Origin: Ignavibacteria bacterium
Lineage (GTDB): Bacteria; Bacteroidota; Ignavibacteria; Kapaibacteriales; UBA2268
Reading direction: 5' to 3'
DNA length: 64,000 bases
Assembly: GCA_026417135.1 (NCBI GenBank)
Contig: JAOADV010000004.1
Span: 64,814 to 128,813, forward strand
Below, piece after piece: positions 1 to 64,000 of the stretch (within the stretch, counting starts at the first letter, position 1; each line of letters opens with the position of its first letter). The notes under the pieces were generated by a model. The model was not told the origin of the DNA and searched no databases. It worked only from the letters and a program-made list of their open reading frames with translations. The translations under genes were made by a program, and so were the position numbers.

Positions 1-411
1 AAAGCATCTGGAATCCCGCTTTCCTTTCTGGACTTTATTCGCCTTTTCAAAGGAGAATTACTATTTCCAAGAGATTCTCTTATCTTGAGGAATGAGATTC
101 AGCAAGAGAATAGAAAATTGTTTGCCTATTTTTCCGAATCTTTTGTCGATTTTTTCCTTGTCTCTTCGAACGACGAGATTTTGTTGCAATATCAAAAAAA
201 GAATAGCGAAGGTAAAATTGTTTTAAATCTGATTTATAAGGATTATTTTGAAATCGATTCTGCTATTTTTCCGAAGAAATATTATCTTCAGGTCTCCGAA
301 CGACAAGGGTACGTTGAAATAGAAGTTGAAAATTTGAAGTTTGCGTTCGAACCCACAAAGCCTTTTTCTTTCGAAATCCCTAAATCGGTTGAGGTTTTTG
401 TTTTTGATTAA
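1..411 (+). CDS. 3' end of a CDS truncated by the window edge; unknown function
   Basis: Frame 1 is open from base 1 (KASGIPLSFLDFIRLFKGELLFPRDSLILRNEIQQ...) to the stop at 411. The listed TTG start at 85 is probably not real. Confidence 0.6.
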   Translation, partial: KASGIPLSFLDFIRLFKGELLFPRDSLILRNEIQQENRKLFAYFSESFVDFFLVSSNDEILLQYQKKNSEGKIVLNLIYKDYFEIDSAIFPKKYYLQVSERQGYVEIEVENLKFAFEPTKPFSFEIPKSVEVFVFD

Positions 412-454
412 ACTATCGTTTAGTTTTAGTGATGATAAATAAATATTTCAGTTA

Positions 455-3100
455 ATGGGTTGCACAATCCGCCATATTTTGGTTATTCTGCTTACGATAT
501 CTTTCGCTACGCCATTTTTGATTTCTCAGCAAGATGCCAAGCCAAAGAAAATACTCCCGAAAGCACAGCAAAGCGATACAATTAATTTACAACAGGACCA
601 AGATTTGTTTCGAAAGGATGACAACGTGCTGACTCCTCAAGAAAAGTTCGACACGGCAACGACCAAAACCGAGATTTCAAGGAAAAATTTGATTGATGAA
701 ATAATTAAGTTTAAAGCAAGCGATTCCGTACGTTTTAACGTCGAGAAGAAACATCTCTTTCTCCGCGGCAAAGCAAATGCCGAATATAAACTTCAAAGAT
801 TGGAAAGCGAAATTATCGAGTTTTACTTGGATAATTCTATATTGAAAGCCGAAGGAATTAGAACTGCAGAAGGTAAACTTGTTGGATTCCCAGCATTTAC
901 AGATGATAAAGAAACATTCTACGGTGAGAGGATATTATATAATTTTCGCACAAAACAAGGGACTATTACACTCGGCGAGACCAAGTTGGGCGAAGGATTT
1001 TATTTCGGGGACAAAATAAAGCGAGTAAGCGAAACAGATTTTTTTGTTCATCAAGGGTGCTACACGACTTGTAATGCGCCCAAACCACATTACTACTTTG
1101 GTTCTCCAAGAATGAAAGTTGTTGCTGGCGAAAGTGTTTATCTCGACCCGTTAATTTTTTATGTAGAGGATATTCCTTTATTTATAGTTCCATTAGGTTT
1201 GTATTTCCCGACTCGAAGTGGTCGGCAATCTGGTTTAATTACCCCTTCTTTCTTTTTTTCGCAAAGGCGTGGCGTAACCATCGAGAACGTAGGGTTTTAT
1301 CTCGCTTTGAGCGATTACTACGATACACGGTTTTCTTTAGACTTTTATAGTAAAGGTGGCTTCCTTCTTAAGAACTTTACCCAATGGAAATATAGGAACG
1401 AGTTATCTGGAAGTTTGGAAGCTTCCTTTGGCCGCGTTCGTTTCAATTTTGACCAGCCTTACCAAAGGACTTGGGGGATTAGTCTTCAACATAGTCATAA
1501 AATCAACCCATTTGAATCATACACCGCCGATTTGAGGTTTTATTCCCAAGATTATTTTCGAAATACCTCGATAGATTTAATTTCGCGGCAGACGCAAGAT
1601 TTGACCTCGAATGCCTCCTATTCTCGAACTTTCGAGAATGGTTCGTCGCTTTCGTTGTCCTATTCTCGCTCGCAGAACATATTAACAACTGAATATACCG
1701 AGACCCCAGCATTTAGCTTTCAAATACCACAAATTAATCCATTAAAATTTATTGACCCCACGAATGAGTTTTTAAGAAATCTTTCGCTGAATTACTCACT
1801 TCGAGCAAACTACTTGAAAAACAAACGAATTATCGATACAACTTTTGTTTATTCACATTCTTCGAAAATAATGCATTCTCCCAGCATCTCATTTCAGTTA
1901 CCCAAGATAAATTACTTTACCTTTACCCCGTTTATTAATTTTTCGTTTAATAATTACTTTCGAAGACTTACGAAAAGTATTAATCCTTCTGATTCTTCGA
2001 TAGTTGAAACATTGGAAAAAGGTTTGTTTACCGAATATAGTTATTCTTTAGGTATTTCTGCATCGACCAAGCTGTATGGCATTGTTGCTCCAAATATGTT
2101 TGGAGTAAAATTTCTGCGCCACACAGTTTCACCAACACTTCAATACTCATTTACACCCGACCTTTCAGACCCGAAGTATAAATTTTACGGCTTTTATAAA
2201 GATTTAAGGACAAACAGGGAAGTAATATATTCTCGGTTCGAGAAAGATGGAGGTGGGATTGCTTCTCGCTCCCGCTCTCAATTAATTTCATACAATGTTC
2301 AAAATATTATTTCAATGAAGTATAATCCAAAAGATACCGGCGAAGATAAAACAATTGATATTCTTAGTTTTAATGTTTCGGGTAACTACAATTTTGTTGC
2401 CGATTCTTTAAATTTTTCAGATATAAATGTTTCTTTATACACTACTACAATTCCAAATGTAAATGTTAATTCTTCTCTTAGTTTTACTTTGTATGACCAG
2501 GACCCATTACTTTCACCCGAAGGGAAACCTCTTGGACAATTTCACAAAGTGAATCGTTTTTTGGTTTCTGCTGGGAAAGGTATGTTACGATTGACAAGAT
2601 TTAACATTAATTTTGGGACACGATTTGGTGGTGGGCAATTACCGTCGGCGCCGCTTTCACAGGACAAGCCACTTGATTCACTTTCTTTAGGAGAGCGTTT
2701 TTCTTTAAGGAGGAATATGGAAGAGCCAGAATCAGACTTATGGGGGGATGAGTCTCCCGGCTATCAACCATTTTCAGCTACTTGGAACCTTGCTTTTGAT
2801 GTGAACTATTCATACAATCACGAGTTATTAAACTTAAAATCACAATCGTTGAACTTAAGTTTTGATGCTTCGTTTAAAATCACACCGACTTGGAACATTA
2901 CTCTATCGACACAGTACGATGCAATAAAAAATGAAATTATTTCGCCAATAGTAAGGATAAACAAAGACCTACATTGTTGGGATTTGACGTTCATTTGGTA
3001 TCCTTACGGTTCCTTTACTGGTTTCTATTTTCGATTTGGGATTAAATCGTCGGTTCTACGCGACTTGAAGATTGAGCGAAGAAGTGTTCCTTTATACTAA
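455..3100 (+). CDS. lptD: LptD/OstA-like LPS-assembly outer-membrane protein
   Basis: 881 aa with signal peptide. LptD-like motifs 'FFVHQGCYTTCNAPKPHYYFGSPRMKVV' and 'IPLFIVPLGLYFPTRSGRQSGLITPSFFFSQRRGVTIENVGFYLALSDYYD', followed by beta-barrel-like strands. Confidence 0.8.
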   Translation: MGCTIRHILVILLTISFATPFLISQQDAKPKKILPKAQQSDTINLQQDQDLFRKDDNVLTPQEKFDTATTKTEISRKNLIDEIIKFKASDSVRFNVEKKHLFLRGKANAEYKLQRLESEIIEFYLDNSILKAEGIRTAEGKLVGFPAFTDDKETFYGERILYNFRTKQGTITLGETKLGEGFYFGDKIKRVSETDFFVHQGCYTTCNAPKPHYYFGSPRMKVVAGESVYLDPLIFYVEDIPLFIVPLGLYFPTRSGRQSGLITPSFFFSQRRGVTIENVGFYLALSDYYDTRFSLDFYSKGGFLLKNFTQWKYRNELSGSLEASFGRVRFNFDQPYQRTWGISLQHSHKINPFESYTADLRFYSQDYFRNTSIDLISRQTQDLTSNASYSRTFENGSSLSLSYSRSQNILTTEYTETPAFSFQIPQINPLKFIDPTNEFLRNLSLNYSLRANYLKNKRIIDTTFVYSHSSKIMHSPSISFQLPKINYFTFTPFINFSFNNYFRRLTKSINPSDSSIVETLEKGLFTEYSYSLGISASTKLYGIVAPNMFGVKFLRHTVSPTLQYSFTPDLSDPKYKFYGFYKDLRTNREVIYSRFEKDGGGIASRSRSQLISYNVQNIISMKYNPKDTGEDKTIDILSFNVSGNYNFVADSLNFSDINVSLYTTTIPNVNVNSSLSFTLYDQDPLLSPEGKPLGQFHKVNRFLVSAGKGMLRLTRFNINFGTRFGGGQLPSAPLSQDKPLDSLSLGERFSLRRNMEEPESDLWGDESPGYQPFSATWNLAFDVNYSYNHELLNLKSQSLNLSFDASFKITPTWNITLSTQYDAIKNEIISPIVRINKDLHCWDLTFIWYPYGSFTGFYFRFGIKSSVLRDLKIERRSVPLY

Positions 3101-4185
3101 ATTGATATTTTGATACCGGGTATTTGCAAAATCTTATAATTGCGAAGTCGAATTCTTTTGTTTATCTCTTCGACAAGTTTCGAAAAAACTGCCCGCTGAT
3201 TTGTAGCTTTTTCGAGAAGGACAACTGGCATACCAGAGTCGTTCGTTTCGCGTGTGAGAATTTCAAAAGGTACTTCGCCGAGGAAATTAACATTAAGTTC
3301 CTCGCAAACTCGTTTGCCTCCGCCTTCTCCAAAAATAAAATATCTTTTATCTGGGTTGTCTGGCGGAATAAAATAGCTCATATTTTCGATTACTCCGAGA
3401 ATTTCCACGTTAACTTTTCTAAACATTGCAATACTACGGCGGACATCAGCAACAGCTATTTCTTGAGGTGTTGTTACAATTATAGCACCAGTTAGTGGAA
3501 TTTTTTGCGTAAGGGTTAATTGAATATCCCCAGTTCCTGGCGGAAGGTCGAAAATCAAATAATCCAACTCGCCCCATTCAACTTGTTCGAAAAGCAAGGA
3601 GAAGTAACTTGCCAGAAGTGGACCTCGGAGAATTGCAGCTTGGTTTCTTTCGAGAATCATTCCCATAGAAGCAACTTTAATTCCATATTTTTCAATAGGA
3701 TATGCTAAAGTCGAGCCGTCGGGCATCTCAATTACTTCAAAAGTTGTGTCGGTTATACCGAACATTGTGGGTTGGCTTGGACCGTAAACATCACCATCAA
3801 GAATTCCAACTTTTGCACCAGTAAGCGAAAATGCAGCAGCAAGGTTCGAAGCAACCGAAGATTTCCCTACTCCACCTTTCCCAGATGCAACTGCTATGAT
3901 GTTTTTGACCCTATTTAGTACTTTGCGTTTCGAAAGGTCATACATACGCTCCGAAATATTAACTTCGACATTGGTATCGGGATAAAGCCTATGAATTTCG
4001 TTGTTAATTCTTGCTTGTATCTCCTTGAAAACTGAAAAAATTGGCTGGACAAGCTCGATGTAAACTTTTACATTATTATTTTCGATTGTTAGGTCTTTTA
4101 TTGCTTTAAGCTCGGAAAGTGTTTTGTTTAAATCTGGGTCGATAATTTTATTTATGGCATATAGAATTTCATTTTTTTCTAACAT
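3097..4185 (-). CDS. Mrp/ApbC/NBP35-family Fe-S carrier P-loop ATPase
   Basis: 'IIAVASGKGGVGKSSVASNLAAAFSLTGAKVGILDGDVYGPSQPTMFG' plus N-terminal DUF59-like domain. Confidence 0.92.
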   Translation of the reverse strand: MLEKNEILYAINKIIDPDLNKTLSELKAIKDLTIENNNVKVYIELVQPIFSVFKEIQARINNEIHRLYPDTNVEVNISERMYDLSKRKVLNRVKNIIAVASGKGGVGKSSVASNLAAAFSLTGAKVGILDGDVYGPSQPTMFGITDTTFEVIEMPDGSTLAYPIEKYGIKVASMGMILERNQAAILRGPLLASYFSLLFEQVEWGELDYLIFDLPPGTGDIQLTLTQKIPLTGAIIVTTPQEIAVADVRRSIAMFRKVNVEILGVIENMSYFIPPDNPDKRYFIFGEGGGKRVCEELNVNFLGEVPFEILTRETNDSGMPVVLLEKATNQRAVFSKLVEEINKRIRLRNYKILQIPGIKISI

Positions 4186-4287
4186 TTTGATTGAACTCCA
4201 AAAAAATTAAAGTAACGTGTTAGCAAATATGATATTTTTTTATAAATTTCAAAATGATGTGGATTAAAGCTCTTGCTCTGGGAAAGC

Positions 4288-5412
4288 TTACGAAAAGTCG
4301 CTAAGTTTTTCTCTGACGAGCTTTCCAATTTCTAAGCAGCAAGTCAAGCCTGGGGACTCGATTCCTATTAAATTCACAAAACCCGGTAGCCCTTTGCTAC
4401 TTTCTTCGTTAATTACAAAGTCTGGGTAGTCTTTGTAGGAAATTAATTTTGGGCGTATCCCTGTTTGGTCGGGAGATAAGTCGTCGAGTTCAAGCCAAGG
4501 AAGATATCTTTTCGCAGATTCCCAAAACTTTATATTTAGGTCTTCATCAAACTTATATGATTGTTCTTTACATTCCATCCAAACAAAATCGGGACCAAGT
4601 TTCAAACTACCATCTAAGTCTACGGTTAAATGAATACCCAAATAACTTTCGTCGGCGGGCGGGACGGGGTAGACGAGGTGCCGAACAAGATTGGATTTGC
4701 TAAATTTTACTCGAAAATAGTGGCCCTTAGCCCAATTTAGTCTATATCCGTACTTGTCTATATCGAGCCCAACTAAACTTGCGATTGTGTCGCTTTCTAA
4801 ACCTGCAGAGTTTACGACAAATTTTGTTGTAACTGGGAAAATTTCCCCATCGACTATCCGAACATAAATTTTGTAGTAATCGCCTAAGTTATCAATGCCG
4901 ACGACTTTATGGTAGAAAGCGAAATCGCAACCTAATGCGCTTGCTTTTGAATATAATGATTCCATTAATTTATGACTATCGATAATCCCTGTCGATGGGG
5001 ACCATAATCCAGCTATTGCATAAACATTTGGTTCATTTTTAAGTATTTCTTCTCGAGAAACTTCGTAAATCCCGTCGATACAATTTTCAATTCCGCGTTT
5101 ATATAATTTTTCTAAATATTCAAGTTCATCGTCGCAAGTGGCGATTATGTATTTTCCAATACGTCGATAAGGTATGTTATTCGATTTGCACCAAGAGTAA
5201 AGCGATTTATTACCTTCGACGCAAAGCTTTGCTTTTAAAGTCCACGAAGGGTAATATATTCCAGAATGAATAACTTGACTATTTCTCGAAGATGTTTCTT
5301 GTCCAAAAGATGAATGTTGCTCGATAAGAAGTGTAGAAAATTTCTGACTCAGAAAGTAGGCGCACGAAAGTCCAACTACGCCTCCACCGATAATTACACA
5401 TTCGTAATCCAT
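4288..5412 (-). CDS. FAD-dependent oxidoreductase, L-2-hydroxyglutarate oxidase (LhgO)-like
   Basis: N-terminal 'VIIGGGVVGLSCAYFLS' FAD motif; 'SSRNSQVIHSGIYYPSWTLKAKLCVEGN' typical of LhgO-like DAO family. Confidence 0.8.
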   Translation of the reverse strand: MDYECVIIGGGVVGLSCAYFLSQKFSTLLIEQHSSFGQETSSRNSQVIHSGIYYPSWTLKAKLCVEGNKSLYSWCKSNNIPYRRIGKYIIATCDDELEYLEKLYKRGIENCIDGIYEVSREEILKNEPNVYAIAGLWSPSTGIIDSHKLMESLYSKASALGCDFAFYHKVVGIDNLGDYYKIYVRIVDGEIFPVTTKFVVNSAGLESDTIASLVGLDIDKYGYRLNWAKGHYFRVKFSKSNLVRHLVYPVPPADESYLGIHLTVDLDGSLKLGPDFVWMECKEQSYKFDEDLNIKFWESAKRYLPWLELDDLSPDQTGIRPKLISYKDYPDFVINEESSKGLPGFVNLIGIESPGLTCCLEIGKLVREKLSDFS

Positions 5413-5413
5413 C

Positions 5414-7819
5414 TTAGAATTTTAGTTTCAAACCAAAAATCAGAGAGATTCTGTGATAGAACCATTCTCCGTCGTTTATTAAACTTGTTAAAGGAAATTT
5501 GTAGTGAACTTCAGAAAAAATTCCAAGTCGGGGTATGATATTATATGTATAACCTACCCCAAAATTAAAGTTTAGCCTAAATGTATTTAGTGATTTGACG
5601 CTTTTTATAGTTGGGTCCATCAACTTTTTTGAACCATCACTATATGAGTAGTTTTGTGGATTGATGATATACCTCGAAAATCTGACAGATTTTGAAAGTG
5701 CTGCGTTTAGTTCCAAACCGCCAAAACCATAAAGACCAAAGCGAAGATGGTATTCTCCAAGAACCGCAAGACTGGTAAAAATACCTTGCAAGGAAATCGA
5801 ACGACCTTCGTTTAGGAAAATAAACGAGCCGTCCTCCAATCTAATTTTTGATGCAATTGTATCGGGGGATTCTATTTCGCCAGCGTAGTTTTCAAATGAA
5901 ATCCGAGAAGAAATTGAAAAGTTTTCGTCGATAAATTTGTTAAAATATAAGCCGAGATATCCGGCAAAACCCAGAGAGTTTTGAAAGTTTCCTAATGAAA
6001 TTAAATTACCTGTCGAAGAAAAGTTCGAAGAATTTATCCCAAGAGAGCTAATACCAAAGATACCAACTTGATACCCAGGTCTAATTTTACAAGCTTTTGT
6101 CAAACCTTTTTGAATCTGATAAGATGAAACTCCAGTCGATAGGTCGAAAGTGTAACAAACAGTCCATTCCGAAACATTTAATGCAGCATCCGTTGCAACA
6201 AAGGAAAGGCGTGAGGTGAAATTTTTATCTATCGGGCTAATTTTGAATAGGACTTGTGGGGCACCTTCGTCTATTTTTGGCATTTTTACATCAAAGCCAA
6301 AATTTTCGATAATTGAAATTCCTCGAATTCCAGTATCATCTTCTCTGTCGTCCCGTACAATCAAATTGTATCCATCGGCAGTTGGTTTTGCATCTACAAG
6401 AGGCGGTAGTGTATCGGTTGCTGGCTCGTATTCTAAAAAAGATTGACCGCCTATGTTGCCATAAGCATCATAGGCGTCGCGTTCGTATCCAAATCCGTAT
6501 GAATACATTCCGAAAGGTAAGTCGGCTTCGAGATAGTGTGTGCCGAATTCAATTCGTAAATACCCGATTGAATATCTGCTGATTCCAAGTTGTTCGAAAA
6601 GAGAGGAATCGACGGGGACACCGTTCAACCGTAAGCTTTTTATGCCAACGGTAGGAATAATAACATTAACCATATGTCGCCATTGTCCATCGACAGGAGT
6701 TGCAAATCGATAACTTTTAAGAAACTGCTGTGTAGGACTGACTAAAAGCATCATTGGGTCACCGCTTAGGTCGTCTTCGCGATACCCGTGAGAATATTGG
6801 GCTACAAGAATTGGTTTGTTAGCAGTTACTTGAACAGGTCTTCTTGCAACGCTGTCGAAATATTCGCCTGCGTTTAGTTCTTTGACAAACTTTCCATCGA
6901 CAAAAACTCGAGTTTTTGGTTCATTTGCTAAAACACGAAATGTATATTGTTTGCGTGGAACTAACATCCCAATGTAAAAATGTTTGCCCCAAGAATTTAC
7001 AGGAGGCATTTGCTCGACTAAATGGTTGCAAGCAATGATATTTATCGGTACATAGGCACATTGATGACCAGAAAATACTGCAATTTTTTTGTTTGCTTTT
7101 ATTAATGTTCCTGTTAAATCGGTATTTTTTCCCGGAATTAATTTGGACATAACTTGATAAACATCACCACGGTTTAATGTTACGTTGAAAGGAACATTTG
7201 CTTCGTTTAGTGTGGTTGGACTTGTTGGAACTATTGTAACAGTTGTGTTGTCTTCGGTTGCTACTATTGCAAATAAAGGAAGTGATTCAATCGAGACGCT
7301 ATAACACATCGCACGGTACTCTGTACCAATAACTTCGGTTGGAAAAGCAAGAAAAGTATCTGTTGTTTGGAATCTTCTATTAAGTCCATAAACGAAAATA
7401 GGTTTTTCAGAGGTGATATGAACAGCGAGTTTTTCGATAACTTGTGAGCTTTTAATTTGTGCTTGTATAGGAAGACGAATTCTTTCGACTGTTTTAGCGC
7501 GGACAAATAGTTGTGTCCGATAGTTTAATCCCAAAATTTCAATGTTGACACGAGTATTTTCTTCCCCAGTTATAAAAAGTTCAAGTATGAGTTCGCCAGC
7601 GGAAACTTTATTCTTTGGGTCGTCGGTAAAGTTCGTCATAAAACAAAGCCAGAACTCGGTTCCCATTGGGATTTTAATTTTATGGTGAGTCGGTAAAGGG
7701 GTTGGTTCGATTGATTGGTTATAGTTTATAGTATCGTTTTGCTGTGGTAACTGAGAAAAGGATGAAAAAGAAATTAAGAAAAAGAATAAAAATACTAAAT
7801 GAAAATTTCTTACTTTCAT
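5414..7819 (-). CDS. Surface protein: IgGFc-binding-like N-terminal region fused to a C-terminal outer-membrane beta-barrel
   Basis: Signal peptide; 'GTEFWLCFMTNF...VFSGHQCAYVPINIIACNHLVEQMPPVNSWGKHFYIGML' resembles IgGFc-binding N-terminal domains; C-terminal ~220 aa has alternating barrel-like strands ending 'HRISLIFGLKLKF'. Confidence 0.6.
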   Translation of the reverse strand: MKVRNFHLVFLFFFLISFSSFSQLPQQNDTINYNQSIEPTPLPTHHKIKIPMGTEFWLCFMTNFTDDPKNKVSAGELILELFITGEENTRVNIEILGLNYRTQLFVRAKTVERIRLPIQAQIKSSQVIEKLAVHITSEKPIFVYGLNRRFQTTDTFLAFPTEVIGTEYRAMCYSVSIESLPLFAIVATEDNTTVTIVPTSPTTLNEANVPFNVTLNRGDVYQVMSKLIPGKNTDLTGTLIKANKKIAVFSGHQCAYVPINIIACNHLVEQMPPVNSWGKHFYIGMLVPRKQYTFRVLANEPKTRVFVDGKFVKELNAGEYFDSVARRPVQVTANKPILVAQYSHGYREDDLSGDPMMLLVSPTQQFLKSYRFATPVDGQWRHMVNVIIPTVGIKSLRLNGVPVDSSLFEQLGISRYSIGYLRIEFGTHYLEADLPFGMYSYGFGYERDAYDAYGNIGGQSFLEYEPATDTLPPLVDAKPTADGYNLIVRDDREDDTGIRGISIIENFGFDVKMPKIDEGAPQVLFKISPIDKNFTSRLSFVATDAALNVSEWTVCYTFDLSTGVSSYQIQKGLTKACKIRPGYQVGIFGISSLGINSSNFSSTGNLISLGNFQNSLGFAGYLGLYFNKFIDENFSISSRISFENYAGEIESPDTIASKIRLEDGSFIFLNEGRSISLQGIFTSLAVLGEYHLRFGLYGFGGLELNAALSKSVRFSRYIINPQNYSYSDGSKKLMDPTIKSVKSLNTFRLNFNFGVGYTYNIIPRLGIFSEVHYKFPLTSLINDGEWFYHRISLIFGLKLKF

Positions 7820-7820
7820 T

Positions 7821-8624
7821 TTATTTCACTACGAGAAATTTGGAATTGAATGTACCGATTGAATAAGCTTTTAGGCGGAGAAAATAAAGACCAGTTGCTA
7901 TTTCTATTGGTAGATAAAGTTCGAGCGAATAATCGCCTGCTTCGAACTTTTGGTTTAATGGTAGAATTTCGCTTCTATTTTTTGCTAAGAATTTATCGGG
8001 ATTACTTTGCGAAGAAAAAATAAATTCACCATTTTCGTTGAAAACTTCGAAACTTAAAAAGCTAGCTTTTTCGATTCCGAAATTGAAATTAACAATTTTA
8101 TCTGCTGGTAACGGAATCCCATTCGATATATAACTTTTTTGAATCGGTATTACTGTTGGTCCGCGTATAGTCAGTTTTCCCCCCGAAACTTCAAACTTGT
8201 GGAGTGTATCCGAAACTGAAAGCGAAATTAATTTTAATGAATCGACAGAATCCTTATGTGCTAACCCTTCGACGATTAGTTTGAAAAATAGGTTGGATTG
8301 GACTTTAATTTTGAAGCTTGTAATTACCAGTTCTGCATTGTATAGATTATTCAGTCGAACTTCGAAAGATGGGGAATTTTCCTCGATAATACTGGTTTCG
8401 CCTCCGAGAACTCCTTTTATATCAAGCAAATATGCATTAAATTGAAATACCAGTTGAATTTTGTTGGCTTTCGTTAGATTTAAAGAACCATAGATAGGTA
8501 TTGTATCATTTCGTGCTCGGTTAATAATTGTGTCCGGAATAGATACGTAAACAATGCTCCGTATCGGAACAAGGGGAAAAATTAACAGAGCAAAAGCGAC
8601 AAATATTTTTTTAATTTTATTCAT
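7821..8624 (-). CDS. Secreted protein with a T9SS type-A-like C-terminal sorting region
   Basis: C-terminus 'ATGLYFLRLKAYSIGTFNSKFLVVK'. Start corrected from 8657 to 8624 (MNKIKKIFVAFALLIF signal peptide); a TAnnTTTG motif overlaps the extended N-terminus. Confidence 0.55.
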   Translation of the reverse strand: MNKIKKIFVAFALLIFPLVPIRSIVYVSIPDTIINRARNDTIPIYGSLNLTKANKIQLVFQFNAYLLDIKGVLGGETSIIEENSPSFEVRLNNLYNAELVITSFKIKVQSNLFFKLIVEGLAHKDSVDSLKLISLSVSDTLHKFEVSGGKLTIRGPTVIPIQKSYISNGIPLPADKIVNFNFGIEKASFLSFEVFNENGEFIFSSQSNPDKFLAKNRSEILPLNQKFEAGDYSLELYLPIEIATGLYFLRLKAYSIGTFNSKFLVVK

Positions 8625-8758
8625 AGTTTTAAAGACAAATTTATGGATTTTAATCAAGAAATTAATAATATTGGTCTTTTGTTTTAAATTGTAGCGAGCT
8701 TTGGTTGAAGTGAGTCTTAGAATTTTTTGGAAATTAGGATAAGTTTTAAAATTATTGT

Positions 8759-8766
8759 TAAATTTG
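8759..8766 (+). promoter_or_regulatory. Bacteroidota-type -7 element TAAATTTG upstream of the PD40/OmpA gene
   Basis: Matches TAnnTTTG, 21 nt before the ATG at 8788. Confidence 0.45.
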
Positions 8767-8787
8767 TAAAGTGATTTTATTTTTTAT

Positions 8788-10611
8788 ATGAAACCAAAAA
8801 ACTTTCTTTTGTTGCTGTTTTTGATTAGCCTCTTTGGTTGTGTAGTAACACAAAAGATTCAAAAGCCAGTTGTAAAGTACTTTCGAGAGCAAAAATGCAG
8901 TCCTAACAAGTGGTTTGGTATTCCTATCGACACAAGCAGTGAATACCGACGAGTTGCCGAAAGTTATTACATTTTTGAACCTGTTAAAGACATAAACTCT
9001 CAAGATAACGAGTGGGGGCTTTCGTTTCTTTCAGAACGAGAAGCAATTTTGACTTATGACAATAATGCTCAACAATTGCCAATTTTGGTAACATTTGTTA
9101 ACGAAAGCAGAGCGCGAATTTCAACTGGATTGAGTGTTCCACTCGATGGTCATTTGGGTTCTTTTTCTATTGCTGGAAACATTGTTTATTTTGCTCGCAG
9201 TCCATTTGGTGAAAATCCGAAAGAACTAACGGGAAATTCCGATATTTACTCGGGGAGAATTATTAAAAATGTAATATCAAATCCACAGAGTTTGCCAGAA
9301 CCGATTAATACCAATTTTCTAACTTGGGAATCGCATCCTTCGATTTCTCCAAATGGAAAAGTTCTATTTTTCTCTTCCGACCGCATACCATACAAAGGAC
9401 CAGACATTTTCTTTGTATTTAAACTTCCCGATGGTACTTGGAGCGAACCTTTTAATTGCGGAGACAGTATAAATACGGAATGCGACGAAATCACACCTTT
9501 CGTAACTTCCGATGGGAAATATCTTCTTTTTAGTTCTACGGGGCACGAAAATATCGGGGGTTACGATTTGTTTCAATCTCAAATTTCTGAGGCGTTTTGG
9601 AAAGAAATTGATAATTACAAACCGGGGAAATTTGTTATTTGGGACAAATTTTTCGCAGCCGCTCGGAATTTGCGACCACCAACTAATACGATATACGACG
9701 AAATTTCTCCTTCGACCCCAAAAGACCCGCAGGAGCTATTGTACTACAGTTCAAACCAATTTGATTTAAAGGATGGTTCGGGCTTTCGTCGTGGCGGTTT
9801 TGATATGTTTGTTAGATATAAGTTTACAAAGGCAAAACCTGTTGCAGAAGCACCCAAGCGGTTAGAGCCGAAATTGGAGGTCAAAGAAGAATTGGTCCTA
9901 CCGCAACCAGAATTAAAACTCGCTCCGAATTTTAAACTATTTGGTTATGTCTTCGAAACAGAACGACGGCAACCTTTGCCAAATGCAAATCTTTATGTTT
10001 TTCAATTTGATACTTTGTTACAATCTTTTCCAGACATTAAAACAACTAAACCTTTGTTTTCGACCAGGACAAAGAACGATGGATATTATGAGTTTTCTTT
10101 ACTAAAAAATGTAGATTATCAAGTTTTTGCCGAATCTCAACAATTTTTTTATGAATCAAAAAAGGTGCGAATGGAGTTAACCGAACCAGCGAATGAAATG
10201 AGATTGGATTTTTACTTGCCAATAAAATTTACTCTTAGGATAAACTTTCCACTTGATGTTTACGATAGACCATATAGGTATATTCTCGATAGTAACGGTG
10301 TCGAAACTAATCTTACTTGGGAAGAAGAACTCGATATGTTAGCGTTAAACATCATTAATTCAAGCCCGTTTATAAAAAAGATTGTGCTTGTTGGTCATAC
10401 CGATGATATTGCAAGCGAAGAATATAATATTCGTTTAGGGCAAAACCGTGTAAATTTTGTTATCTCTCAGCTTTTGAAGCGTGGGGTTTCGAGCGAGATA
10501 CTCGAAGGAATTTCTGCTGGAGAAAGCCAGCCTTTGCCACGCCGTCCTAACGAAGATATTGAAACTTACAGGAAACGACTGCGTCGTGTTGAAATTTCTA
10601 AAATATATTAG
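8788..10611 (+). CDS. Lipoprotein with PD40-like repeats, carboxypeptidase-regulatory-like domain and OmpA C-terminal peptidoglycan-binding domain
   Basis: Lipobox 'LFGC'; 'SHPSISPNGKVLFFSSDR' and 'ITPFVTSDGKYLLFSS' PD40 motifs; 'VGHTDDIASEEYNIRLGQNRVNFVISQLLKRGV' OmpA motif. Confidence 0.82.
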   Translation: MKPKNFLLLLFLISLFGCVVTQKIQKPVVKYFREQKCSPNKWFGIPIDTSSEYRRVAESYYIFEPVKDINSQDNEWGLSFLSEREAILTYDNNAQQLPILVTFVNESRARISTGLSVPLDGHLGSFSIAGNIVYFARSPFGENPKELTGNSDIYSGRIIKNVISNPQSLPEPINTNFLTWESHPSISPNGKVLFFSSDRIPYKGPDIFFVFKLPDGTWSEPFNCGDSINTECDEITPFVTSDGKYLLFSSTGHENIGGYDLFQSQISEAFWKEIDNYKPGKFVIWDKFFAAARNLRPPTNTIYDEISPSTPKDPQELLYYSSNQFDLKDGSGFRRGGFDMFVRYKFTKAKPVAEAPKRLEPKLEVKEELVLPQPELKLAPNFKLFGYVFETERRQPLPNANLYVFQFDTLLQSFPDIKTTKPLFSTRTKNDGYYEFSLLKNVDYQVFAESQQFFYESKKVRMELTEPANEMRLDFYLPIKFTLRINFPLDVYDRPYRYILDSNGVETNLTWEEELDMLALNIINSSPFIKKIVLVGHTDDIASEEYNIRLGQNRVNFVISQLLKRGVSSEILEGISAGESQPLPRRPNEDIETYRKRLRRVEISKIY

Positions 10612-10626
10612 GAGTGGAATTTTCCA

Positions 10627-12714
10627 ATGAAGTTGACTCCTTTTCGTTTTTTGTTGCTACTTGTCATTGGAACCCTATTCCTTTTTGCTTCGTTAGCCTT
10701 TTACGTTTCTGAAATAGCATCTTACAATTTGCCACCTCTTGAACAATTAGAAAATCCCCCTCAAAATTTTGCTACCCAAGTGTACAGCTCCGATGGGGTT
10801 GTGATTGATTATTTTTTCATCGAACGAAGAGTTCCTCTTCCGATGGACAGCATTCCAAAAGATTTTGTAAATGCACTAATTGCTACCGAAGATAGAAAGT
10901 TTTTCGAACATTGGGGTATACATCTCGGCCGTGTTTTCAAGGCAATGTTGAAAAATTTACTTTCTTTTCGGTTCAAAGAAGGTGCTTCGACGATTACTAT
11001 GCAATTGGCTCGTAATCTTTATTTTAGCCAAGACCCATCTTTTGCTCGAAAAATACGCGAAGCATTGACTTCGGTACAAATTGAAAAACAATTTACCAAA
11101 GAAGAAATTTTGGAAATGTATATAAATACCGTTCCGTTCGGACGCGGTGCCTATGGGTTGTCCGTCGCTTCCAGAATTTACTTCGACAAATCCCCTATGG
11201 AATTAACAACCTCGGAATGTGCTTTTTTAGTTGGTCTTTTGAAAGCCCCAGAACATTACAATGCCATTGTCGATTACGATAAAGGTATAGAGCGACGAAA
11301 CCTTGTTCTTCGTTTAATGTATGAGCAAGGTTTTTTAAATAGTTACGATTATTTAAAGGCTATCCAAGAACCTATTCGTTTGGCTAAAGTTAAGCTGAAA
11401 GATAAGAACCAATACTTGCTTGCTCCACACTTTGTCGAATATATTCGCAGGTTAGTATCGCTCGACCCAAGGCTTGCAAGTTATGATTTATATCGGGATG
11501 GTCTTGTTATCTATACGACTTTAAATTCGAAAATGCAGCAGTATGCAAAAGAAGCTGTCGAAGAGCACCTTACTCATTACCAAAAGGTTTTCAACAATAC
11601 TTGGAATTGGAACAATAAAACTCAACTTTTAAACAAGATTATAGACGAGGCAATAAAACGTCATCCAGATTATATTAATTCTTCCGAGGAGCGACGGAAA
11701 GAAGTTGTTAAAAGACTAAAGAATGACAGGAAATTCATCGATTCACTTAAAAATGCGGTTACAACAATTCAAGCTGGCGTTGTAGTTTTAGAAGTTCAGA
11801 CTGGGGAAATATTGGTTATGGTGGGAGCTTCACCAAAATTTATAAATGAAAATCCTTATGCGAAATATTCTCTTAATCATACCACTCAAATTCGTAGGCA
11901 ACCAGGTTCCGCTTTTAAACCTTTCGTTTATGCAGCTGTTATGGATACATTAAATCCAGAAAGCCTTGTTGAATGTGGACCATTTTCTTATTTGCTTCCT
12001 ACTGGGGAACTGTGGTCTCCGCAAGGCTTTGGGGATTGCGAACCCGGGGCAAAAGTTACTCTTTACGAAGGGCTCGCAAAATCGATAAATTCAGTTGCTG
12101 CTCGGTTGATAACTCAATACACTTCGCCGCTTAGGGTTATTGAAATTGCACACAAGATGGGGATAGAATCTCCATTATTAAATGTTCCTTCGCTTGCTCT
12201 CGGTGCTGGTGGTGAAGTTACACCACTCGAAATGGCAGTTGCTTTTTCTACTTTTGCCCGCGATGGCTTGCGATTAAAACCCAAAGCTTTGAAGTATATC
12301 GAGGATAACCAAGGGAATTTGATTGCCGATTTTCAACGAATTCAAGAAGTTTCCGATGCAATCGACCCAAGAGTTGCTCAAACTCTTGTAAAGATGATGA
12401 TGGGGGTAGTTCAATTTGGGACTGGTTACGAAGTTAGAAAATTTTTGCCCGATTGTGAAGCAGCCGGTAAAACTGGCACAACTAACGATTTTGCCGATGC
12501 TTGGTTTGTAGGATTTACTCCACAATTGTGTTGTGCTGTTTGGGTTGGATTTGATGACCAGAGAATTACATTCCCCGGTGGTTTTGGCTATGCAGCAAAA
12601 GCTGCGGCTCCGATTTTTGGCAGATTGATGGCAAAAATATACAATGACCATTCATTGCCTTATAAACAAAGGAAATTTGGAATTTCGGATACTTTACTTT
12701 TGGGGGTTAGATGA
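10627..12714 (+). CDS. Penicillin-binding protein 1A (bifunctional transglycosylase/transpeptidase)
   Basis: 'ALIATEDRKFFEHWGIHLGRVFKAM', 'GASTITMQLARNLYF', 'RQPGSAFKPFVYAA', 'AAGKTGTTNDFADAWFVGFTP'. Confidence 0.93.
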   Translation: MKLTPFRFLLLLVIGTLFLFASLAFYVSEIASYNLPPLEQLENPPQNFATQVYSSDGVVIDYFFIERRVPLPMDSIPKDFVNALIATEDRKFFEHWGIHLGRVFKAMLKNLLSFRFKEGASTITMQLARNLYFSQDPSFARKIREALTSVQIEKQFTKEEILEMYINTVPFGRGAYGLSVASRIYFDKSPMELTTSECAFLVGLLKAPEHYNAIVDYDKGIERRNLVLRLMYEQGFLNSYDYLKAIQEPIRLAKVKLKDKNQYLLAPHFVEYIRRLVSLDPRLASYDLYRDGLVIYTTLNSKMQQYAKEAVEEHLTHYQKVFNNTWNWNNKTQLLNKIIDEAIKRHPDYINSSEERRKEVVKRLKNDRKFIDSLKNAVTTIQAGVVVLEVQTGEILVMVGASPKFINENPYAKYSLNHTTQIRRQPGSAFKPFVYAAVMDTLNPESLVECGPFSYLLPTGELWSPQGFGDCEPGAKVTLYEGLAKSINSVAARLITQYTSPLRVIEIAHKMGIESPLLNVPSLALGAGGEVTPLEMAVAFSTFARDGLRLKPKALKYIEDNQGNLIADFQRIQEVSDAIDPRVAQTLVKMMMGVVQFGTGYEVRKFLPDCEAAGKTGTTNDFADAWFVGFTPQLCCAVWVGFDDQRITFPGGFGYAAKAAAPIFGRLMAKIYNDHSLPYKQRKFGISDTLLLGVR

Positions 12715-12809
12715 TTTTGGAATTGCTCGATAATTTAAAAGACAAGAAGTTAAGAAAAGATAAGAGAATCTCTTGTTATTTTGGTTTAAATAATTAGGTA
12801 ATCGCTTTT

Positions 12810-13478
12810 ATGAGAAAGTTTTTACAATTTACCGATGGGAAGACCTTAGAAGTGGCTAATATATACGGGGTTGCCAGTAACTATCGACTTCATGCCCAAG
12901 AGATGGGAAGTAAAATTCCCGAAGACCCTGTAATTTTTTTGAAACCAACTTCTGCGTTTGTTCCAAACGGAGGTATTATTTTGCTTCCAGATATATCTCA
13001 AAAAGTTCATTACGAAGTAGAACTTGTTGTTGTAATTGGCGAGGATGGCTTTAATATACCAGAAAAAGAAGCAATCAATTTTATTGCTGGATACGCTGTT
13101 GGTATCGATGTTACTTTGCGGGATTTGCAAACTAAAGCGAAACAAGAAGGAAAACCTTGGGACATTGCCAAAGGTTTCTACACTTCTGCACCGATTTCAC
13201 CTGTTCTCCCTGCGGAAATGTTCAAAGGCACAATCCCAAATTTCGATTTGGTTTTGAAAGTCAACAATGAAATAAGACAAAAAGCAAATACGGAGCAAAT
13301 GGAACGAAAAGTTGAAACTTTGGTTTCTTTTATTTCTAATGTTTTTTCTTTGAATAGAGGTGATTGCATCTTTACTGGAACACCGGAAGGAGTCGGCGAA
13401 ATTAAAGATGGAGATATACTCTATGCCGAGCTTTCAGGATACGTTAATTTGCTTTGTAAAGTTTCTAAAAGAAAATAA
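12810..13478 (+). CDS. Fumarylacetoacetate hydrolase-family protein
   Basis: 'VHYEVELVVVIG', 'GYAVGIDVTLRDLQTKAKQEGKPWDIAKGFYTSAPISP', 'GDCIFTGTPEGVGEIKDGD'. Confidence 0.9.
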   Translation: MRKFLQFTDGKTLEVANIYGVASNYRLHAQEMGSKIPEDPVIFLKPTSAFVPNGGIILLPDISQKVHYEVELVVVIGEDGFNIPEKEAINFIAGYAVGIDVTLRDLQTKAKQEGKPWDIAKGFYTSAPISPVLPAEMFKGTIPNFDLVLKVNNEIRQKANTEQMERKVETLVSFISNVFSLNRGDCIFTGTPEGVGEIKDGDILYAELSGYVNLLCKVSKRK

Positions 13479-13489
13479 AAGGGTTTAAT

Positions 13490-14899
13490 ATGAAGTCTGC
13501 TTTACTTTTTCTGCTGTTTATTTTTTACTTGATTTTAGTTTCATCTTGCGGAACATTCCATACTCGCACAGAAACAGAAACTTATACAATTGTTGTTCGC
13601 GATACACTTACCCAAATAGAGGTAAAGAATGCACCCGGACGGAGAGATTTGGGAGTAGTTTATCCTTCTTCCAAAGTAATACATTCATCGCGTGAAATAA
13701 CGACACGCGATAGTATTGTTGAACGTTTCTATCCTAACTTTATTCGATTAGGGGTCTTCGAAAGTGTCGGCTTGGTTGGTACAAGCTCCGTGGACCAACT
13801 CGGGATGGGACTTTTTGGAATGTTTGCAGAAGTTGACCCCTATCCGTCTGGACAAAGAGGTTATAAAAATAAACTTTTTAGTGGTGGTTACTATCGTTTC
13901 TTTGTTGGCGAGTGGCGACTTCGTTGGTTTCGGGATTCAAAAAATTGGACAATAGGGACCTCAGTTTTCGAAATTTTCGCAAAGGACAATATTTACGAAA
14001 ACACCTTAGGTGGTTTTTTCCCTTTGTATATTAAGAAACGATTTTTTATTTCCGAAAATATTCCATATTTAGCTTTTTCACCATCTTTCGGTATTGGATT
14101 ATATCCTTCGCAGTATGTAAATTTGAATACAGCGTTGGAGCTTGGTTCGCTTGGTGGTTTAAATCTTCGTCTGTATGCAGGAGTAGTTCTTGGAATGAAT
14201 CCTTCTTATTCTTTCTTTTTACAAAGGCTACACGAAAAGAAGTCCCGAACTTCAACTGTCCCATATCTTGGGCTTGGAATATCTTTTCTCGATTTCGTAA
14301 ACATTGTCCCCGAACTTTACACTGAATGGAAAGACCACGAGCATTCTTCCTGGAATATTGGGATTTTGCAAATGGCATTTCTAAGAGCAAATAAAAGCGA
14401 AAATGTTGATGGTAGTGGCTCGTCCGAAAATAATCTTTTCAGAGGCTTACATTTCCAGTTTTTCCCAACGAAATTATCTATACCGATATTGAACAACCAA
14501 TTTTATTTGGGGACGTCAGCGTTAACTTATTTTGTTTTCGATGATATAAAAGATATGGCAATTGCTGTACTTCCATTTCGCCTTGGTTTTTGGCAGGTTC
14601 TAATACCCGACGAACTATCCTTGGAACCTTATATTGAATATGGTTATTATCCATCTACATTTCTTCACATTGGAAATCGTTTTAATTTTAAAATTTCAGA
14701 AAGTTTAAGTTTATCGCTCTTACTTGGATATCTTAGCGGAAATAATAAACGATTTCAAAATGTAGCTTCACGTGATTTTTTCGATTTTACTCCTTATTTG
14801 AATGTTAACCGGTATTTTGTAGGAATTTCGATTGGAATTATCGATAGAATTTTTCAACCCGAAGAAATTCGATATAACAAAGGAAGGTCGAGACAATGA
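13490..14899 (+). CDS. Lipoprotein of unknown function, probably with beta-strand-rich barrel-like region
   Basis: Lipobox 'LVSSCGT'; 469 aa; no recognised domain. Confidence 0.55.
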   Translation: MKSALLFLLFIFYLILVSSCGTFHTRTETETYTIVVRDTLTQIEVKNAPGRRDLGVVYPSSKVIHSSREITTRDSIVERFYPNFIRLGVFESVGLVGTSSVDQLGMGLFGMFAEVDPYPSGQRGYKNKLFSGGYYRFFVGEWRLRWFRDSKNWTIGTSVFEIFAKDNIYENTLGGFFPLYIKKRFFISENIPYLAFSPSFGIGLYPSQYVNLNTALELGSLGGLNLRLYAGVVLGMNPSYSFFLQRLHEKKSRTSTVPYLGLGISFLDFVNIVPELYTEWKDHEHSSWNIGILQMAFLRANKSENVDGSGSSENNLFRGLHFQFFPTKLSIPILNNQFYLGTSALTYFVFDDIKDMAIAVLPFRLGFWQVLIPDELSLEPYIEYGYYPSTFLHIGNRFNFKISESLSLSLLLGYLSGNNKRFQNVASRDFFDFTPYLNVNRYFVGISIGIIDRIFQPEEIRYNKGRSRQ

Positions 14900-15531
14900 A
14901 GACAGTAATAATGTTTGTTTTGTTGGGTATCGTTTTCCATTCGTGTTGCTCCCCTAAGTCCAGCGAGGGAATTCCAATTTTATCGGGGAATTTTCGCGGT
15001 TACGTAGGTAGTGCCCCAGAATTCTTCTTGTTGAATTGCTGGTATGAACATCAAATTTTGGGTGAAATTTTTGGTAATCCCGATTCAGTAATTGTAAAGG
15101 AAAATTCTTTGACTATTGGTGATGGAAATAGAGTTGGTTTGGTTTGCAAAGGCATAAATTCAATGGACGCCGATTTCTACATCCGCATCCCTTACGGAGA
15201 AGGGGTTCGCTTCTATTTTCGCTCTGCTGGAGTTGATTTTGAGAATTCTCCTAAACTTGTATTCGATTTTACAACGAAAGGAAGCAAATTATTTGAAGGG
15301 AAAGAATTAATTGTTTCTGTCGATTCAGTTAAGTTGCAACTCGAAAACCAGCAAAGAATATTCCTTCAAAACGAAGGGTCGATAGTACACGTAATTGTTG
15401 GAATCGATACAGTTTATCAAGGTCGAACAAAACTTCCATTAAGTGAGTACATTTATGTTGAGCCGATAAATTCTCGTGTCATAATCGAGGATGCCTATTT
15501 TTATCCCCTTTACGAAACAAAGTTCTATTGA
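14896..15531 (+). CDS. Small lipoprotein of unknown function
   Basis: 'GIVFHSCCSPKSS' lipobox-like start; ATGA overlap with the upstream lipoprotein gene suggests translational coupling. Confidence 0.55.
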   Translation: MKTVIMFVLLGIVFHSCCSPKSSEGIPILSGNFRGYVGSAPEFFLLNCWYEHQILGEIFGNPDSVIVKENSLTIGDGNRVGLVCKGINSMDADFYIRIPYGEGVRFYFRSAGVDFENSPKLVFDFTTKGSKLFEGKELIVSVDSVKLQLENQQRIFLQNEGSIVHVIVGIDTVYQGRTKLPLSEYIYVEPINSRVIIEDAYFYPLYETKFY

Positions 15532-15545
15532 GATGCAACACAATA

Positions 15546-15593
15546 ATTGCTAATCCTAAACGAATGCATCTTATTTTGTTCTGGTTTAGCAAT
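15546..15593. terminator. Possible terminator hairpin between convergent genes
   Basis: ATTGCTAATCC (15546-15556) and GGTTTAGCAAT (15583-15593) pair 10/11, followed by a T-rich run; the 26-nt loop is long. Confidence 0.35.
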
Positions 15594-15692
15594 GTTTCTT
15601 TTTTGGAAAATTAATATATTCAATTAAAGGAATTTAAAAACTGCTATAATATTAGCCCTTGAATTAAATATTACTGAGAAAAATGCCAAAGA

Positions 15693-17780
<2,088 letters not shown>

Positions 17781-17813
17781 CTAAAAAATAGGATTTCTTG
17801 ATTTATTTTGCAG

Positions 17814-17821
17814 TAATTTTG
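17814..17821 (+). promoter_or_regulatory. -7 element TAATTTTG upstream of the mlaE-like gene
   Basis: TAnnTTTG match 18 nt before the ATG at 17840; divergent to the gyrB element. Confidence 0.5.
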
Positions 17822-17839
17822 CTTTTTTAGGCTTATGTT

Positions 17840-18622
17840 ATGCTTGTCAAAATTTTTGAATATATAGGTAGTAAAATTTTAGGATTTATACGGGAGTTCG
17901 GCGGAGTTGTTTTGCTCCTTTTAAATGTGATAAAATACCTGCCTCGTTTGTTACGGGATTGGAGATTGGTAGTCCAACAAATGTCCATTATCGGTGCCGA
18001 TTCATTACCTTTGGTTATGTTGATTGGCTCATTTACTGGTGCGATTGCTGCATTGCAAGCAACAAGTCTTTTCAGCAAGTTCAACTTGCTTGAACTTTCG
18101 AGACCCTACATCGGGTCGTCGATTGCAACTGTGGTTTTTACAGAATTGACTCCCGTACTGACTGCTCTTGTCATTGCTGGTCGAGTAGGAGGAGCAATGG
18201 CTGCCCAAATCGGTGCTATGAATATTTCAGAACAAATCGATGCATTAGAAATGATGGCTATAGACAAAGACCGTTTTCTGGCTATGCCCCGAGTTGTTTC
18301 TGCTTTCTTGATGTTGCCTGTATTAGCAATTTTTTCAAACCTTGTCGCTTTGCTTGGAGGATTTGTTCTTACCGTCATCAAATACGATTTTACTGGTTAT
18401 ATGTTTTTCGATTCTATTCAAAGATTTTTTAGAGCAAGTGAAGTTCTTATTGGTTTAGCTAAATCGATGGCTTTTGGAGCTGTTACTGCTTTGATTGCTT
18501 GTTATGTTGGTTTCCGAACAACTGGTGGAGCCGAAGGAGTGGGAAATAGTACAGTTCGTGCCTATACAATTTCTGCTTCTTGTATTTTGATTATTGATGC
18601 AATTTTTGGATTGGTATTTTAA
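17840..18622 (+). CDS. MlaE-family ABC transporter permease
   Basis: 'GSFTGAIAALQATSLF', 'FTELTPVLTALVIAGRVGGAMAAQIGAMNISEQIDALEMMAIDKDRFLAMPR'. Confidence 0.92.
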   Translation: MLVKIFEYIGSKILGFIREFGGVVLLLLNVIKYLPRLLRDWRLVVQQMSIIGADSLPLVMLIGSFTGAIAALQATSLFSKFNLLELSRPYIGSSIATVVFTELTPVLTALVIAGRVGGAMAAQIGAMNISEQIDALEMMAIDKDRFLAMPRVVSAFLMLPVLAIFSNLVALLGGFVLTVIKYDFTGYMFFDSIQRFFRASEVLIGLAKSMAFGAVTALIACYVGFRTTGGAEGVGNSTVRAYTISASCILIIDAIFGLVF

Positions 18623-18628
18623 AAAGCG

Positions 18629-19345
18629 ATGTCTTACGAAGAAATTGTTAAAAAGTACCCTTATCCTGGGAAACGTCACCGCCATCATATTTCCGCTTCG
18701 ATTTATTTACCTATTACCCAATTGAAAGTATTACCTCGCAATTACCCTCCAGCCTTGGAAAAAGTTGAATGGTCGGAACTGTTTTCAAACGGGGTTCCTC
18801 CAAAATTTCTTGATATTGGAACTGGCAAAGGGAAATTCCTAATAGAAATGGCTTTTCGGTATCCCGAGAAAAATATTCTCGGGTTCGAAATTAAAAGAAC
18901 TACGGCAGAATGGTTGCAAAATATCATTTCGACTGAAGGGATACCAAATGCTTATGTACTATGGTATAATGTTCTGAATGGCTTGGAATTTATATACCCT
19001 GAAACCATAGAAAAGATATTTTATCTTTTTCCTGACCCTTGGCCCAAGGCAAGACATTCAAAGAGAAGAGTTTTAACACTCGAAACATTAAACGAATTTC
19101 ATAGATTACTTATTCAAGGCGGGCGAATTTATATTTCCACCGATATTGTTGAAATCCATCGTTATCATATTGAACTTTTAGAAAGTTTGTCGAATAAATT
19201 CTATTTAAAGGAGATTGAAACTTCATCGGATTGGGATTTACCTAAAACAAACAAACAAGTTAGTTGTGAGCGTCGGAAAAAGGCCTATTTTCTAATTTTG
19301 GCAGAAAAGTTGGGTGAAACTAATAAGAGCAATAATTCTTTTTAA
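18629..19345 (+). CDS. trmB: tRNA (guanine-N7-)-methyltransferase
   Basis: 'FLDIGTGKGKFLIEMAFRYPEKNILGFEIK', 'FYLFPDPWPKARHSKRRVL'. Confidence 0.93.
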   Translation: MSYEEIVKKYPYPGKRHRHHISASIYLPITQLKVLPRNYPPALEKVEWSELFSNGVPPKFLDIGTGKGKFLIEMAFRYPEKNILGFEIKRTTAEWLQNIISTEGIPNAYVLWYNVLNGLEFIYPETIEKIFYLFPDPWPKARHSKRRVLTLETLNEFHRLLIQGGRIYISTDIVEIHRYHIELLESLSNKFYLKEIETSSDWDLPKTNKQVSCERRKKAYFLILAEKLGETNKSNNSF

Positions 19346-19362
19346 ATATCGTTTTAAATTAT

Positions 19363-19884
19363 ATGAAACTTATTAAAATATTTGTTTCGTACATATTAAT
19401 TTTCTGTGTTTTAGTTGGTTCCTCTGGAATAACAATTCTAAGTCATCTGTGTAAGCAAGAGAACGAAGTTTATGTTTCTTTTCTTAGTTTTCCCAATTGT
19501 AATGAAGAATGTCGAACATATATAGATGAAAATTTTTTACCTCCGTCCGAAAAGGACAATTCTTGTTGTGAAAATCACGATGATTTCTCTTCATCGTTTT
19601 TAAGTTCCATAGTTTTAAAAGAATATAGCAATTGTTGCGAAAACAGCAAATTTAGCCCGAAATTAAACATTTATGCAATAGACAAGACTTTTCAAAGAAT
19701 AGTTGAAATCCTTAAATTCCAAATAAAAGTTGAATTTTTAAAGTTTCGCTTTACCGATAATTTGAAAAAGGTAGATACTTATTTTTCAAATTTTATCGTT
19801 TTGCCAATTCGAAAATTAATAGTCTTCCTCCATCATTTTGGACTTTTTAACGAAAATTCCAACCTCGAAGATTTTTCCTTCTAA
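19363..19884 (+). CDS. HYC_CC_PP-like Cys-rich secreted or membrane protein
   Basis: Signal-like N-terminus, 'ILSHLCKQENEVYVSFLSFPNCNEEC' and 'DNSCCENHDD' Cys motifs; directly upstream of a TonB receptor. Confidence 0.55.
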   Translation: MKLIKIFVSYILIFCVLVGSSGITILSHLCKQENEVYVSFLSFPNCNEECRTYIDENFLPPSEKDNSCCENHDDFSSSFLSSIVLKEYSNCCENSKFSPKLNIYAIDKTFQRIVEILKFQIKVEFLKFRFTDNLKKVDTYFSNFIVLPIRKLIVFLHHFGLFNENSNLEDFSF

Positions 19885-19972
19885 TTCCTCAATCTTTTAA
19901 TCTTTTTCTTGTTAGCACCTAAACTCGAAGAAATTAAAGTTTTACAAAATTTTTCTCAAAATTGAGGATTCT

Positions 19973-22198
19973 ATGAGAAATTTTAAATTTTTAGTTATAA
20001 ATGTATTATTTGGATTGCTCATTTTGCCTTCAATTGTCTTTTCATTCGATTTGAAAGGCAGAATTTTCACAGTTGATGATAAAGGCGAAAAACTTCCACT
20101 TGCTGGGGCAACCGTCAGAATTTTAGGTAAAAATGTAGGAACGATAACGAATGCCGATGGATACTTTTCGATTGAGACCCAAGTAGGCGACAAATTAATA
20201 ATCAGCTTCGTTGGTTTCAATAATGATACAATTGATATTAAAAGTAATACGTATCTCGAGGTAGTTTTGAAAGGTGAAATCGAGACAAACGAGGTTTTGG
20301 TCGAAGAAGATTCACCAGAAACGTTTATAGAACCAACTTCTATTACTAAGACGGAAGTTATCACCCAGTCTGGTTTGAAAAAGGCTGCTTGTTGTAATTT
20401 ATCCGAAAGTTTTGTTACAAATCCATCCGTTGATGTTACTTTCACAGATGCAATAACTGGTGCGAAGCAGATACAATTGTTAGGTTTAGCACAAAATTAT
20501 ACTCAAATACTTTTGGAACGAGCTCCGGGCTTGCAGGGTCTTGCTTCTAATTACGGCTTGCTTTTTATTCCGGGCTCTTGGATTAATTCTATATCTATCT
20601 CGAAAGGGGCAGGCTCGGTCATAACTGGTTATGAATCTATTACGGGGCAAATTTGTGTAGACTTCAAACCCCCAGAGAATACCGAAGATATTCATCTTAA
20701 TCTTTTTGCCAATAATATGTTCCGTTTCGAAGGTAATTTAATTGCAAAGCAAGCTTTTTCGGATGATTTGCGGGCAGTTATATTTTTGCACGGTAATTCG
20801 TTCAAGAAGAAAATCGACCATAATTACGATGGATTTCTCGATTTGCCGTTAAATCAGCAAGCCAACTTTCTTGGAAGTTTGTACTATAATAAGGATATGT
20901 TCGAATCCACCTCTTTCGTTAATTTTATTTACAATAACTTACAAGCTGGGCAAGTCAAGTTCTTCGATGGGATAGATTCTTCTTGGGGAAGTGATGCAAA
21001 AATCCGACGATTATCAATCATTACTAAAAATGGTTACATTTTGGACGACGAGTCTTATTCTAGCTTAGGCAGTATTTTCAGTTTTGTTCACCATAAGCAA
21101 AATTCTTTTTATGGAAAAAGAGCCTTCAACGCAGAGCAAAATTCCTTTTTTACAAATCTTATTTGGTCGTCGGTTCTCCATTTACAAAGTTCATATTACG
21201 AACACGAAGACTTACAGCCTAATTTATCCTTTGGATTAAGTTTGTCTTATAACAATTACATCCAGTATCTCGATTCAATAGATTATTCAAGTTATGAATT
21301 TGTTCCTGGAGTTTATTTCGAATACAATTTCCACGAAATTGAAAACTTAAGTATTATTCCCGGAATGAGGTTCGATTATCACAATCAATTTAATTTAATT
21401 TTTACCCCTCGTTTGCATATAAAGTATCAAATTTCTGAACTCCATACTTTTCGATTAACTGCTGGAAAAGGGTTTCACTATCCTCTACCGTTGGTCGAAT
21501 ATAATAGTATTTTCTCATCTTCGAGAGATATAATCTTCGAAGAAGATTTAGAGCTCGAAGAAGCTTGGAACTTTGGGCTAACAACAACTCACTATTTTTC
21601 AATATTTGGGATTCCTTTAACAATGAATACAGAGTTTTTTCATACTAACTTTTTAAATCGCACTATTGTCGATATGGATTCGAAACCAACAGAGGTCAGA
21701 ATTTATAACTCTAAGGACAAATCCTTTTCGAATAGTTTTCAAATAGATTTTAATATTGAAATGCTACGCAATTTATCTTTTACTATGGCATATCGGCTAA
21801 ATGATGTTTGGATGACAATTGGAAAACAACTCCAGAGAAAACCTTTGCAAAGCATTCATAAAGGTTTCTTAAACATTGTTTATTCACCTTCACCATTTGT
21901 GTTCGATTTTACCATAGAATATAATGGTGGAGGTCGTTTGCCTAAAACTGACGCCTATCCCGATGAATTTCGCAAAGAAGAACAATTTCCCGCTTTTTTC
22001 CAAATATTTAGTCAAATTACCTATAAATTACCTTTCTTCGAAATTTATCTTGGTATTGAAAACTTACTGGATTTTAGACAAGAAAATCCAATAATATCAG
22101 CTTCGCAGCCATTCTCTAAATATTTCGATGCTTCTATGCTTTGGGGACCGATAGAAGGAAGAAAAATCTACTTGGGTATTCGTCTTTTGAAAAACTAA
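19973..22198 (+). CDS. TonB-dependent outer-membrane receptor with N-terminal carboxypeptidase-like domain
   Basis: 'GATVRILGKNVGTITNADGYFSIETQVGDKLIISFVGF' CRD; plug 'LKKAACCNLSESFVTNPSVDVTFTDAITGAKQIQLLGLAQNYTQILLERAPGLQG'; C-terminal barrel. Confidence 0.9.
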   Translation: MRNFKFLVINVLFGLLILPSIVFSFDLKGRIFTVDDKGEKLPLAGATVRILGKNVGTITNADGYFSIETQVGDKLIISFVGFNNDTIDIKSNTYLEVVLKGEIETNEVLVEEDSPETFIEPTSITKTEVITQSGLKKAACCNLSESFVTNPSVDVTFTDAITGAKQIQLLGLAQNYTQILLERAPGLQGLASNYGLLFIPGSWINSISISKGAGSVITGYESITGQICVDFKPPENTEDIHLNLFANNMFRFEGNLIAKQAFSDDLRAVIFLHGNSFKKKIDHNYDGFLDLPLNQQANFLGSLYYNKDMFESTSFVNFIYNNLQAGQVKFFDGIDSSWGSDAKIRRLSIITKNGYILDDESYSSLGSIFSFVHHKQNSFYGKRAFNAEQNSFFTNLIWSSVLHLQSSYYEHEDLQPNLSFGLSLSYNNYIQYLDSIDYSSYEFVPGVYFEYNFHEIENLSIIPGMRFDYHNQFNLIFTPRLHIKYQISELHTFRLTAGKGFHYPLPLVEYNSIFSSSRDIIFEEDLELEEAWNFGLTTTHYFSIFGIPLTMNTEFFHTNFLNRTIVDMDSKPTEVRIYNSKDKSFSNSFQIDFNIEMLRNLSFTMAYRLNDVWMTIGKQLQRKPLQSIHKGFLNIVYSPSPFVFDFTIEYNGGGRLPKTDAYPDEFRKEEQFPAFFQIFSQITYKLPFFEIYLGIENLLDFRQENPIISASQPFSKYFDASMLWGPIEGRKIYLGIRLLKN

Positions 22199-22276
22199 AG
22201 CTTCCTTTTTTATGTTAATTTTGTAAGTTAAAGTTTGTTGCCAGATTAACTGAATAAACGACTTAGGGAAAATACA

Positions 22277-25153
22277 TTGATGCAAAGGAAGAAGGTTTAT
22301 TTAATCGACGGGATGTCGGTTGTGTTTCGCGCTTATTATGCGATGAGTCGTTCGGGTTTAAAATCGTCGAAGACTGGTGAACCAACCTACGCAGTCTATG
22401 CATTTGTCAACATTCTGACAAGTTTGCTCGAAAAAGAAAATCCAGAATATATTGCAGTTGTTTTCGATTCTCGTGAACCGAGCTTCCGCCACAAAATGTT
22501 TAAAGAATACAAAGCCAATCGTCTTGCATTTCCAGAGGACCTTGCTCCACAGTTGGAACGAATTAAAGAGTTTCTCGATGCAATGAGAATTAAACGATTG
22601 GAAATACCCGGTTACGAAGCAGATGATATCATCGGTAGTTTGGCTAAAAAGTTTGAAAAACAAGGATTAACCGTTATTTGTTTAACAAACGACAAAGATT
22701 TTTATCAATTAGTTGGAGAAAACATACTCATTTATAAGTCTGGGAAAGATGTTGTTGAAAATTTCGAAATCATAGATAACTCCAAAGTTCAAGAAAAGTT
22801 TGGAGTACCACCCGAAAAGGTCGTAGATGTTCTTGCGATTGTAGGCGATAGTGTGGATAATGTTCCGGGAGTAAAAGGCATTGGCGAAAAGTCAGCTATT
22901 CCACTGATACAAAGGTATGGGTCCCTTGAAAATTTATTTGAAAACATCAGTTTAATCGAAAAGGAAGCCTTGCGAAAAAAACTTATCGAAAATCGAGAAA
23001 TGGCTTTCCTTTCGAAAAAACTTGTTACTATTGAAACTAATATTCCACTCGATTTGCACTTAGAGCAGTTAAAGAAAGATGAGCCAGACAAAGCTAAACT
23101 TTTAAAATTCTTCGAAACTCTCGATTTTAAAAGCTTTTTGGGAAAAGAAATTTCAACAGAGCAAACCAATGGTAATAATTATACTTTGCCAACAGAAGAA
23201 TGCGTGGGTCTTTCGAAATTTGAACAAATGCAAAAACGATATGTACTTGTTAATTCAAAAGAATTATTGGATGAACTTATTTCTCGTTTGAAAAGTTCGA
23301 AGGGTTTTGCTATTGATACAGAAACAAGTTCTTTGAATAAACTAACTTGTGAACTTGTAGGGTTATCATTTTCATTCAGTGAGCACGAAGCATATTATGT
23401 TCCAGTTTACGAGGATTTTCAAAGTTCGAAGGAGTCTTCTTTTTCAGTTAATGAAAAAGAACATAATTTTGACTTGTTTTCTACCGAGCTAACAGAAGAA
23501 AAAGTAAAAGAAATAAAACTGTTCGAAGATTCATACAATCCCAAGAAAGGGTTTTCAGTAAGATTTTTATTAACCATTCTTAAAAATTACCTGGAAAACG
23601 AGCAAATCGAAAAGTATGGGCAAAATATCAAATTCGATAGTTACATCCTTCGAAGATATGGGGTTGAAATCAAACCGATTGTGTTCGATACGATGGTTGC
23701 AAGTTACTTATTAAATCCCGACGAGCAACACAATCTCGACGCACTTTCTCGAAAGTGGCTTTCCTACGACCCAATTTCGATTTCATCTCTTATTGGCGAA
23801 CGAAAGAGTAAACAAATTTCGATGCGCGAACTTTCGCCTGAACAAGTGAAAGATTATGCTTGCGAGGATGCCGATTTGGTTTACCAGCTGACAAATATTC
23901 TTCGTCAAGAGTTGAAAAAGGAGGGTCTGACGAATCTTGCGGAAAATATAGAATTTCCTTTAATTGAAGTTCTTTGTCAAATTGAATGGAACGGTGTGTT
24001 TGTCAGCTCCGAAATACTTCGCTCAATTTCTTATACTTTAAAAGAACAAGTTCGGCAAGTCGAGGAAGCAATTTTCAGAGAAGCTGGTCAAAAGTTTAAC
24101 TTAGATTCACCGAAACAATTGGGTCATATTTTATTCGAAAAACTTAAGTTGCCAATAATTGCTAAAACCAAGACTGGATATAGTACGGATGTGAGTACTC
24201 TTACGCAATTAGCAGGGAGTTATCCAATTGCTAAGCTTATCTTAGAGTATCGGCAAATGACAAAACTTTTATCGACTTACGTTGATGCTTTACCAGAGTT
24301 AATCAATCCACAAACAGGAAGGATACACACAACCTTTAACCAAACAATAGCGGCCACTGGACGATTATCGTCGACTGAACCAAATCTTCAGAATATTCCA
24401 ATTCGTAGTGAATTTGGTAAAGAAATTCGCAAAGCATTTGTTCCCCAAAGACCCGATTGGGTAATACTTTCGGCGGATTATTCTCAAATAGAATTAAGAA
24501 TTGCTGCATATATTTCAGGCGATAAAAACCTTGTCGAAGCTTTTAAAAATGGTTTGGATATTCATTCTGCAACAGCTTCTCTTTTATTTAACAAACCTAT
24601 CGACCAAGTTGACAACGATATGCGTAGAGTAGCTAAAACTGTTAATTTTGGGATTTTGTACGGTTTAGGTCCTTTTGGGCTTTCTCAACGTTTAGGTATA
24701 AGTCGGACAGAGGCTCATAAAATTATCGAGGATTATTTAATAAAATACTCTGGAATAAAGAAGTATATGGATGATACTATAAAGTTGGCTCAAAAAAAAG
24801 GATATGCCGAAACATTATTGGGAAGACGTCGTTTTTTCCCCAATCTTAATAGTCAAAATAAAAATATTAGAGCAGCCGACGAACGAGCAGCGATAAATTT
24901 CCCAATTCAAGGCACTGCTTCGGATATGATGAAAATCGCAATGATTAATATTCATAATGAATTGAAAAGAAGGAACTTACGCACAATGATGATTTTACAA
25001 ATTCACGACGAGCTTCTTTTCGAAGTGCCTTTGAATGAGTTAGAAAATGTTAAAGAGCTCGTAAAAGACAATATGGAAAAAGCTAAACCTTTGGGGGATG
25101 TCCCCGTTGTTGTTGATATCGGAGTTGGAACCAGTTGGTACGATGCTCACTGA
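22277..25153 (+). CDS. polA: DNA polymerase I
   Basis: 5'-nuclease 'YEADDIIGSLAKKFEKQGLTVICLTNDKDFYQLV'; 3'-5' exo 'GFAIDTETSSLNKLTCELVGLSFS'; polymerase 'LSADYSQIELRIAA' and 'RRVAKTVNFGILYGLGPFGLSQRL', 'LQIHDELLFEVP'. Confidence 0.97.
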   Translation: MMQRKKVYLIDGMSVVFRAYYAMSRSGLKSSKTGEPTYAVYAFVNILTSLLEKENPEYIAVVFDSREPSFRHKMFKEYKANRLAFPEDLAPQLERIKEFLDAMRIKRLEIPGYEADDIIGSLAKKFEKQGLTVICLTNDKDFYQLVGENILIYKSGKDVVENFEIIDNSKVQEKFGVPPEKVVDVLAIVGDSVDNVPGVKGIGEKSAIPLIQRYGSLENLFENISLIEKEALRKKLIENREMAFLSKKLVTIETNIPLDLHLEQLKKDEPDKAKLLKFFETLDFKSFLGKEISTEQTNGNNYTLPTEECVGLSKFEQMQKRYVLVNSKELLDELISRLKSSKGFAIDTETSSLNKLTCELVGLSFSFSEHEAYYVPVYEDFQSSKESSFSVNEKEHNFDLFSTELTEEKVKEIKLFEDSYNPKKGFSVRFLLTILKNYLENEQIEKYGQNIKFDSYILRRYGVEIKPIVFDTMVASYLLNPDEQHNLDALSRKWLSYDPISISSLIGERKSKQISMRELSPEQVKDYACEDADLVYQLTNILRQELKKEGLTNLAENIEFPLIEVLCQIEWNGVFVSSEILRSISYTLKEQVRQVEEAIFREAGQKFNLDSPKQLGHILFEKLKLPIIAKTKTGYSTDVSTLTQLAGSYPIAKLILEYRQMTKLLSTYVDALPELINPQTGRIHTTFNQTIAATGRLSSTEPNLQNIPIRSEFGKEIRKAFVPQRPDWVILSADYSQIELRIAAYISGDKNLVEAFKNGLDIHSATASLLFNKPIDQVDNDMRRVAKTVNFGILYGLGPFGLSQRLGISRTEAHKIIEDYLIKYSGIKKYMDDTIKLAQKKGYAETLLGRRRFFPNLNSQNKNIRAADERAAINFPIQGTASDMMKIAMINIHNELKRRNLRTMMILQIHDELLFEVPLNELENVKELVKDNMEKAKPLGDVPVVVDIGVGTSWYDAH

Positions 25154-25307
25154 TGCGAAAACTGCAATGTTTTCCTTTGCTTTTAAATCGCATACCTTAC
25201 GAAATTTCAATTCTATGATTTTTTATTAATAACATTTCTAAAGCAGTTTTTTTCAATTTTACTTTATTTCTGCAATCTTTTTTCTAATTTTTTTAATTTT
25301 GAATGCT

Positions 25308-25883
25308 ATGGAAAGCGAACTTTTTTTCTTGCTTGCTTTTTTTATTTCTTTTGCATTAGCTCTCGATGCTTTTTCTGTCGCCCTTTGTGTTGGGGCTTTT
25401 TTACAGAGAACTACCTTTCGTGAAAAATTTCGTTTATCTTTTCATTTTGGCTTGTTCCAATTTATTATGCCACTTGTTGGGTGGTTCTTGGGGGAGCAAG
25501 TTATCGGTTTTATTCAATATTATGACCATTGGGTTGCGTTTGGAATTCTTACTGCTATTGGTCTTAAAATGATAATTGAAAGTATACAAAAAGAACCGAA
25601 AAAGATTTCTCAGGATATTACAAAAGGCTGGAAATTAGTTTCCTTATCTACTGCAACGAGCTTAGATGCTCTTGCAGTTGGTTTCACTATTTCACTGTTC
25701 AAAATGGAAATATTTGTTCTTGCTCTAATAATAGGCCTTGTTGCTGGATTAATGACACTTGTGGGAATTTATCTTGGGGAACGGCTTTCCCGTCCTTTTG
25801 GGAAGCTTGCAAACAGTATAGCTGGGATTGTTTTAATATTGATTGGCTCGCATATTCTTTTGAACCATCTTGGGGTTGTGTAA
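25308..25883 (+). CDS. mntP: MntP-family putative manganese efflux pump
   Basis: 'ALALDAFSVALCVGAFLQRTTFREKFRLSFHFGLFQFIMPLVGWFLG', 'STATSLDALAVGFTISL'. ATG at 25308 preferred over the TTG at 25299, which lies inside a promoter-like motif. Confidence 0.88.
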   Translation: MESELFFLLAFFISFALALDAFSVALCVGAFLQRTTFREKFRLSFHFGLFQFIMPLVGWFLGEQVIGFIQYYDHWVAFGILTAIGLKMIIESIQKEPKKISQDITKGWKLVSLSTATSLDALAVGFTISLFKMEIFVLALIIGLVAGLMTLVGIYLGERLSRPFGKLANSIAGIVLILIGSHILLNHLGVV

Positions 25884-26879
25884 ATGAAAATTTTTTTGTT
25901 TCTCCTTTTTCTACTTGGTTTCGGTTTTAATCTTTCAGCTAATTCCGATACTGAAGCTAACTCGGAGATAAGGGAAACAAAAACTTTTGAAATTTTTCGA
26001 CTAATAGGGTTAGATGAACTTGCAAAGATTGCTTCCGACCAAGTTGTTCCTAATTTTAGATATCTATTGCCAACAATTCCCGATAGTTTTTGGGCTAAAA
26101 TTGAAAAAGATTATGATTCGGCAAAGGTTGTAAGTGAGTTTGCAAGTACTTTCAGCAATATTTTCGAGAATCACGAGATTACGCAGTATAGCGAGATTGC
26201 AGAGCTAATAATGAGTGGTTATCGAAACAGGGATGTAGCTCGGTTCCAATTTTTCTTCGAAAGGATGGATACTCTTTCTGTTACGTTAGATACATTAGAT
26301 AAACTTTTTACTAAAATAGGAGAATTTATAGTTTTACCTTTGCTTTCGCTTTTAGGCGACTCGTTAAAAATTTATAGTTCAAGGAATTCGGATTCCATCT
26401 TGCTCGATTTAAAAATTGATTCGGCAACTTTCCAAAAAGAAATCTTGGAAGCTAAAAAGTTGGCAGAAAAACTAATAAAGAAAATCCAGAAGCTAACTAA
26501 GGAATTTACAAATAAATGGAGATCGAAAGAGAATAGGGAAGAAATCGAAACAAAAGACCTTGAAAAATTTTTCGAAGAATTTATGAAGGAATTAAAAGAA
26601 GTTGAAAAAGAAATCGAGGGGTTTATAAAAAAGTTCAAAAATGAATTTGAAACTCAGAAAAAAAGACGTAAGACAAGAGCTGAGACTAAAAAGGAAACAA
26701 ACATTGATGACAAGAAAAAAGACTTGAACAAAATTGAAATTGATTTTGGCGTTTTAACAAGTTTTAGAAATATACTTCGAAAACATAATGAATTTGTAGA
26801 TTCCTTGATAAAAATTAAAAAAAGGATAGAGTTCGATATTTTAAACCGCCTAAAAGTAGAAGGATACATAATTGATTAG
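25884..26879 (+). CDS. Secreted Lys/Glu-rich, probably coiled-coil protein of unknown function
   Basis: Signal peptide 'MKIFLFLLFLLGFGFNLSANS' then charged heptad-like K/E-rich C-terminal half. Confidence 0.5.
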   Translation: MKIFLFLLFLLGFGFNLSANSDTEANSEIRETKTFEIFRLIGLDELAKIASDQVVPNFRYLLPTIPDSFWAKIEKDYDSAKVVSEFASTFSNIFENHEITQYSEIAELIMSGYRNRDVARFQFFFERMDTLSVTLDTLDKLFTKIGEFIVLPLLSLLGDSLKIYSSRNSDSILLDLKIDSATFQKEILEAKKLAEKLIKKIQKLTKEFTNKWRSKENREEIETKDLEKFFEEFMKELKEVEKEIEGFIKKFKNEFETQKKRRKTRAETKKETNIDDKKKDLNKIEIDFGVLTSFRNILRKHNEFVDSLIKIKKRIEFDILNRLKVEGYIID

Positions 26880-26902
26880 ATTGGATAAATCGGGAGGAGG
26901 AG

Positions 26903-28102
26903 ATGGAAATGGACCCTGCTACGAAAATTCAGGATTATTGGGTGTTTGGCGAGTACGGTGGTGTAAATCCATCGATTGAAGATGCTTCGACTTTTACTTT
27001 TCTTTCTGCGGAGAAAATGCAAGAACTTTTCCAACACGAAGTCGAAGGGTGTTATCTATATTCTCGGCACCTTAATCCGACGGTACATTATTTAGCCCAA
27101 GCACTTGCCTTGTTGGAGGCTACTGAATGTGCTCATATTACTGCTTCGGGTATGGCAGCTATAAGTTGTGCTATTCTCGAAATATGCAATTGTGGCGACA
27201 ACATAGTTTCGAGCAGAACTATTTACGGTGGTACTTATGCTTTGTTTAAGAATTTTTTACCACGATTGGGTATCGAAACGACTTTTGTCGATATTACTGA
27301 TTTGGATGCTGTAAAGAAAAGCATTTCTACGAAGACGAAAATTATTTATACTGAGTCATTAAGTAATCCATTGTTAGAGGTTGCCGATATACCTAATTTG
27401 TCGCAAATTGCTCGTGAATATGGATTGCTTCTCGTCGTGGACAACACATTTAGTCCAATGATAATTACACCAGCAAAGTATGGGGCTGATATTATTGTAC
27501 ATAGTCTTACTAAGTTCATTAATGGTGCAAGCGATTGCATAGCAGGTGGAATCTGTGGGACGCGTGAATTCATAGCAAGCTTGAAAGATGTTCATAATGG
27601 TTCAGCTATGCTTTTAGGTCCAACATTAGATTCCATCCGTGCTGCGAGTATATTTAAAAATCTTCATACTTTACATATTCGGATAAAACAGCATAGCAAA
27701 AATGCACAGTTTATTGCCGAAAAGCTTCAAGAACTTGGACTTAGAGTTTTCTATCCGGGTTTGCCCGACCATCCGCAACATAAGCTAATGAAAGAACTTA
27801 TGAATGAGGAATTTGGTTTTGGTGGTATGGTTACTTTCGATTGCGGGACGCCCGAAAAAGCAAACGAGTTAATGTTGAAAATGCAAGAGAACAAAGTAGG
27901 TTATTTTGCCGTAAGTCTCGGGTTTTACAAAACTCTTTTCAGTGCTCCGGGATTAAGCACCTCGAGCGAGATTCCACCAGAAGAACAACAACGAATAGGG
28001 TTGTCACCTGGACTTGTGCGGATGTCGGTCGGTCTCGACAACGATATTGAAGTTGCTTGGGAAAGAATCAACAAATCCCTAAGGGAAGTTGGATTAGTTT
28101 AG
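26903..28102 (+). CDS. Cys/Met-metabolism PLP-dependent enzyme, methionine gamma-lyase-like
   Basis: 'VVDNTFSPMIITPAKYGADIIVHSLTKFINGASDCIAGGICG' PLP-lysine region; SD-like GGGAGGAGGAG just upstream of the start. Confidence 0.85.
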   Translation: MEMDPATKIQDYWVFGEYGGVNPSIEDASTFTFLSAEKMQELFQHEVEGCYLYSRHLNPTVHYLAQALALLEATECAHITASGMAAISCAILEICNCGDNIVSSRTIYGGTYALFKNFLPRLGIETTFVDITDLDAVKKSISTKTKIIYTESLSNPLLEVADIPNLSQIAREYGLLLVVDNTFSPMIITPAKYGADIIVHSLTKFINGASDCIAGGICGTREFIASLKDVHNGSAMLLGPTLDSIRAASIFKNLHTLHIRIKQHSKNAQFIAEKLQELGLRVFYPGLPDHPQHKLMKELMNEEFGFGGMVTFDCGTPEKANELMLKMQENKVGYFAVSLGFYKTLFSAPGLSTSSEIPPEEQQRIGLSPGLVRMSVGLDNDIEVAWERINKSLREVGLV

Positions 28103-28108
28103 CTTTGA

Positions 28109-28807
28109 ATGGAAAAAATAGTTGTTGCAAAAGGTATAAAGAAAAGTTATATCAAGAATAAATCCATTCGGACAGTTGTTTTGAAGGGAATAGACCTCGA
28201 AATTTATCGGGGCGAAATCCTTTGTATTATGGGTCCTTCTGGTGTGGGAAAATCAACTTTATTATATGTACTTAGCTCGCTCGAAGAACCCGACGAAGGT
28301 GTTGTAACATATTACCTCAATGAAGAAATTTATGAAATTCACAAACAGAAACCAGACGAAATAGCAAACCTAAGGAATCGTAAGATTGGGTTTGTATTTC
28401 AGTTTCATTACCTTTTACCAGAGTTCGATGCCTTAGAAAATGTTGCAATGCCCTTGATTATAAGAGGAATTAAAAGCAAGGAAGCTCAAAAGCAAGCAAA
28501 GGAAATGCTTGGAATTGTAGGATTGAATAATAGATTAAATCATCGTCCATACGAACTTTCGGGCGGAGAACAGCAACGAGTGGCAATTGCGCGAGCTCTT
28601 GTTACACATCCCGCAATTGTTTTTGCTGACGAACCAACCGGAAATTTAGATACTAACTCTGCTAAAACCTTTCTCGATTTGATTGTAGACTTGAAAGAAA
28701 AGTTTAGAACCACCTTTGTCATTGCTACACATAGTTTGGAAGTAGCATCCTATGCCACCAGGATCGCAAAAATGAAAGATGGATTAATAGTTGAAATAAT
28801 ATCGTGA
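28109..28807 (+). CDS. LolD-like ABC transporter ATP-binding protein
   Basis: Walker A '[23 protein letters not shown]', signature '[32 protein letters not shown]'. Confidence 0.9.
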
Positions 28808-28863
28808 GTTTAGATTTTCATAATTTAGATTATTTGATATTTTCGTTAACCTAAAAACCTAAC

Positions 28864-30042
28864 GTGAAACCCAAAAGAATTTTGGTTCTAATGCCTCGAA
28901 TGCCTTATCCAACAATTGGAGGTGATAGACTTAAAAACTATCATTTACTAAAAATTTTGAAAAAGTATTTCGAAATTGATTTGATTGTCTTAGCAGACGA
29001 AAAATATTCGGAAGAATCAGAGGTATTTATTAAACAGCATTCTAGTTCTTATAAGATTTTTTACTTTCCAAAATACAGATTATACCTTAATGCATTAAAG
29101 TCTTTTTTAAATCGAAAACCGTTACAAAGCAATTTTTATTACTTTAAAAAGCTAAAAAGGTATGTTGATTCTAAAATTGACTCTGCGGATTTGATTATTA
29201 GCATAACTCAGCGAATGGCTGAATATGTTCTCGATTCTAATAAACCTTTACTTCTGGATATGGCAGATAGCAAAGGGCTGGTCTATTTGTATTCTTATTC
29301 TAAAACCTCTTCGTTGTTTTGGAAACTAATTTATGCAATAGAATACCCATTGCTTTTGAATTATGAAAAGAAGTTGATAGAAAAGTTCGATGCAACATTT
29401 CTTTTCAACAAAAAGGAGGTAGATTATTTCAACTCGCCGAAGGTTGTTTGGATACCACACGGTGTGAATCAAGATTTGCTTTATTACGAGAAGGTGGACC
29501 CGAAATACTCTAACTTTATCTCTTTTTTTGGGAAAATGGATTATCAGCCAAATATTGATGCAGTCAAATGGTTTATTCAAAATGTATTTCCACACTTGCC
29601 CGAAAGTATCAATTTTCAGATTATAGGAGCAAGGCCAAAGCCCGAGGTTGTGGATTTACAAAAGATTTCTAATCGGATAGTTGTTCGTGGTTATTTGGAC
29701 GACCCGTATGTTTATCTAAAATCGAGTTTTTGTTGTATTGCTCCAATGCAAACTGGAGGTGGCATTCAAAATAAAATTCTTGAATCGCTTGCTCTCGGAA
29801 CAATTGTCCTTACAACTTCACATTCTGCCTACCCGGTTGTTGGTACAAATTCTGATGTGTTGTTAATTGCCGACAAGGCAGAAGATTGGGTTCGGATTAT
29901 TAGAGATATTTACGAAAATCCTCAAAAATATGACTATATGAAAAACAAAGCGAGGGAATATATAAAAAATAATTTCACTTGGGAAATTTACGAAAAGAAA
30001 TATATCGAGACGATTGAGAATATATTTCGTTCCCGAAGCTGA
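28864..30042 (+). CDS. Glycosyltransferase family 4-like (group 1)
   Basis: 'ILVLMPRMPYPTIGGDRLKNYHLLKIL' N-terminus; 'CCIAPMQTGGGIQNKILESLALGTIVLTTSHSA' GT4 C-terminal motif; GTG start. Confidence 0.85.
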   Translation: MKPKRILVLMPRMPYPTIGGDRLKNYHLLKILKKYFEIDLIVLADEKYSEESEVFIKQHSSSYKIFYFPKYRLYLNALKSFLNRKPLQSNFYYFKKLKRYVDSKIDSADLIISITQRMAEYVLDSNKPLLLDMADSKGLVYLYSYSKTSSLFWKLIYAIEYPLLLNYEKKLIEKFDATFLFNKKEVDYFNSPKVVWIPHGVNQDLLYYEKVDPKYSNFISFFGKMDYQPNIDAVKWFIQNVFPHLPESINFQIIGARPKPEVVDLQKISNRIVVRGYLDDPYVYLKSSFCCIAPMQTGGGIQNKILESLALGTIVLTTSHSAYPVVGTNSDVLLIADKAEDWVRIIRDIYENPQKYDYMKNKAREYIKNNFTWEIYEKKYIETIENIFRSRS

Positions 30043-30051
30043 TTTCGTTCT

Positions 30052-31767
30052 TTATTCACTTTGACATTTCAGCTGGTCGTAATAATCGCTTGCTACTTTA
30101 TTTTTGGGGTTGATTTGTAAAACTTTTTTCCAGTATTTACAAGCATTTGGTAAATCTTTTTGAATTTGCGAGGATATTGCTAAATAAATCCAAGGGCTTT
30201 CTAATTTCGGTTCTATTTCGGACCAGAGCTTTGCATATCGGGTTAATTCTTTCGTGTCGCGTGTATCCAAAAGCAAATTACACAATTTACTATAAGCAAG
30301 ATTAAGAATTTTCTGATTACTTTCCGATGGGTTTTCAGAAGCAATTTTTATGGAAGTTATGTAATCGTCTTTTCCGAGCAGCTTTTTATCGGACGAAACA
30401 TATGCATCACCACGATATATATAGTTTAATGGATTAGATTGTTCAATACTAATTGCTTTTGTAAAGTATGAAATTGCAGAATCATAAAGATTCAAGTTTA
30501 GATAAGAATTGCCTAAGTAGAAAAAGACTTTTGGTAGAAGTGTGTCTTTGCAGAAGTCTAAGTATTTGTTATAAAAGTTTGTTGCATCGTTGTATCGTTT
30601 TGCAAAATAACTTAACATTCCTACCTGATATGCAAGAAGACATCGGTTTGGTTTGAGTTCGAGTAGTTCATTGTAAATTTTTAATGCTTGGGTGGTATCG
30701 CCAGTTTGCAGATAGGAACTTGCAAGTCGCTCGTAATCTTTATCTTCGAGAGTTTCGGATTTATTGTTTTTTAATTGATTATAAGTTGAAATAGATTCTT
30801 CGAAACGACGAGTATCGAAATAGCATCGAGCAAGTCTCAAGATTGCTTTAAATTTAACAGAATCTATTTCATTGGCTACTATTTGAAGGTGTGGAATAGC
30901 GGAATCGCATTTTGCTATTTCGACAAGGGATTGTGCTAAATACCATCGCCCAAGCGAGCCAGTTGAGCGTAACTGGACATATTGGTATAACGCTCGGGCA
31001 GCATCTTCGAACCGACGAGCAAGAAATAATATTTTACCTTGTTCGAACCAAGCTCTAAAGTTTTTAGGTTCTTTTTGCGAAACAATACTCCATTCTTTCA
31101 AAGAACGAGTAAATAGCTCGTTTGAAAGATTTTCGTCGGTTTCCCGATTAGCCAACCAATAATATGCAGTTGCAAGCTTGATTCTGGCGTCTGTCAACTC
31201 GGGATTAATGGCTAGTGCCTCTTCGTAATTCATTCTTGCAAGCTCGTAAACCTTTTGGGCAAAATATAAGTCGCCTAAGGCTACAAGTGGTTCAGCAGTT
31301 TTTGGATTTAAATCCCTAGCTTTTGCGATATGATATTCAGCTTGTTTTAATGAATCGGCACGCAAATAAACATAACCAAGCTCTAAATTTGCTTCCCAAG
31401 AATTTATGTTCTTCTTTAAATAATCTTTTAATATTTTTATACCTCTGTCTGTATTTTTCGAATATGAGTATGCCCTTGCAAGTTTGGTTACTATTTCGAC
31501 TCTGTCGTTTCGTATATTATAAGCATTTTCATACATAATTCTTGCTGAATCATATTTTTCAAACTCGAAATAAACGTCTCCAAACGCAAGGTAAATAAAT
31601 TCGTCTTTATATTTTTCTTTAACCAAAATTGGTAGGAGCTCGTATGCTTCTTGGTATGCGTTATTTCGATAATACTGACGGAATAGTGTTAAGTTGTCTT
31701 GGGCAAATGCATTGATTACTGTAATCTTAAACAATATTAACAAAATGAAAAATTTTGTTTCTTTCAT
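30052..31767 (-). CDS. TPR-repeat protein with signal peptide
   Basis: Many TPR motifs ('AVALGDLYFAQKVYELARMNYEEALAINPE'-type). Start corrected from 31782 to 31767 (MKETKFFILLILF), 1 nt downstream of the previous stop. Confidence 0.8.
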   Translation of the reverse strand: MKETKFFILLILFKITVINAFAQDNLTLFRQYYRNNAYQEAYELLPILVKEKYKDEFIYLAFGDVYFEFEKYDSARIMYENAYNIRNDRVEIVTKLARAYSYSKNTDRGIKILKDYLKKNINSWEANLELGYVYLRADSLKQAEYHIAKARDLNPKTAEPLVALGDLYFAQKVYELARMNYEEALAINPELTDARIKLATAYYWLANRETDENLSNELFTRSLKEWSIVSQKEPKNFRAWFEQGKILFLARRFEDAARALYQYVQLRSTGSLGRWYLAQSLVEIAKCDSAIPHLQIVANEIDSVKFKAILRLARCYFDTRRFEESISTYNQLKNNKSETLEDKDYERLASSYLQTGDTTQALKIYNELLELKPNRCLLAYQVGMLSYFAKRYNDATNFYNKYLDFCKDTLLPKVFFYLGNSYLNLNLYDSAISYFTKAISIEQSNPLNYIYRGDAYVSSDKKLLGKDDYITSIKIASENPSESNQKILNLAYSKLCNLLLDTRDTKELTRYAKLWSEIEPKLESPWIYLAISSQIQKDLPNACKYWKKVLQINPKNKVASDYYDQLKCQSE

Positions 31768-31768
31768 A

Positions 31769-32680
31769 TTATTCATCCTCAATTAGTCTAAATTCGGCAT
31801 TTGAAGGTACAATCCCCCTTTCGAAAAAGAATTTCTGAGGAAACCCCGGTTTGAATAAGTATCTTGCAAATGTCATTGAATTATCGTTCAATTTATCTAA
31901 AACGAAAATATAGTGTTCGACAATGTAAGGGTAGTTGGCTCTTAAAATATTAGGTTGGTTAACATTGTGCGGGAAAATATAGCGGTTTGCTGAATCAATG
32001 AAACTAATTGGTAAAGCTCTTAAATCTGGTTCAGCAAAAAGATGCGATAAATATCCAATTCCAATAGAATTAGAGTTAGCTTTTACAAAATTTTTGACGC
32101 TATCGTGCGAGTTGAATATCTTCAAAGGACGTGTTAGATTCCGGTTTTTTAAAACAAGATTGTTTAAATTCACTAATTCAGAAGATAAAATGCCATTAGA
32201 AACAAAGATAGGTTCAGCAACCAGTTTGGGGTAAATCTTTTTCAAAGAGTATTTCCGGTCGGTAAGAAAGTTTCTAATCTGTTCATCAGTGAGGGTATCC
32301 AAAGGGGAATCTTTATTAACATAGAAAACGAGGGCATCGCGTGCAAGAGTTAATCGAGTGTGTGGAGAGACGTTGAATGCTTTCATCAACGAATCTTCAT
32401 AACGAGTATAGCTTCGGGCAATAACTATTGCATCAGCTTCGCGTGAAAGTAGTTTAGCCATAGCATCCCAAGCGCTAGTCTTTCGGAAAGTTAGTTTAAC
32501 GAGACTTCCAATAGTATCATAATGTTGGACACAAGGGAAGATTATTGGATAAATCGATTCGTCGCAGTAAACGGTTATTTTCCGAGAATCTGGTTTTTGG
32601 ACCTCTTCTTTTCCACAAGAAGCAAGGACAAGGATAAAAATTAATTGAACTATTTTAATAGCTAAACTATTCGGCTTCAT
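31769..32680 (-). CDS. PstS-like phosphate/anion-binding lipoprotein, orphan (no pstCAB nearby)
   Basis: Lipobox 'LASCGKE'; PstS-like fold signatures 'KITVYCDESIYPIIFPCVQHY', 'DALVFYVNKDSPLDTLTDEQIRNFLT'. Confidence 0.72.
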   Translation of the reverse strand: MKPNSLAIKIVQLIFILVLASCGKEEVQKPDSRKITVYCDESIYPIIFPCVQHYDTIGSLVKLTFRKTSAWDAMAKLLSREADAIVIARSYTRYEDSLMKAFNVSPHTRLTLARDALVFYVNKDSPLDTLTDEQIRNFLTDRKYSLKKIYPKLVAEPIFVSNGILSSELVNLNNLVLKNRNLTRPLKIFNSHDSVKNFVKANSNSIGIGYLSHLFAEPDLRALPISFIDSANRYIFPHNVNQPNILRANYPYIVEHYIFVLDKLNDNSMTFARYLFKPGFPQKFFFERGIVPSNAEFRLIEDE

Positions 32681-32864
32681 CTTCTTTCAATTGTTTTAGA
32701 GCTTTTCGATAAGAATAAATTCTATATACGCCCCATATAATTAATAAAACGCCGATAATTTGAAGTTCTAATTTATAAGGATGTTCATACAAAAACTTAC
32801 CCGAAGCCAAGAAAACACCAAATAAAATCGTTAATAATCTAACAGCATAGTTGAAAATTATCAC
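32667..32864 (-). CDS. 65-aa small membrane protein with two predicted TM segments
   Basis: 'AVRLLTILFGVFLASGKFLYEHPYKLELQIIGVLLIIWGVYRIYSYRK'; overlaps the PstS-like start by 14 nt. Confidence 0.65.
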   Translation of the reverse strand: MIIFNYAVRLLTILFGVFLASGKFLYEHPYKLELQIIGVLLIIWGVYRIYSYRKALKQLKEDEAE

Positions 32865-32965
32865 ATTGGTTCATTTATTTAATTGGAATATTATAGTTTT
32901 TTTGCTTAACAAAGCTCGTATTGGGAATGCGATTTCAGAATAATATTTTGGCACGATTTCGCAAA

Positions 32966-33748
32966 CTAACGTAATTTGAATCTAATCGGAATACTGACCC
33001 AACACATAATTGGTTGTCCATTTTGTATTGCGGGCGTGAAAGTTGACTTCATTACAGCGTCGATAGCTGCTTGATTTAACATTTCTGAATCGGAGGATTG
33101 TACAACCGCTCTCTTTGGTTTTCCAGTTTTATCGACAAGGACACGGATGACAACTTGACCTTCGATACCAGCCTTTCGGGCCATTTCTGGATAAACAATT
33201 CGCTTTTGTAAGTCAACTAAATCAATATAGGGTTCTTTTTCGAAGGGGATAAACTCGTCGATATCGGGTTCTTCTTCCTTTTGCTTGATTTCAACTTTTT
33301 GGTCGAGATTGAAGTCAGTTGGTAGCTGACTTATGTCTATTTCGAGACCTTTTTCTCGGGCAAGCGATTCACTCAATTTTTCAAATGTAGCGAATTCCTT
33401 TAAATCTTCTTTAATTTCGGCATCGGGGATTGGGACTGGTGTCCCTGCTTTTGCTGCTGTTGCTATTTCCAAAATTTGTTGAGTAGGAGGTGGTGGGGGA
33501 ACTTCTTCTTCTTGCTCTTCCAGCTCTTGGATTGGTCCTCCTAAAGTGATTTTACTTATTGGGGCACGATGTAACGAAGCTCGGGCACTTTCGGAGGCTT
33601 TAGCATAAATTAAATATGCAAGAAGTAGGACGATTACAAAGCTAATCGTTATAATAAAACCGCGAAATGTGTTTCGGGGAATAATGATTTTTAATTCTGC
33701 AAACCCATAGGTGGGCTGGGGTGGTATTTCGATAATGTGGTTGTTCAT
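32966..33748 (-). CDS. TonB-family energy transducer
   Basis: Single N-terminal TM, Pro/Glu-rich linker, C-terminal 'RIVYPEMARKAGIEGQVVIRVLVDKTGKPKRAVVQSSDSEMLNQAAIDAVMKSTFTPA'. Confidence 0.92.
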   Translation of the reverse strand: MNNHIIEIPPQPTYGFAELKIIIPRNTFRGFIITISFVIVLLLAYLIYAKASESARASLHRAPISKITLGGPIQELEEQEEEVPPPPPTQQILEIATAAKAGTPVPIPDAEIKEDLKEFATFEKLSESLAREKGLEIDISQLPTDFNLDQKVEIKQKEEEPDIDEFIPFEKEPYIDLVDLQKRIVYPEMARKAGIEGQVVIRVLVDKTGKPKRAVVQSSDSEMLNQAAIDAVMKSTFTPAIQNGQPIMCWVSIPIRFKLR

Positions 33749-34335
33749 TTTCCCTCCCCTTCTATAAATTTTAAATCCTCTTCTAATAAAGGAGCAATAG
33801 TAAATTTTCGTTGCCTTTTGACTGGTTCGCCTTTTTCATCTAATTCTTTCGAGATGGCTTCGGTAATTGGAATTTCGGCCAGGTTTAGTTCGTCGAGTAT
33901 TTCGATTACTTTGGAATAACTTGCTTCGGGCGAAATTTTCAAGACGGTGATTAATTTATTTTTTACCATCGGTTCCAAGTTTTTTTCGTAGGCAAGCATT
34001 CGTAATTTTGAAATTGGTATTTCTTGTGGTTTATTGGTTTCGTCCGCAATACCTTTGAACCAATACAATTTGTTTTCTTTTGTGAGAAGAAGAGTTAAAA
34101 GTTCGGAGGCGCGAACCTCGACCTTTGCATACATTTCTGGGGGAATACGCATCTCCATTATTTGTGGTTTAAGCATTGTCGTAGTGAACATAAAGAAAGT
34201 TAACAGCAAAAAAGTAATATCGACCAAAGGGGTTAAGTCAATTCTAAAACCGATTCTTCTTTTCTTTTTCCTGCGAACAATTTTTCCACGCTTAGTCCTT
34301 TCTGGTATCGCTAAACCTTCGCCACCTCCTGCCAT
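33745..34335 (-). CDS. ExbD/TolR biopolymer transporter
   Basis: 'GFRIDLTPLVDITFLLLTFFMFTTTM' TM helix motif. Confidence 0.9.
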   Translation of the reverse strand: MAGGGEGLAIPERTKRGKIVRRKKKRRIGFRIDLTPLVDITFLLLTFFMFTTTMLKPQIMEMRIPPEMYAKVEVRASELLTLLLTKENKLYWFKGIADETNKPQEIPISKLRMLAYEKNLEPMVKNKLITVLKISPEASYSKVIEILDELNLAEIPITEAISKELDEKGEPVKRQRKFTIAPLLEEDLKFIEGEGK

Positions 34336-34395
34336 ATTTTCTCCATTTTATTAACTATATATTAAGACGTATGAATTATCAAAAAAGTTACATTT

Positions 34396-34929
34396 TTATG
34401 GTTTCTTTTCTAACTCGGGCCTTTTCTTTTCTGTTACGAAATTAAATACGAAAGCTCGGTTTCTTCGCAAGATATTCATAGCATCTTCAACCCACTTGAA
34501 ACGAATTCTTTGGTCAGCATCGATTGCAAACCTTGTTGAACTCCGAACAGATAAAGTGGCTCGAATTAGCTTCCCGAGTATTACTGTGTCGACTTTTATT
34601 AATGCTTTCGATTGGAATTCTAAGGGTATTTCTGGCACCAGTTGATAAATCAATGGGACATCCCGAACATTAGTGATTCCGTAATAATAAGCTGTATCGG
34701 TTGGATTTTTGTCGTCGATCGCTATATTAATAATTGCTAAATCGCGTTCGGGTAGCGAGGTGGTGTCGGGGGTGGCTATCGGTCTCCTTATCGTAAATTG
34801 CTTTTCTGCTTCGGCTTCGGATTTGAATTTCGTCGTAAACATTAAAAAAGTCAACAACAAGAATGTAATATCGACCAAAGGTGTTAAATCTATAACGAAG
34901 CCCATTCTTTTCTTTTTTATCTTAGGCAC
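34396..34929 (-). CDS. ExbD/TolR biopolymer transporter, second copy
   Basis: 'GFVIDLTPLVDITFLLLTFLMFTTKF'. Confidence 0.9.
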   Translation of the reverse strand: MPKIKKKRMGFVIDLTPLVDITFLLLTFLMFTTKFKSEAEAEKQFTIRRPIATPDTTSLPERDLAIINIAIDDKNPTDTAYYYGITNVRDVPLIYQLVPEIPLEFQSKALIKVDTVILGKLIRATLSVRSSTRFAIDADQRIRFKWVEDAMNILRRNRAFVFNFVTEKKRPELEKKP

Positions 34930-34944
34930 TTGCCCCTCCTCCGA

Positions 34945-35727
34945 CTATTGTTTTAATCGCAAAGTTAGCAATTGTGTAACATTTAAGATTGCTTCGTCGA
35001 TAGTATAAAGATAATCGTCAACTTTGGTAGTGAAATAATTGAAGAAAATAATAGAGATAATAGCACCAGCAAGTCCACCAGCAGTATTATACAAAGCTTC
35101 GGATATTCCAATAGCCAATTGAGTTGCATCGACCGTTCCAGTTTCGCCGAACGCTGCGAATGCCCTTATCATACCGATAGTAGTTCCAAGCAAACCAAAT
35201 AGAACGGATACCGAAGCAATTGTCGATAATATTACAAGATTTTTTTCCAAAAGTGGAGTTTCTAAGTTTGTAGCCTCGTCGATTGCTCTTTGAACTTCTG
35301 TCATCTTTCGGTCGATTGTTAAAGTTGTATCTTTTTCGATTTGTTTAAATCTTTCAATCGATGCCCTTAGTATGTTGGCTAAACTTCCTCTTTGTTTCTC
35401 ACATTCCTTCAAGGCGTCGTCCAACTCTCCTTTCGCAATTAAATCTAAAACTGTTTTTACAAAAGTTCCAATATCACCTCGTCCCTTTGCTTTGTTAATC
35501 GAAAAGGTTCTTTCGAAAACAAATGTTACAGAAATTATTAGAAGAGCAATTAAGATTCCAACAATCGGTCCACCTGTGTAAATTGCCCCGACTATGCTTC
35601 CCTTTTTCGGTTTTTTCTTAGTTGCTGGGTCCTCGAAATTATTTGGGTCTCCGAAGTAAAACAAGTAGATTGAAAAAGCAATAATTAATGAAAGTGTGAT
35701 TACGATTACATTAAACGCTTTCTTCAT
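34945..35727 (-). CDS. MotA/TolQ/ExbB proton channel family protein
   Basis: 'LSTIASVSVLFGLLGTTIGMIRAFAAFGETGTVDATQLAIGISEALYNTAGGLAGAIISII'. Confidence 0.93.
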   Translation of the reverse strand: MKKAFNVIVITLSLIIAFSIYLFYFGDPNNFEDPATKKKPKKGSIVGAIYTGGPIVGILIALLIISVTFVFERTFSINKAKGRGDIGTFVKTVLDLIAKGELDDALKECEKQRGSLANILRASIERFKQIEKDTTLTIDRKMTEVQRAIDEATNLETPLLEKNLVILSTIASVSVLFGLLGTTIGMIRAFAAFGETGTVDATQLAIGISEALYNTAGGLAGAIISIIFFNYFTTKVDDYLYTIDEAILNVTQLLTLRLKQ

Positions 35728-36403
35728 AAATTAACCTTTCCCTTATTTGTAATATTATTTAAACATTAGCAGACATTTTATTTCGAAAAATAAAATTATT
35801 AAAAGCAAAAAAATTTGACGAATAAAAAAATTTATTGATTTATTTTTTTCAAAAGAATTGTGGAAAAGACCAAATTTATTTCGATAGCCAAATTCGCTGT
35901 ATTTTGGTTTAGTTATCATAAATTGTTATTTCTTAGTTGTACAGAAATTTGTGTCCTTGAATTGCAAATATTGAATTCCGACACAAAAAATATGGCGAAA
36001 AACGAAATCAACTTATTTTAAAAGATTTAAAAAACAAACTACAAAAATAACTTTTTTTGATGAAAATAAATTCTCGAATGTATTAATTTTAAATTAACAA
36101 ATATTTTGTTCTATCCAGAAAACCCCTTTCTTGGTAAAAAGTAAATGGAAGCGTTTTAAGTTGTTATGTTTTTGTATTGTCGTCGGCTTTTTGATTGATG
36201 GATTACAAGATAAGTTCGATCTTCAAAGTAATTTAGTTCATTCTCGAAACAAAATTCAACATTTTCGAAAGACTTGATGTATAGATGGGAGTAATTTAAA
36301 GATTTTCGACAGATACTTATGCTTGAAAAAATTTTAAGTGATAAGATTTCTTAATCGGTAATTAGGAAAATTCACTTGGCGGTTTTATTTGACCGACTTT
36401 TAG

Positions 36404-36411
36404 TAAATTTG
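36404..36411 (+). promoter_or_regulatory. -7 element TAAATTTG upstream of the aspartokinase-like gene
   Basis: TAnnTTTG match 17 nt before the start. Confidence 0.45.
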
Positions 36412-36428
36412 ATAGTTTAATTTGACTT

Positions 36429-37700
36429 ATGCAAATGAAGTTCGAAGTTATGAAAATTGGGGGGGCGGTGTTAAGCTCTCCTCAAAATTTAATTTATCTT
36501 AAAAAGATAGTCGAAAATTATTGCAAAGGAGAAACAATTTTTGTTTTTTCGGCTTTCAAAAATTTTTCAAGGATTTTGAAAGAATTGGCTTTTTTTGCAA
36601 GAAATGGTCGTTACGAAGAGTCGAAAAGCCAGTTAAACCAGTTTCGCGACCAAATTCTTAATTATGCCAAGGTTTTGGAAAATGACTCTCGATTGTTTTA
36701 TGATACTATTACAGAAATAGATTCGCTTTTGGGTGAAATTGAAAAAATAATATTTGGAATTGCTGTAACAAAAGAACTTAGCAAACGAACTCTCGACCGA
36801 TTTCTTGCTTTTGGCGAGATAATCACGATGTCGATTTTGGAAGCATACTTGAAAAGTCAAAATGTTGATTCAGTCTTTGTAGATTCCCGGAAGGTTATTT
36901 TTACAAATGATGATTTTGGCAAAGCAAAACCTTTAGAAGATTTGACTAAGGAAGCGGTCCAAGAATTCATTTTACCTTTATTTCATAGATTCAAAATTGT
37001 CTTTGTTCCAGGTTTTGTCGGGAGAACACGTGATGGATTGACAACCACAATGGGTTTCGAAAGTTCAAATCTTACTGCTTTGTTGATAGCCTCGATAGTC
37101 GAGGCAAAAAAAGTATGTTTTTGGACAGATGTTGAAGGAATAAGAACTTCGGACCCCAAAATTGTAGAAAATACCAACTATATTCCCGAACTTTCGTTCG
37201 ACTTTGCTAAAGTTCTTGCTTTGAATGGATTGAAACTCATTCATCCTTATATGATAGAGTTTTTTTATAAAAATCCCGAAGTAGAATATGTTTATAGGAG
37301 TGCCTTCGCACCAGATATTGAAATGACCCGTATTGTTCCCGAAACGAAGAGACTTCCAAAAATTATCTTAATTTCTGAACCAACAAGTTTTATTTTCGAA
37401 AATGTAGGTTTAGACGAGAATTCTTCGAACGATTTTTTGTTGGCACAAAGAAGCCCCGATTGTTCGTTTGTTATCAATTCTAAATTTATTTCTGACAATT
37501 CTTCGAAAAGTACGAAATTAGTTTCGTTGCTAACCTTCTTAAACTTTGAAACAAAGGAAGTCGTTATGGCGTTAAGCGAAATAGTCGATAAAATACTTTT
37601 TTTTCAAGTTGTGAATGTCAATAATGTAGCGAAGCTTATACTCGAAGAAGGGTTCGTTGTTGAAGTAGCAAACAAGGTTCACAACATCCTTATTGATTAA
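36429..37700 (+). CDS. Divergent aspartate kinase-family protein
   Basis: 'MKIGGAVLSS' in place of the usual KFGGTS; 'GFVGRTRDGLTTTMGFESSNLTALLIASIVEAKKVCFWTDVEGIRTSDPKIV' retains the amino-acid kinase/aspartokinase layout. Confidence 0.75.
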   Translation: MQMKFEVMKIGGAVLSSPQNLIYLKKIVENYCKGETIFVFSAFKNFSRILKELAFFARNGRYEESKSQLNQFRDQILNYAKVLENDSRLFYDTITEIDSLLGEIEKIIFGIAVTKELSKRTLDRFLAFGEIITMSILEAYLKSQNVDSVFVDSRKVIFTNDDFGKAKPLEDLTKEAVQEFILPLFHRFKIVFVPGFVGRTRDGLTTTMGFESSNLTALLIASIVEAKKVCFWTDVEGIRTSDPKIVENTNYIPELSFDFAKVLALNGLKLIHPYMIEFFYKNPEVEYVYRSAFAPDIEMTRIVPETKRLPKIILISEPTSFIFENVGLDENSSNDFLLAQRSPDCSFVINSKFISDNSSKSTKLVSLLTFLNFETKEVVMALSEIVDKILFFQVVNVNNVAKLILEEGFVVEVANKVHNILID

Positions 37701-37769
37701 AAAGTAAATATATTTCTTTTTAAAACGTTACTTAAATTTTAATTTAGGTTAAAGAAACAAATTAAAACT

Positions 37770-39695
37770 ATGAAAATAACATTTCCTAACGGTGAGATAA
37801 GAGAATTTGCCGAGGGTACACGTGCAATAGAAATTGCACGGAGCATTTCTTCTCGGCTTGCAAACGAAGCTTTGGGTGCATTCTTCAATGGAGAGAAAAT
37901 CGATTTAGGGAAGCAATTATTTACTGATGGTGAAATTCGTTTTGTTACATTCGACGACCCAGAAGGAAAGGAAATCTATTGGCATTCTTCTGCACATTTG
38001 ATGGCAGAAGCTATACAGGAACTGTATCCCGGAGTAAAGTTCGGAGTTGGACCTGCAATTGAATGGGGCTTTTACTACGATGTAGCACTTCCAGATGGGA
38101 AAAAAATTACTAACGAGGATTTGCCTTTGATAGAGCAAAAAATGCTTGAATTGGCTCAAAGGAAAGCAGAATACGAAAGAATGGAAGTTAGTTGGGAATA
38201 CGCTGTTGAATACTTTAGGAAAGTAGGTGATGAATACAAACTTGAATTGCTCGAAGGATTAAAAGATGAAAAAATATCTTTATATAAACAAGGGAATTTT
38301 ATAGACCTTTGCCGGGGAACACATATACCAAATACTTCACTTATAAAGTATGTTAAACTACTTAGCGTTGCTGGGGCATATTGGCGTGGGGATAGTAATC
38401 GGAATATGATGACCCGTATCTATGGAATTACCTTCCCCAAAAAATCTATGATGGATGAATACTTGACAATGCTGGAGGAGGCGAAAAAACGAGACCATAG
38501 AAAATTGGGAAAGGAACTTGAACTTTTTTTAATTACACCAGCAGTAGGTGGTGGTCTTCCAATCTGGTTACCGAAAGGAACAGTTATTCGAAGGATTTTA
38601 GAAAATTTTTTACGCCAAGAACATATTCGAAGAGGATATCAAGAAGTTGTTACTCCGCATCTTGGCAATCTTCAACTTTACATCACTTCTGGGCATTACC
38701 CTTACTACAAAGATGCTCAGTATCCACCAATGAAAATTGAGGACGAAGAATATATACTCAAGCCAATGAACTGCCCCCATCACCATCAAGTATATTTGAG
38801 TAAGCCAAGAAGTTATCGCGACCTTCCTTTGAGAATTTTTGAATTTGGCACCGTATATCGCTACGAACAATCTGGAGAACTTACTGGATTGACTCGCGTT
38901 AGGGGTTTCACCCAAGACGATGCTCATATTTATTGTACAGTTGAACAACTCAAAGATGAAGTAAAAAATGTTGTGGACTTAATGAAATTCTTCTTTGGCT
39001 TATTCCAGCTCGAATTTACAACCCGCTTGTCGTTTCGCGATGAAGACACTACGAAGTACGGGGGAGAAATAGAACTTTGGGAACGAGCCCAAAGAGAAAT
39101 AAAAGAAGTTGCCGACGAAATTGGACTTGAATATGTTATCGCCGAAGGAGAAGCAGCTTTCTATGGACCCAAGATAGATTTTATCGTTAAAGATGCAATT
39201 GGTCGGAGATGGCAGCTGGGAACTGTCCAAGTTGATTATGTTATGCCCGAACGGTTTCAACTTGAATACATTGGCAGCGATAATTTGCCTCATAGGCCCG
39301 TAATAATTCATAGGGCGCCTGCTGGTTCGCTCGAACGGTTTTTGTCGATTTTGATTGAACATTATGCTGGTAATTTCCCGTTTTGGATTTCACCAGTTCA
39401 AGTCTCGGTTTTACCTATTGGCGAAAATCATCATTCTTATTCGATTGAAGTTGCTCGGAAGCTTGAAGCCGAAGGCTTCCGTGTAAACCTCGATTTAAGA
39501 AATGAAAGGATTAATCGTAAGATTGCCGAAAGTGAATCGCAAAAAATTTGTTTTGCTTTGATTATTGGAAATAAAGAAATCGAAACACAAACTGTTTCGG
39601 TTAGACAGCATAGAAAAGGGGATTTGGGGAATAAAACCATTGATGAAATAGTAAATTTATTCCACCGACTTAATGTCCCCGGAGTAAATGAGTGA
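37770..39695 (+). CDS. thrS: Threonyl-tRNA synthetase
   Basis: TGS domain, 'HSSAHLMAEAIQELYPGVKFGVGPAIEWGFYYD', 'KPMNCPHHHQVY', 'EGEAAFYGPKIDFIVKDAIGRRWQLGTVQVDY'. Confidence 0.97.
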   Translation: MKITFPNGEIREFAEGTRAIEIARSISSRLANEALGAFFNGEKIDLGKQLFTDGEIRFVTFDDPEGKEIYWHSSAHLMAEAIQELYPGVKFGVGPAIEWGFYYDVALPDGKKITNEDLPLIEQKMLELAQRKAEYERMEVSWEYAVEYFRKVGDEYKLELLEGLKDEKISLYKQGNFIDLCRGTHIPNTSLIKYVKLLSVAGAYWRGDSNRNMMTRIYGITFPKKSMMDEYLTMLEEAKKRDHRKLGKELELFLITPAVGGGLPIWLPKGTVIRRILENFLRQEHIRRGYQEVVTPHLGNLQLYITSGHYPYYKDAQYPPMKIEDEEYILKPMNCPHHHQVYLSKPRSYRDLPLRIFEFGTVYRYEQSGELTGLTRVRGFTQDDAHIYCTVEQLKDEVKNVVDLMKFFFGLFQLEFTTRLSFRDEDTTKYGGEIELWERAQREIKEVADEIGLEYVIAEGEAAFYGPKIDFIVKDAIGRRWQLGTVQVDYVMPERFQLEYIGSDNLPHRPVIIHRAPAGSLERFLSILIEHYAGNFPFWISPVQVSVLPIGENHHSYSIEVARKLEAEGFRVNLDLRNERINRKIAESESQKICFALIIGNKEIETQTVSVRQHRKGDLGNKTIDEIVNLFHRLNVPGVNE

Positions 39696-40498
39696 GTAAT
39701 CTAATGAAAACCATCGTTTTTCTCATTGAATACGATGGAACTAATTATTCTGGGTGGCAGAAGCAAAAAAATTCAAATTCAGTCCAAGGTACAATAGAAG
39801 ATGCTTTTTTCAAGATTTCTAACCTACGCCTAAATATTGTTGGGGCTGGTCGAACGGATGCTGGGGTTCACGCCTTAGGGCAAGTTGCTCATTGCCGGGT
39901 CCATAATGATTTTACCATACCAGAAAAAAGAATTAAACCTGCATTGAATGGAATTTTGCCCAACGATATCAGAATACTTGATTCGGTAGTTACAGAAGAA
40001 AAGTTTCATTCGACAAAAGATGCTATTGCTCGTGAATATGTTTATTTTGTTTCGACACGCGAATCGGTCTTTTGGAATAATTATTCTTTATTTTATCCAT
40101 ACAAACTTGATTTCGATAAGCTCGACGAATCAAGTAAGGCATTTCTTGGTAAGCATAATTTTGTTGGGATTGCTAAAAAGAATCCCTCGACAAAAGATTA
40201 TTCTTGCAACGTTGAATTGAGCGAATGGGTTATACTCAGTCCCTACATTTTGGTTTACAAGGTTAAAGCGAACAGATTTGTTTATGGTTTGGTGCGTTCG
40301 CTTGTTGGTTTGATGTTGGATGTCGGAAGGGGTAAGCGAAAAATCGAAGAAATTCGAAATGCTTTATCAAGTGGAGAACGAGATTTCACAATTCCATTGG
40401 TTAAAGCAAAGGGACTATTTTTAAAACAGATTTATTACCCGGAAGAAAAAAATTTTTTTAAAAAAAATTTGGTGGTTTCGAATTTATTCATAATTTAG
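39692..40498 (+). CDS. truA: tRNA pseudouridine synthase A
   Basis: 'IEYDGTNYSGWQKQKNSNSVQGTIEDAF', 'VGAGRTDAGVHALGQVAH'. GTG at 39692 or ATG at 39704 could be the start. Confidence 0.93.
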   Translation: MSNLMKTIVFLIEYDGTNYSGWQKQKNSNSVQGTIEDAFFKISNLRLNIVGAGRTDAGVHALGQVAHCRVHNDFTIPEKRIKPALNGILPNDIRILDSVVTEEKFHSTKDAIAREYVYFVSTRESVFWNNYSLFYPYKLDFDKLDESSKAFLGKHNFVGIAKKNPSTKDYSCNVELSEWVILSPYILVYKVKANRFVYGLVRSLVGLMLDVGRGKRKIEEIRNALSSGERDFTIPLVKAKGLFLKQIYYPEEKNFFKKNLVVSNLFII

Positions 40499-40551
40499 TG
40501 TCGGTTTTCTTTAACATTGTGGAAAAAATTTAACAGAAATAAAGGTGGTTT

Positions 40552-41262
40552 ATGTTGTCATTATTTGCTGGGGTAATCATAGGTATTGCACTTGCAATAA
40601 TACCTGGACCTGCAGCATTGACATCGATTAAACTTGGATTAGGTTATAGTTCACGGCACGGTTATCTTGCTGGGTTGGGTATTGCTTTTGTAGATTTTAT
40701 TTATTGCCTTTTTGCAGTTTTTACAACTTCGGCAATCCTTCATTTATTTTTATCTTTTTCCAACAACTACCCAACGATAATTTTGCTTATCCAATTTTTA
40801 ATTGTTATTGCTCTCGTAGGTATCGGTGTTTTACAGCTTCGAGGTAGAATTAATGTTGGTGAACAAGACATTGCTGGGAAAGGTTTTAGGTTTTTAGATA
40901 AACTTTCCGACCGTGGTCCATTTTTTATAGGAGTTGGTATTGCTCTTGCAAATGCAATAAACCCGACTTTTTTACCATCGCTTGGTTATGTCACACTTCA
41001 TATTCAAAAGTTCGGAATAATTGAATCTTCAACTATAAGTCATTTTCTTTTTTCTCTTGGTTTTGGTTTAGGAAATTTAATTTGGCTTTCTTTTTTAGTT
41101 AAAGTATTTGTAGCCTTCAAACCTCGAATGTCCCAAAATTTAATAAATAGAATACACAAATTTGCTGGTTTAACTTTGATTGGCTTTGGGACTTTCTTAG
41201 GTTATCGTGTTCTTGAAATTTCAAAGTTGAGCGAGCTTCTTCGCTTTGTTTTTGCTTTTTGA
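40552..41262 (+). CDS. LysE-family amino-acid exporter-like membrane protein
   Basis: 'GVIIGIALAIIPGPAALTSIKLGLGYSSRHGYLAGLGIAFVDFIYCL'; six-TM-like profile. Confidence 0.78.
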   Translation: MLSLFAGVIIGIALAIIPGPAALTSIKLGLGYSSRHGYLAGLGIAFVDFIYCLFAVFTTSAILHLFLSFSNNYPTIILLIQFLIVIALVGIGVLQLRGRINVGEQDIAGKGFRFLDKLSDRGPFFIGVGIALANAINPTFLPSLGYVTLHIQKFGIIESSTISHFLFSLGFGLGNLIWLSFLVKVFVAFKPRMSQNLINRIHKFAGLTLIGFGTFLGYRVLEISKLSELLRFVFAF

Positions 41263-41354
41263 TTTCTTTTTCCCTCCAAAATTTTTCATTTCTTCCCAAA
41301 TGGTTTTTCGAATTCTTATTACTAATTTTACTTAAAAAATATGTTTAGATAGGA

Positions 41355-42713
41355 ATGGAAAAAGTTCAAGTACTGTGGTTCCGAAGAGACCTACGAGTAG
41401 AAGATAATCCTTTGTTGAGTTGTAGTCCAGAAGTTCCAGTTTTACCTATTTTTATTTTTGATAAAAATATCTTGGCTTCTTTGCCCAGCGATGACCGACG
41501 AGTTACTTTTATTTTCGACCAAATTCAAAATTTGAAGAGAAAATTAAAAGATTTATATCTCGACCTTGCTGTTTTTTACGGTAAACCAATCGAGGTTTTT
41601 GAGTTTCTTTCGCATAAATTTAACATCGTTGCGATTTATGCTTCTTCGGATAACGAAAGCTATTCGAAAAATCGAGATAATTCAATCAAAACAAAATTCC
41701 CTTTTTACGAGATTTTTGATAATTTCCTTTTAGAGCCAAACAAAATTTATACTCAACAAAATAAAGTTTATCAAATTTTTACACATTTTAAAAACGCGGT
41801 TATCGATAGGGTGATGTCGTATGAAAATTTAGCTCCGTTTGAAGTTCCGAAAAATTTACAACTTATTAACTTTACCTACGACAAGATTATCGAGTTGGAA
41901 GGTTCAAAATTCGAGCAGAAACCATTTGAACTTAGTTCCATTGGCTTTAGTCCCCAAACTTTAAAATTTCTACCCGCAAGAATGGAGCCAAGAGCCATTT
42001 TAGAAGAATTTTCAAAAGTAATTGATAAATACGACGAGTTAAGAAATATTCCATCTGTCAACGGCACTTCGAAATTAAGTGTTCATCTGCGATTCGGAAC
42101 TATTTCTATTCGGGATGTTTTAAGATGGGCTTCGAAACATAATGCAAAAAGTTTCATTTCCGAGCTAATCTGGCGCGAATTCTTTAATTATCTGCTTTAC
42201 CATTTCCCCGATTTAGAGAGCGAAAACTTTCGGAAAAACTTAAATATTAATTGGATAAATGATGAAAATTTTATTAAACGATGGCGAAATGCCGAAACTG
42301 GTATCCCGTTTGTCGATGCTGGAATTCGTGAACTTTTGGAAACTGGCTATATGCATAATCGTGTTCGTATGGTTGTAGCGAGTTTTTTAACAAAAAATTT
42401 GCATGTTCATTGGAAAATAGGTGAAGAATTTTTCGCTAAGCATCTGCTTGACTATGAAGTTTCGTCGAATATTGGCAATTGGCAATGGATTTCTGGGGTA
42501 GGGACGGACCCGCGTTCTGCCTATAGGACATTTAATCCTTTTCTCCAATCTTTAAAATTCGACCCGAATTGTGAATATATTTATAAATTTCTTCCAGTTT
42601 TAAAAGTAATCAATCCCAAAAATATTCATAACCCAAAATTTCTTCTCGAAAATTCTGTCAAGGGTTATCCAAAGCCCATACTCGCAAACATTGCAAAGTC
42701 GAAGCTGTTGTAG
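41355..42713 (+). CDS. Deoxyribodipyrimidine photolyase/cryptochrome family
   Basis: 'VLWFRRDLRVEDNPLL' N-terminus; 'SELIWREFFNYLLYHFP', 'TGIPFVDAGIRELLETGYMHNRVRMVVASFLTK', 'SNIGNWQWISGVGTDPRSAYRTFNPFLQS'. Confidence 0.95.
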   Translation: MEKVQVLWFRRDLRVEDNPLLSCSPEVPVLPIFIFDKNILASLPSDDRRVTFIFDQIQNLKRKLKDLYLDLAVFYGKPIEVFEFLSHKFNIVAIYASSDNESYSKNRDNSIKTKFPFYEIFDNFLLEPNKIYTQQNKVYQIFTHFKNAVIDRVMSYENLAPFEVPKNLQLINFTYDKIIELEGSKFEQKPFELSSIGFSPQTLKFLPARMEPRAILEEFSKVIDKYDELRNIPSVNGTSKLSVHLRFGTISIRDVLRWASKHNAKSFISELIWREFFNYLLYHFPDLESENFRKNLNINWINDENFIKRWRNAETGIPFVDAGIRELLETGYMHNRVRMVVASFLTKNLHVHWKIGEEFFAKHLLDYEVSSNIGNWQWISGVGTDPRSAYRTFNPFLQSLKFDPNCEYIYKFLPVLKVINPKNIHNPKFLLENSVKGYPKPILANIAKSKLL

Positions 42714-42782
42714 TTTAAGCTAAGTTTACAGTTTACTGCCTTCTATGTATTTACTTTTATTGTGGATAAGATTAAATAAAAA

Positions 42783-42810
42783 AAGAACAAGGGGGAAATC
42801 CCTTGTTCTT
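42783..42810. terminator. Bidirectional terminator-type hairpin between convergent photolyase and katG
   Basis: Perfect 11-bp stem AAGAACAAGGG/CCCTTGTTCTT with 6-nt loop (GGAAAT), in the intergenic gap. Confidence 0.65.
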
Positions 42811-42863
42811 ATGGTGGGTTAAAATTTAGTAAAAGCCTTTTTAAAGGCTAACAATTACCAATA

Positions 42864-45026
42864 TCAGCTGAAAATTATATCAAATCTGTCTAAGTTCATT
42901 ACTTTATTCCAAGCGTTGACGAAGTCTTGCACAAATTTTTCTCTTGCATCGTCAGCAGCGTAAACTTCGGCGATTGTTCTTAATTCTATGTGGTGACCGA
43001 ATATTAAATCAACTCTCGAAGCGGTCCACATTTGTTTACCATCTTTTCTCGAATAACCTAAGTAAATGTAATTATTGGCTTCAGATGGTTTCCATTCAAT
43101 TTCGTTATCCAGCAAGTTTACAAAGAAATCATTAGTTAAAACGCCAGGGTTATGTGTTAAGACTCCCAGATTGGAATAAGAATAAGTTGCTCCTAAAACT
43201 CTTAATCCACCCAAGAGAACAGTCATTTCTGGTACGGAAAGCCCAAGCAAATTAGCTTTGTCTATTAAATGTGTTTCGGGTTTTTGCTCGCTGTTATGTT
43301 TAAAGTAATTTCTGAATCCGTCGGTTATTGGTTCGATGACTGAATAGAATTCTACATCAGTTTGCTCTTGTGTGGCATCGACTCTGCCCGGTGTGAATGG
43401 TACAGTAATATTAAATCCAGCTTTTTTTGCTGCCTCTTCGATAGCGGCACACCCACCAAGTATTATTAAATCTGAAATTGAGACCTTTTTGTTGCTTGTT
43501 TGTTTAGCATTGAAGTCGTTTTGAATTTTTTCATAAGTTCCGATAATTTTTTCTAAATCGCTGGGATGGTTGACTTCCCAATCTTTCTGTGGAACAAGTC
43601 TTATCCGAGCGCCATTTGCGCCACCGCGTCTATCGGAGTTTCGAAAAGTTGAAGCCGAAGCCCAAGCTGTATAGACCATTTGTGAAATTGTTAATCCAGA
43701 CCCAAGAATTTTTTCTTTCAACTCTTTAGTATCGGTTTCGTCGATTAATTCATAATCTCGAATGGGTAATGGGTCTTGCCAGATGAAAACTTCTTTAGGG
43801 ACTTCGGGTCCGATATAACAAGAGACAGGTCCCATATCTCTGTGTGTGAGTTTAAACCAAGCAGTAGCGAATGCTTTCTCGAATTCTTGTGGGTTGTTGA
43901 GAAACCTTTTTGCAATTTCACTGTATATCGGGTCGTATCGCAGAGCCAAGTCTGCTGTAAGCATCATAGGTGGATGTTTCTTGTTTGGGTCGTGTGCATC
44001 TGGTATAATTTCGGGGGCTCCTTTTGCAACCCATTGGTGTTTTCCAGCAGGGCTTTTAGTGAGTTCCCATTCATAATTAAATAATAGTTCAAGATATGCG
44101 ACTCCAAATTTTGTTGGTGTTGGCGACCAAGTTAATTCAAATCCAGAAGTGAAAGTATCTGGTCCTTTACCACTTTTGTATGTACTTTTCCATCCAAGTC
44201 CTTGTTCTTCGATTGGCGAAGAATCTGGGTCAGGACCTAAGTGCTTATCTGAACTTGCTCCGTGAGCTTTGCCAAAAGCATGTCCACCAGCTATTAATGC
44301 CACAGTATCTTCGTCGTTCATTCCCATTCTTAGAAATGATTCTCTAATTTGCTTAGCGGAGGCGACTGGGTCTGGATTGCCTCCAGGTCCTTCTGGATTA
44401 ACATAAATTAATCCCATTTCTGTTGCAGCATAGGGCTTTTCTAAATCCCCTTTCTCGAAACGTGCATCTCCAGTTAACATAGCTACTTCGGGTCCCCAAT
44501 CTGCACTTTCGTCGGGTTCCCAACTGTCTTCTCGACCAAGCGAGAAGCCGAGCAGTTTTGTTCCCATTGATTCAAAGGCGACATTCCCAGCGAGAATGAT
44601 TAAGTCTGCCCAAGAAAGTTTTCTCCCGTATTTTTTCTTTATGGGCCAAAGAAGTCGTATTGCTTTGTCCAAGTTAATGTTGTCGGGCCAGTTTATTCTT
44701 GGGGGAAAGCGAATATCGCCTGTTCGGGCACCTCCCCGCCCATCGAAAATACGGTAGCTACCAGCACTGTGCCAAGCTAAGCGAATCATAAGTGGGCCAT
44801 AATGCCCAAAATCTGCGGGCCACCAATCTTGCGATTGGGTCATTAATTCTTCTAAATCCTTTTTTACAGCAGCAAGGTCAAGAGTTCGACATTCTTTAAT
44901 ATAGTTGTAATCAGCACCATAAGGGTTAGATTTTACACAATTTTGTCGCAATATACGAAGGTCTAACCTTTCGGGCCACCAGTCCGAAATCCACCTTTTC
45001 TTTTGTGGTTCTTTGTTGTCTGGCAT
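42864..45026 (-). CDS. katG: Catalase-peroxidase (HPI)
   Basis: '[28 protein letters not shown]', '[54 protein letters not shown]'. Start moved from the TTG at 45065 to the ATG at 45026, which has an SD-like GGAGGAAAT. Confidence 0.96.
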
Positions 45027-45329
45027 TATTTCCTCCTTTTTATTATAAATTTTAAAGTAAAACAAAAATACAAGTTATTATAAATTAACTTGAGTTTTAA
45101 AATGTTTAAAACGTGTTTTTTTGTTTTATATTATAAATGTAAGATTCTTTGTTGAGAAAATTATATTGCACATATAGATATTAATCTTGGCAATTATTTC
45201 ACTCAATCTGTTCACTTTAAAGAGAAAAAGATTTTGTAAACAAAACACTCGTTATAATAACGACTATAAAAAGAGAGTAAATTTTGAGTTTTATAACGCC
45301 AAACTAAGATTCGTATTTATGCTAGATGA

Positions 45330-46505
45330 TTACTGTGTTCGTGATGCTAATGGATCCGCATTATTGTCGGGGTCGTTCGAAACATAGCCACGAGTGTAGA
45401 TTGTACCGCTGTTTGCAAGAATAATACCAGAAACGTGTGGAGTTGCCATCGAAGTTCCGCTCATCGTAGCATATCGTCCGTCTTTGTATGTAGAATATAC
45501 ACTCACTCCGGGAGCGCAATAATCTATTGGAGGATTACCATAGTTCGAAAATGAAGCGAAAACATTATTGTTATTATGAGCAGAAATAGTGTAAATCCTT
45601 GTTCCATTCACTCGGGCTGGGGAGTAATTATTTGCGTTGGCAGAAGAATTTCCAGCTGCAATGACAACATAGATTCCATAGCTTGCTGTGTTGGTAACAG
45701 CATTGTCAAGCGTTGTAGATGTGCTACCGCCAAGGCTTAAGTTTGCAACGTCGCCAGCACTTCCGTAATTTGCGACGTGGTCCAAACCCGCGACAATATC
45801 AGAAATACTTCCACTTCCGTTGCTTGAAAGAACTTTGATTGCAATAACTTGTGCACCTGCGACGACGCCAACAACTCCAATACTATTGTTGCGAGCTGCA
45901 ATAGTTCCAGCAACGTGGGTGCCGTGCCCATTAAGGTCGTCGGCGGTGCGCGAGTCTCGACCAGTTCGGACAAAAGTTCGAGAACGGTTGGTATTAACGT
46001 TTAGGTCGGGATGGTCCAAATCGATGCCAGTATCGAGTATCCAAGCAACATTGGAAAGATTGGAACCATTTACGAATCCACCGATTGCAGAAATTCCCCA
46101 CGGGGTTGTTTGTGATTGGATTTGATTCGATTTAGGATTGTCTGGTATAACTTCAAATGGTGGAAGAGAAACGATTTGGTCTTTTTCGATTAGTTTAACA
46201 TAGGGATTTTTGGATAGAACTTCAATCTCTTCTTCGCTTAAATATGCAGAAAAACCAACTATTGCACGAGTATAAATGTAAACAACTCTTTCGCTTGGAA
46301 TTGAGCTTGCTTCGATAAACTTTTTTATCCTATCTGAAATTTCGTTAGTTGAGAGTGGAATATCCGATTTCCCAAAGTTTAGTTCAACGATGTATTGCTC
46401 GAAAGTAATAGAGGTATTTTCGACTGGTGCGAAACGCTCGCATCCAAGAAAGATGAGAGCGAAACTTGCCAAAGAAAGTGTAAGTATTTGAGATACCTTT
46501 TTCAT
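45330..46505 (-). CDS. Lipoprotein subtilisin-like S8 serine protease (proteinase K/aqualysin-like) with I9 propeptide
   Basis: Lipobox 'LGCERF'; catalytic 'LDTGIDLDHPDL', 'GHGTHVAGTIAA', 'GTSMATPHVSG'; I9-like 'VVYIYTRAIVGFSAYLSEEEIEVLSKNPYVKLIEKDQIV'. Confidence 0.92.
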   Translation of the reverse strand: MKKVSQILTLSLASFALIFLGCERFAPVENTSITFEQYIVELNFGKSDIPLSTNEISDRIKKFIEASSIPSERVVYIYTRAIVGFSAYLSEEEIEVLSKNPYVKLIEKDQIVSLPPFEVIPDNPKSNQIQSQTTPWGISAIGGFVNGSNLSNVAWILDTGIDLDHPDLNVNTNRSRTFVRTGRDSRTADDLNGHGTHVAGTIAARNNSIGVVGVVAGAQVIAIKVLSSNGSGSISDIVAGLDHVANYGSAGDVANLSLGGSTSTTLDNAVTNTASYGIYVVIAAGNSSANANNYSPARVNGTRIYTISAHNNNNVFASFSNYGNPPIDYCAPGVSVYSTYKDGRYATMSGTSMATPHVSGIILANSGTIYTRGYVSNDPDNNADPLASRTQ

Positions 46506-46614
46506 AAAACTCTCCTAATAGTTAATTTTAAAATTAAAAAAAATTATTTTAATTGTAAAAAAATTTATCTGATTAAAAATTGTTTCCCATTGGATAACTT
46601 TGTTTTTTTTGCTT

Positions 46615-48147
46615 ATGAAAGAAAAAATTTTAATCTTAGATTTCGGTTCACAGTACACCCAACTTATTGCCAGAAAAATTCGTCAAAACGGGGTATTTGC
46701 AGAGATTTATCCATTTTACATCAGTTTCGAAAAGATTCTCGAGATTGACCCAAGCGGAATTGTTTTTTCTGGAGGTCCATCGAGTGTTTACGATGTCGAC
46801 TCGCCATATCCGACGGCAGAAATATTTAGTTTGAATGTCCCAATTTTAGGGATTTGTTATGGACTTCAGCTTATTGCTGTTCATTTCGGTGGCAAAGTTG
46901 ATAGGGCTGCCAGGCGTGAGTATGGTAGGGCAGTCTTAAAGATTGTTAAAGACGACCCATTATTCGATGGTGTGCCAATTGAATCGGTGGTATGGATGAG
47001 CCACGGAGATAGATTGGAGGAAGTGCCCGATACTTTCGAAATAATTGGAATTACGGAAAATGCAGTTTCTGCTGTTCGATTGAAAAACAAGAGAATTTAC
47101 GGTTTACAATTTCATCCAGAAGTTCATCATACAGAATATGGTTTAAAGATACTCGAAAATTTTGTTAGAAAAATTTGCTTTTGTAAAGAAATTTGGAATG
47201 AAAGTTCGTTTATCGAAAATTCGATTGAACGAATCCGAAGGGAAGTTGGTAGCGACAATGTTATACTGGCATTAAGTGGTGGTGTCGATTCAACGGTTGC
47301 TGCTGTTTTGTTGCATAAGGCAATTGGGAGCCAACTCCATTGTATTCACATAGATACGGGATTGATGAGGAAAAACGAAAGTGGAACTGTAACTTCCTTT
47401 TTCTTGCAAAATTTCGATATTCCATTGACCTTTGTAAATGCCGAAGAAATATTTCTTACCCGATTGAAAGGAGTAACAGACCCCGAACAAAAAAGGAAAA
47501 TTATCGGGAATACCTTCGTCGAATTATTTGAAAAAGAAGCAAGTAAGATACCTAACATTAAATGGTTAGCACAAGGCACACTTTATCCCGATGTGATTGA
47601 ATCGACAAGTGTTAAAGGACCTTCGGCAACGATTAAAACTCATCATAATGTTGGTGGCCTTCCAGAAAGAATGAAATTGAAGGTCATAGAACCATTCCGA
47701 GAATTATTCAAAGATGAGGTACGGAAGGTTGGGATAGAGTTAGGTGTTCCACGGTGGTTTATCGAAAGGCATCCATTCCCCGGGCCCGGACTTGCAGTGA
47801 GAATTATTGGCGAAACGACAAAAGAAAGGTTAGAGATTTTACGCGAAGCTGATGCTATTTTTATTGAGGAAATCCAAAAATACGGATTATATAATGATAT
47901 TTGGCAAGCTTTTGCTGTTCTTTTGCCAGTGAAAACTGTCGGTGTTATGGGCGACGAGCGAACGTACGAAAATGTTTGTGCCTTGAGAGCTGTTACAAGT
48001 TCAGATGGAATGACAGCGGATTGGTTCAAATTTCCTTATGAAGTTTTGGAAAGGATATCAAATAGAATAATAAATGAAGTTAGGGGTATTAATAGAGTTG
48101 TTTACGACATTACCTCGAAGCCACCCGGAACAATTGAATGGGAATAA
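46615..48147 (+). CDS. guaA: GMP synthase (glutamine-hydrolysing)
   Basis: '[18 protein letters not shown]', '[11 protein letters not shown]', '[21 protein letters not shown]', '[15 protein letters not shown]', C-terminus '[11 protein letters not shown]'. ATG at 46615 preferred over the TTG at 46600. Confidence 0.97.
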
Positions 48148-48149
48148 GT

Positions 48150-48872
48150 TTATTCGATTTCAAAGGCTTTCTTCCGCTTTAGCTGTGCTTGCCGACGAGG
48201 CTTTAGTTCTTTTCTTTGTATCAATTTTTCTAATTGGAATCTAATATCGTTGAAGGTTTTATACGGAAAGTGGGGTATTTTCTTTTCATTACAATACCGA
48301 GCAAGAATTTTTTTTGCAAAGACAATATCTGAGTAGTCAGCCATACAAAAGTCCGAGTATCCATCGCCGATGTATACGAGAATTTCGTCGTTTGCTAAGT
48401 TGGAAAGGGCAATATTTCTTTTGCAAGAACCAACATTTTTACATTCGCAAGATTCGCTTGCAAAAGTGAAAATAGGAAGGTAAGTGCCATTTTCTTTGGT
48501 GATTGTGTTCGACCAAAATGGTATATCTTTTTTAATTATTTTATTTAGAACTGTCTTAATGTAAAAATCGAAGCCATCGCTAAGTATTTCGAATTTTATT
48601 TCCTTTTGAATACAAAATTCTATGAACTCGTTGAAATGTTGGTCGATTTCAACTGTTTCGGCAACGAAGTTGCAAATTTCATTTAAAGTAATGGTGGATG
48701 GAATCTCGTTGAATGCTAATTTCCAGAATTCTTTGATATGTAGCTGACCATTAGAAAGTTGTGAATAATACGGTTCAAGTGTGCCAAACTTTCTAAAAAT
48801 TTCTATTCCGACATCGAAATTTGTAATTGTTCCGTCGAAATCGGAAAAAATATGTGGCTTCCAAGCATCCAT
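48150..48872 (-). CDS. HAD-IB family phosphatase, MtnX-like
   Basis: 'HIFSDFDGTITNFDVGIEIFRKFG', 'ILVYIGDGYSDFCMADYSDIVFAKK'. Start corrected from 48923 to 48872 (MDAWKPHIFSDFDGT). Confidence 0.82.
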   Translation of the reverse strand: MDAWKPHIFSDFDGTITNFDVGIEIFRKFGTLEPYYSQLSNGQLHIKEFWKLAFNEIPSTITLNEICNFVAETVEIDQHFNEFIEFCIQKEIKFEILSDGFDFYIKTVLNKIIKKDIPFWSNTITKENGTYLPIFTFASESCECKNVGSCKRNIALSNLANDEILVYIGDGYSDFCMADYSDIVFAKKILARYCNEKKIPHFPYKTFNDIRFQLEKLIQRKELKPRRQAQLKRKKAFEIE

Positions 48873-48873
48873 T

Positions 48874-49713
48874 TTAGTTGAGTTTTGCTTCGATTTTGCC
48901 TCGAACCCCACGAAAAGACACAAGTTCAGCAGTTACATAGCCAATAATTATCTTTGTAGCGACTTTTACTGGCATTTTAATCTTGTCGTCTGTTAGCCAG
49001 ATATAGATTGAACCTTCGCTTTTAAAAAGGCCCCCTTCGACCACTAAAGGTTCCACGACTATACAACGGAATTTGCCAGCATCGACGCTTACAGTTTGCT
49101 TACCAAGAATTTTCACTCCAAGGCGATATGTTGTATCTTTGAAAAAGTTATGAAGATAGAAGACCGTATCTTTTGGGAAAGTTTCTAAAGGTAAAGTTCG
49201 GGTATAGTAAAATGCAGAAATTACATCGTGAACATAAGGGGGGATTGAGTAACGCTTGCCTTCGGCATAAACAAAGTTATTCGTTTGGTCGAAGACTGCT
49301 TTAAAATCGCGCTTGTAATTTCCTTCGCGAATTCTCTGCTCGAATTCGAAAGGGAATATACCAGCAACATCGACGATACTTGAATACCAATTTTTAATTC
49401 TATACAACCATTCGAGCGATTTCAAGGAATTTACTTGGAATAAGATGTTGTAACATTCTCTTCCATTTCGATAAGTTGGTTTGGGTAAAACGTGGAGGAA
49501 ACCTTCGCCAGCGACAAGCGGTCCATATCGGACTTTGTAATCGAGCCTTTCTCCGTAACCAAATGCTTCGTTACGATGATAACGATAAGAATTTGTCGAA
49601 AATGTGATTGGATTTACAAAAAACGATAACAAGATGATGAAATTAAAGAGACAAATATTGCAATAGCTGATACTTTTTGAGCTAATCCCCTTTAATAACT
49701 TTTCTTTTAGCAA
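48874..49713 (-). CDS. DUF3108-like secreted protein
   Basis: 'EAFGYGERLDYKVRYGPLVAGEGFLHVLPK', 'KFRCIVVEPLVVEGGLFKSEGSIYIWLTDDKIKMPVKVATKIIIGYVTAELV'. Confidence 0.72.
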   Translation of the reverse strand: MLKEKLLKGISSKSISYCNICLFNFIILLSFFVNPITFSTNSYRYHRNEAFGYGERLDYKVRYGPLVAGEGFLHVLPKPTYRNGRECYNILFQVNSLKSLEWLYRIKNWYSSIVDVAGIFPFEFEQRIREGNYKRDFKAVFDQTNNFVYAEGKRYSIPPYVHDVISAFYYTRTLPLETFPKDTVFYLHNFFKDTTYRLGVKILGKQTVSVDAGKFRCIVVEPLVVEGGLFKSEGSIYIWLTDDKIKMPVKVATKIIIGYVTAELVSFRGVRGKIEAKLN

Positions 49714-49895
49714 AGTATGTTTTTTACAAATTTTGAAACTTCTAAACCTAAAAAACGAAAGAATGATAAAACTGTTTTTTGATAATCAAATAAAACTACA
49801 TTCGTGTTCGAAATAAGATTTTGAAAATTTGAACAAGAAGGTCCAAAAGATTTCAGAACTTTTGTTTGTTTAAAGTTTGCTTTTGTTTTGGGAAT

Positions 49896-51377
49896 CTAAA
49901 ACGTAAATTGCTTCAACAAAGTTCCAGTAAAATCAAGAATGTATTGAGGGACAAAGCCAAGTAATAATGTTCCAATCAAACATAAGATTATTGTAACAAA
50001 AGAGAAACCAATGTTTGGAGAGAGCTCGACCTTTTCATCTTTAAAGTACATAGTAAGAATTAGCCCAATGTAGTAGTACATTGAGATAATAGAGGATACT
50101 ACGGCGATTATAGTTAACCATAGATATCCAGCTTTTATAGCTGAAAGAAATATGAAGTATTTAGCAAAAAAACCAGCGAATGGAGGTATCCCCGCGAGCG
50201 AAAGCATAAAAATAGACATTGTGGCGGCAATAAAAGGATGTTTCTTTGAATAACCTTGAAGGTCTTCGAAGTTGTTAAAATCGTTATCTTGCTTTTCGTT
50301 GATTGAAAGCACGACAAAAGCACCTAATTGCATTAAGAGGTAGGAAAGGGAGTAGAAAGCAATAGCATTCCAACCTTCTGGGTTGTTAGCAACTAAGCCC
50401 ATAAGAAGATAGCCAGCGTGTGCGACCGAGGAATAGGCTAACATCCTCTTTGCATTTCGTTGTACAATTGCAATAAAGTTGCCAACAAGCATAGTTGCCG
50501 CCGAAATAATTGCCAACACAAGTTGAATTTGTGATATATACTTTGGGAGATGGACAAACGGATTGTCTATGTGCAAAAAATTTTTTGTTACAAGAAAGAG
50601 TGCGAAAATAGCTGCGGATTTTCCAGCTGTGCTCATAAATCCAGCAACGGTAGTTGGTGCCCCAGAATAAACGTCCGGAGCCCATTGATGAAAAGGGAAA
50701 GCTGCAATTTTGAATGCAAGACCAATGTATAAAAGAGTAATTCCGACTATAAAGAAAGTTATTTGAGTTTCTCCATTTAATAAAGTTATTTCGATAGCCT
50801 CGAAATCAAGAGATTTCGAGGCTCCGTAAATTAAGGCCATTCCGTAGACAAGGAAACCAGTAGCAAATGCTCCAAGTAAAAAGTATTTTACAGCGGATTC
50901 TACGCTTTCAAGAGATAGCCGAAAGTATCCGGCAAGTACATAAAAGCTCAAAGACATTGTTTCGATTCCTAAAAACAGAACAACAAGATTGTTGGAGTGA
51001 GAGATTATGGTCATTCCAAAAGTGGCAAGTACAATTAATGTGTAATATTCATTCAACTCTTTGAATTTCGTTTTTATATATTCACGAGAAGCGAATAGGG
51101 TTAATAGGGCAGAAACTATAAACAAAATGTCGAAAAAGTAAACAAAGCCACTAAATGTAAGTGTTCCCTTTGTAATTAAAGCAGACTTGTCGAGCAGATG
51201 AGCATTGAAAGAGTATTGAATTGCAACAAAGCAAGAAACAAGGGATAATAACAAAATGAGAATGGTTAAGAAAAAATTAAAAGTTTTACTTTTAAACATA
51301 CCATCGAAAACTAAAAGTAAAACAGAGCCAATACTTAGCGTCAGAAGAGGTAAACACAAATATAGTTCCATCAACAT
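49896..51377 (-). CDS. nuoN: NADH-quinone oxidoreductase subunit N
   Basis: Antiporter-like TM protein; 'AAFPFHQWAPDVYSGAPTTVAGFMSTAGKSAAIFAL', 'KRMLAYSSVAHAGYLLMG'. Confidence 0.95.
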   Translation of the reverse strand: MLMELYLCLPLLTLSIGSVLLLVFDGMFKSKTFNFFLTILILLLSLVSCFVAIQYSFNAHLLDKSALITKGTLTFSGFVYFFDILFIVSALLTLFASREYIKTKFKELNEYYTLIVLATFGMTIISHSNNLVVLFLGIETMSLSFYVLAGYFRLSLESVESAVKYFLLGAFATGFLVYGMALIYGASKSLDFEAIEITLLNGETQITFFIVGITLLYIGLAFKIAAFPFHQWAPDVYSGAPTTVAGFMSTAGKSAAIFALFLVTKNFLHIDNPFVHLPKYISQIQLVLAIISAATMLVGNFIAIVQRNAKRMLAYSSVAHAGYLLMGLVANNPEGWNAIAFYSLSYLLMQLGAFVVLSINEKQDNDFNNFEDLQGYSKKHPFIAATMSIFMLSLAGIPPFAGFFAKYFIFLSAIKAGYLWLTIIAVVSSIISMYYYIGLILTMYFKDEKVELSPNIGFSFVTIILCLIGTLLLGFVPQYILDFTGTLLKQFTF

Positions 51378-51385
51378 TTTTACCC

Positions 51386-52966
51386 TTACTTTGTGAAACT
51401 ATTAGTAACTGAAATATCTTTAAAATACGGAGATGGGTTCGGTTTTGCGATTTTAAGCTCGTAGGTTTTGTTGATAATCGACTTGACTGTTTTCTCAGAA
51501 TAATTTAAGAAGAATTTTGGATAAACACCTATCCAAACGATAAAAATCACGATTGGAACTAAGTAACTCCATTCCCGGAAATTAATATCTTTTAAATTTT
51601 TGTTTACTGGATTGGTTATTGGCCCGAAGACAACTTTCTGGAACATAGTAAGCAGGTAAACAGCAGCGAAGATTACTCCCGTTGCGGCGAATATAGTATA
51701 AAGCCAAGAATTTAGTATTGGGGATTTGAAAGCACCAAGCAAAGTAAGAAACTCTCCGACGAATCCGTTAAGACCCGGCAGACCAACACTTGCAAGCATT
51801 GCAAGAGCAAAGAAAACGCTAAATGCTGGCATAGGTCGGGCAATACCGCCATACTCAGCCATCTCTCTTGTATGTCGTCTTTCGTAGAGTATTCCTACAG
51901 CAAGGAAAAGCATCCCAGTCGAAAGGCCGTGGTTAACCATCTGTATTATTGCGCCTTGCATACCTTCGACGGTCATCGAGAAAATCCCAAGCACAACAAA
52001 GCCGAGATGGCTGACCGAAGAAAATGCGACTAAACGCTTTACGTCGGTTTGAACTGCTGAAACAAGAGCTCCATAAATTATTCCAATGACAGCAAGTATG
52101 GAAAAGAAAGGTGCGTAAAATATCGCGGAGTTTGTAAAAAGTTCAACGTTAAATCTAATTAATCCATAAGTTCCCAATTTTAAAAGAATTCCCGCAAGAA
52201 TTACCGAGCCCGGAGTTGGTGCTTCGGTGTGAGCGTCGGGCAACCAGGTATGGAGCGGGAACAAAGGTACTTTTATGCAAAAAGAAAGGGCAAAAGCAAG
52301 AAATAGCCATTTTTCAACAGTAAAAGGAATTGAATTTACAGCAAGAACTTCTCTGATGAGGATAAGATTTGAAGTGAAACCGTATGGAGTTTGCAAAATA
52401 TTGCTTCCTACATATATCCCAAGCCAGATAATTGCAACAAGCATAAATAATGAGCCAACAACCGTGTATATGAAAAATTTTACCGCAGCGTATATTCTAT
52501 TCTTACTACCCCAAAGCCCAATAATAAAATACATTGGAATTAATACAAGTTCCCAAAAAATGTAGAAAAGGAATGTATCCAATGCAACAAACACTCCAGT
52601 CATAGCAAATTGTAGTAGCAAAATAAGTGAATAATATTCCTTTTGCCGAGTTTCAATCGATGAGAAAGAGGATAGTATAGTTATTGGGCTTATGAAGGTT
52701 GTCAACATAACTAAAAGGATGCTTACTCCATCGATTCCTACTCTGAAACCAGCATCAAGTATCGGTATCCAGATTTGTTCAATTTTAAATTGGAAGTTTG
52801 GATTGTTGAAATCGAACTTTAAAAAAAGGAAAATGGAAACGACGAAAGTTCCAATCGAAAATAACAGAGAGAAAAATTTCAAATAGCTTACTTTTTCTCG
52901 GTTAATGAAAAGTAGGAAAATAAAGCCCAAAAGAGGTAAAAATAAAGTCGATAGCAAAAGTTCCAT
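51386..52966 (-). CDS. nuoM: NADH-quinone oxidoreductase subunit M
   Basis: 'VPLFPLHTWLPDAHTEAPTPGSVILAGILLKLGTYGLIRF', 'DVKRLVAFSSVSHLGFVVLGIFSMT'. Confidence 0.96.
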   Translation of the reverse strand: MELLLSTLFLPLLGFIFLLFINREKVSYLKFFSLLFSIGTFVVSIFLFLKFDFNNPNFQFKIEQIWIPILDAGFRVGIDGVSILLVMLTTFISPITILSSFSSIETRQKEYYSLILLLQFAMTGVFVALDTFLFYIFWELVLIPMYFIIGLWGSKNRIYAAVKFFIYTVVGSLFMLVAIIWLGIYVGSNILQTPYGFTSNLILIREVLAVNSIPFTVEKWLFLAFALSFCIKVPLFPLHTWLPDAHTEAPTPGSVILAGILLKLGTYGLIRFNVELFTNSAIFYAPFFSILAVIGIIYGALVSAVQTDVKRLVAFSSVSHLGFVVLGIFSMTVEGMQGAIIQMVNHGLSTGMLFLAVGILYERRHTREMAEYGGIARPMPAFSVFFALAMLASVGLPGLNGFVGEFLTLLGAFKSPILNSWLYTIFAATGVIFAAVYLLTMFQKVVFGPITNPVNKNLKDINFREWSYLVPIVIFIVWIGVYPKFFLNYSEKTVKSIINKTYELKIAKPNPSPYFKDISVTNSFTK

Positions 52967-52991
52967 TGGACATTTTATTTAGTTCAACACA

Positions 52992-54980
52992 TCAAACGAT
53001 TAAAAGCATCCAAAGAATTATGATAATAACTCCGAGGAACATAAATGTTGCATAGTTTTGGACGAAACCAGATTGCATTCGTTTTAAGATGTCACTTATT
53101 GCCACAGTGACCTTACCAGCTCCGTTTACAAAGCCGTCGATAATCTTATCGTCGAAAAATTTCCAGAGAAAATTTTTGGAAGTTGATATAATTGGGTCTG
53201 CAATTGCAAAAAAGTAGAATTCATCTACATAGTATTTATTATAAAGTGTTTTGTAAAATAGATTAAATTTTGTTGAAAGTTTTCTCGGGATTGCCAATGT
53301 TTCATCCGAGTAAAATTTATTTGCCAATATTATACCAAGTAGAGCGATAAGGATCGAAAAACCCATTAGAATGTATTCTCCGATTGCTAAATGTGGGATA
53401 TGGTGTGCTTTGATAGTACCAGTTGAAGCAAGAATTTTGGTTGCATCGGTAAATACTGGATAAAGCCAGGTTTCTATAAGATTTGGATGTTCACTGAACC
53501 AAAAGCCAAGAATGTAAGGAATACCTAAAAAACCTCCAAATATTGACAGGAAAGCAAGAATTTGCAAAGGAACTGTCATAACTTTTGGTGCTTCGTGGGG
53601 ATGAATATGATAAGAATCGAATCGTTCCTTCCCTAAGAATACAAGGTTGAGAAGTCGAAACATATAAAAAGCAGTAAAAAGAGATGAAACGACTAAAATT
53701 AACCAAAGCAGGATATTTCCACTATCGAAGACTTTCCAAAGAATTTCATCTTTGGAGAAGAATCCACTGAAAAAAGGAATTCCAGATATTGCTATTGTTG
53801 CAACAAGAAATGTTGAATATGTTTTAGGCATATACTTTCGTAAACCACCCATATTTTTGATGTTCTGCTCTTCGTGCATTCCGTGAATTACTGCCCCAGC
53901 ACCTAAAAACAAAAGCCCTTTGAAGAAAGCGTGTGTCATTACGTGAAAAACGCCAGCGACAAATGCTCCAACTCCAAGAGCTGAGAACATAAAGCCAAGT
54001 TGGCTTACAGTTGAATATGCGAGAACTTTTTTAATGTCGTTTTGAACCAAACCTATCGAAGCTGCATAGAAAGCAGTGAAAGTACCGACAATTGCAATTA
54101 TCATAAGAGTTGAAGGAGCAAGGGAAAACAAAGTGGCATTTCGCGCAACAAGAAATATGCCCGAAGTAACCATTGTCGCAGCGTGGATGAGTGCACTGAC
54201 TGGGGTCGGACCAGCCATAGCGTCTGGAAGCCAAACTGCAAGAGGTATTTGCGCCGATTTTCCAGTACAAGCTAAGAAAAGTAACAATGTCGTAGTAGTT
54301 ATTAGGGCGGTATTGTAAAATCCATCGAATGAAAGGGTAAATATCTTATTAAGTTCCAAATAATCAAGTGTTTGAAAATTAAGAAAGAGAATAAACATAG
54401 CAATAAGGAAACCAAAATCGCCAATTCTATTTACGATGAAGGCTTTATTACCAGCGTCCCCAGTCCATTCGATTTTAGTTCCTTCGAATTTTCTGTCGTA
54501 CCAAAAACCAATTAGTAAGTATGAACATAGCCCTACACCTTCCCATCCAAGAAACGTAAGTAAAAAGCTATTAGCAAGAACAAGGTTCAGCATCATAAAA
54601 ATAAAGAGATTTAGATATGCAAAAAAGCGGTAAAAACCTCGGTCGCCGTGCATATATCCGATAGAATATACGTGAATTAAAAAGCCAACCCCAGTAACAA
54701 TAAGTGAAAAAAGGATGGAAAGTTGGTCAACTAAATACGCTATGTTGACCGATAAATCACCAGTTACAATCCAAGGGTAGATAACTACAACTTTTGGTTC
54801 AGAATACCCTTTGGAAATCCATTCAAATAATATTAGAGAAGATAAAAGAAAAGAAAGAAAAATAGTTCCACTGCCAATGGTTCCTATAATCGCTTCTTTT
54901 TTTAAAAATTTTCCAAAGATACCAAGAATCAGAAAGCCAGCAAGAGGAAATAAAGGGACAAGATATACCCAGGATGTCAT
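52992..54980 (-). CDS. nuoL: NADH-quinone oxidoreductase subunit L
   Basis: 'SAQIPLAVWLPDAMAGPTPVSALIHAATMVTSGIFLVAR', 'DIKKVLAYSTVSQLGFMFSALG', 'GWEGVGLCSYLLIGFWY'. Confidence 0.96.
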   Translation of the reverse strand: MTSWVYLVPLFPLAGFLILGIFGKFLKKEAIIGTIGSGTIFLSFLLSSLILFEWISKGYSEPKVVVIYPWIVTGDLSVNIAYLVDQLSILFSLIVTGVGFLIHVYSIGYMHGDRGFYRFFAYLNLFIFMMLNLVLANSFLLTFLGWEGVGLCSYLLIGFWYDRKFEGTKIEWTGDAGNKAFIVNRIGDFGFLIAMFILFLNFQTLDYLELNKIFTLSFDGFYNTALITTTTLLLFLACTGKSAQIPLAVWLPDAMAGPTPVSALIHAATMVTSGIFLVARNATLFSLAPSTLMIIAIVGTFTAFYAASIGLVQNDIKKVLAYSTVSQLGFMFSALGVGAFVAGVFHVMTHAFFKGLLFLGAGAVIHGMHEEQNIKNMGGLRKYMPKTYSTFLVATIAISGIPFFSGFFSKDEILWKVFDSGNILLWLILVVSSLFTAFYMFRLLNLVFLGKERFDSYHIHPHEAPKVMTVPLQILAFLSIFGGFLGIPYILGFWFSEHPNLIETWLYPVFTDATKILASTGTIKAHHIPHLAIGEYILMGFSILIALLGIILANKFYSDETLAIPRKLSTKFNLFYKTLYNKYYVDEFYFFAIADPIISTSKNFLWKFFDDKIIDGFVNGAGKVTVAISDILKRMQSGFVQNYATFMFLGVIIIILWMLLIV

Positions 54981-55096
54981 AATTAAAACCGCAATTTAAG
55001 TTTTAAACTAAAAATAAATTATAAAATTAAGAATACATTGAGACTTAACAAAATTTTTCGCAATCGTTACTTCTTTTTATTTTTTTCTTTTTTTCT

Positions 55097-55104
55097 TAAT
55101 TTTG
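55097..55104 (+). promoter_or_regulatory. -7 element TAATTTTG upstream of the 58-aa ORF-rpmE-rpsR unit
   Basis: TAnnTTTG match 23 nt before the ATG at 55128. Confidence 0.5.
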
Positions 55105-55127
55105 TAATCTAATTTTTTGGAAAAAAT

Positions 55128-55304
55128 ATGGGAAAGCAACGCACTTTTGCCGATAAGATGAAAAAAACAGCCAAAGTTCAAACTGGCTATAATGTTAAAG
55201 TTATAAAAGGTTATGTAAACGAGTCTGGAAATTTGCGTTTCTTAACTCGATTTGTCAAAGTTAATGATTTGAATGAGTTGACAAACATTGATATTAATAA
55301 GTAA
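55128..55304 (+). CDS. 58-aa basic protein of unknown function directly upstream of rpmE-rpsR (absent from the ORF track)
   Basis: MGKQRTFADKMKKTAKVQTGYNVKVIKGYVNESGNLRFLTRFVKVNDLNELTNIDINK*; starts 23 nt after a TAATTTTG motif and ends 9 nt before rpmE. Confidence 0.75.
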   Translation: MGKQRTFADKMKKTAKVQTGYNVKVIKGYVNESGNLRFLTRFVKVNDLNELTNIDINK

Positions 55305-55313
55305 ATTATAGAT

Positions 55314-55550
55314 ATGAAGAAGGGAATTCATCCATATTACCACACAATAACAGTCGTGATGACAGACGGAACGACTTTTAAAACTCGCTCTTGTTACAAA
55401 GGCGACCGACTTGTCCTTGAAATCGACTCCAAGTCCCATCCATTCTACACAGGGAAACAAGTGCTTGTTGATACCGCTGGTCGAGTCGACAGATTCCAGA
55501 AACGGCTCGAACGAACGAAGCAACTTCAAGAACAAAGGAGGAAACAATGA
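55314..55550 (+). CDS. rpmE: 50S ribosomal protein L31
   Basis: '[26 protein letters not shown]...[31 protein letters not shown]' is a bL31 protein. Confidence 0.95.
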
Positions 55551-55810
55551 ATGCCATTCACGCAGTTTTAAGCCCCTCGACACAAAAGAATAAAAAGCTT
55601 GTTAAGAAAAAAGCGAATCCGTATAAAAATGTCGAAGTTTTCGATTATCTTGATTTTAAGTTCCTCGAAAAATTTATCAACGACCAGGGCAAAATTTTGC
55701 CACGAAGACTTACAGGAGTTACCCCGAAGCAACAGCGGCAGATTGCTAAAGCGGTTAAATATGCAAGACACTTAGCTCTTTTACCCTTTGTTTCGCAAGA
55801 TATTGGGTAA
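55547..55810 (+). CDS. rpsR: 30S ribosomal protein S18
   Basis: '[51 protein letters not shown]'; 4-nt overlap with rpmE and SD GGAGG. Confidence 0.96.
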
Positions 55811-56001
55811 AATCAAGGTTTGGTATTATCATTAACTTCCTTAATAAACTTAGCGTAATATCTTTCTAAATTTGCTTCGTTTTAGCGTTGTTTTCTCATA
55901 GTTCAAGTATTAAAACCCAAGAATTTTTTAACTAAATTTTTCAATTTTATTAGAAAATTTATTTCATCTAATTTTTGTGAAAATTGCGTAAATTCTAATC
56001 A

Positions 56002-56478
56002 ATGAAAATTCTTTTTACTCAATTGTTGTTTTTCTTGTTATTATATTCAAATATTTTCGGTTCGGACTTTAAAAGAAATGTACTATATTTTCAACTTTTC
56101 GGAGAGGGCATTGGAGTTTCGTTAAATGGTGAAACGAGACTTCATTCGAACGCAGTCTTGAGAATTGGACTATCGTGGTTCGTTGTTGCATCAGGAATTC
56201 CCGTATCTTTAAGTTATATTTCTGGGGTGAATTCATCGCATCATTTGGAATTGGGTTTAGGCTTTAATTTTGCAGATGTTTCTGCTGTAAAAAGGCTTTT
56301 AGACCCAGAAAATACGCTCGATATACCAAATCAAATTGTTATTCCTTTTGGTATTGTAGGTTACAGATTACAACCAAAAAACGGAGGTTTTGTTTTCCGT
56401 GCAAGTTTTACTCCTTTAATTATTGATTGGAGAAAATTCTTCCCCTATGCTGGGCTTTCCTTTGGTTATTGCTTTTGA
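56002..56478 (+). CDS. Small putative outer-membrane beta-barrel protein, unknown function
   Basis: 158 aa, signal peptide, alternating beta strands, C-terminal aromatic 'FPYAGLSFGYCF'. Confidence 0.5.
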   Translation: MKILFTQLLFFLLLYSNIFGSDFKRNVLYFQLFGEGIGVSLNGETRLHSNAVLRIGLSWFVVASGIPVSLSYISGVNSSHHLELGLGFNFADVSAVKRLLDPENTLDIPNQIVIPFGIVGYRLQPKNGGFVFRASFTPLIIDWRKFFPYAGLSFGYCF

Positions 56479-56717
56479 GCATAGTTTTAAACACCTTCAG
56501 ATGAAATTTAAGTAGAAATTTAATTATATCCTTCCTTTTAATCTTCATTCCAAAATAATCTGATAAATCTAATTTACCTTTTGAGATTATTTAATAATCT
56601 TTGGTTGGAATTTTATAGTATATGTGTATTTGGGATGCCAAAATATTTATCAATTAATATTGCAAAGAAAAATAATTACCTCGTTATTAAAAAAAATTTT
56701 AATTTTGAATTTTGTAA

Positions 56718-56725
56718 TATGTTTG
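56718..56725 (+). promoter_or_regulatory. -7 element TATGTTTG upstream of the HMA protein gene
   Basis: TAnnTTTG match 23 nt before the ATG at 56749. Confidence 0.4.
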
Positions 56726-56748
56726 TTTAATTTTTAGGATTAACTAAT

Positions 56749-57144
56749 ATGAAAAAAGTCCTTTGTATTGCAATTTTAATCTCGTTTATAGTCCCCTTTA
56801 CTTTGATTTCTTCTACGGATGAAGTAAAGCTTTTAACTAATGCTCATTGCGGAGGATGTAAAGCTAAAATCGAGAAAGCTTTGAAAAAAGTAGATGGGGT
56901 TGAAAATGCTGAGCTGGATTTGGAAACGAAAATTGTTGTTGTGAAGTATAGTAATCAAAAAACTGACCCCGAGACCTTGGTTTCTGCTATTAAGAAAGCT
57001 GGTTACGATGCTGCAATTTACACCGAAGGTGCAGAAATTAAATTAGAAGAACATAAGGACAAACATTGCAAGAGCAAGAAAGAGAAACCTTGCAAAGATA
57101 AAAATGATGATTGCAAGAAAAAGGAATCGACCCCTAAGAATTAA
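56749..57144 (+). CDS. Periplasmic HMA-domain (heavy-metal-associated) protein with Cys/Lys-rich tail
   Basis: Signal peptide then 'VKLLTNAHCGGCKAKIEKALKKVDGVENAELDLETKIVVVKY' (CxxC); tail 'HKDKHCKSKKEKPCKDKNDDCKKK'. Confidence 0.85.
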   Translation: MKKVLCIAILISFIVPFTLISSTDEVKLLTNAHCGGCKAKIEKALKKVDGVENAELDLETKIVVVKYSNQKTDPETLVSAIKKAGYDAAIYTEGAEIKLEEHKDKHCKSKKEKPCKDKNDDCKKKESTPKN

Positions 57145-57234
57145 TCGTTAATTATACAAATTGATTCTTTTCGTTTTCATTTAGACCGTTGGGTTTCTCG
57201 ACCTTAACTTTGTAGCTCTTGAAATATCGAATTA

Positions 57235-58296
57235 ATGAAAAAATTTCTAAAGAGTTGCGAGTTATTTTTAAAAAAATATCTGCAACATTTTGTTTATAAG
57301 TCTAAAACTAAACCTAAAAAGATTGACTCTTTTGAACAAGCGGATTTTCTAATAGCTTGTAAAAAGGTACTTTTTCTTCGACACGACAGAATTGGAGACC
57401 TAATCGTTTCTGCTCCCATTGTTAAAAAATTTAGAGTTCACTACCCTTCGTATATAATCCATATACTTTTGAGTAGCCGAAACATTGTTGCAAAGAGTTG
57501 TATCGAAAATTATGTGGACAAGATTATAGTTCTCGAGCGAAAATTCTTCGGACTATTAGATGCTCTCCGAATCTTGAAAAAAGAGAAATATGATTTAATC
57601 ATAGATTTGTTCGATAATCCTTCTTTGACTTCCAGCCTTCTAATTAAGTTTTTAAAACCAAAATTTTCCATAGGTTTCGAAAAAGAAAATTGTCATTTAT
57701 ACACGCATATTGTGGAATTGCCAAGTAAATCGACAACACACATTGTCGAGCGTTTAAAAAGTCTGCTCTACATTTTCGGAATTCGAGAAGATACAATAGA
57801 TTTGGAATATCCCAAAAAGGAAACAAAATTGCTTCCTACAAGAAAAAAACCGAGGGTTGGAATAAATATTTCGGGTTCGTCTTTTGATAGGTATTGGGGT
57901 ACCGATAAATTCGAGGAATTGATAAAAAAAATACAGAATAGATTCGGTTACGAAATTGTTCTTTTCGGCACAAAAAAATATCGTAAAGAACTCGAAAGCT
58001 TAAGTAATAATGAAGACGTTATATTAGCACCTTTTACCCAAAAATTCGACGAATTTGCAGCTATGCTTGCAACTTGTAACTACATCGTAACCCCAGATAC
58101 TTCGGTTGCTCATATCGCCTCGGCCTATAAAATCCCATCTTTGGTTTTTTATCATTTTGTCGATGAAAAGTTTGGAATGCCTTGGTTCCCTTATAAATCT
58201 CCTTTTCGTGCCTTGTTATCTACGAAATCTCGATTCGATGATATTTCTCCCGATGAAGCGTTTCAAAAGTTCGTTTCACTTGTGGAACTTGAATGA
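57235..58296 (+). CDS. Glycosyltransferase family 9 (ADP-heptose:LPS heptosyltransferase-like)
   Basis: 'KVLFLRHDRIGDLIVSAPIVKKFRVHYPSYIIHILLSSRN', 'YIVTPDTSVAHIASAYKIPSLVFY'. Confidence 0.88.
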   Translation: MKKFLKSCELFLKKYLQHFVYKSKTKPKKIDSFEQADFLIACKKVLFLRHDRIGDLIVSAPIVKKFRVHYPSYIIHILLSSRNIVAKSCIENYVDKIIVLERKFFGLLDALRILKKEKYDLIIDLFDNPSLTSSLLIKFLKPKFSIGFEKENCHLYTHIVELPSKSTTHIVERLKSLLYIFGIREDTIDLEYPKKETKLLPTRKKPRVGINISGSSFDRYWGTDKFEELIKKIQNRFGYEIVLFGTKKYRKELESLSNNEDVILAPFTQKFDEFAAMLATCNYIVTPDTSVAHIASAYKIPSLVFYHFVDEKFGMPWFPYKSPFRALLSTKSRFDDISPDEAFQKFVSLVELE

Positions 58297-59261
58297 AAAT
58301 TGCAATATTGCAGCTCGGAACTTTTGGCGATATGATTTTGTCCACTCCGATTTTTTCTGCTTTAAAAAGTCAATTTAGAGATATTGAAATAACTTTAATA
58401 GCTGGTCGGAGAAACCACATTGTTGTTGCTTATAATCCACACATCGACCAAATCCTAATTTGGGATAAGTTTCCAACGAAACTTTTGAAAGTTATTCTTG
58501 CTTTGAAAAGAACAAAATTTGACTTTTACATCGACCCAAAGGACCACTTTTCGAAACAAAGCAGAATTATTGCAAAGATTGTCGTTGCTGAAAAAAAAAT
58601 TGGGTTGAATCCAGAGAACTCGAAAATTTTTGACATTTCGCTGCCAAATGAAAACTTCAACAAACACCTTCATTTCACTCAAAGAATCTTCCAAGCATTC
58701 GAACCTATTGGGTTTAAAAATACTTATAGTGAAATTCCTATTCCAGAATTATTTGTAAGCGAGCAGTCCCGCGCTTATGTTGAAAATTATTTAAGAAATC
58801 AATCCCTCGACAAAGAAGGATATTTGGTCCTGAATATTTCTGCAGGTTATGTAAGTCGAACTTTTTCCTTTGAAAGCTTGGTCGAAATTTTTCGAAGTTT
58901 GCATTTCAAAATTCCAGTTGTTTTGTCTTTTCATCCGAAAGATAGGAAAGTTGCTTTAAATTTAGGAGAAAGGTTTAAAAAAATAAAAATTTTTTGGTCG
59001 AGGTCAATTTTAGATACTATTAAACTTGTGGAGCATTCTCGATGCGTTATTACCCCAGACACTTCGATAGTTCATATAGCTACAGCCTTTCTAAAACCTA
59101 CCCTTGCATTTTACAACGGACTCGACGAGTCTTTCAACAAATTTCATCCCAATAATCCAAATGCAGTAATAATTAGAGCAAAACCCGGAGATAACGGGAT
59201 TCAGTCGATTACATTGAATAAAATCCTCGATGCAATTGATGAATTTATTTCTAATATCTAA
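58293..59261 (+). CDS. Glycosyltransferase family 9, second copy
   Basis: 'IAILQLGTFGDMILSTPIFSALKSQFRDIEITLIAGRRN', 'CVITPDTSIVHIATAFLKPTLAFY'; ATGA overlap with the previous gene. Confidence 0.87.
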   Translation: MKIAILQLGTFGDMILSTPIFSALKSQFRDIEITLIAGRRNHIVVAYNPHIDQILIWDKFPTKLLKVILALKRTKFDFYIDPKDHFSKQSRIIAKIVVAEKKIGLNPENSKIFDISLPNENFNKHLHFTQRIFQAFEPIGFKNTYSEIPIPELFVSEQSRAYVENYLRNQSLDKEGYLVLNISAGYVSRTFSFESLVEIFRSLHFKIPVVLSFHPKDRKVALNLGERFKKIKIFWSRSILDTIKLVEHSRCVITPDTSIVHIATAFLKPTLAFYNGLDESFNKFHPNNPNAVIIRAKPGDNGIQSITLNKILDAIDEFISNI

Positions 59262-59302
59262 TATGTTTTTTTTATTATCGGATGTAGAATTTGTTATTTC
59301 TT

Positions 59303-59512
59303 TTATTTTTCTTCATCCTTTGCAGTGTTTATTTTGAGAGGACAGTACAATGGACACCATCCGATGGCACTTGTAATAAGAAATACTACAGCAACTATTC
59401 CAAAAATGATTGCCGAAAGCCCGGTAAGTTGCTTAAGTGCTATTAATATAGCAATTACTATTGCCAGCATTATTCTTAGAGTTCGGTCGAAAGAACCCAT
59501 ATTTTTTTTCAT
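59303..59512 (-). CDS. DUF2892/YgaP-like inner-membrane protein
   Basis: 'KNMGSFDRTLRIMLAIVIAILIALKQLTGLSAIIFGIVAVVFLITSAIGWCPLYCPLKI'. Confidence 0.88.
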   Translation of the reverse strand: MKKNMGSFDRTLRIMLAIVIAILIALKQLTGLSAIIFGIVAVVFLITSAIGWCPLYCPLKINTAKDEEK

Positions 59513-59578
59513 AGTATTTTAAGATTTTGTTAAACACTAAAGACCAAACGAAGCTCGATTAAATTTGTTTTATTTTAA

Positions 59579-61273
59579 TTAATTTAATCTACTCTTAACA
59601 GAATTTATTTTCGTTTGAAGCTTTTTGTTTTTTGGGCTAAGGTTTAATGCAGATAAATAGTCGTTTAAGGCGAGTTCAAAATTGCCAAGTTCAAAATGTG
59701 CGTCGCCCCGAAATTCAAAAACGTCGAATTGGGTTGAGTCCAATTCTAAAGCTTTTGTAAAGTCTGAAATTGCAGATTCAAAGCGCGTTGCCGATAAATT
59801 ACACAAACCACGATTAACATAAGCATTGACAAATTTAGGGTTTAATTCGATTACTTTGTTGAAATCTTTTATTGCTTGGTCGTATTGTCCTAAATCGAGA
59901 TAGACATTACCTCGGTTATAGTAACCGAAATAATAGGATGAATCCAATGAGATTGCAGTGGAATAATCTTTCAAGGCTAAGTTAAGTTCTCCTTGGCTTT
60001 CGTAAATCAAACCTCTTCCTAAATAGGGATGTGGTATTCTTTCGGGATATTTTTCAATTGCGTCTTGCCAAAGTGTAAAATCGTTTTTCCATTTATAAAT
60101 TTCAGTTCTATTGATGATGAAAAAAATTACGGCGATTATTGAAATTATAATGTAAATGTTTTTCTTTAGATGTTTCGAGCTCAAATAGGCAATAAAAAAA
60201 CTAAATCCAAAAACTGAAAAATAAATGTATCGGTCGGCAACTGTCGACCAATATTGGTAGTAAAAGGTTAAAAGATTGGAAACAGGAAGATAGCCAATTG
60301 TAAACAAAAGTAAAGCAAACAAAAGTTCTTTTTTCCTAATCAATATAGTCAAAATGATTAATGAAAGAGAAAAAATTGAAGGGAAAAGAAGAGTTACATC
60401 GCGGAGAACATTAGCGTAGGTCAATCCGTATCCAGGGGAAGAATTGATTGGAAAAAATAATTTTAACAAGTAGAAGCCTATAGAATTGAACCAAAAGATG
60501 GGTCTTAAATATAATGGTATTTCGAAATGAATTGTTTTAGTAGATTCCGCAAAATATGCAATTACAACGAAGGGAATGCTTGCGAGTAAATATGGTAAGT
60601 TTTTTAACAATAAGTCTTTTAGTCTGGTGGTATTGCAATAGTAATAATCTACGATTAAAATGATAAGTGGGAAGACAACTCCAGTTGGTTTCGAAAGCAT
60701 TGAAAAAACAAGCGCAGCTATTACGAATATTTTTTGCTTTAGCTTGGTTAAAGTCAAGAAAAAGTAGATTGAAAGTAGTCCGAAAGTTGTAGAAAGTAGT
60801 CCACGTGCTTCTGAAACCCAAGCCACACTTTCTATTTGAATTGGATGCAATGCGAAAATCAACGTTCCTAATAGTATCGAGGCTTTGTCTTGTAGAAATT
60901 TGTTAAGAATAAAAAAAACCAAAAGAGAATTAGCAAGATGAAGAACAACATTGAAAAGATGGAACCAAAATGGGTTATAAGATTTTTCTATTGCAAGAAT
61001 TAGGCTCCAAAATATATATGTAAGCGGCATATACATTTTGTCCTTTTTTGGGACAAAGTGTTCACATATTGTGGTCAGCGAATTACTTATAGGTAAATTT
61101 TTTTCGTTGATGTAAAGGTCTTTGTCGTCCCAAACAAAAGAAAATTCGAGAACTGGAAAGTAAAAAAGTAATATTGAAAAAGAAATCAAAAAAATAAAAA
61201 AAGTAGTCGAGAGATTATTTCGCTTTTGCTTTTTATTAATTGTCATTAGGTTTGTTTCGGAAGGAAAAAGCAA
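59579..61273 (-). CDS. Multi-TM GT-C/TMTC-like membrane protein with C-terminal TPR repeats
   Basis: N-terminal 'FVWDDKDLYINEKN', 'FALHPIQIESVAWVSEARGLLSTTFGLLSIYFF' followed by several TPRs ('YFGYYNRGNVYLDLGQYDQAIKDFNKVIELNPKFVNAYVNRG'). Confidence 0.8.
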   Translation of the reverse strand: MLFPSETNLMTINKKQKRNNLSTTFFIFLISFSILLFYFPVLEFSFVWDDKDLYINEKNLPISNSLTTICEHFVPKKDKMYMPLTYIFWSLILAIEKSYNPFWFHLFNVVLHLANSLLVFFILNKFLQDKASILLGTLIFALHPIQIESVAWVSEARGLLSTTFGLLSIYFFLTLTKLKQKIFVIAALVFSMLSKPTGVVFPLIILIVDYYYCNTTRLKDLLLKNLPYLLASIPFVVIAYFAESTKTIHFEIPLYLRPIFWFNSIGFYLLKLFFPINSSPGYGLTYANVLRDVTLLFPSIFSLSLIILTILIRKKELLFALLLFTIGYLPVSNLLTFYYQYWSTVADRYIYFSVFGFSFFIAYLSSKHLKKNIYIIISIIAVIFFIINRTEIYKWKNDFTLWQDAIEKYPERIPHPYLGRGLIYESQGELNLALKDYSTAISLDSSYYFGYYNRGNVYLDLGQYDQAIKDFNKVIELNPKFVNAYVNRGLCNLSATRFESAISDFTKALELDSTQFDVFEFRGDAHFELGNFELALNDYLSALNLSPKNKKLQTKINSVKSRLN

Positions 61274-61276
61274 AAA

Positions 61277-62596
61277 TTAAATATCCAGATATTGCTCTTT
61301 TTCCCATTCAGTAACTTGGATTTTGAATTCATTCCATTCAGTTTCTTTAATTCTTAAAAATCTTTGGAAGAGCGAGTCCCCAAAAGTTTTACGGCAAAGC
61401 TCGCTATTTTTGACATAATTAAGAGCTTCGTAAAGAGAAGAAGGTAATGTTTCGATTTTCAACTCTTCCAATTTGTGGTTGTCGAAAAGGTAAAGGTCTT
61501 CTTCAATTGGGGGAGGCGATTGCATATTTTTTTTCACGCCTTCTAAGCCGGATGCTAACATAACTGCGAAAGCCAAGTATGGGTTAGCTGAAGGGTCTGG
61601 ACAACGAAGTTCGATACGAGCCGATTCGGATTTTTCTTCGAACCATTTGGGAATTCTTATCAGAGCGGAGCGATTTATTCTTGCCCAAGAAATATAAACA
61701 GGAGCTTCGTAGCCAACCACCAACCGTTTATAGGAATTAACTGTCGGACACAAAACGCCACAAATTTCTTTGATGTGTCCTAATTGGCCAGCGATAAAAG
61801 AATAAGCAATTGCTGAAAGGTTATATTTGTCGTTCGGATTGTAAAAAGCATTTTTTTTAAGGTTAAGGTCGTACAAGCTTTGATGAACGTGCATACCCGA
61901 GCCATTAATTCCAAGAATGGGTTTAGGCATAAACGAAGCGAAAAGATTATATCTTTGAGCAACTGCTTTGACGGTCGAGCGTAAAGTTAAAACTTTGTCT
62001 GCTGTTGAAAGGGCGTCCCCATAACGAAAGTCAACTTCGAACTGACCAATTGCAACTTCGTGGTGGGTTGCTTCGACTTCGATGTTGAAGTACTCCAAAT
62101 TTTTGCTGATTTCACGCATAATTTCTTGGGCAAATTCACCCGCAAGGTCGAAATACCCGCGTTCGTCGATTGGCTCGAATCCATTAGCCGTTTTCCTAAA
62201 TAGAAAGAACTCAACTTCTGGCCCAAGATTATATTGATAACCTAACGAAATGGCGTCTTGTAAAGCTCGTTTTAGAACATATCGTGGGTCGGCTTCGAAA
62301 GGTGAACCATCGGGCTTATAAATGTCGCAAATGAACCGAGCAGTTCGATGCTCGTTATTACTAAGCCAAGGAATGATTGCGTAAGTGGACAAATCGGGTT
62401 TTAGATATAAGTCGCTTTCGTGGATTCGTGCAAAACCTTCGATTGAAGAGCCGTCGAACCAAGTACCAAATTTAAGTGTTTCTTGGATTCGTGTAATCGG
62501 GATTGTAACTTCTTTAAGTGTCCCAAGTATGTCGGCGAATTGAAGGTTCACGAAGGTTACTTTATCGTTTTGCAGCTGTTTTAATAATTCTTCCAT
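61277..62596 (-). CDS. glnA: Type I glutamine synthetase
   Basis: 'FADILGTLKEVTIPI', 'FDGSSIEGFARIHESDLYLKPD', 'GINGSGMHVHQSL', 'NSYKRLVVGYEAPVYISWARINRSALIRIP'. Confidence 0.95.
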   Translation of the reverse strand: MEELLKQLQNDKVTFVNLQFADILGTLKEVTIPITRIQETLKFGTWFDGSSIEGFARIHESDLYLKPDLSTYAIIPWLSNNEHRTARFICDIYKPDGSPFEADPRYVLKRALQDAISLGYQYNLGPEVEFFLFRKTANGFEPIDERGYFDLAGEFAQEIMREISKNLEYFNIEVEATHHEVAIGQFEVDFRYGDALSTADKVLTLRSTVKAVAQRYNLFASFMPKPILGINGSGMHVHQSLYDLNLKKNAFYNPNDKYNLSAIAYSFIAGQLGHIKEICGVLCPTVNSYKRLVVGYEAPVYISWARINRSALIRIPKWFEEKSESARIELRCPDPSANPYLAFAVMLASGLEGVKKNMQSPPPIEEDLYLFDNHKLEELKIETLPSSLYEALNYVKNSELCRKTFGDSLFQRFLRIKETEWNEFKIQVTEWEKEQYLDI

Positions 62597-62619
62597 AGCT
62601 TGAATTATTTAAAAAAATT

Positions 62620-62627
62620 CAAAAATA
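62620..62627 (-). promoter_or_regulatory. -7 element TATTTTTG upstream of glnA
   Basis: Reverse complement of CAAAAATA, 23 nt before the glnA start. Confidence 0.4.
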
Positions 62628-62704
62628 TAAAATTTGGTTCAAAATAATTTTGAATTTAACAGAATTTTGTAAAATAAGTTATCCTTTGGAACTTTTGGTT
62701 TTAT

Positions 62705-63493
62705 TTAAATGCAAGAAAGGAAGCCTCCGTCGACTGGAATACTAACACCATTAATGTAATTTGCGAATTCAGATGCAAGAAAAGTGGCAAGATAGGCAAT
62801 ATCCGAAGGCAATCCTAATCTTTTAGCAGGGACCGATTCAACGAGTTTGTTAATTTCATATTCAAAGTTCGTTTTGTTTTCATCTGCTTTCTTTTCGACA
62901 AGTTCTTTTAGGCGTTCGGTCAATGTAAAGCCTGGAAGAATGTTATTTACCGTTATTCCAAAAGGAGCAAGTTCGCGAGAAAGGGTTTTTGCCCAGCTTC
63001 CCATAGCACCTCGAATAGTATTAGAAACACCGAGATTATCTATTGGCTGTCTTAAGCCTATAGAAACAATGTTGATAATTCTTCCGAACCTTTTATCCTT
63101 CATTTTTGGGATTAAAACTTGAGTTAAAGTTTGTGCAGAAAGGATATGGTTGTAATATGCTTGAATTAGTTCAGAAATGCTTGCATTTATAAGCTTCCCC
63201 GCAGAAGGTCCACCAGTATTATTTACTAAGATATCTGGGTAGCCAACATCATCGAAGAACGATTCTGTTGTTACTTTTAAAAGTTCAATGTTACCAATAT
63301 CAATGGCGATATAGTGATGAACTTTTTGTGTTCTTTCGGAAAGATGGTTTATTAGTTGTTGTAATTTAGCCTCGTTTCTCGCTAATGCAATTACTTTAGC
63401 TCCAGCAAACGCGAAACATTCTGCGATAGCTTTTCCAATGCCTTGCGAAGCACCGCAAACCAATGCAATTTTTCCTTCAAGCTTGATTTCCAT
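62705..63493 (-). CDS. SDR-family oxidoreductase
   Basis: 'ALVCGASQGIGKAIAECFAFAGAKVIALAR', 'DILVNNTGGP', C-terminal 'YINGVSIPVDGGFLS'. The usual YxxxK is not obvious. Confidence 0.87.
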   Translation of the reverse strand: MEIKLEGKIALVCGASQGIGKAIAECFAFAGAKVIALARNEAKLQQLINHLSERTQKVHHYIAIDIGNIELLKVTTESFFDDVGYPDILVNNTGGPSAGKLINASISELIQAYYNHILSAQTLTQVLIPKMKDKRFGRIINIVSIGLRQPIDNLGVSNTIRGAMGSWAKTLSRELAPFGITVNNILPGFTLTERLKELVEKKADENKTNFEYEINKLVESVPAKRLGLPSDIAYLATFLASEFANYINGVSIPVDGGFLSCI

Positions 63494-63635
63494 TTTTATA
63501 AAGCCAATAGTTTTTCAACTTTAAGAGGAGAAATATATTTAAAGATAGTCACACTTCGCAAATTTGAAATTTATTTTGTTCATCAAAAATGATAAAGACT
63601 CTAATTAGTAACTTTATAAAAGATGAAATTCAAAA

Positions 63636-64000
63636 TTAGCTTTCGGGTTTTGTTTCCGGATTTTTGCTCGATTCTATACTTGATGTAGTTTCTTTTGCTT
63701 CTTCCTTTTGTTCAGGTGAAGTAAATGTAGGAGCAAGCGAAGGATAAAGTGTAGTTGTAATGTGGTCATCTGGTTGAGTTTTAGTTTCTATGCCTTCGTA
63801 ATCAGCGGCCTCGGATGAATCGAAGTAACTTCTAGTTGTATCGATAACTACTTTGTCAGCATTAGGTACTGGATGAGCTGCATTGTAAAGGTCTATTGCA
63901 GTTTGGTCCATAGTTCGAAGTGCTTCGACGGCCGAAAGGACAATTTTTTTGGAATCCTTTTCGAATTCAACGACGCGTAAAGGTAATTTATCCCCAAGAT
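63636..64000 (-). CDS. rpsA: 30S ribosomal protein S1, C-terminal fragment (5' end outside the window)
   Basis: The minus frame stays open to the window edge: 'LGDKLPLRVVEFEKDSKKIVLSAVEALRTMDQTAIDLYNAA...', an S1-domain end plus acidic disordered tail. The listed Met start at 63911 is internal. Confidence 0.8.
   Translation of the reverse strand, partial: LGDKLPLRVVEFEKDSKKIVLSAVEALRTMDQTAIDLYNAAHPVPNADKVVIDTTRSYFDSSEAADYEGIETKTQPDDHITTTLYPSLAPTFTSPEQKEEAKETTSSIESSKNPETKPES

Follow-up and report, generated by a model that had tools for sequence, protein, structure and literature searches.

The window, the whole stretch of 64,000 nucleotides that was analysed, is taken, from named loci matching its PstS-like protein, to belong to a Candidatus Kapabacteria genome (Bacteroidota). 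It carries a seven-gene operon that is best described, with somewhat better than even confidence, as a housekeeping Ton motor coupled to a dedicated accessory module of Ton-complex-associated proteins that aid TonB. The operon encodes the only ExbB/ExbD motor found in its genome, with intact motor residues, and the genes for a two-TM protein, a PstS-fold lipoprotein and a TPR protein form a separable module that stays together when exbBDD-tonB sits elsewhere. Judging from its sequence, the PstS-like protein keeps the PstS fold but has lost the phosphate site. The sole-motor status, the loss of the phosphate loops and the separable two-TM/PstS/TPR module are new here, and the three companion proteins seem not to have been studied before as a group.

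Seven minus-strand ORFs were confirmed at positions 30052-35727, and their coordinates, together with Pfam, bear out the run of ExbB, two ExbDs, TonB, two-TM, PstS and TPR genes that the first-pass annotation had described. The first encodes an ExbB/TolQ-type motor subunit of 260 aa (34945..35727; MotA_ExbB, 96.5 bits), followed by ExbD paralogue 1 of 177 aa (34396..34929; ExbD, 45.8 bits), ExbD paralogue 2 of 196 aa (33745..34335; ExbD, 58.8 bits) and a TonB of 260 aa (32966..33748) with an N-terminal YGxxELK motif, one TM segment and a TonB_C domain (82.4 bits). Each of these MotA_ExbB, ExbD and TonB_C matches exceeds its Pfam gathering score. Next come a 65-aa two-TM miniprotein with a GTG start and the pattern NYxxR...FGxYR (32667..32864), a 303-aa PstS-fold lipoprotein with a lipobox cysteine, Cys22, and a PBP_like_2 match of 30.8 bits against a cut-off of 27 (31769..32680), and a 576-aa signal-peptide protein matching TPR Pfam families (30052..31782). 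The end of the two-TM ORF overlaps the PstS-like start by 14 nt (32667-32680), and the TPR start falls 1 nt past the PstS-like stop, given a likely ATG at 31767; the longest TPR ORF opens at a TTG at 31782. Because a glycosyltransferase-like gene (28864-30042, plus strand) converges on the operon from downstream, 9 nt away, and an aspartokinase-like gene (36429, plus strand) diverges from it upstream, the operon forms an isolated unit. No terminator-like sites were found on the minus strand between 29900 and 36500, and a promoter scan returned sites no more frequent than in shuffled sequences.

As the sole ExbB/ExbD motor found in a genome with 15 TonB-dependent receptor Plug domains, the operon should be the ordinary housekeeping Ton energiser. 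Both of the ExbDs encoded in the source genome lie inside the operon, a situation repeated in 8 other genomes, and the other two of its three MotA/ExbB-family proteins are encoded among flagellar-type genes, neighbours that were recognised by eye from sequence. In four relatives (G024, G025, G029 and G033, with 18, 17, 47 and 16 plugs, respectively), the operon ExbB is the sole MotA/ExbB-family protein, in a search directed at that family and to which GldLM-type motors are invisible. The residues expected of a working motor are retained: ExbB T182 (GLLGTT) and T215 (NTA) are invariant in a phylum-wide alignment, the TM aspartates of ExbD paralogue 1 (Asp20; 45 aligned) and ExbD paralogue 2 (Asp39; 41 aligned) are each conserved in at least 95% of sequences, and a YGA-ELK/LR motif is found in most TonB homologues across the phylum. 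A TM histidine that matters in E. coli TonB is, in contrast, missing from the window TonB and from many of its homologues. A second, weaker TonB_C protein is encoded elsewhere in the source genome.

The operon has in common with the Ton system an ExbB, ExbD and TonB in which the motor residues are conserved, and a genome rich in TonB-dependent receptors, and differs by the addition of a second ExbD paralogue and three co-encoded extra proteins. The first-pass annotation had suggested a special envelope machine apart from nutrient import, and this part of its reading fell to the sole ExbB/ExbD motor and the 15 receptor plugs. The operon contains no receptor gene, as is usual in housekeeping Ton operons. 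A separate special-purpose machine was ruled out, with no other ExbB/ExbD found in the genome.

In the proposed mechanism, ExbB, ExbD1 and ExbD2 would, from the roles of their families, form a motor in the inner membrane that is driven by protons, probably with five ExbB subunits surrounding a heterodimer of ExbD1 and ExbD2, and TonB would transmit the force to the TonB-dependent receptors encoded in the genome. The PstS-like binding fold may have given up phosphate for a new partner, either a protein or some other ligand, while the TPR solenoid would act as a periplasmic scaffold, and the two-TM, PstS-fold and TPR proteins together would assist TonB in reaching, selecting or re-engaging receptors. 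The PstS-like and TPR proteins likely act with the motor; that the accessories physically associate with TonB/ExbD, and that they affect transport at all, is what we infer from gene order, co-occurrence, the insertion of TonB paralogues among the accessory genes and precedents in Riemerella anatipestifer and Vibrio.

The first of these precedents is the R. anatipestifer TonB2 operon, exbB2-exbD21-exbD22-tonB2, which would be orthologous as judged solely from gene order and annotation, and whose downstream genes were outside the scope of that study (PMC4446302). There, tonB2 is required for most hemin and iron uptake, and the four-gene block alone failed to energise transport in E. coli (PMC4446302), a failure that the accessory module might explain. 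In Vibrio vulnificus, TonB2 function depends on a TPR protein, TtpD2, whose gene comes last in the operon (PMC6957404). The window operon likewise ends with a TPR gene, and the best reading of its accessory module is as a putative analogue of the Vibrio TonB2 Ttp proteins (TtpB2/TtpC2/TtpD2), although Pfam reveals neither a TtpC-like second ExbB nor a DUF3450 TtpB among the seven proteins, and the described Vibrio operon is without a PstS-fold lipoprotein. Bacteroides fragilis TonB3 is reported, in work cited in PMC11658791, to serve starch, N-glycans, heme and B12.

The AF2 model of the TPR protein (pLDDT 94.3) is a continuous helical solenoid of about 15 TPR units, and Foldseek matched it to generic TPR superhelices and to nothing more specific. 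Within the order, conservation is highest over residues 160-320 of the protein, though not clearly so at the phylum level; this pattern suggests that they may form a partner surface. A simple hydropathy scan found two hydrophobic segments in 49/55 two-TM homologues and in the window's 65-aa ORF as well. No curated family in Pfam or NCBIfam names the accessory proteins, and the open-licence literature yielded no account that treats the seven genes together, in keeping with the earlier suggestion of a conserved yet uncharacterised system.

Another means by which the accessories could act is as a sensor or gate. Here the PstS-fold lipoprotein, on binding a non-phosphate ligand, would work by way of the TPR and two-TM proteins to switch the Ton motor in response to nutrient or energy state. 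The lipoprotein does have a well-folded binding-protein model (AF2, pLDDT 90.5), loop 1 of the operon-type proteins has a conserved acidic pair (D40 in 63/69, E41 in 43/69) where the phosphate loop would be, and throughout the order the lipoprotein gene has that of a membrane partner, the two-TM protein, as its neighbour. However, neither the two-TM nor the TPR protein has a signalling domain in Pfam or NCBIfam, and we regard this form of control as unlikely.

It is conceivable, too, that the sole motor also stabilises the outer membrane, with the lipoprotein and TPR protein replacing TolB/Pal and CpoB, a substitution for Tol-Pal that we consider quite unlikely. The operon layout resembles tolQRA-tolB-pal-cpoB in running from motor, axle and transducer to envelope proteins, with the TPR gene last, and Bacteroidetes have been reported to be without tol-pal loci (PMC12204202). 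Moreover, the TolQ model fits the operon's ExbB better, at 102 bits, than the ExbB model does, at 61, with both scores below their cut-offs. Against this stand a TonB_C instead of a TolA domain and, in a Pfam/NCBIfam search of the seven proteins, the lack of TolA, TolB and Pal domains, including any TolB propeller or OmpA-like Pal domain. The curated Tol cut-offs were likewise missed, with TolQ at 102.3 bits against a cut-off of 221 and TolR at 37.1 against 127.3.

The dedicated accessory module draws much of its support from comparative genomics. A PstS-like orthologue is present in 39/40 relatives, with the source genome counted in and many of the relatives being MAGs; the fortieth, an assembly of 650 contigs, gave no PstS-like match. 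The two-TM gene was found at 39/39 order-level loci, beside the PstS-like gene, and the TPR gene at 38/39, and these frequencies argue that the operon is not a product of chance. The complete seven-gene order occurs at 26/39 order-level loci, with 6 further loci interrupted by contig ends. At 7/39, the two-TM and PstS-like genes (6 with TPR) stand without motor genes nearby, and an intact exbB-exbD-exbD-tonB block lies at another site in 6 of the 7 separated genomes, the other (G011) being outside that check. TonB paralogues have been repeatedly inserted within the operon, at two loci (L030 and L032) between the two-TM and PstS-like genes, and no gene fusions among operon components were detected among the loci examined. 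Among 20 class- and phylum-level loci, picked from the strongest matches and therefore not a random sample, 17 retain the order from exbB to TPR, with 3 of these 17 (family f51) lacking the two-TM gene and a few of the 20 having a weak two-TM match. The linkage that the first-pass annotation pointed to in other Bacteroidota recurs both at order level and across the phylum.

In a phylum sample of 109 genomes, drawn evenly and searched for PstS-like proteins at E<1e-50 and ExbB at E<1e-80, a PstS-like protein was called in 40 genomes, and all 40 also carry an operon-type ExbB; by a hand count from coordinates, the two lie within roughly 5 kb of each other in about 30 of them. The Fisher p value for this co-occurrence, 4e-14, overstates its strength, as it takes no account of common descent and the thresholds were chosen once a bimodal list had been viewed. 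The only family in the sample with an operon-type ExbB and no clear PstS-like protein is f29 (22 genomes), and two of the three f29 genomes inspected show an exbBDD-tonB block without PstS or TPR genes alongside. Since f29 makes do with exbB-exbD-exbD-tonB and has no clear PstS-like/TPR pair, the module cannot be a universal requirement, and this family, the 7/39 separated loci and the lack of gene fusions all count against a dedicated module. The separated loci would also favour simple hitchhiking, whereby the three downstream genes share a transcript with the motor and do an unrelated envelope job. The 40/40 co-occurrence, a gene order common to many families and the TonB paralogues lodged within the module all weigh against it, and we hold it to be very unlikely.

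Foldseek placed phosphate-binding proteins at the top of the matches to the model of the PstS-fold lipoprotein, with TM-scores of up to 0.86 when normalised by target length, and the lipoprotein shares the type II periplasmic binding fold of PstS proteins such as 4omb and 4gd5. In PstS, phosphate is bound by the loops GSDT, GGGSGTG and SRExNSGT, and ten residues over these three loops were scored. All 69 operon-type proteins retain 0-3/10, as opposed to 10/10 in eight true PstS proteins encoded by related genomes; ten canonical candidates had been considered, of which the profile did not recover L141 and L149, and these two were omitted from this comparison. The phosphate-ligand arginine is missing in 69/69 operon-type proteins, and the loop-1 serine is replaced by aspartate in 63/69. 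A lipobox-like cysteine is found in 58/59 PstS-like homologues. The PstS NCBIfam model gave no match to the window's protein, and three homologues scored 44.7, 92.4 and 104.4 bits, well short of the TIGR02136 cut-off of 206.6. The pstC model (TIGR02138) found no match in the source genome, which is 98% complete, and nothing over cut-off in the genus, where no Pst permease was found and each genome has a single PBP_like_2 protein, the operon's own lipoprotein; in most relatives with a true PstS, in contrast, it adjoins pstC. Phosphate import, in which the lipoprotein would bind phosphate as PstS does and pass it to an ABC transporter or a TonB-driven uptake route, would account for the fold and the weak PstS-family scores, but the lost ligand loops and absent pstC rule it out with barely any residual doubt, in agreement with the earlier claim of some function other than phosphate import.

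TonB-dependent uptake supplies Bacteroidota with the glycans, heme and B12 on which they live, and a widely conserved accessory module on a housekeeping Ton motor would offer concrete, testable missing components for the problem of few motors serving many receptors. Even genomes with no other ExbB/ExbD motor have the module. A bolder and more doubtful proposal, which we put forward tentatively, is that, across much of the Bacteroidota, a formerly phosphate-binding fold now serves to regulate or couple the main Ton motor and, with the TPR and two-TM proteins, gates or directs TonB to receptors; if true, this would constitute a layer of control that the E. coli Ton system does not have. In addition, mis-annotation is likely to be widespread, as operon-type lipoproteins labelled as belonging to a "phosphate ABC transporter" should not, from their loop residues, bind phosphate. 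Named loci that match the window's own PstS-like protein at 71-73% identity come from MAGs assigned to Candidatus Kapaibacterium/Kapabacteria, Ignavibacteria or the Bacteroidetes/Chlorobi group.

The transmembrane segment of E. coli TonB is known to contain a histidine residue; in contrast, the TonB protein encoded in the window (32966-33748, minus strand) lacks this E. coli-type histidine, as do many of its homologues, while the TonB homologues of three loci (L091, L093, and L095) have a histidine in this segment. Additional TonB paralogues are found within the operon at eight loci in relatives (L022, L027, L030, L032, L033, L039, L040, and L045), including L032, where the operon carries five TonB genes. 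At both L030 and L032, one TonB gene sits between the two-TM gene and the gene for the PstS-like lipoprotein.

The window's own genome also encodes a second, weakly scoring TonB_C protein (contig C4, 50367-50543, in an open frame of 260 aa), which lies outside the window and is not linked to the exbBDD-tonB operon; counterparts occur in the genus and in three other relatives.

PstS-like binding proteins are encoded as tandem pairs at L131 and L136 (genomes G044 and G114), with no TPR gene alongside. Finally, a complete Kapabacteria-type operon is present at L069 in a metagenome-assembled genome labelled Desulfobulbaceae, which is probably a mislabelled or mixed bin.
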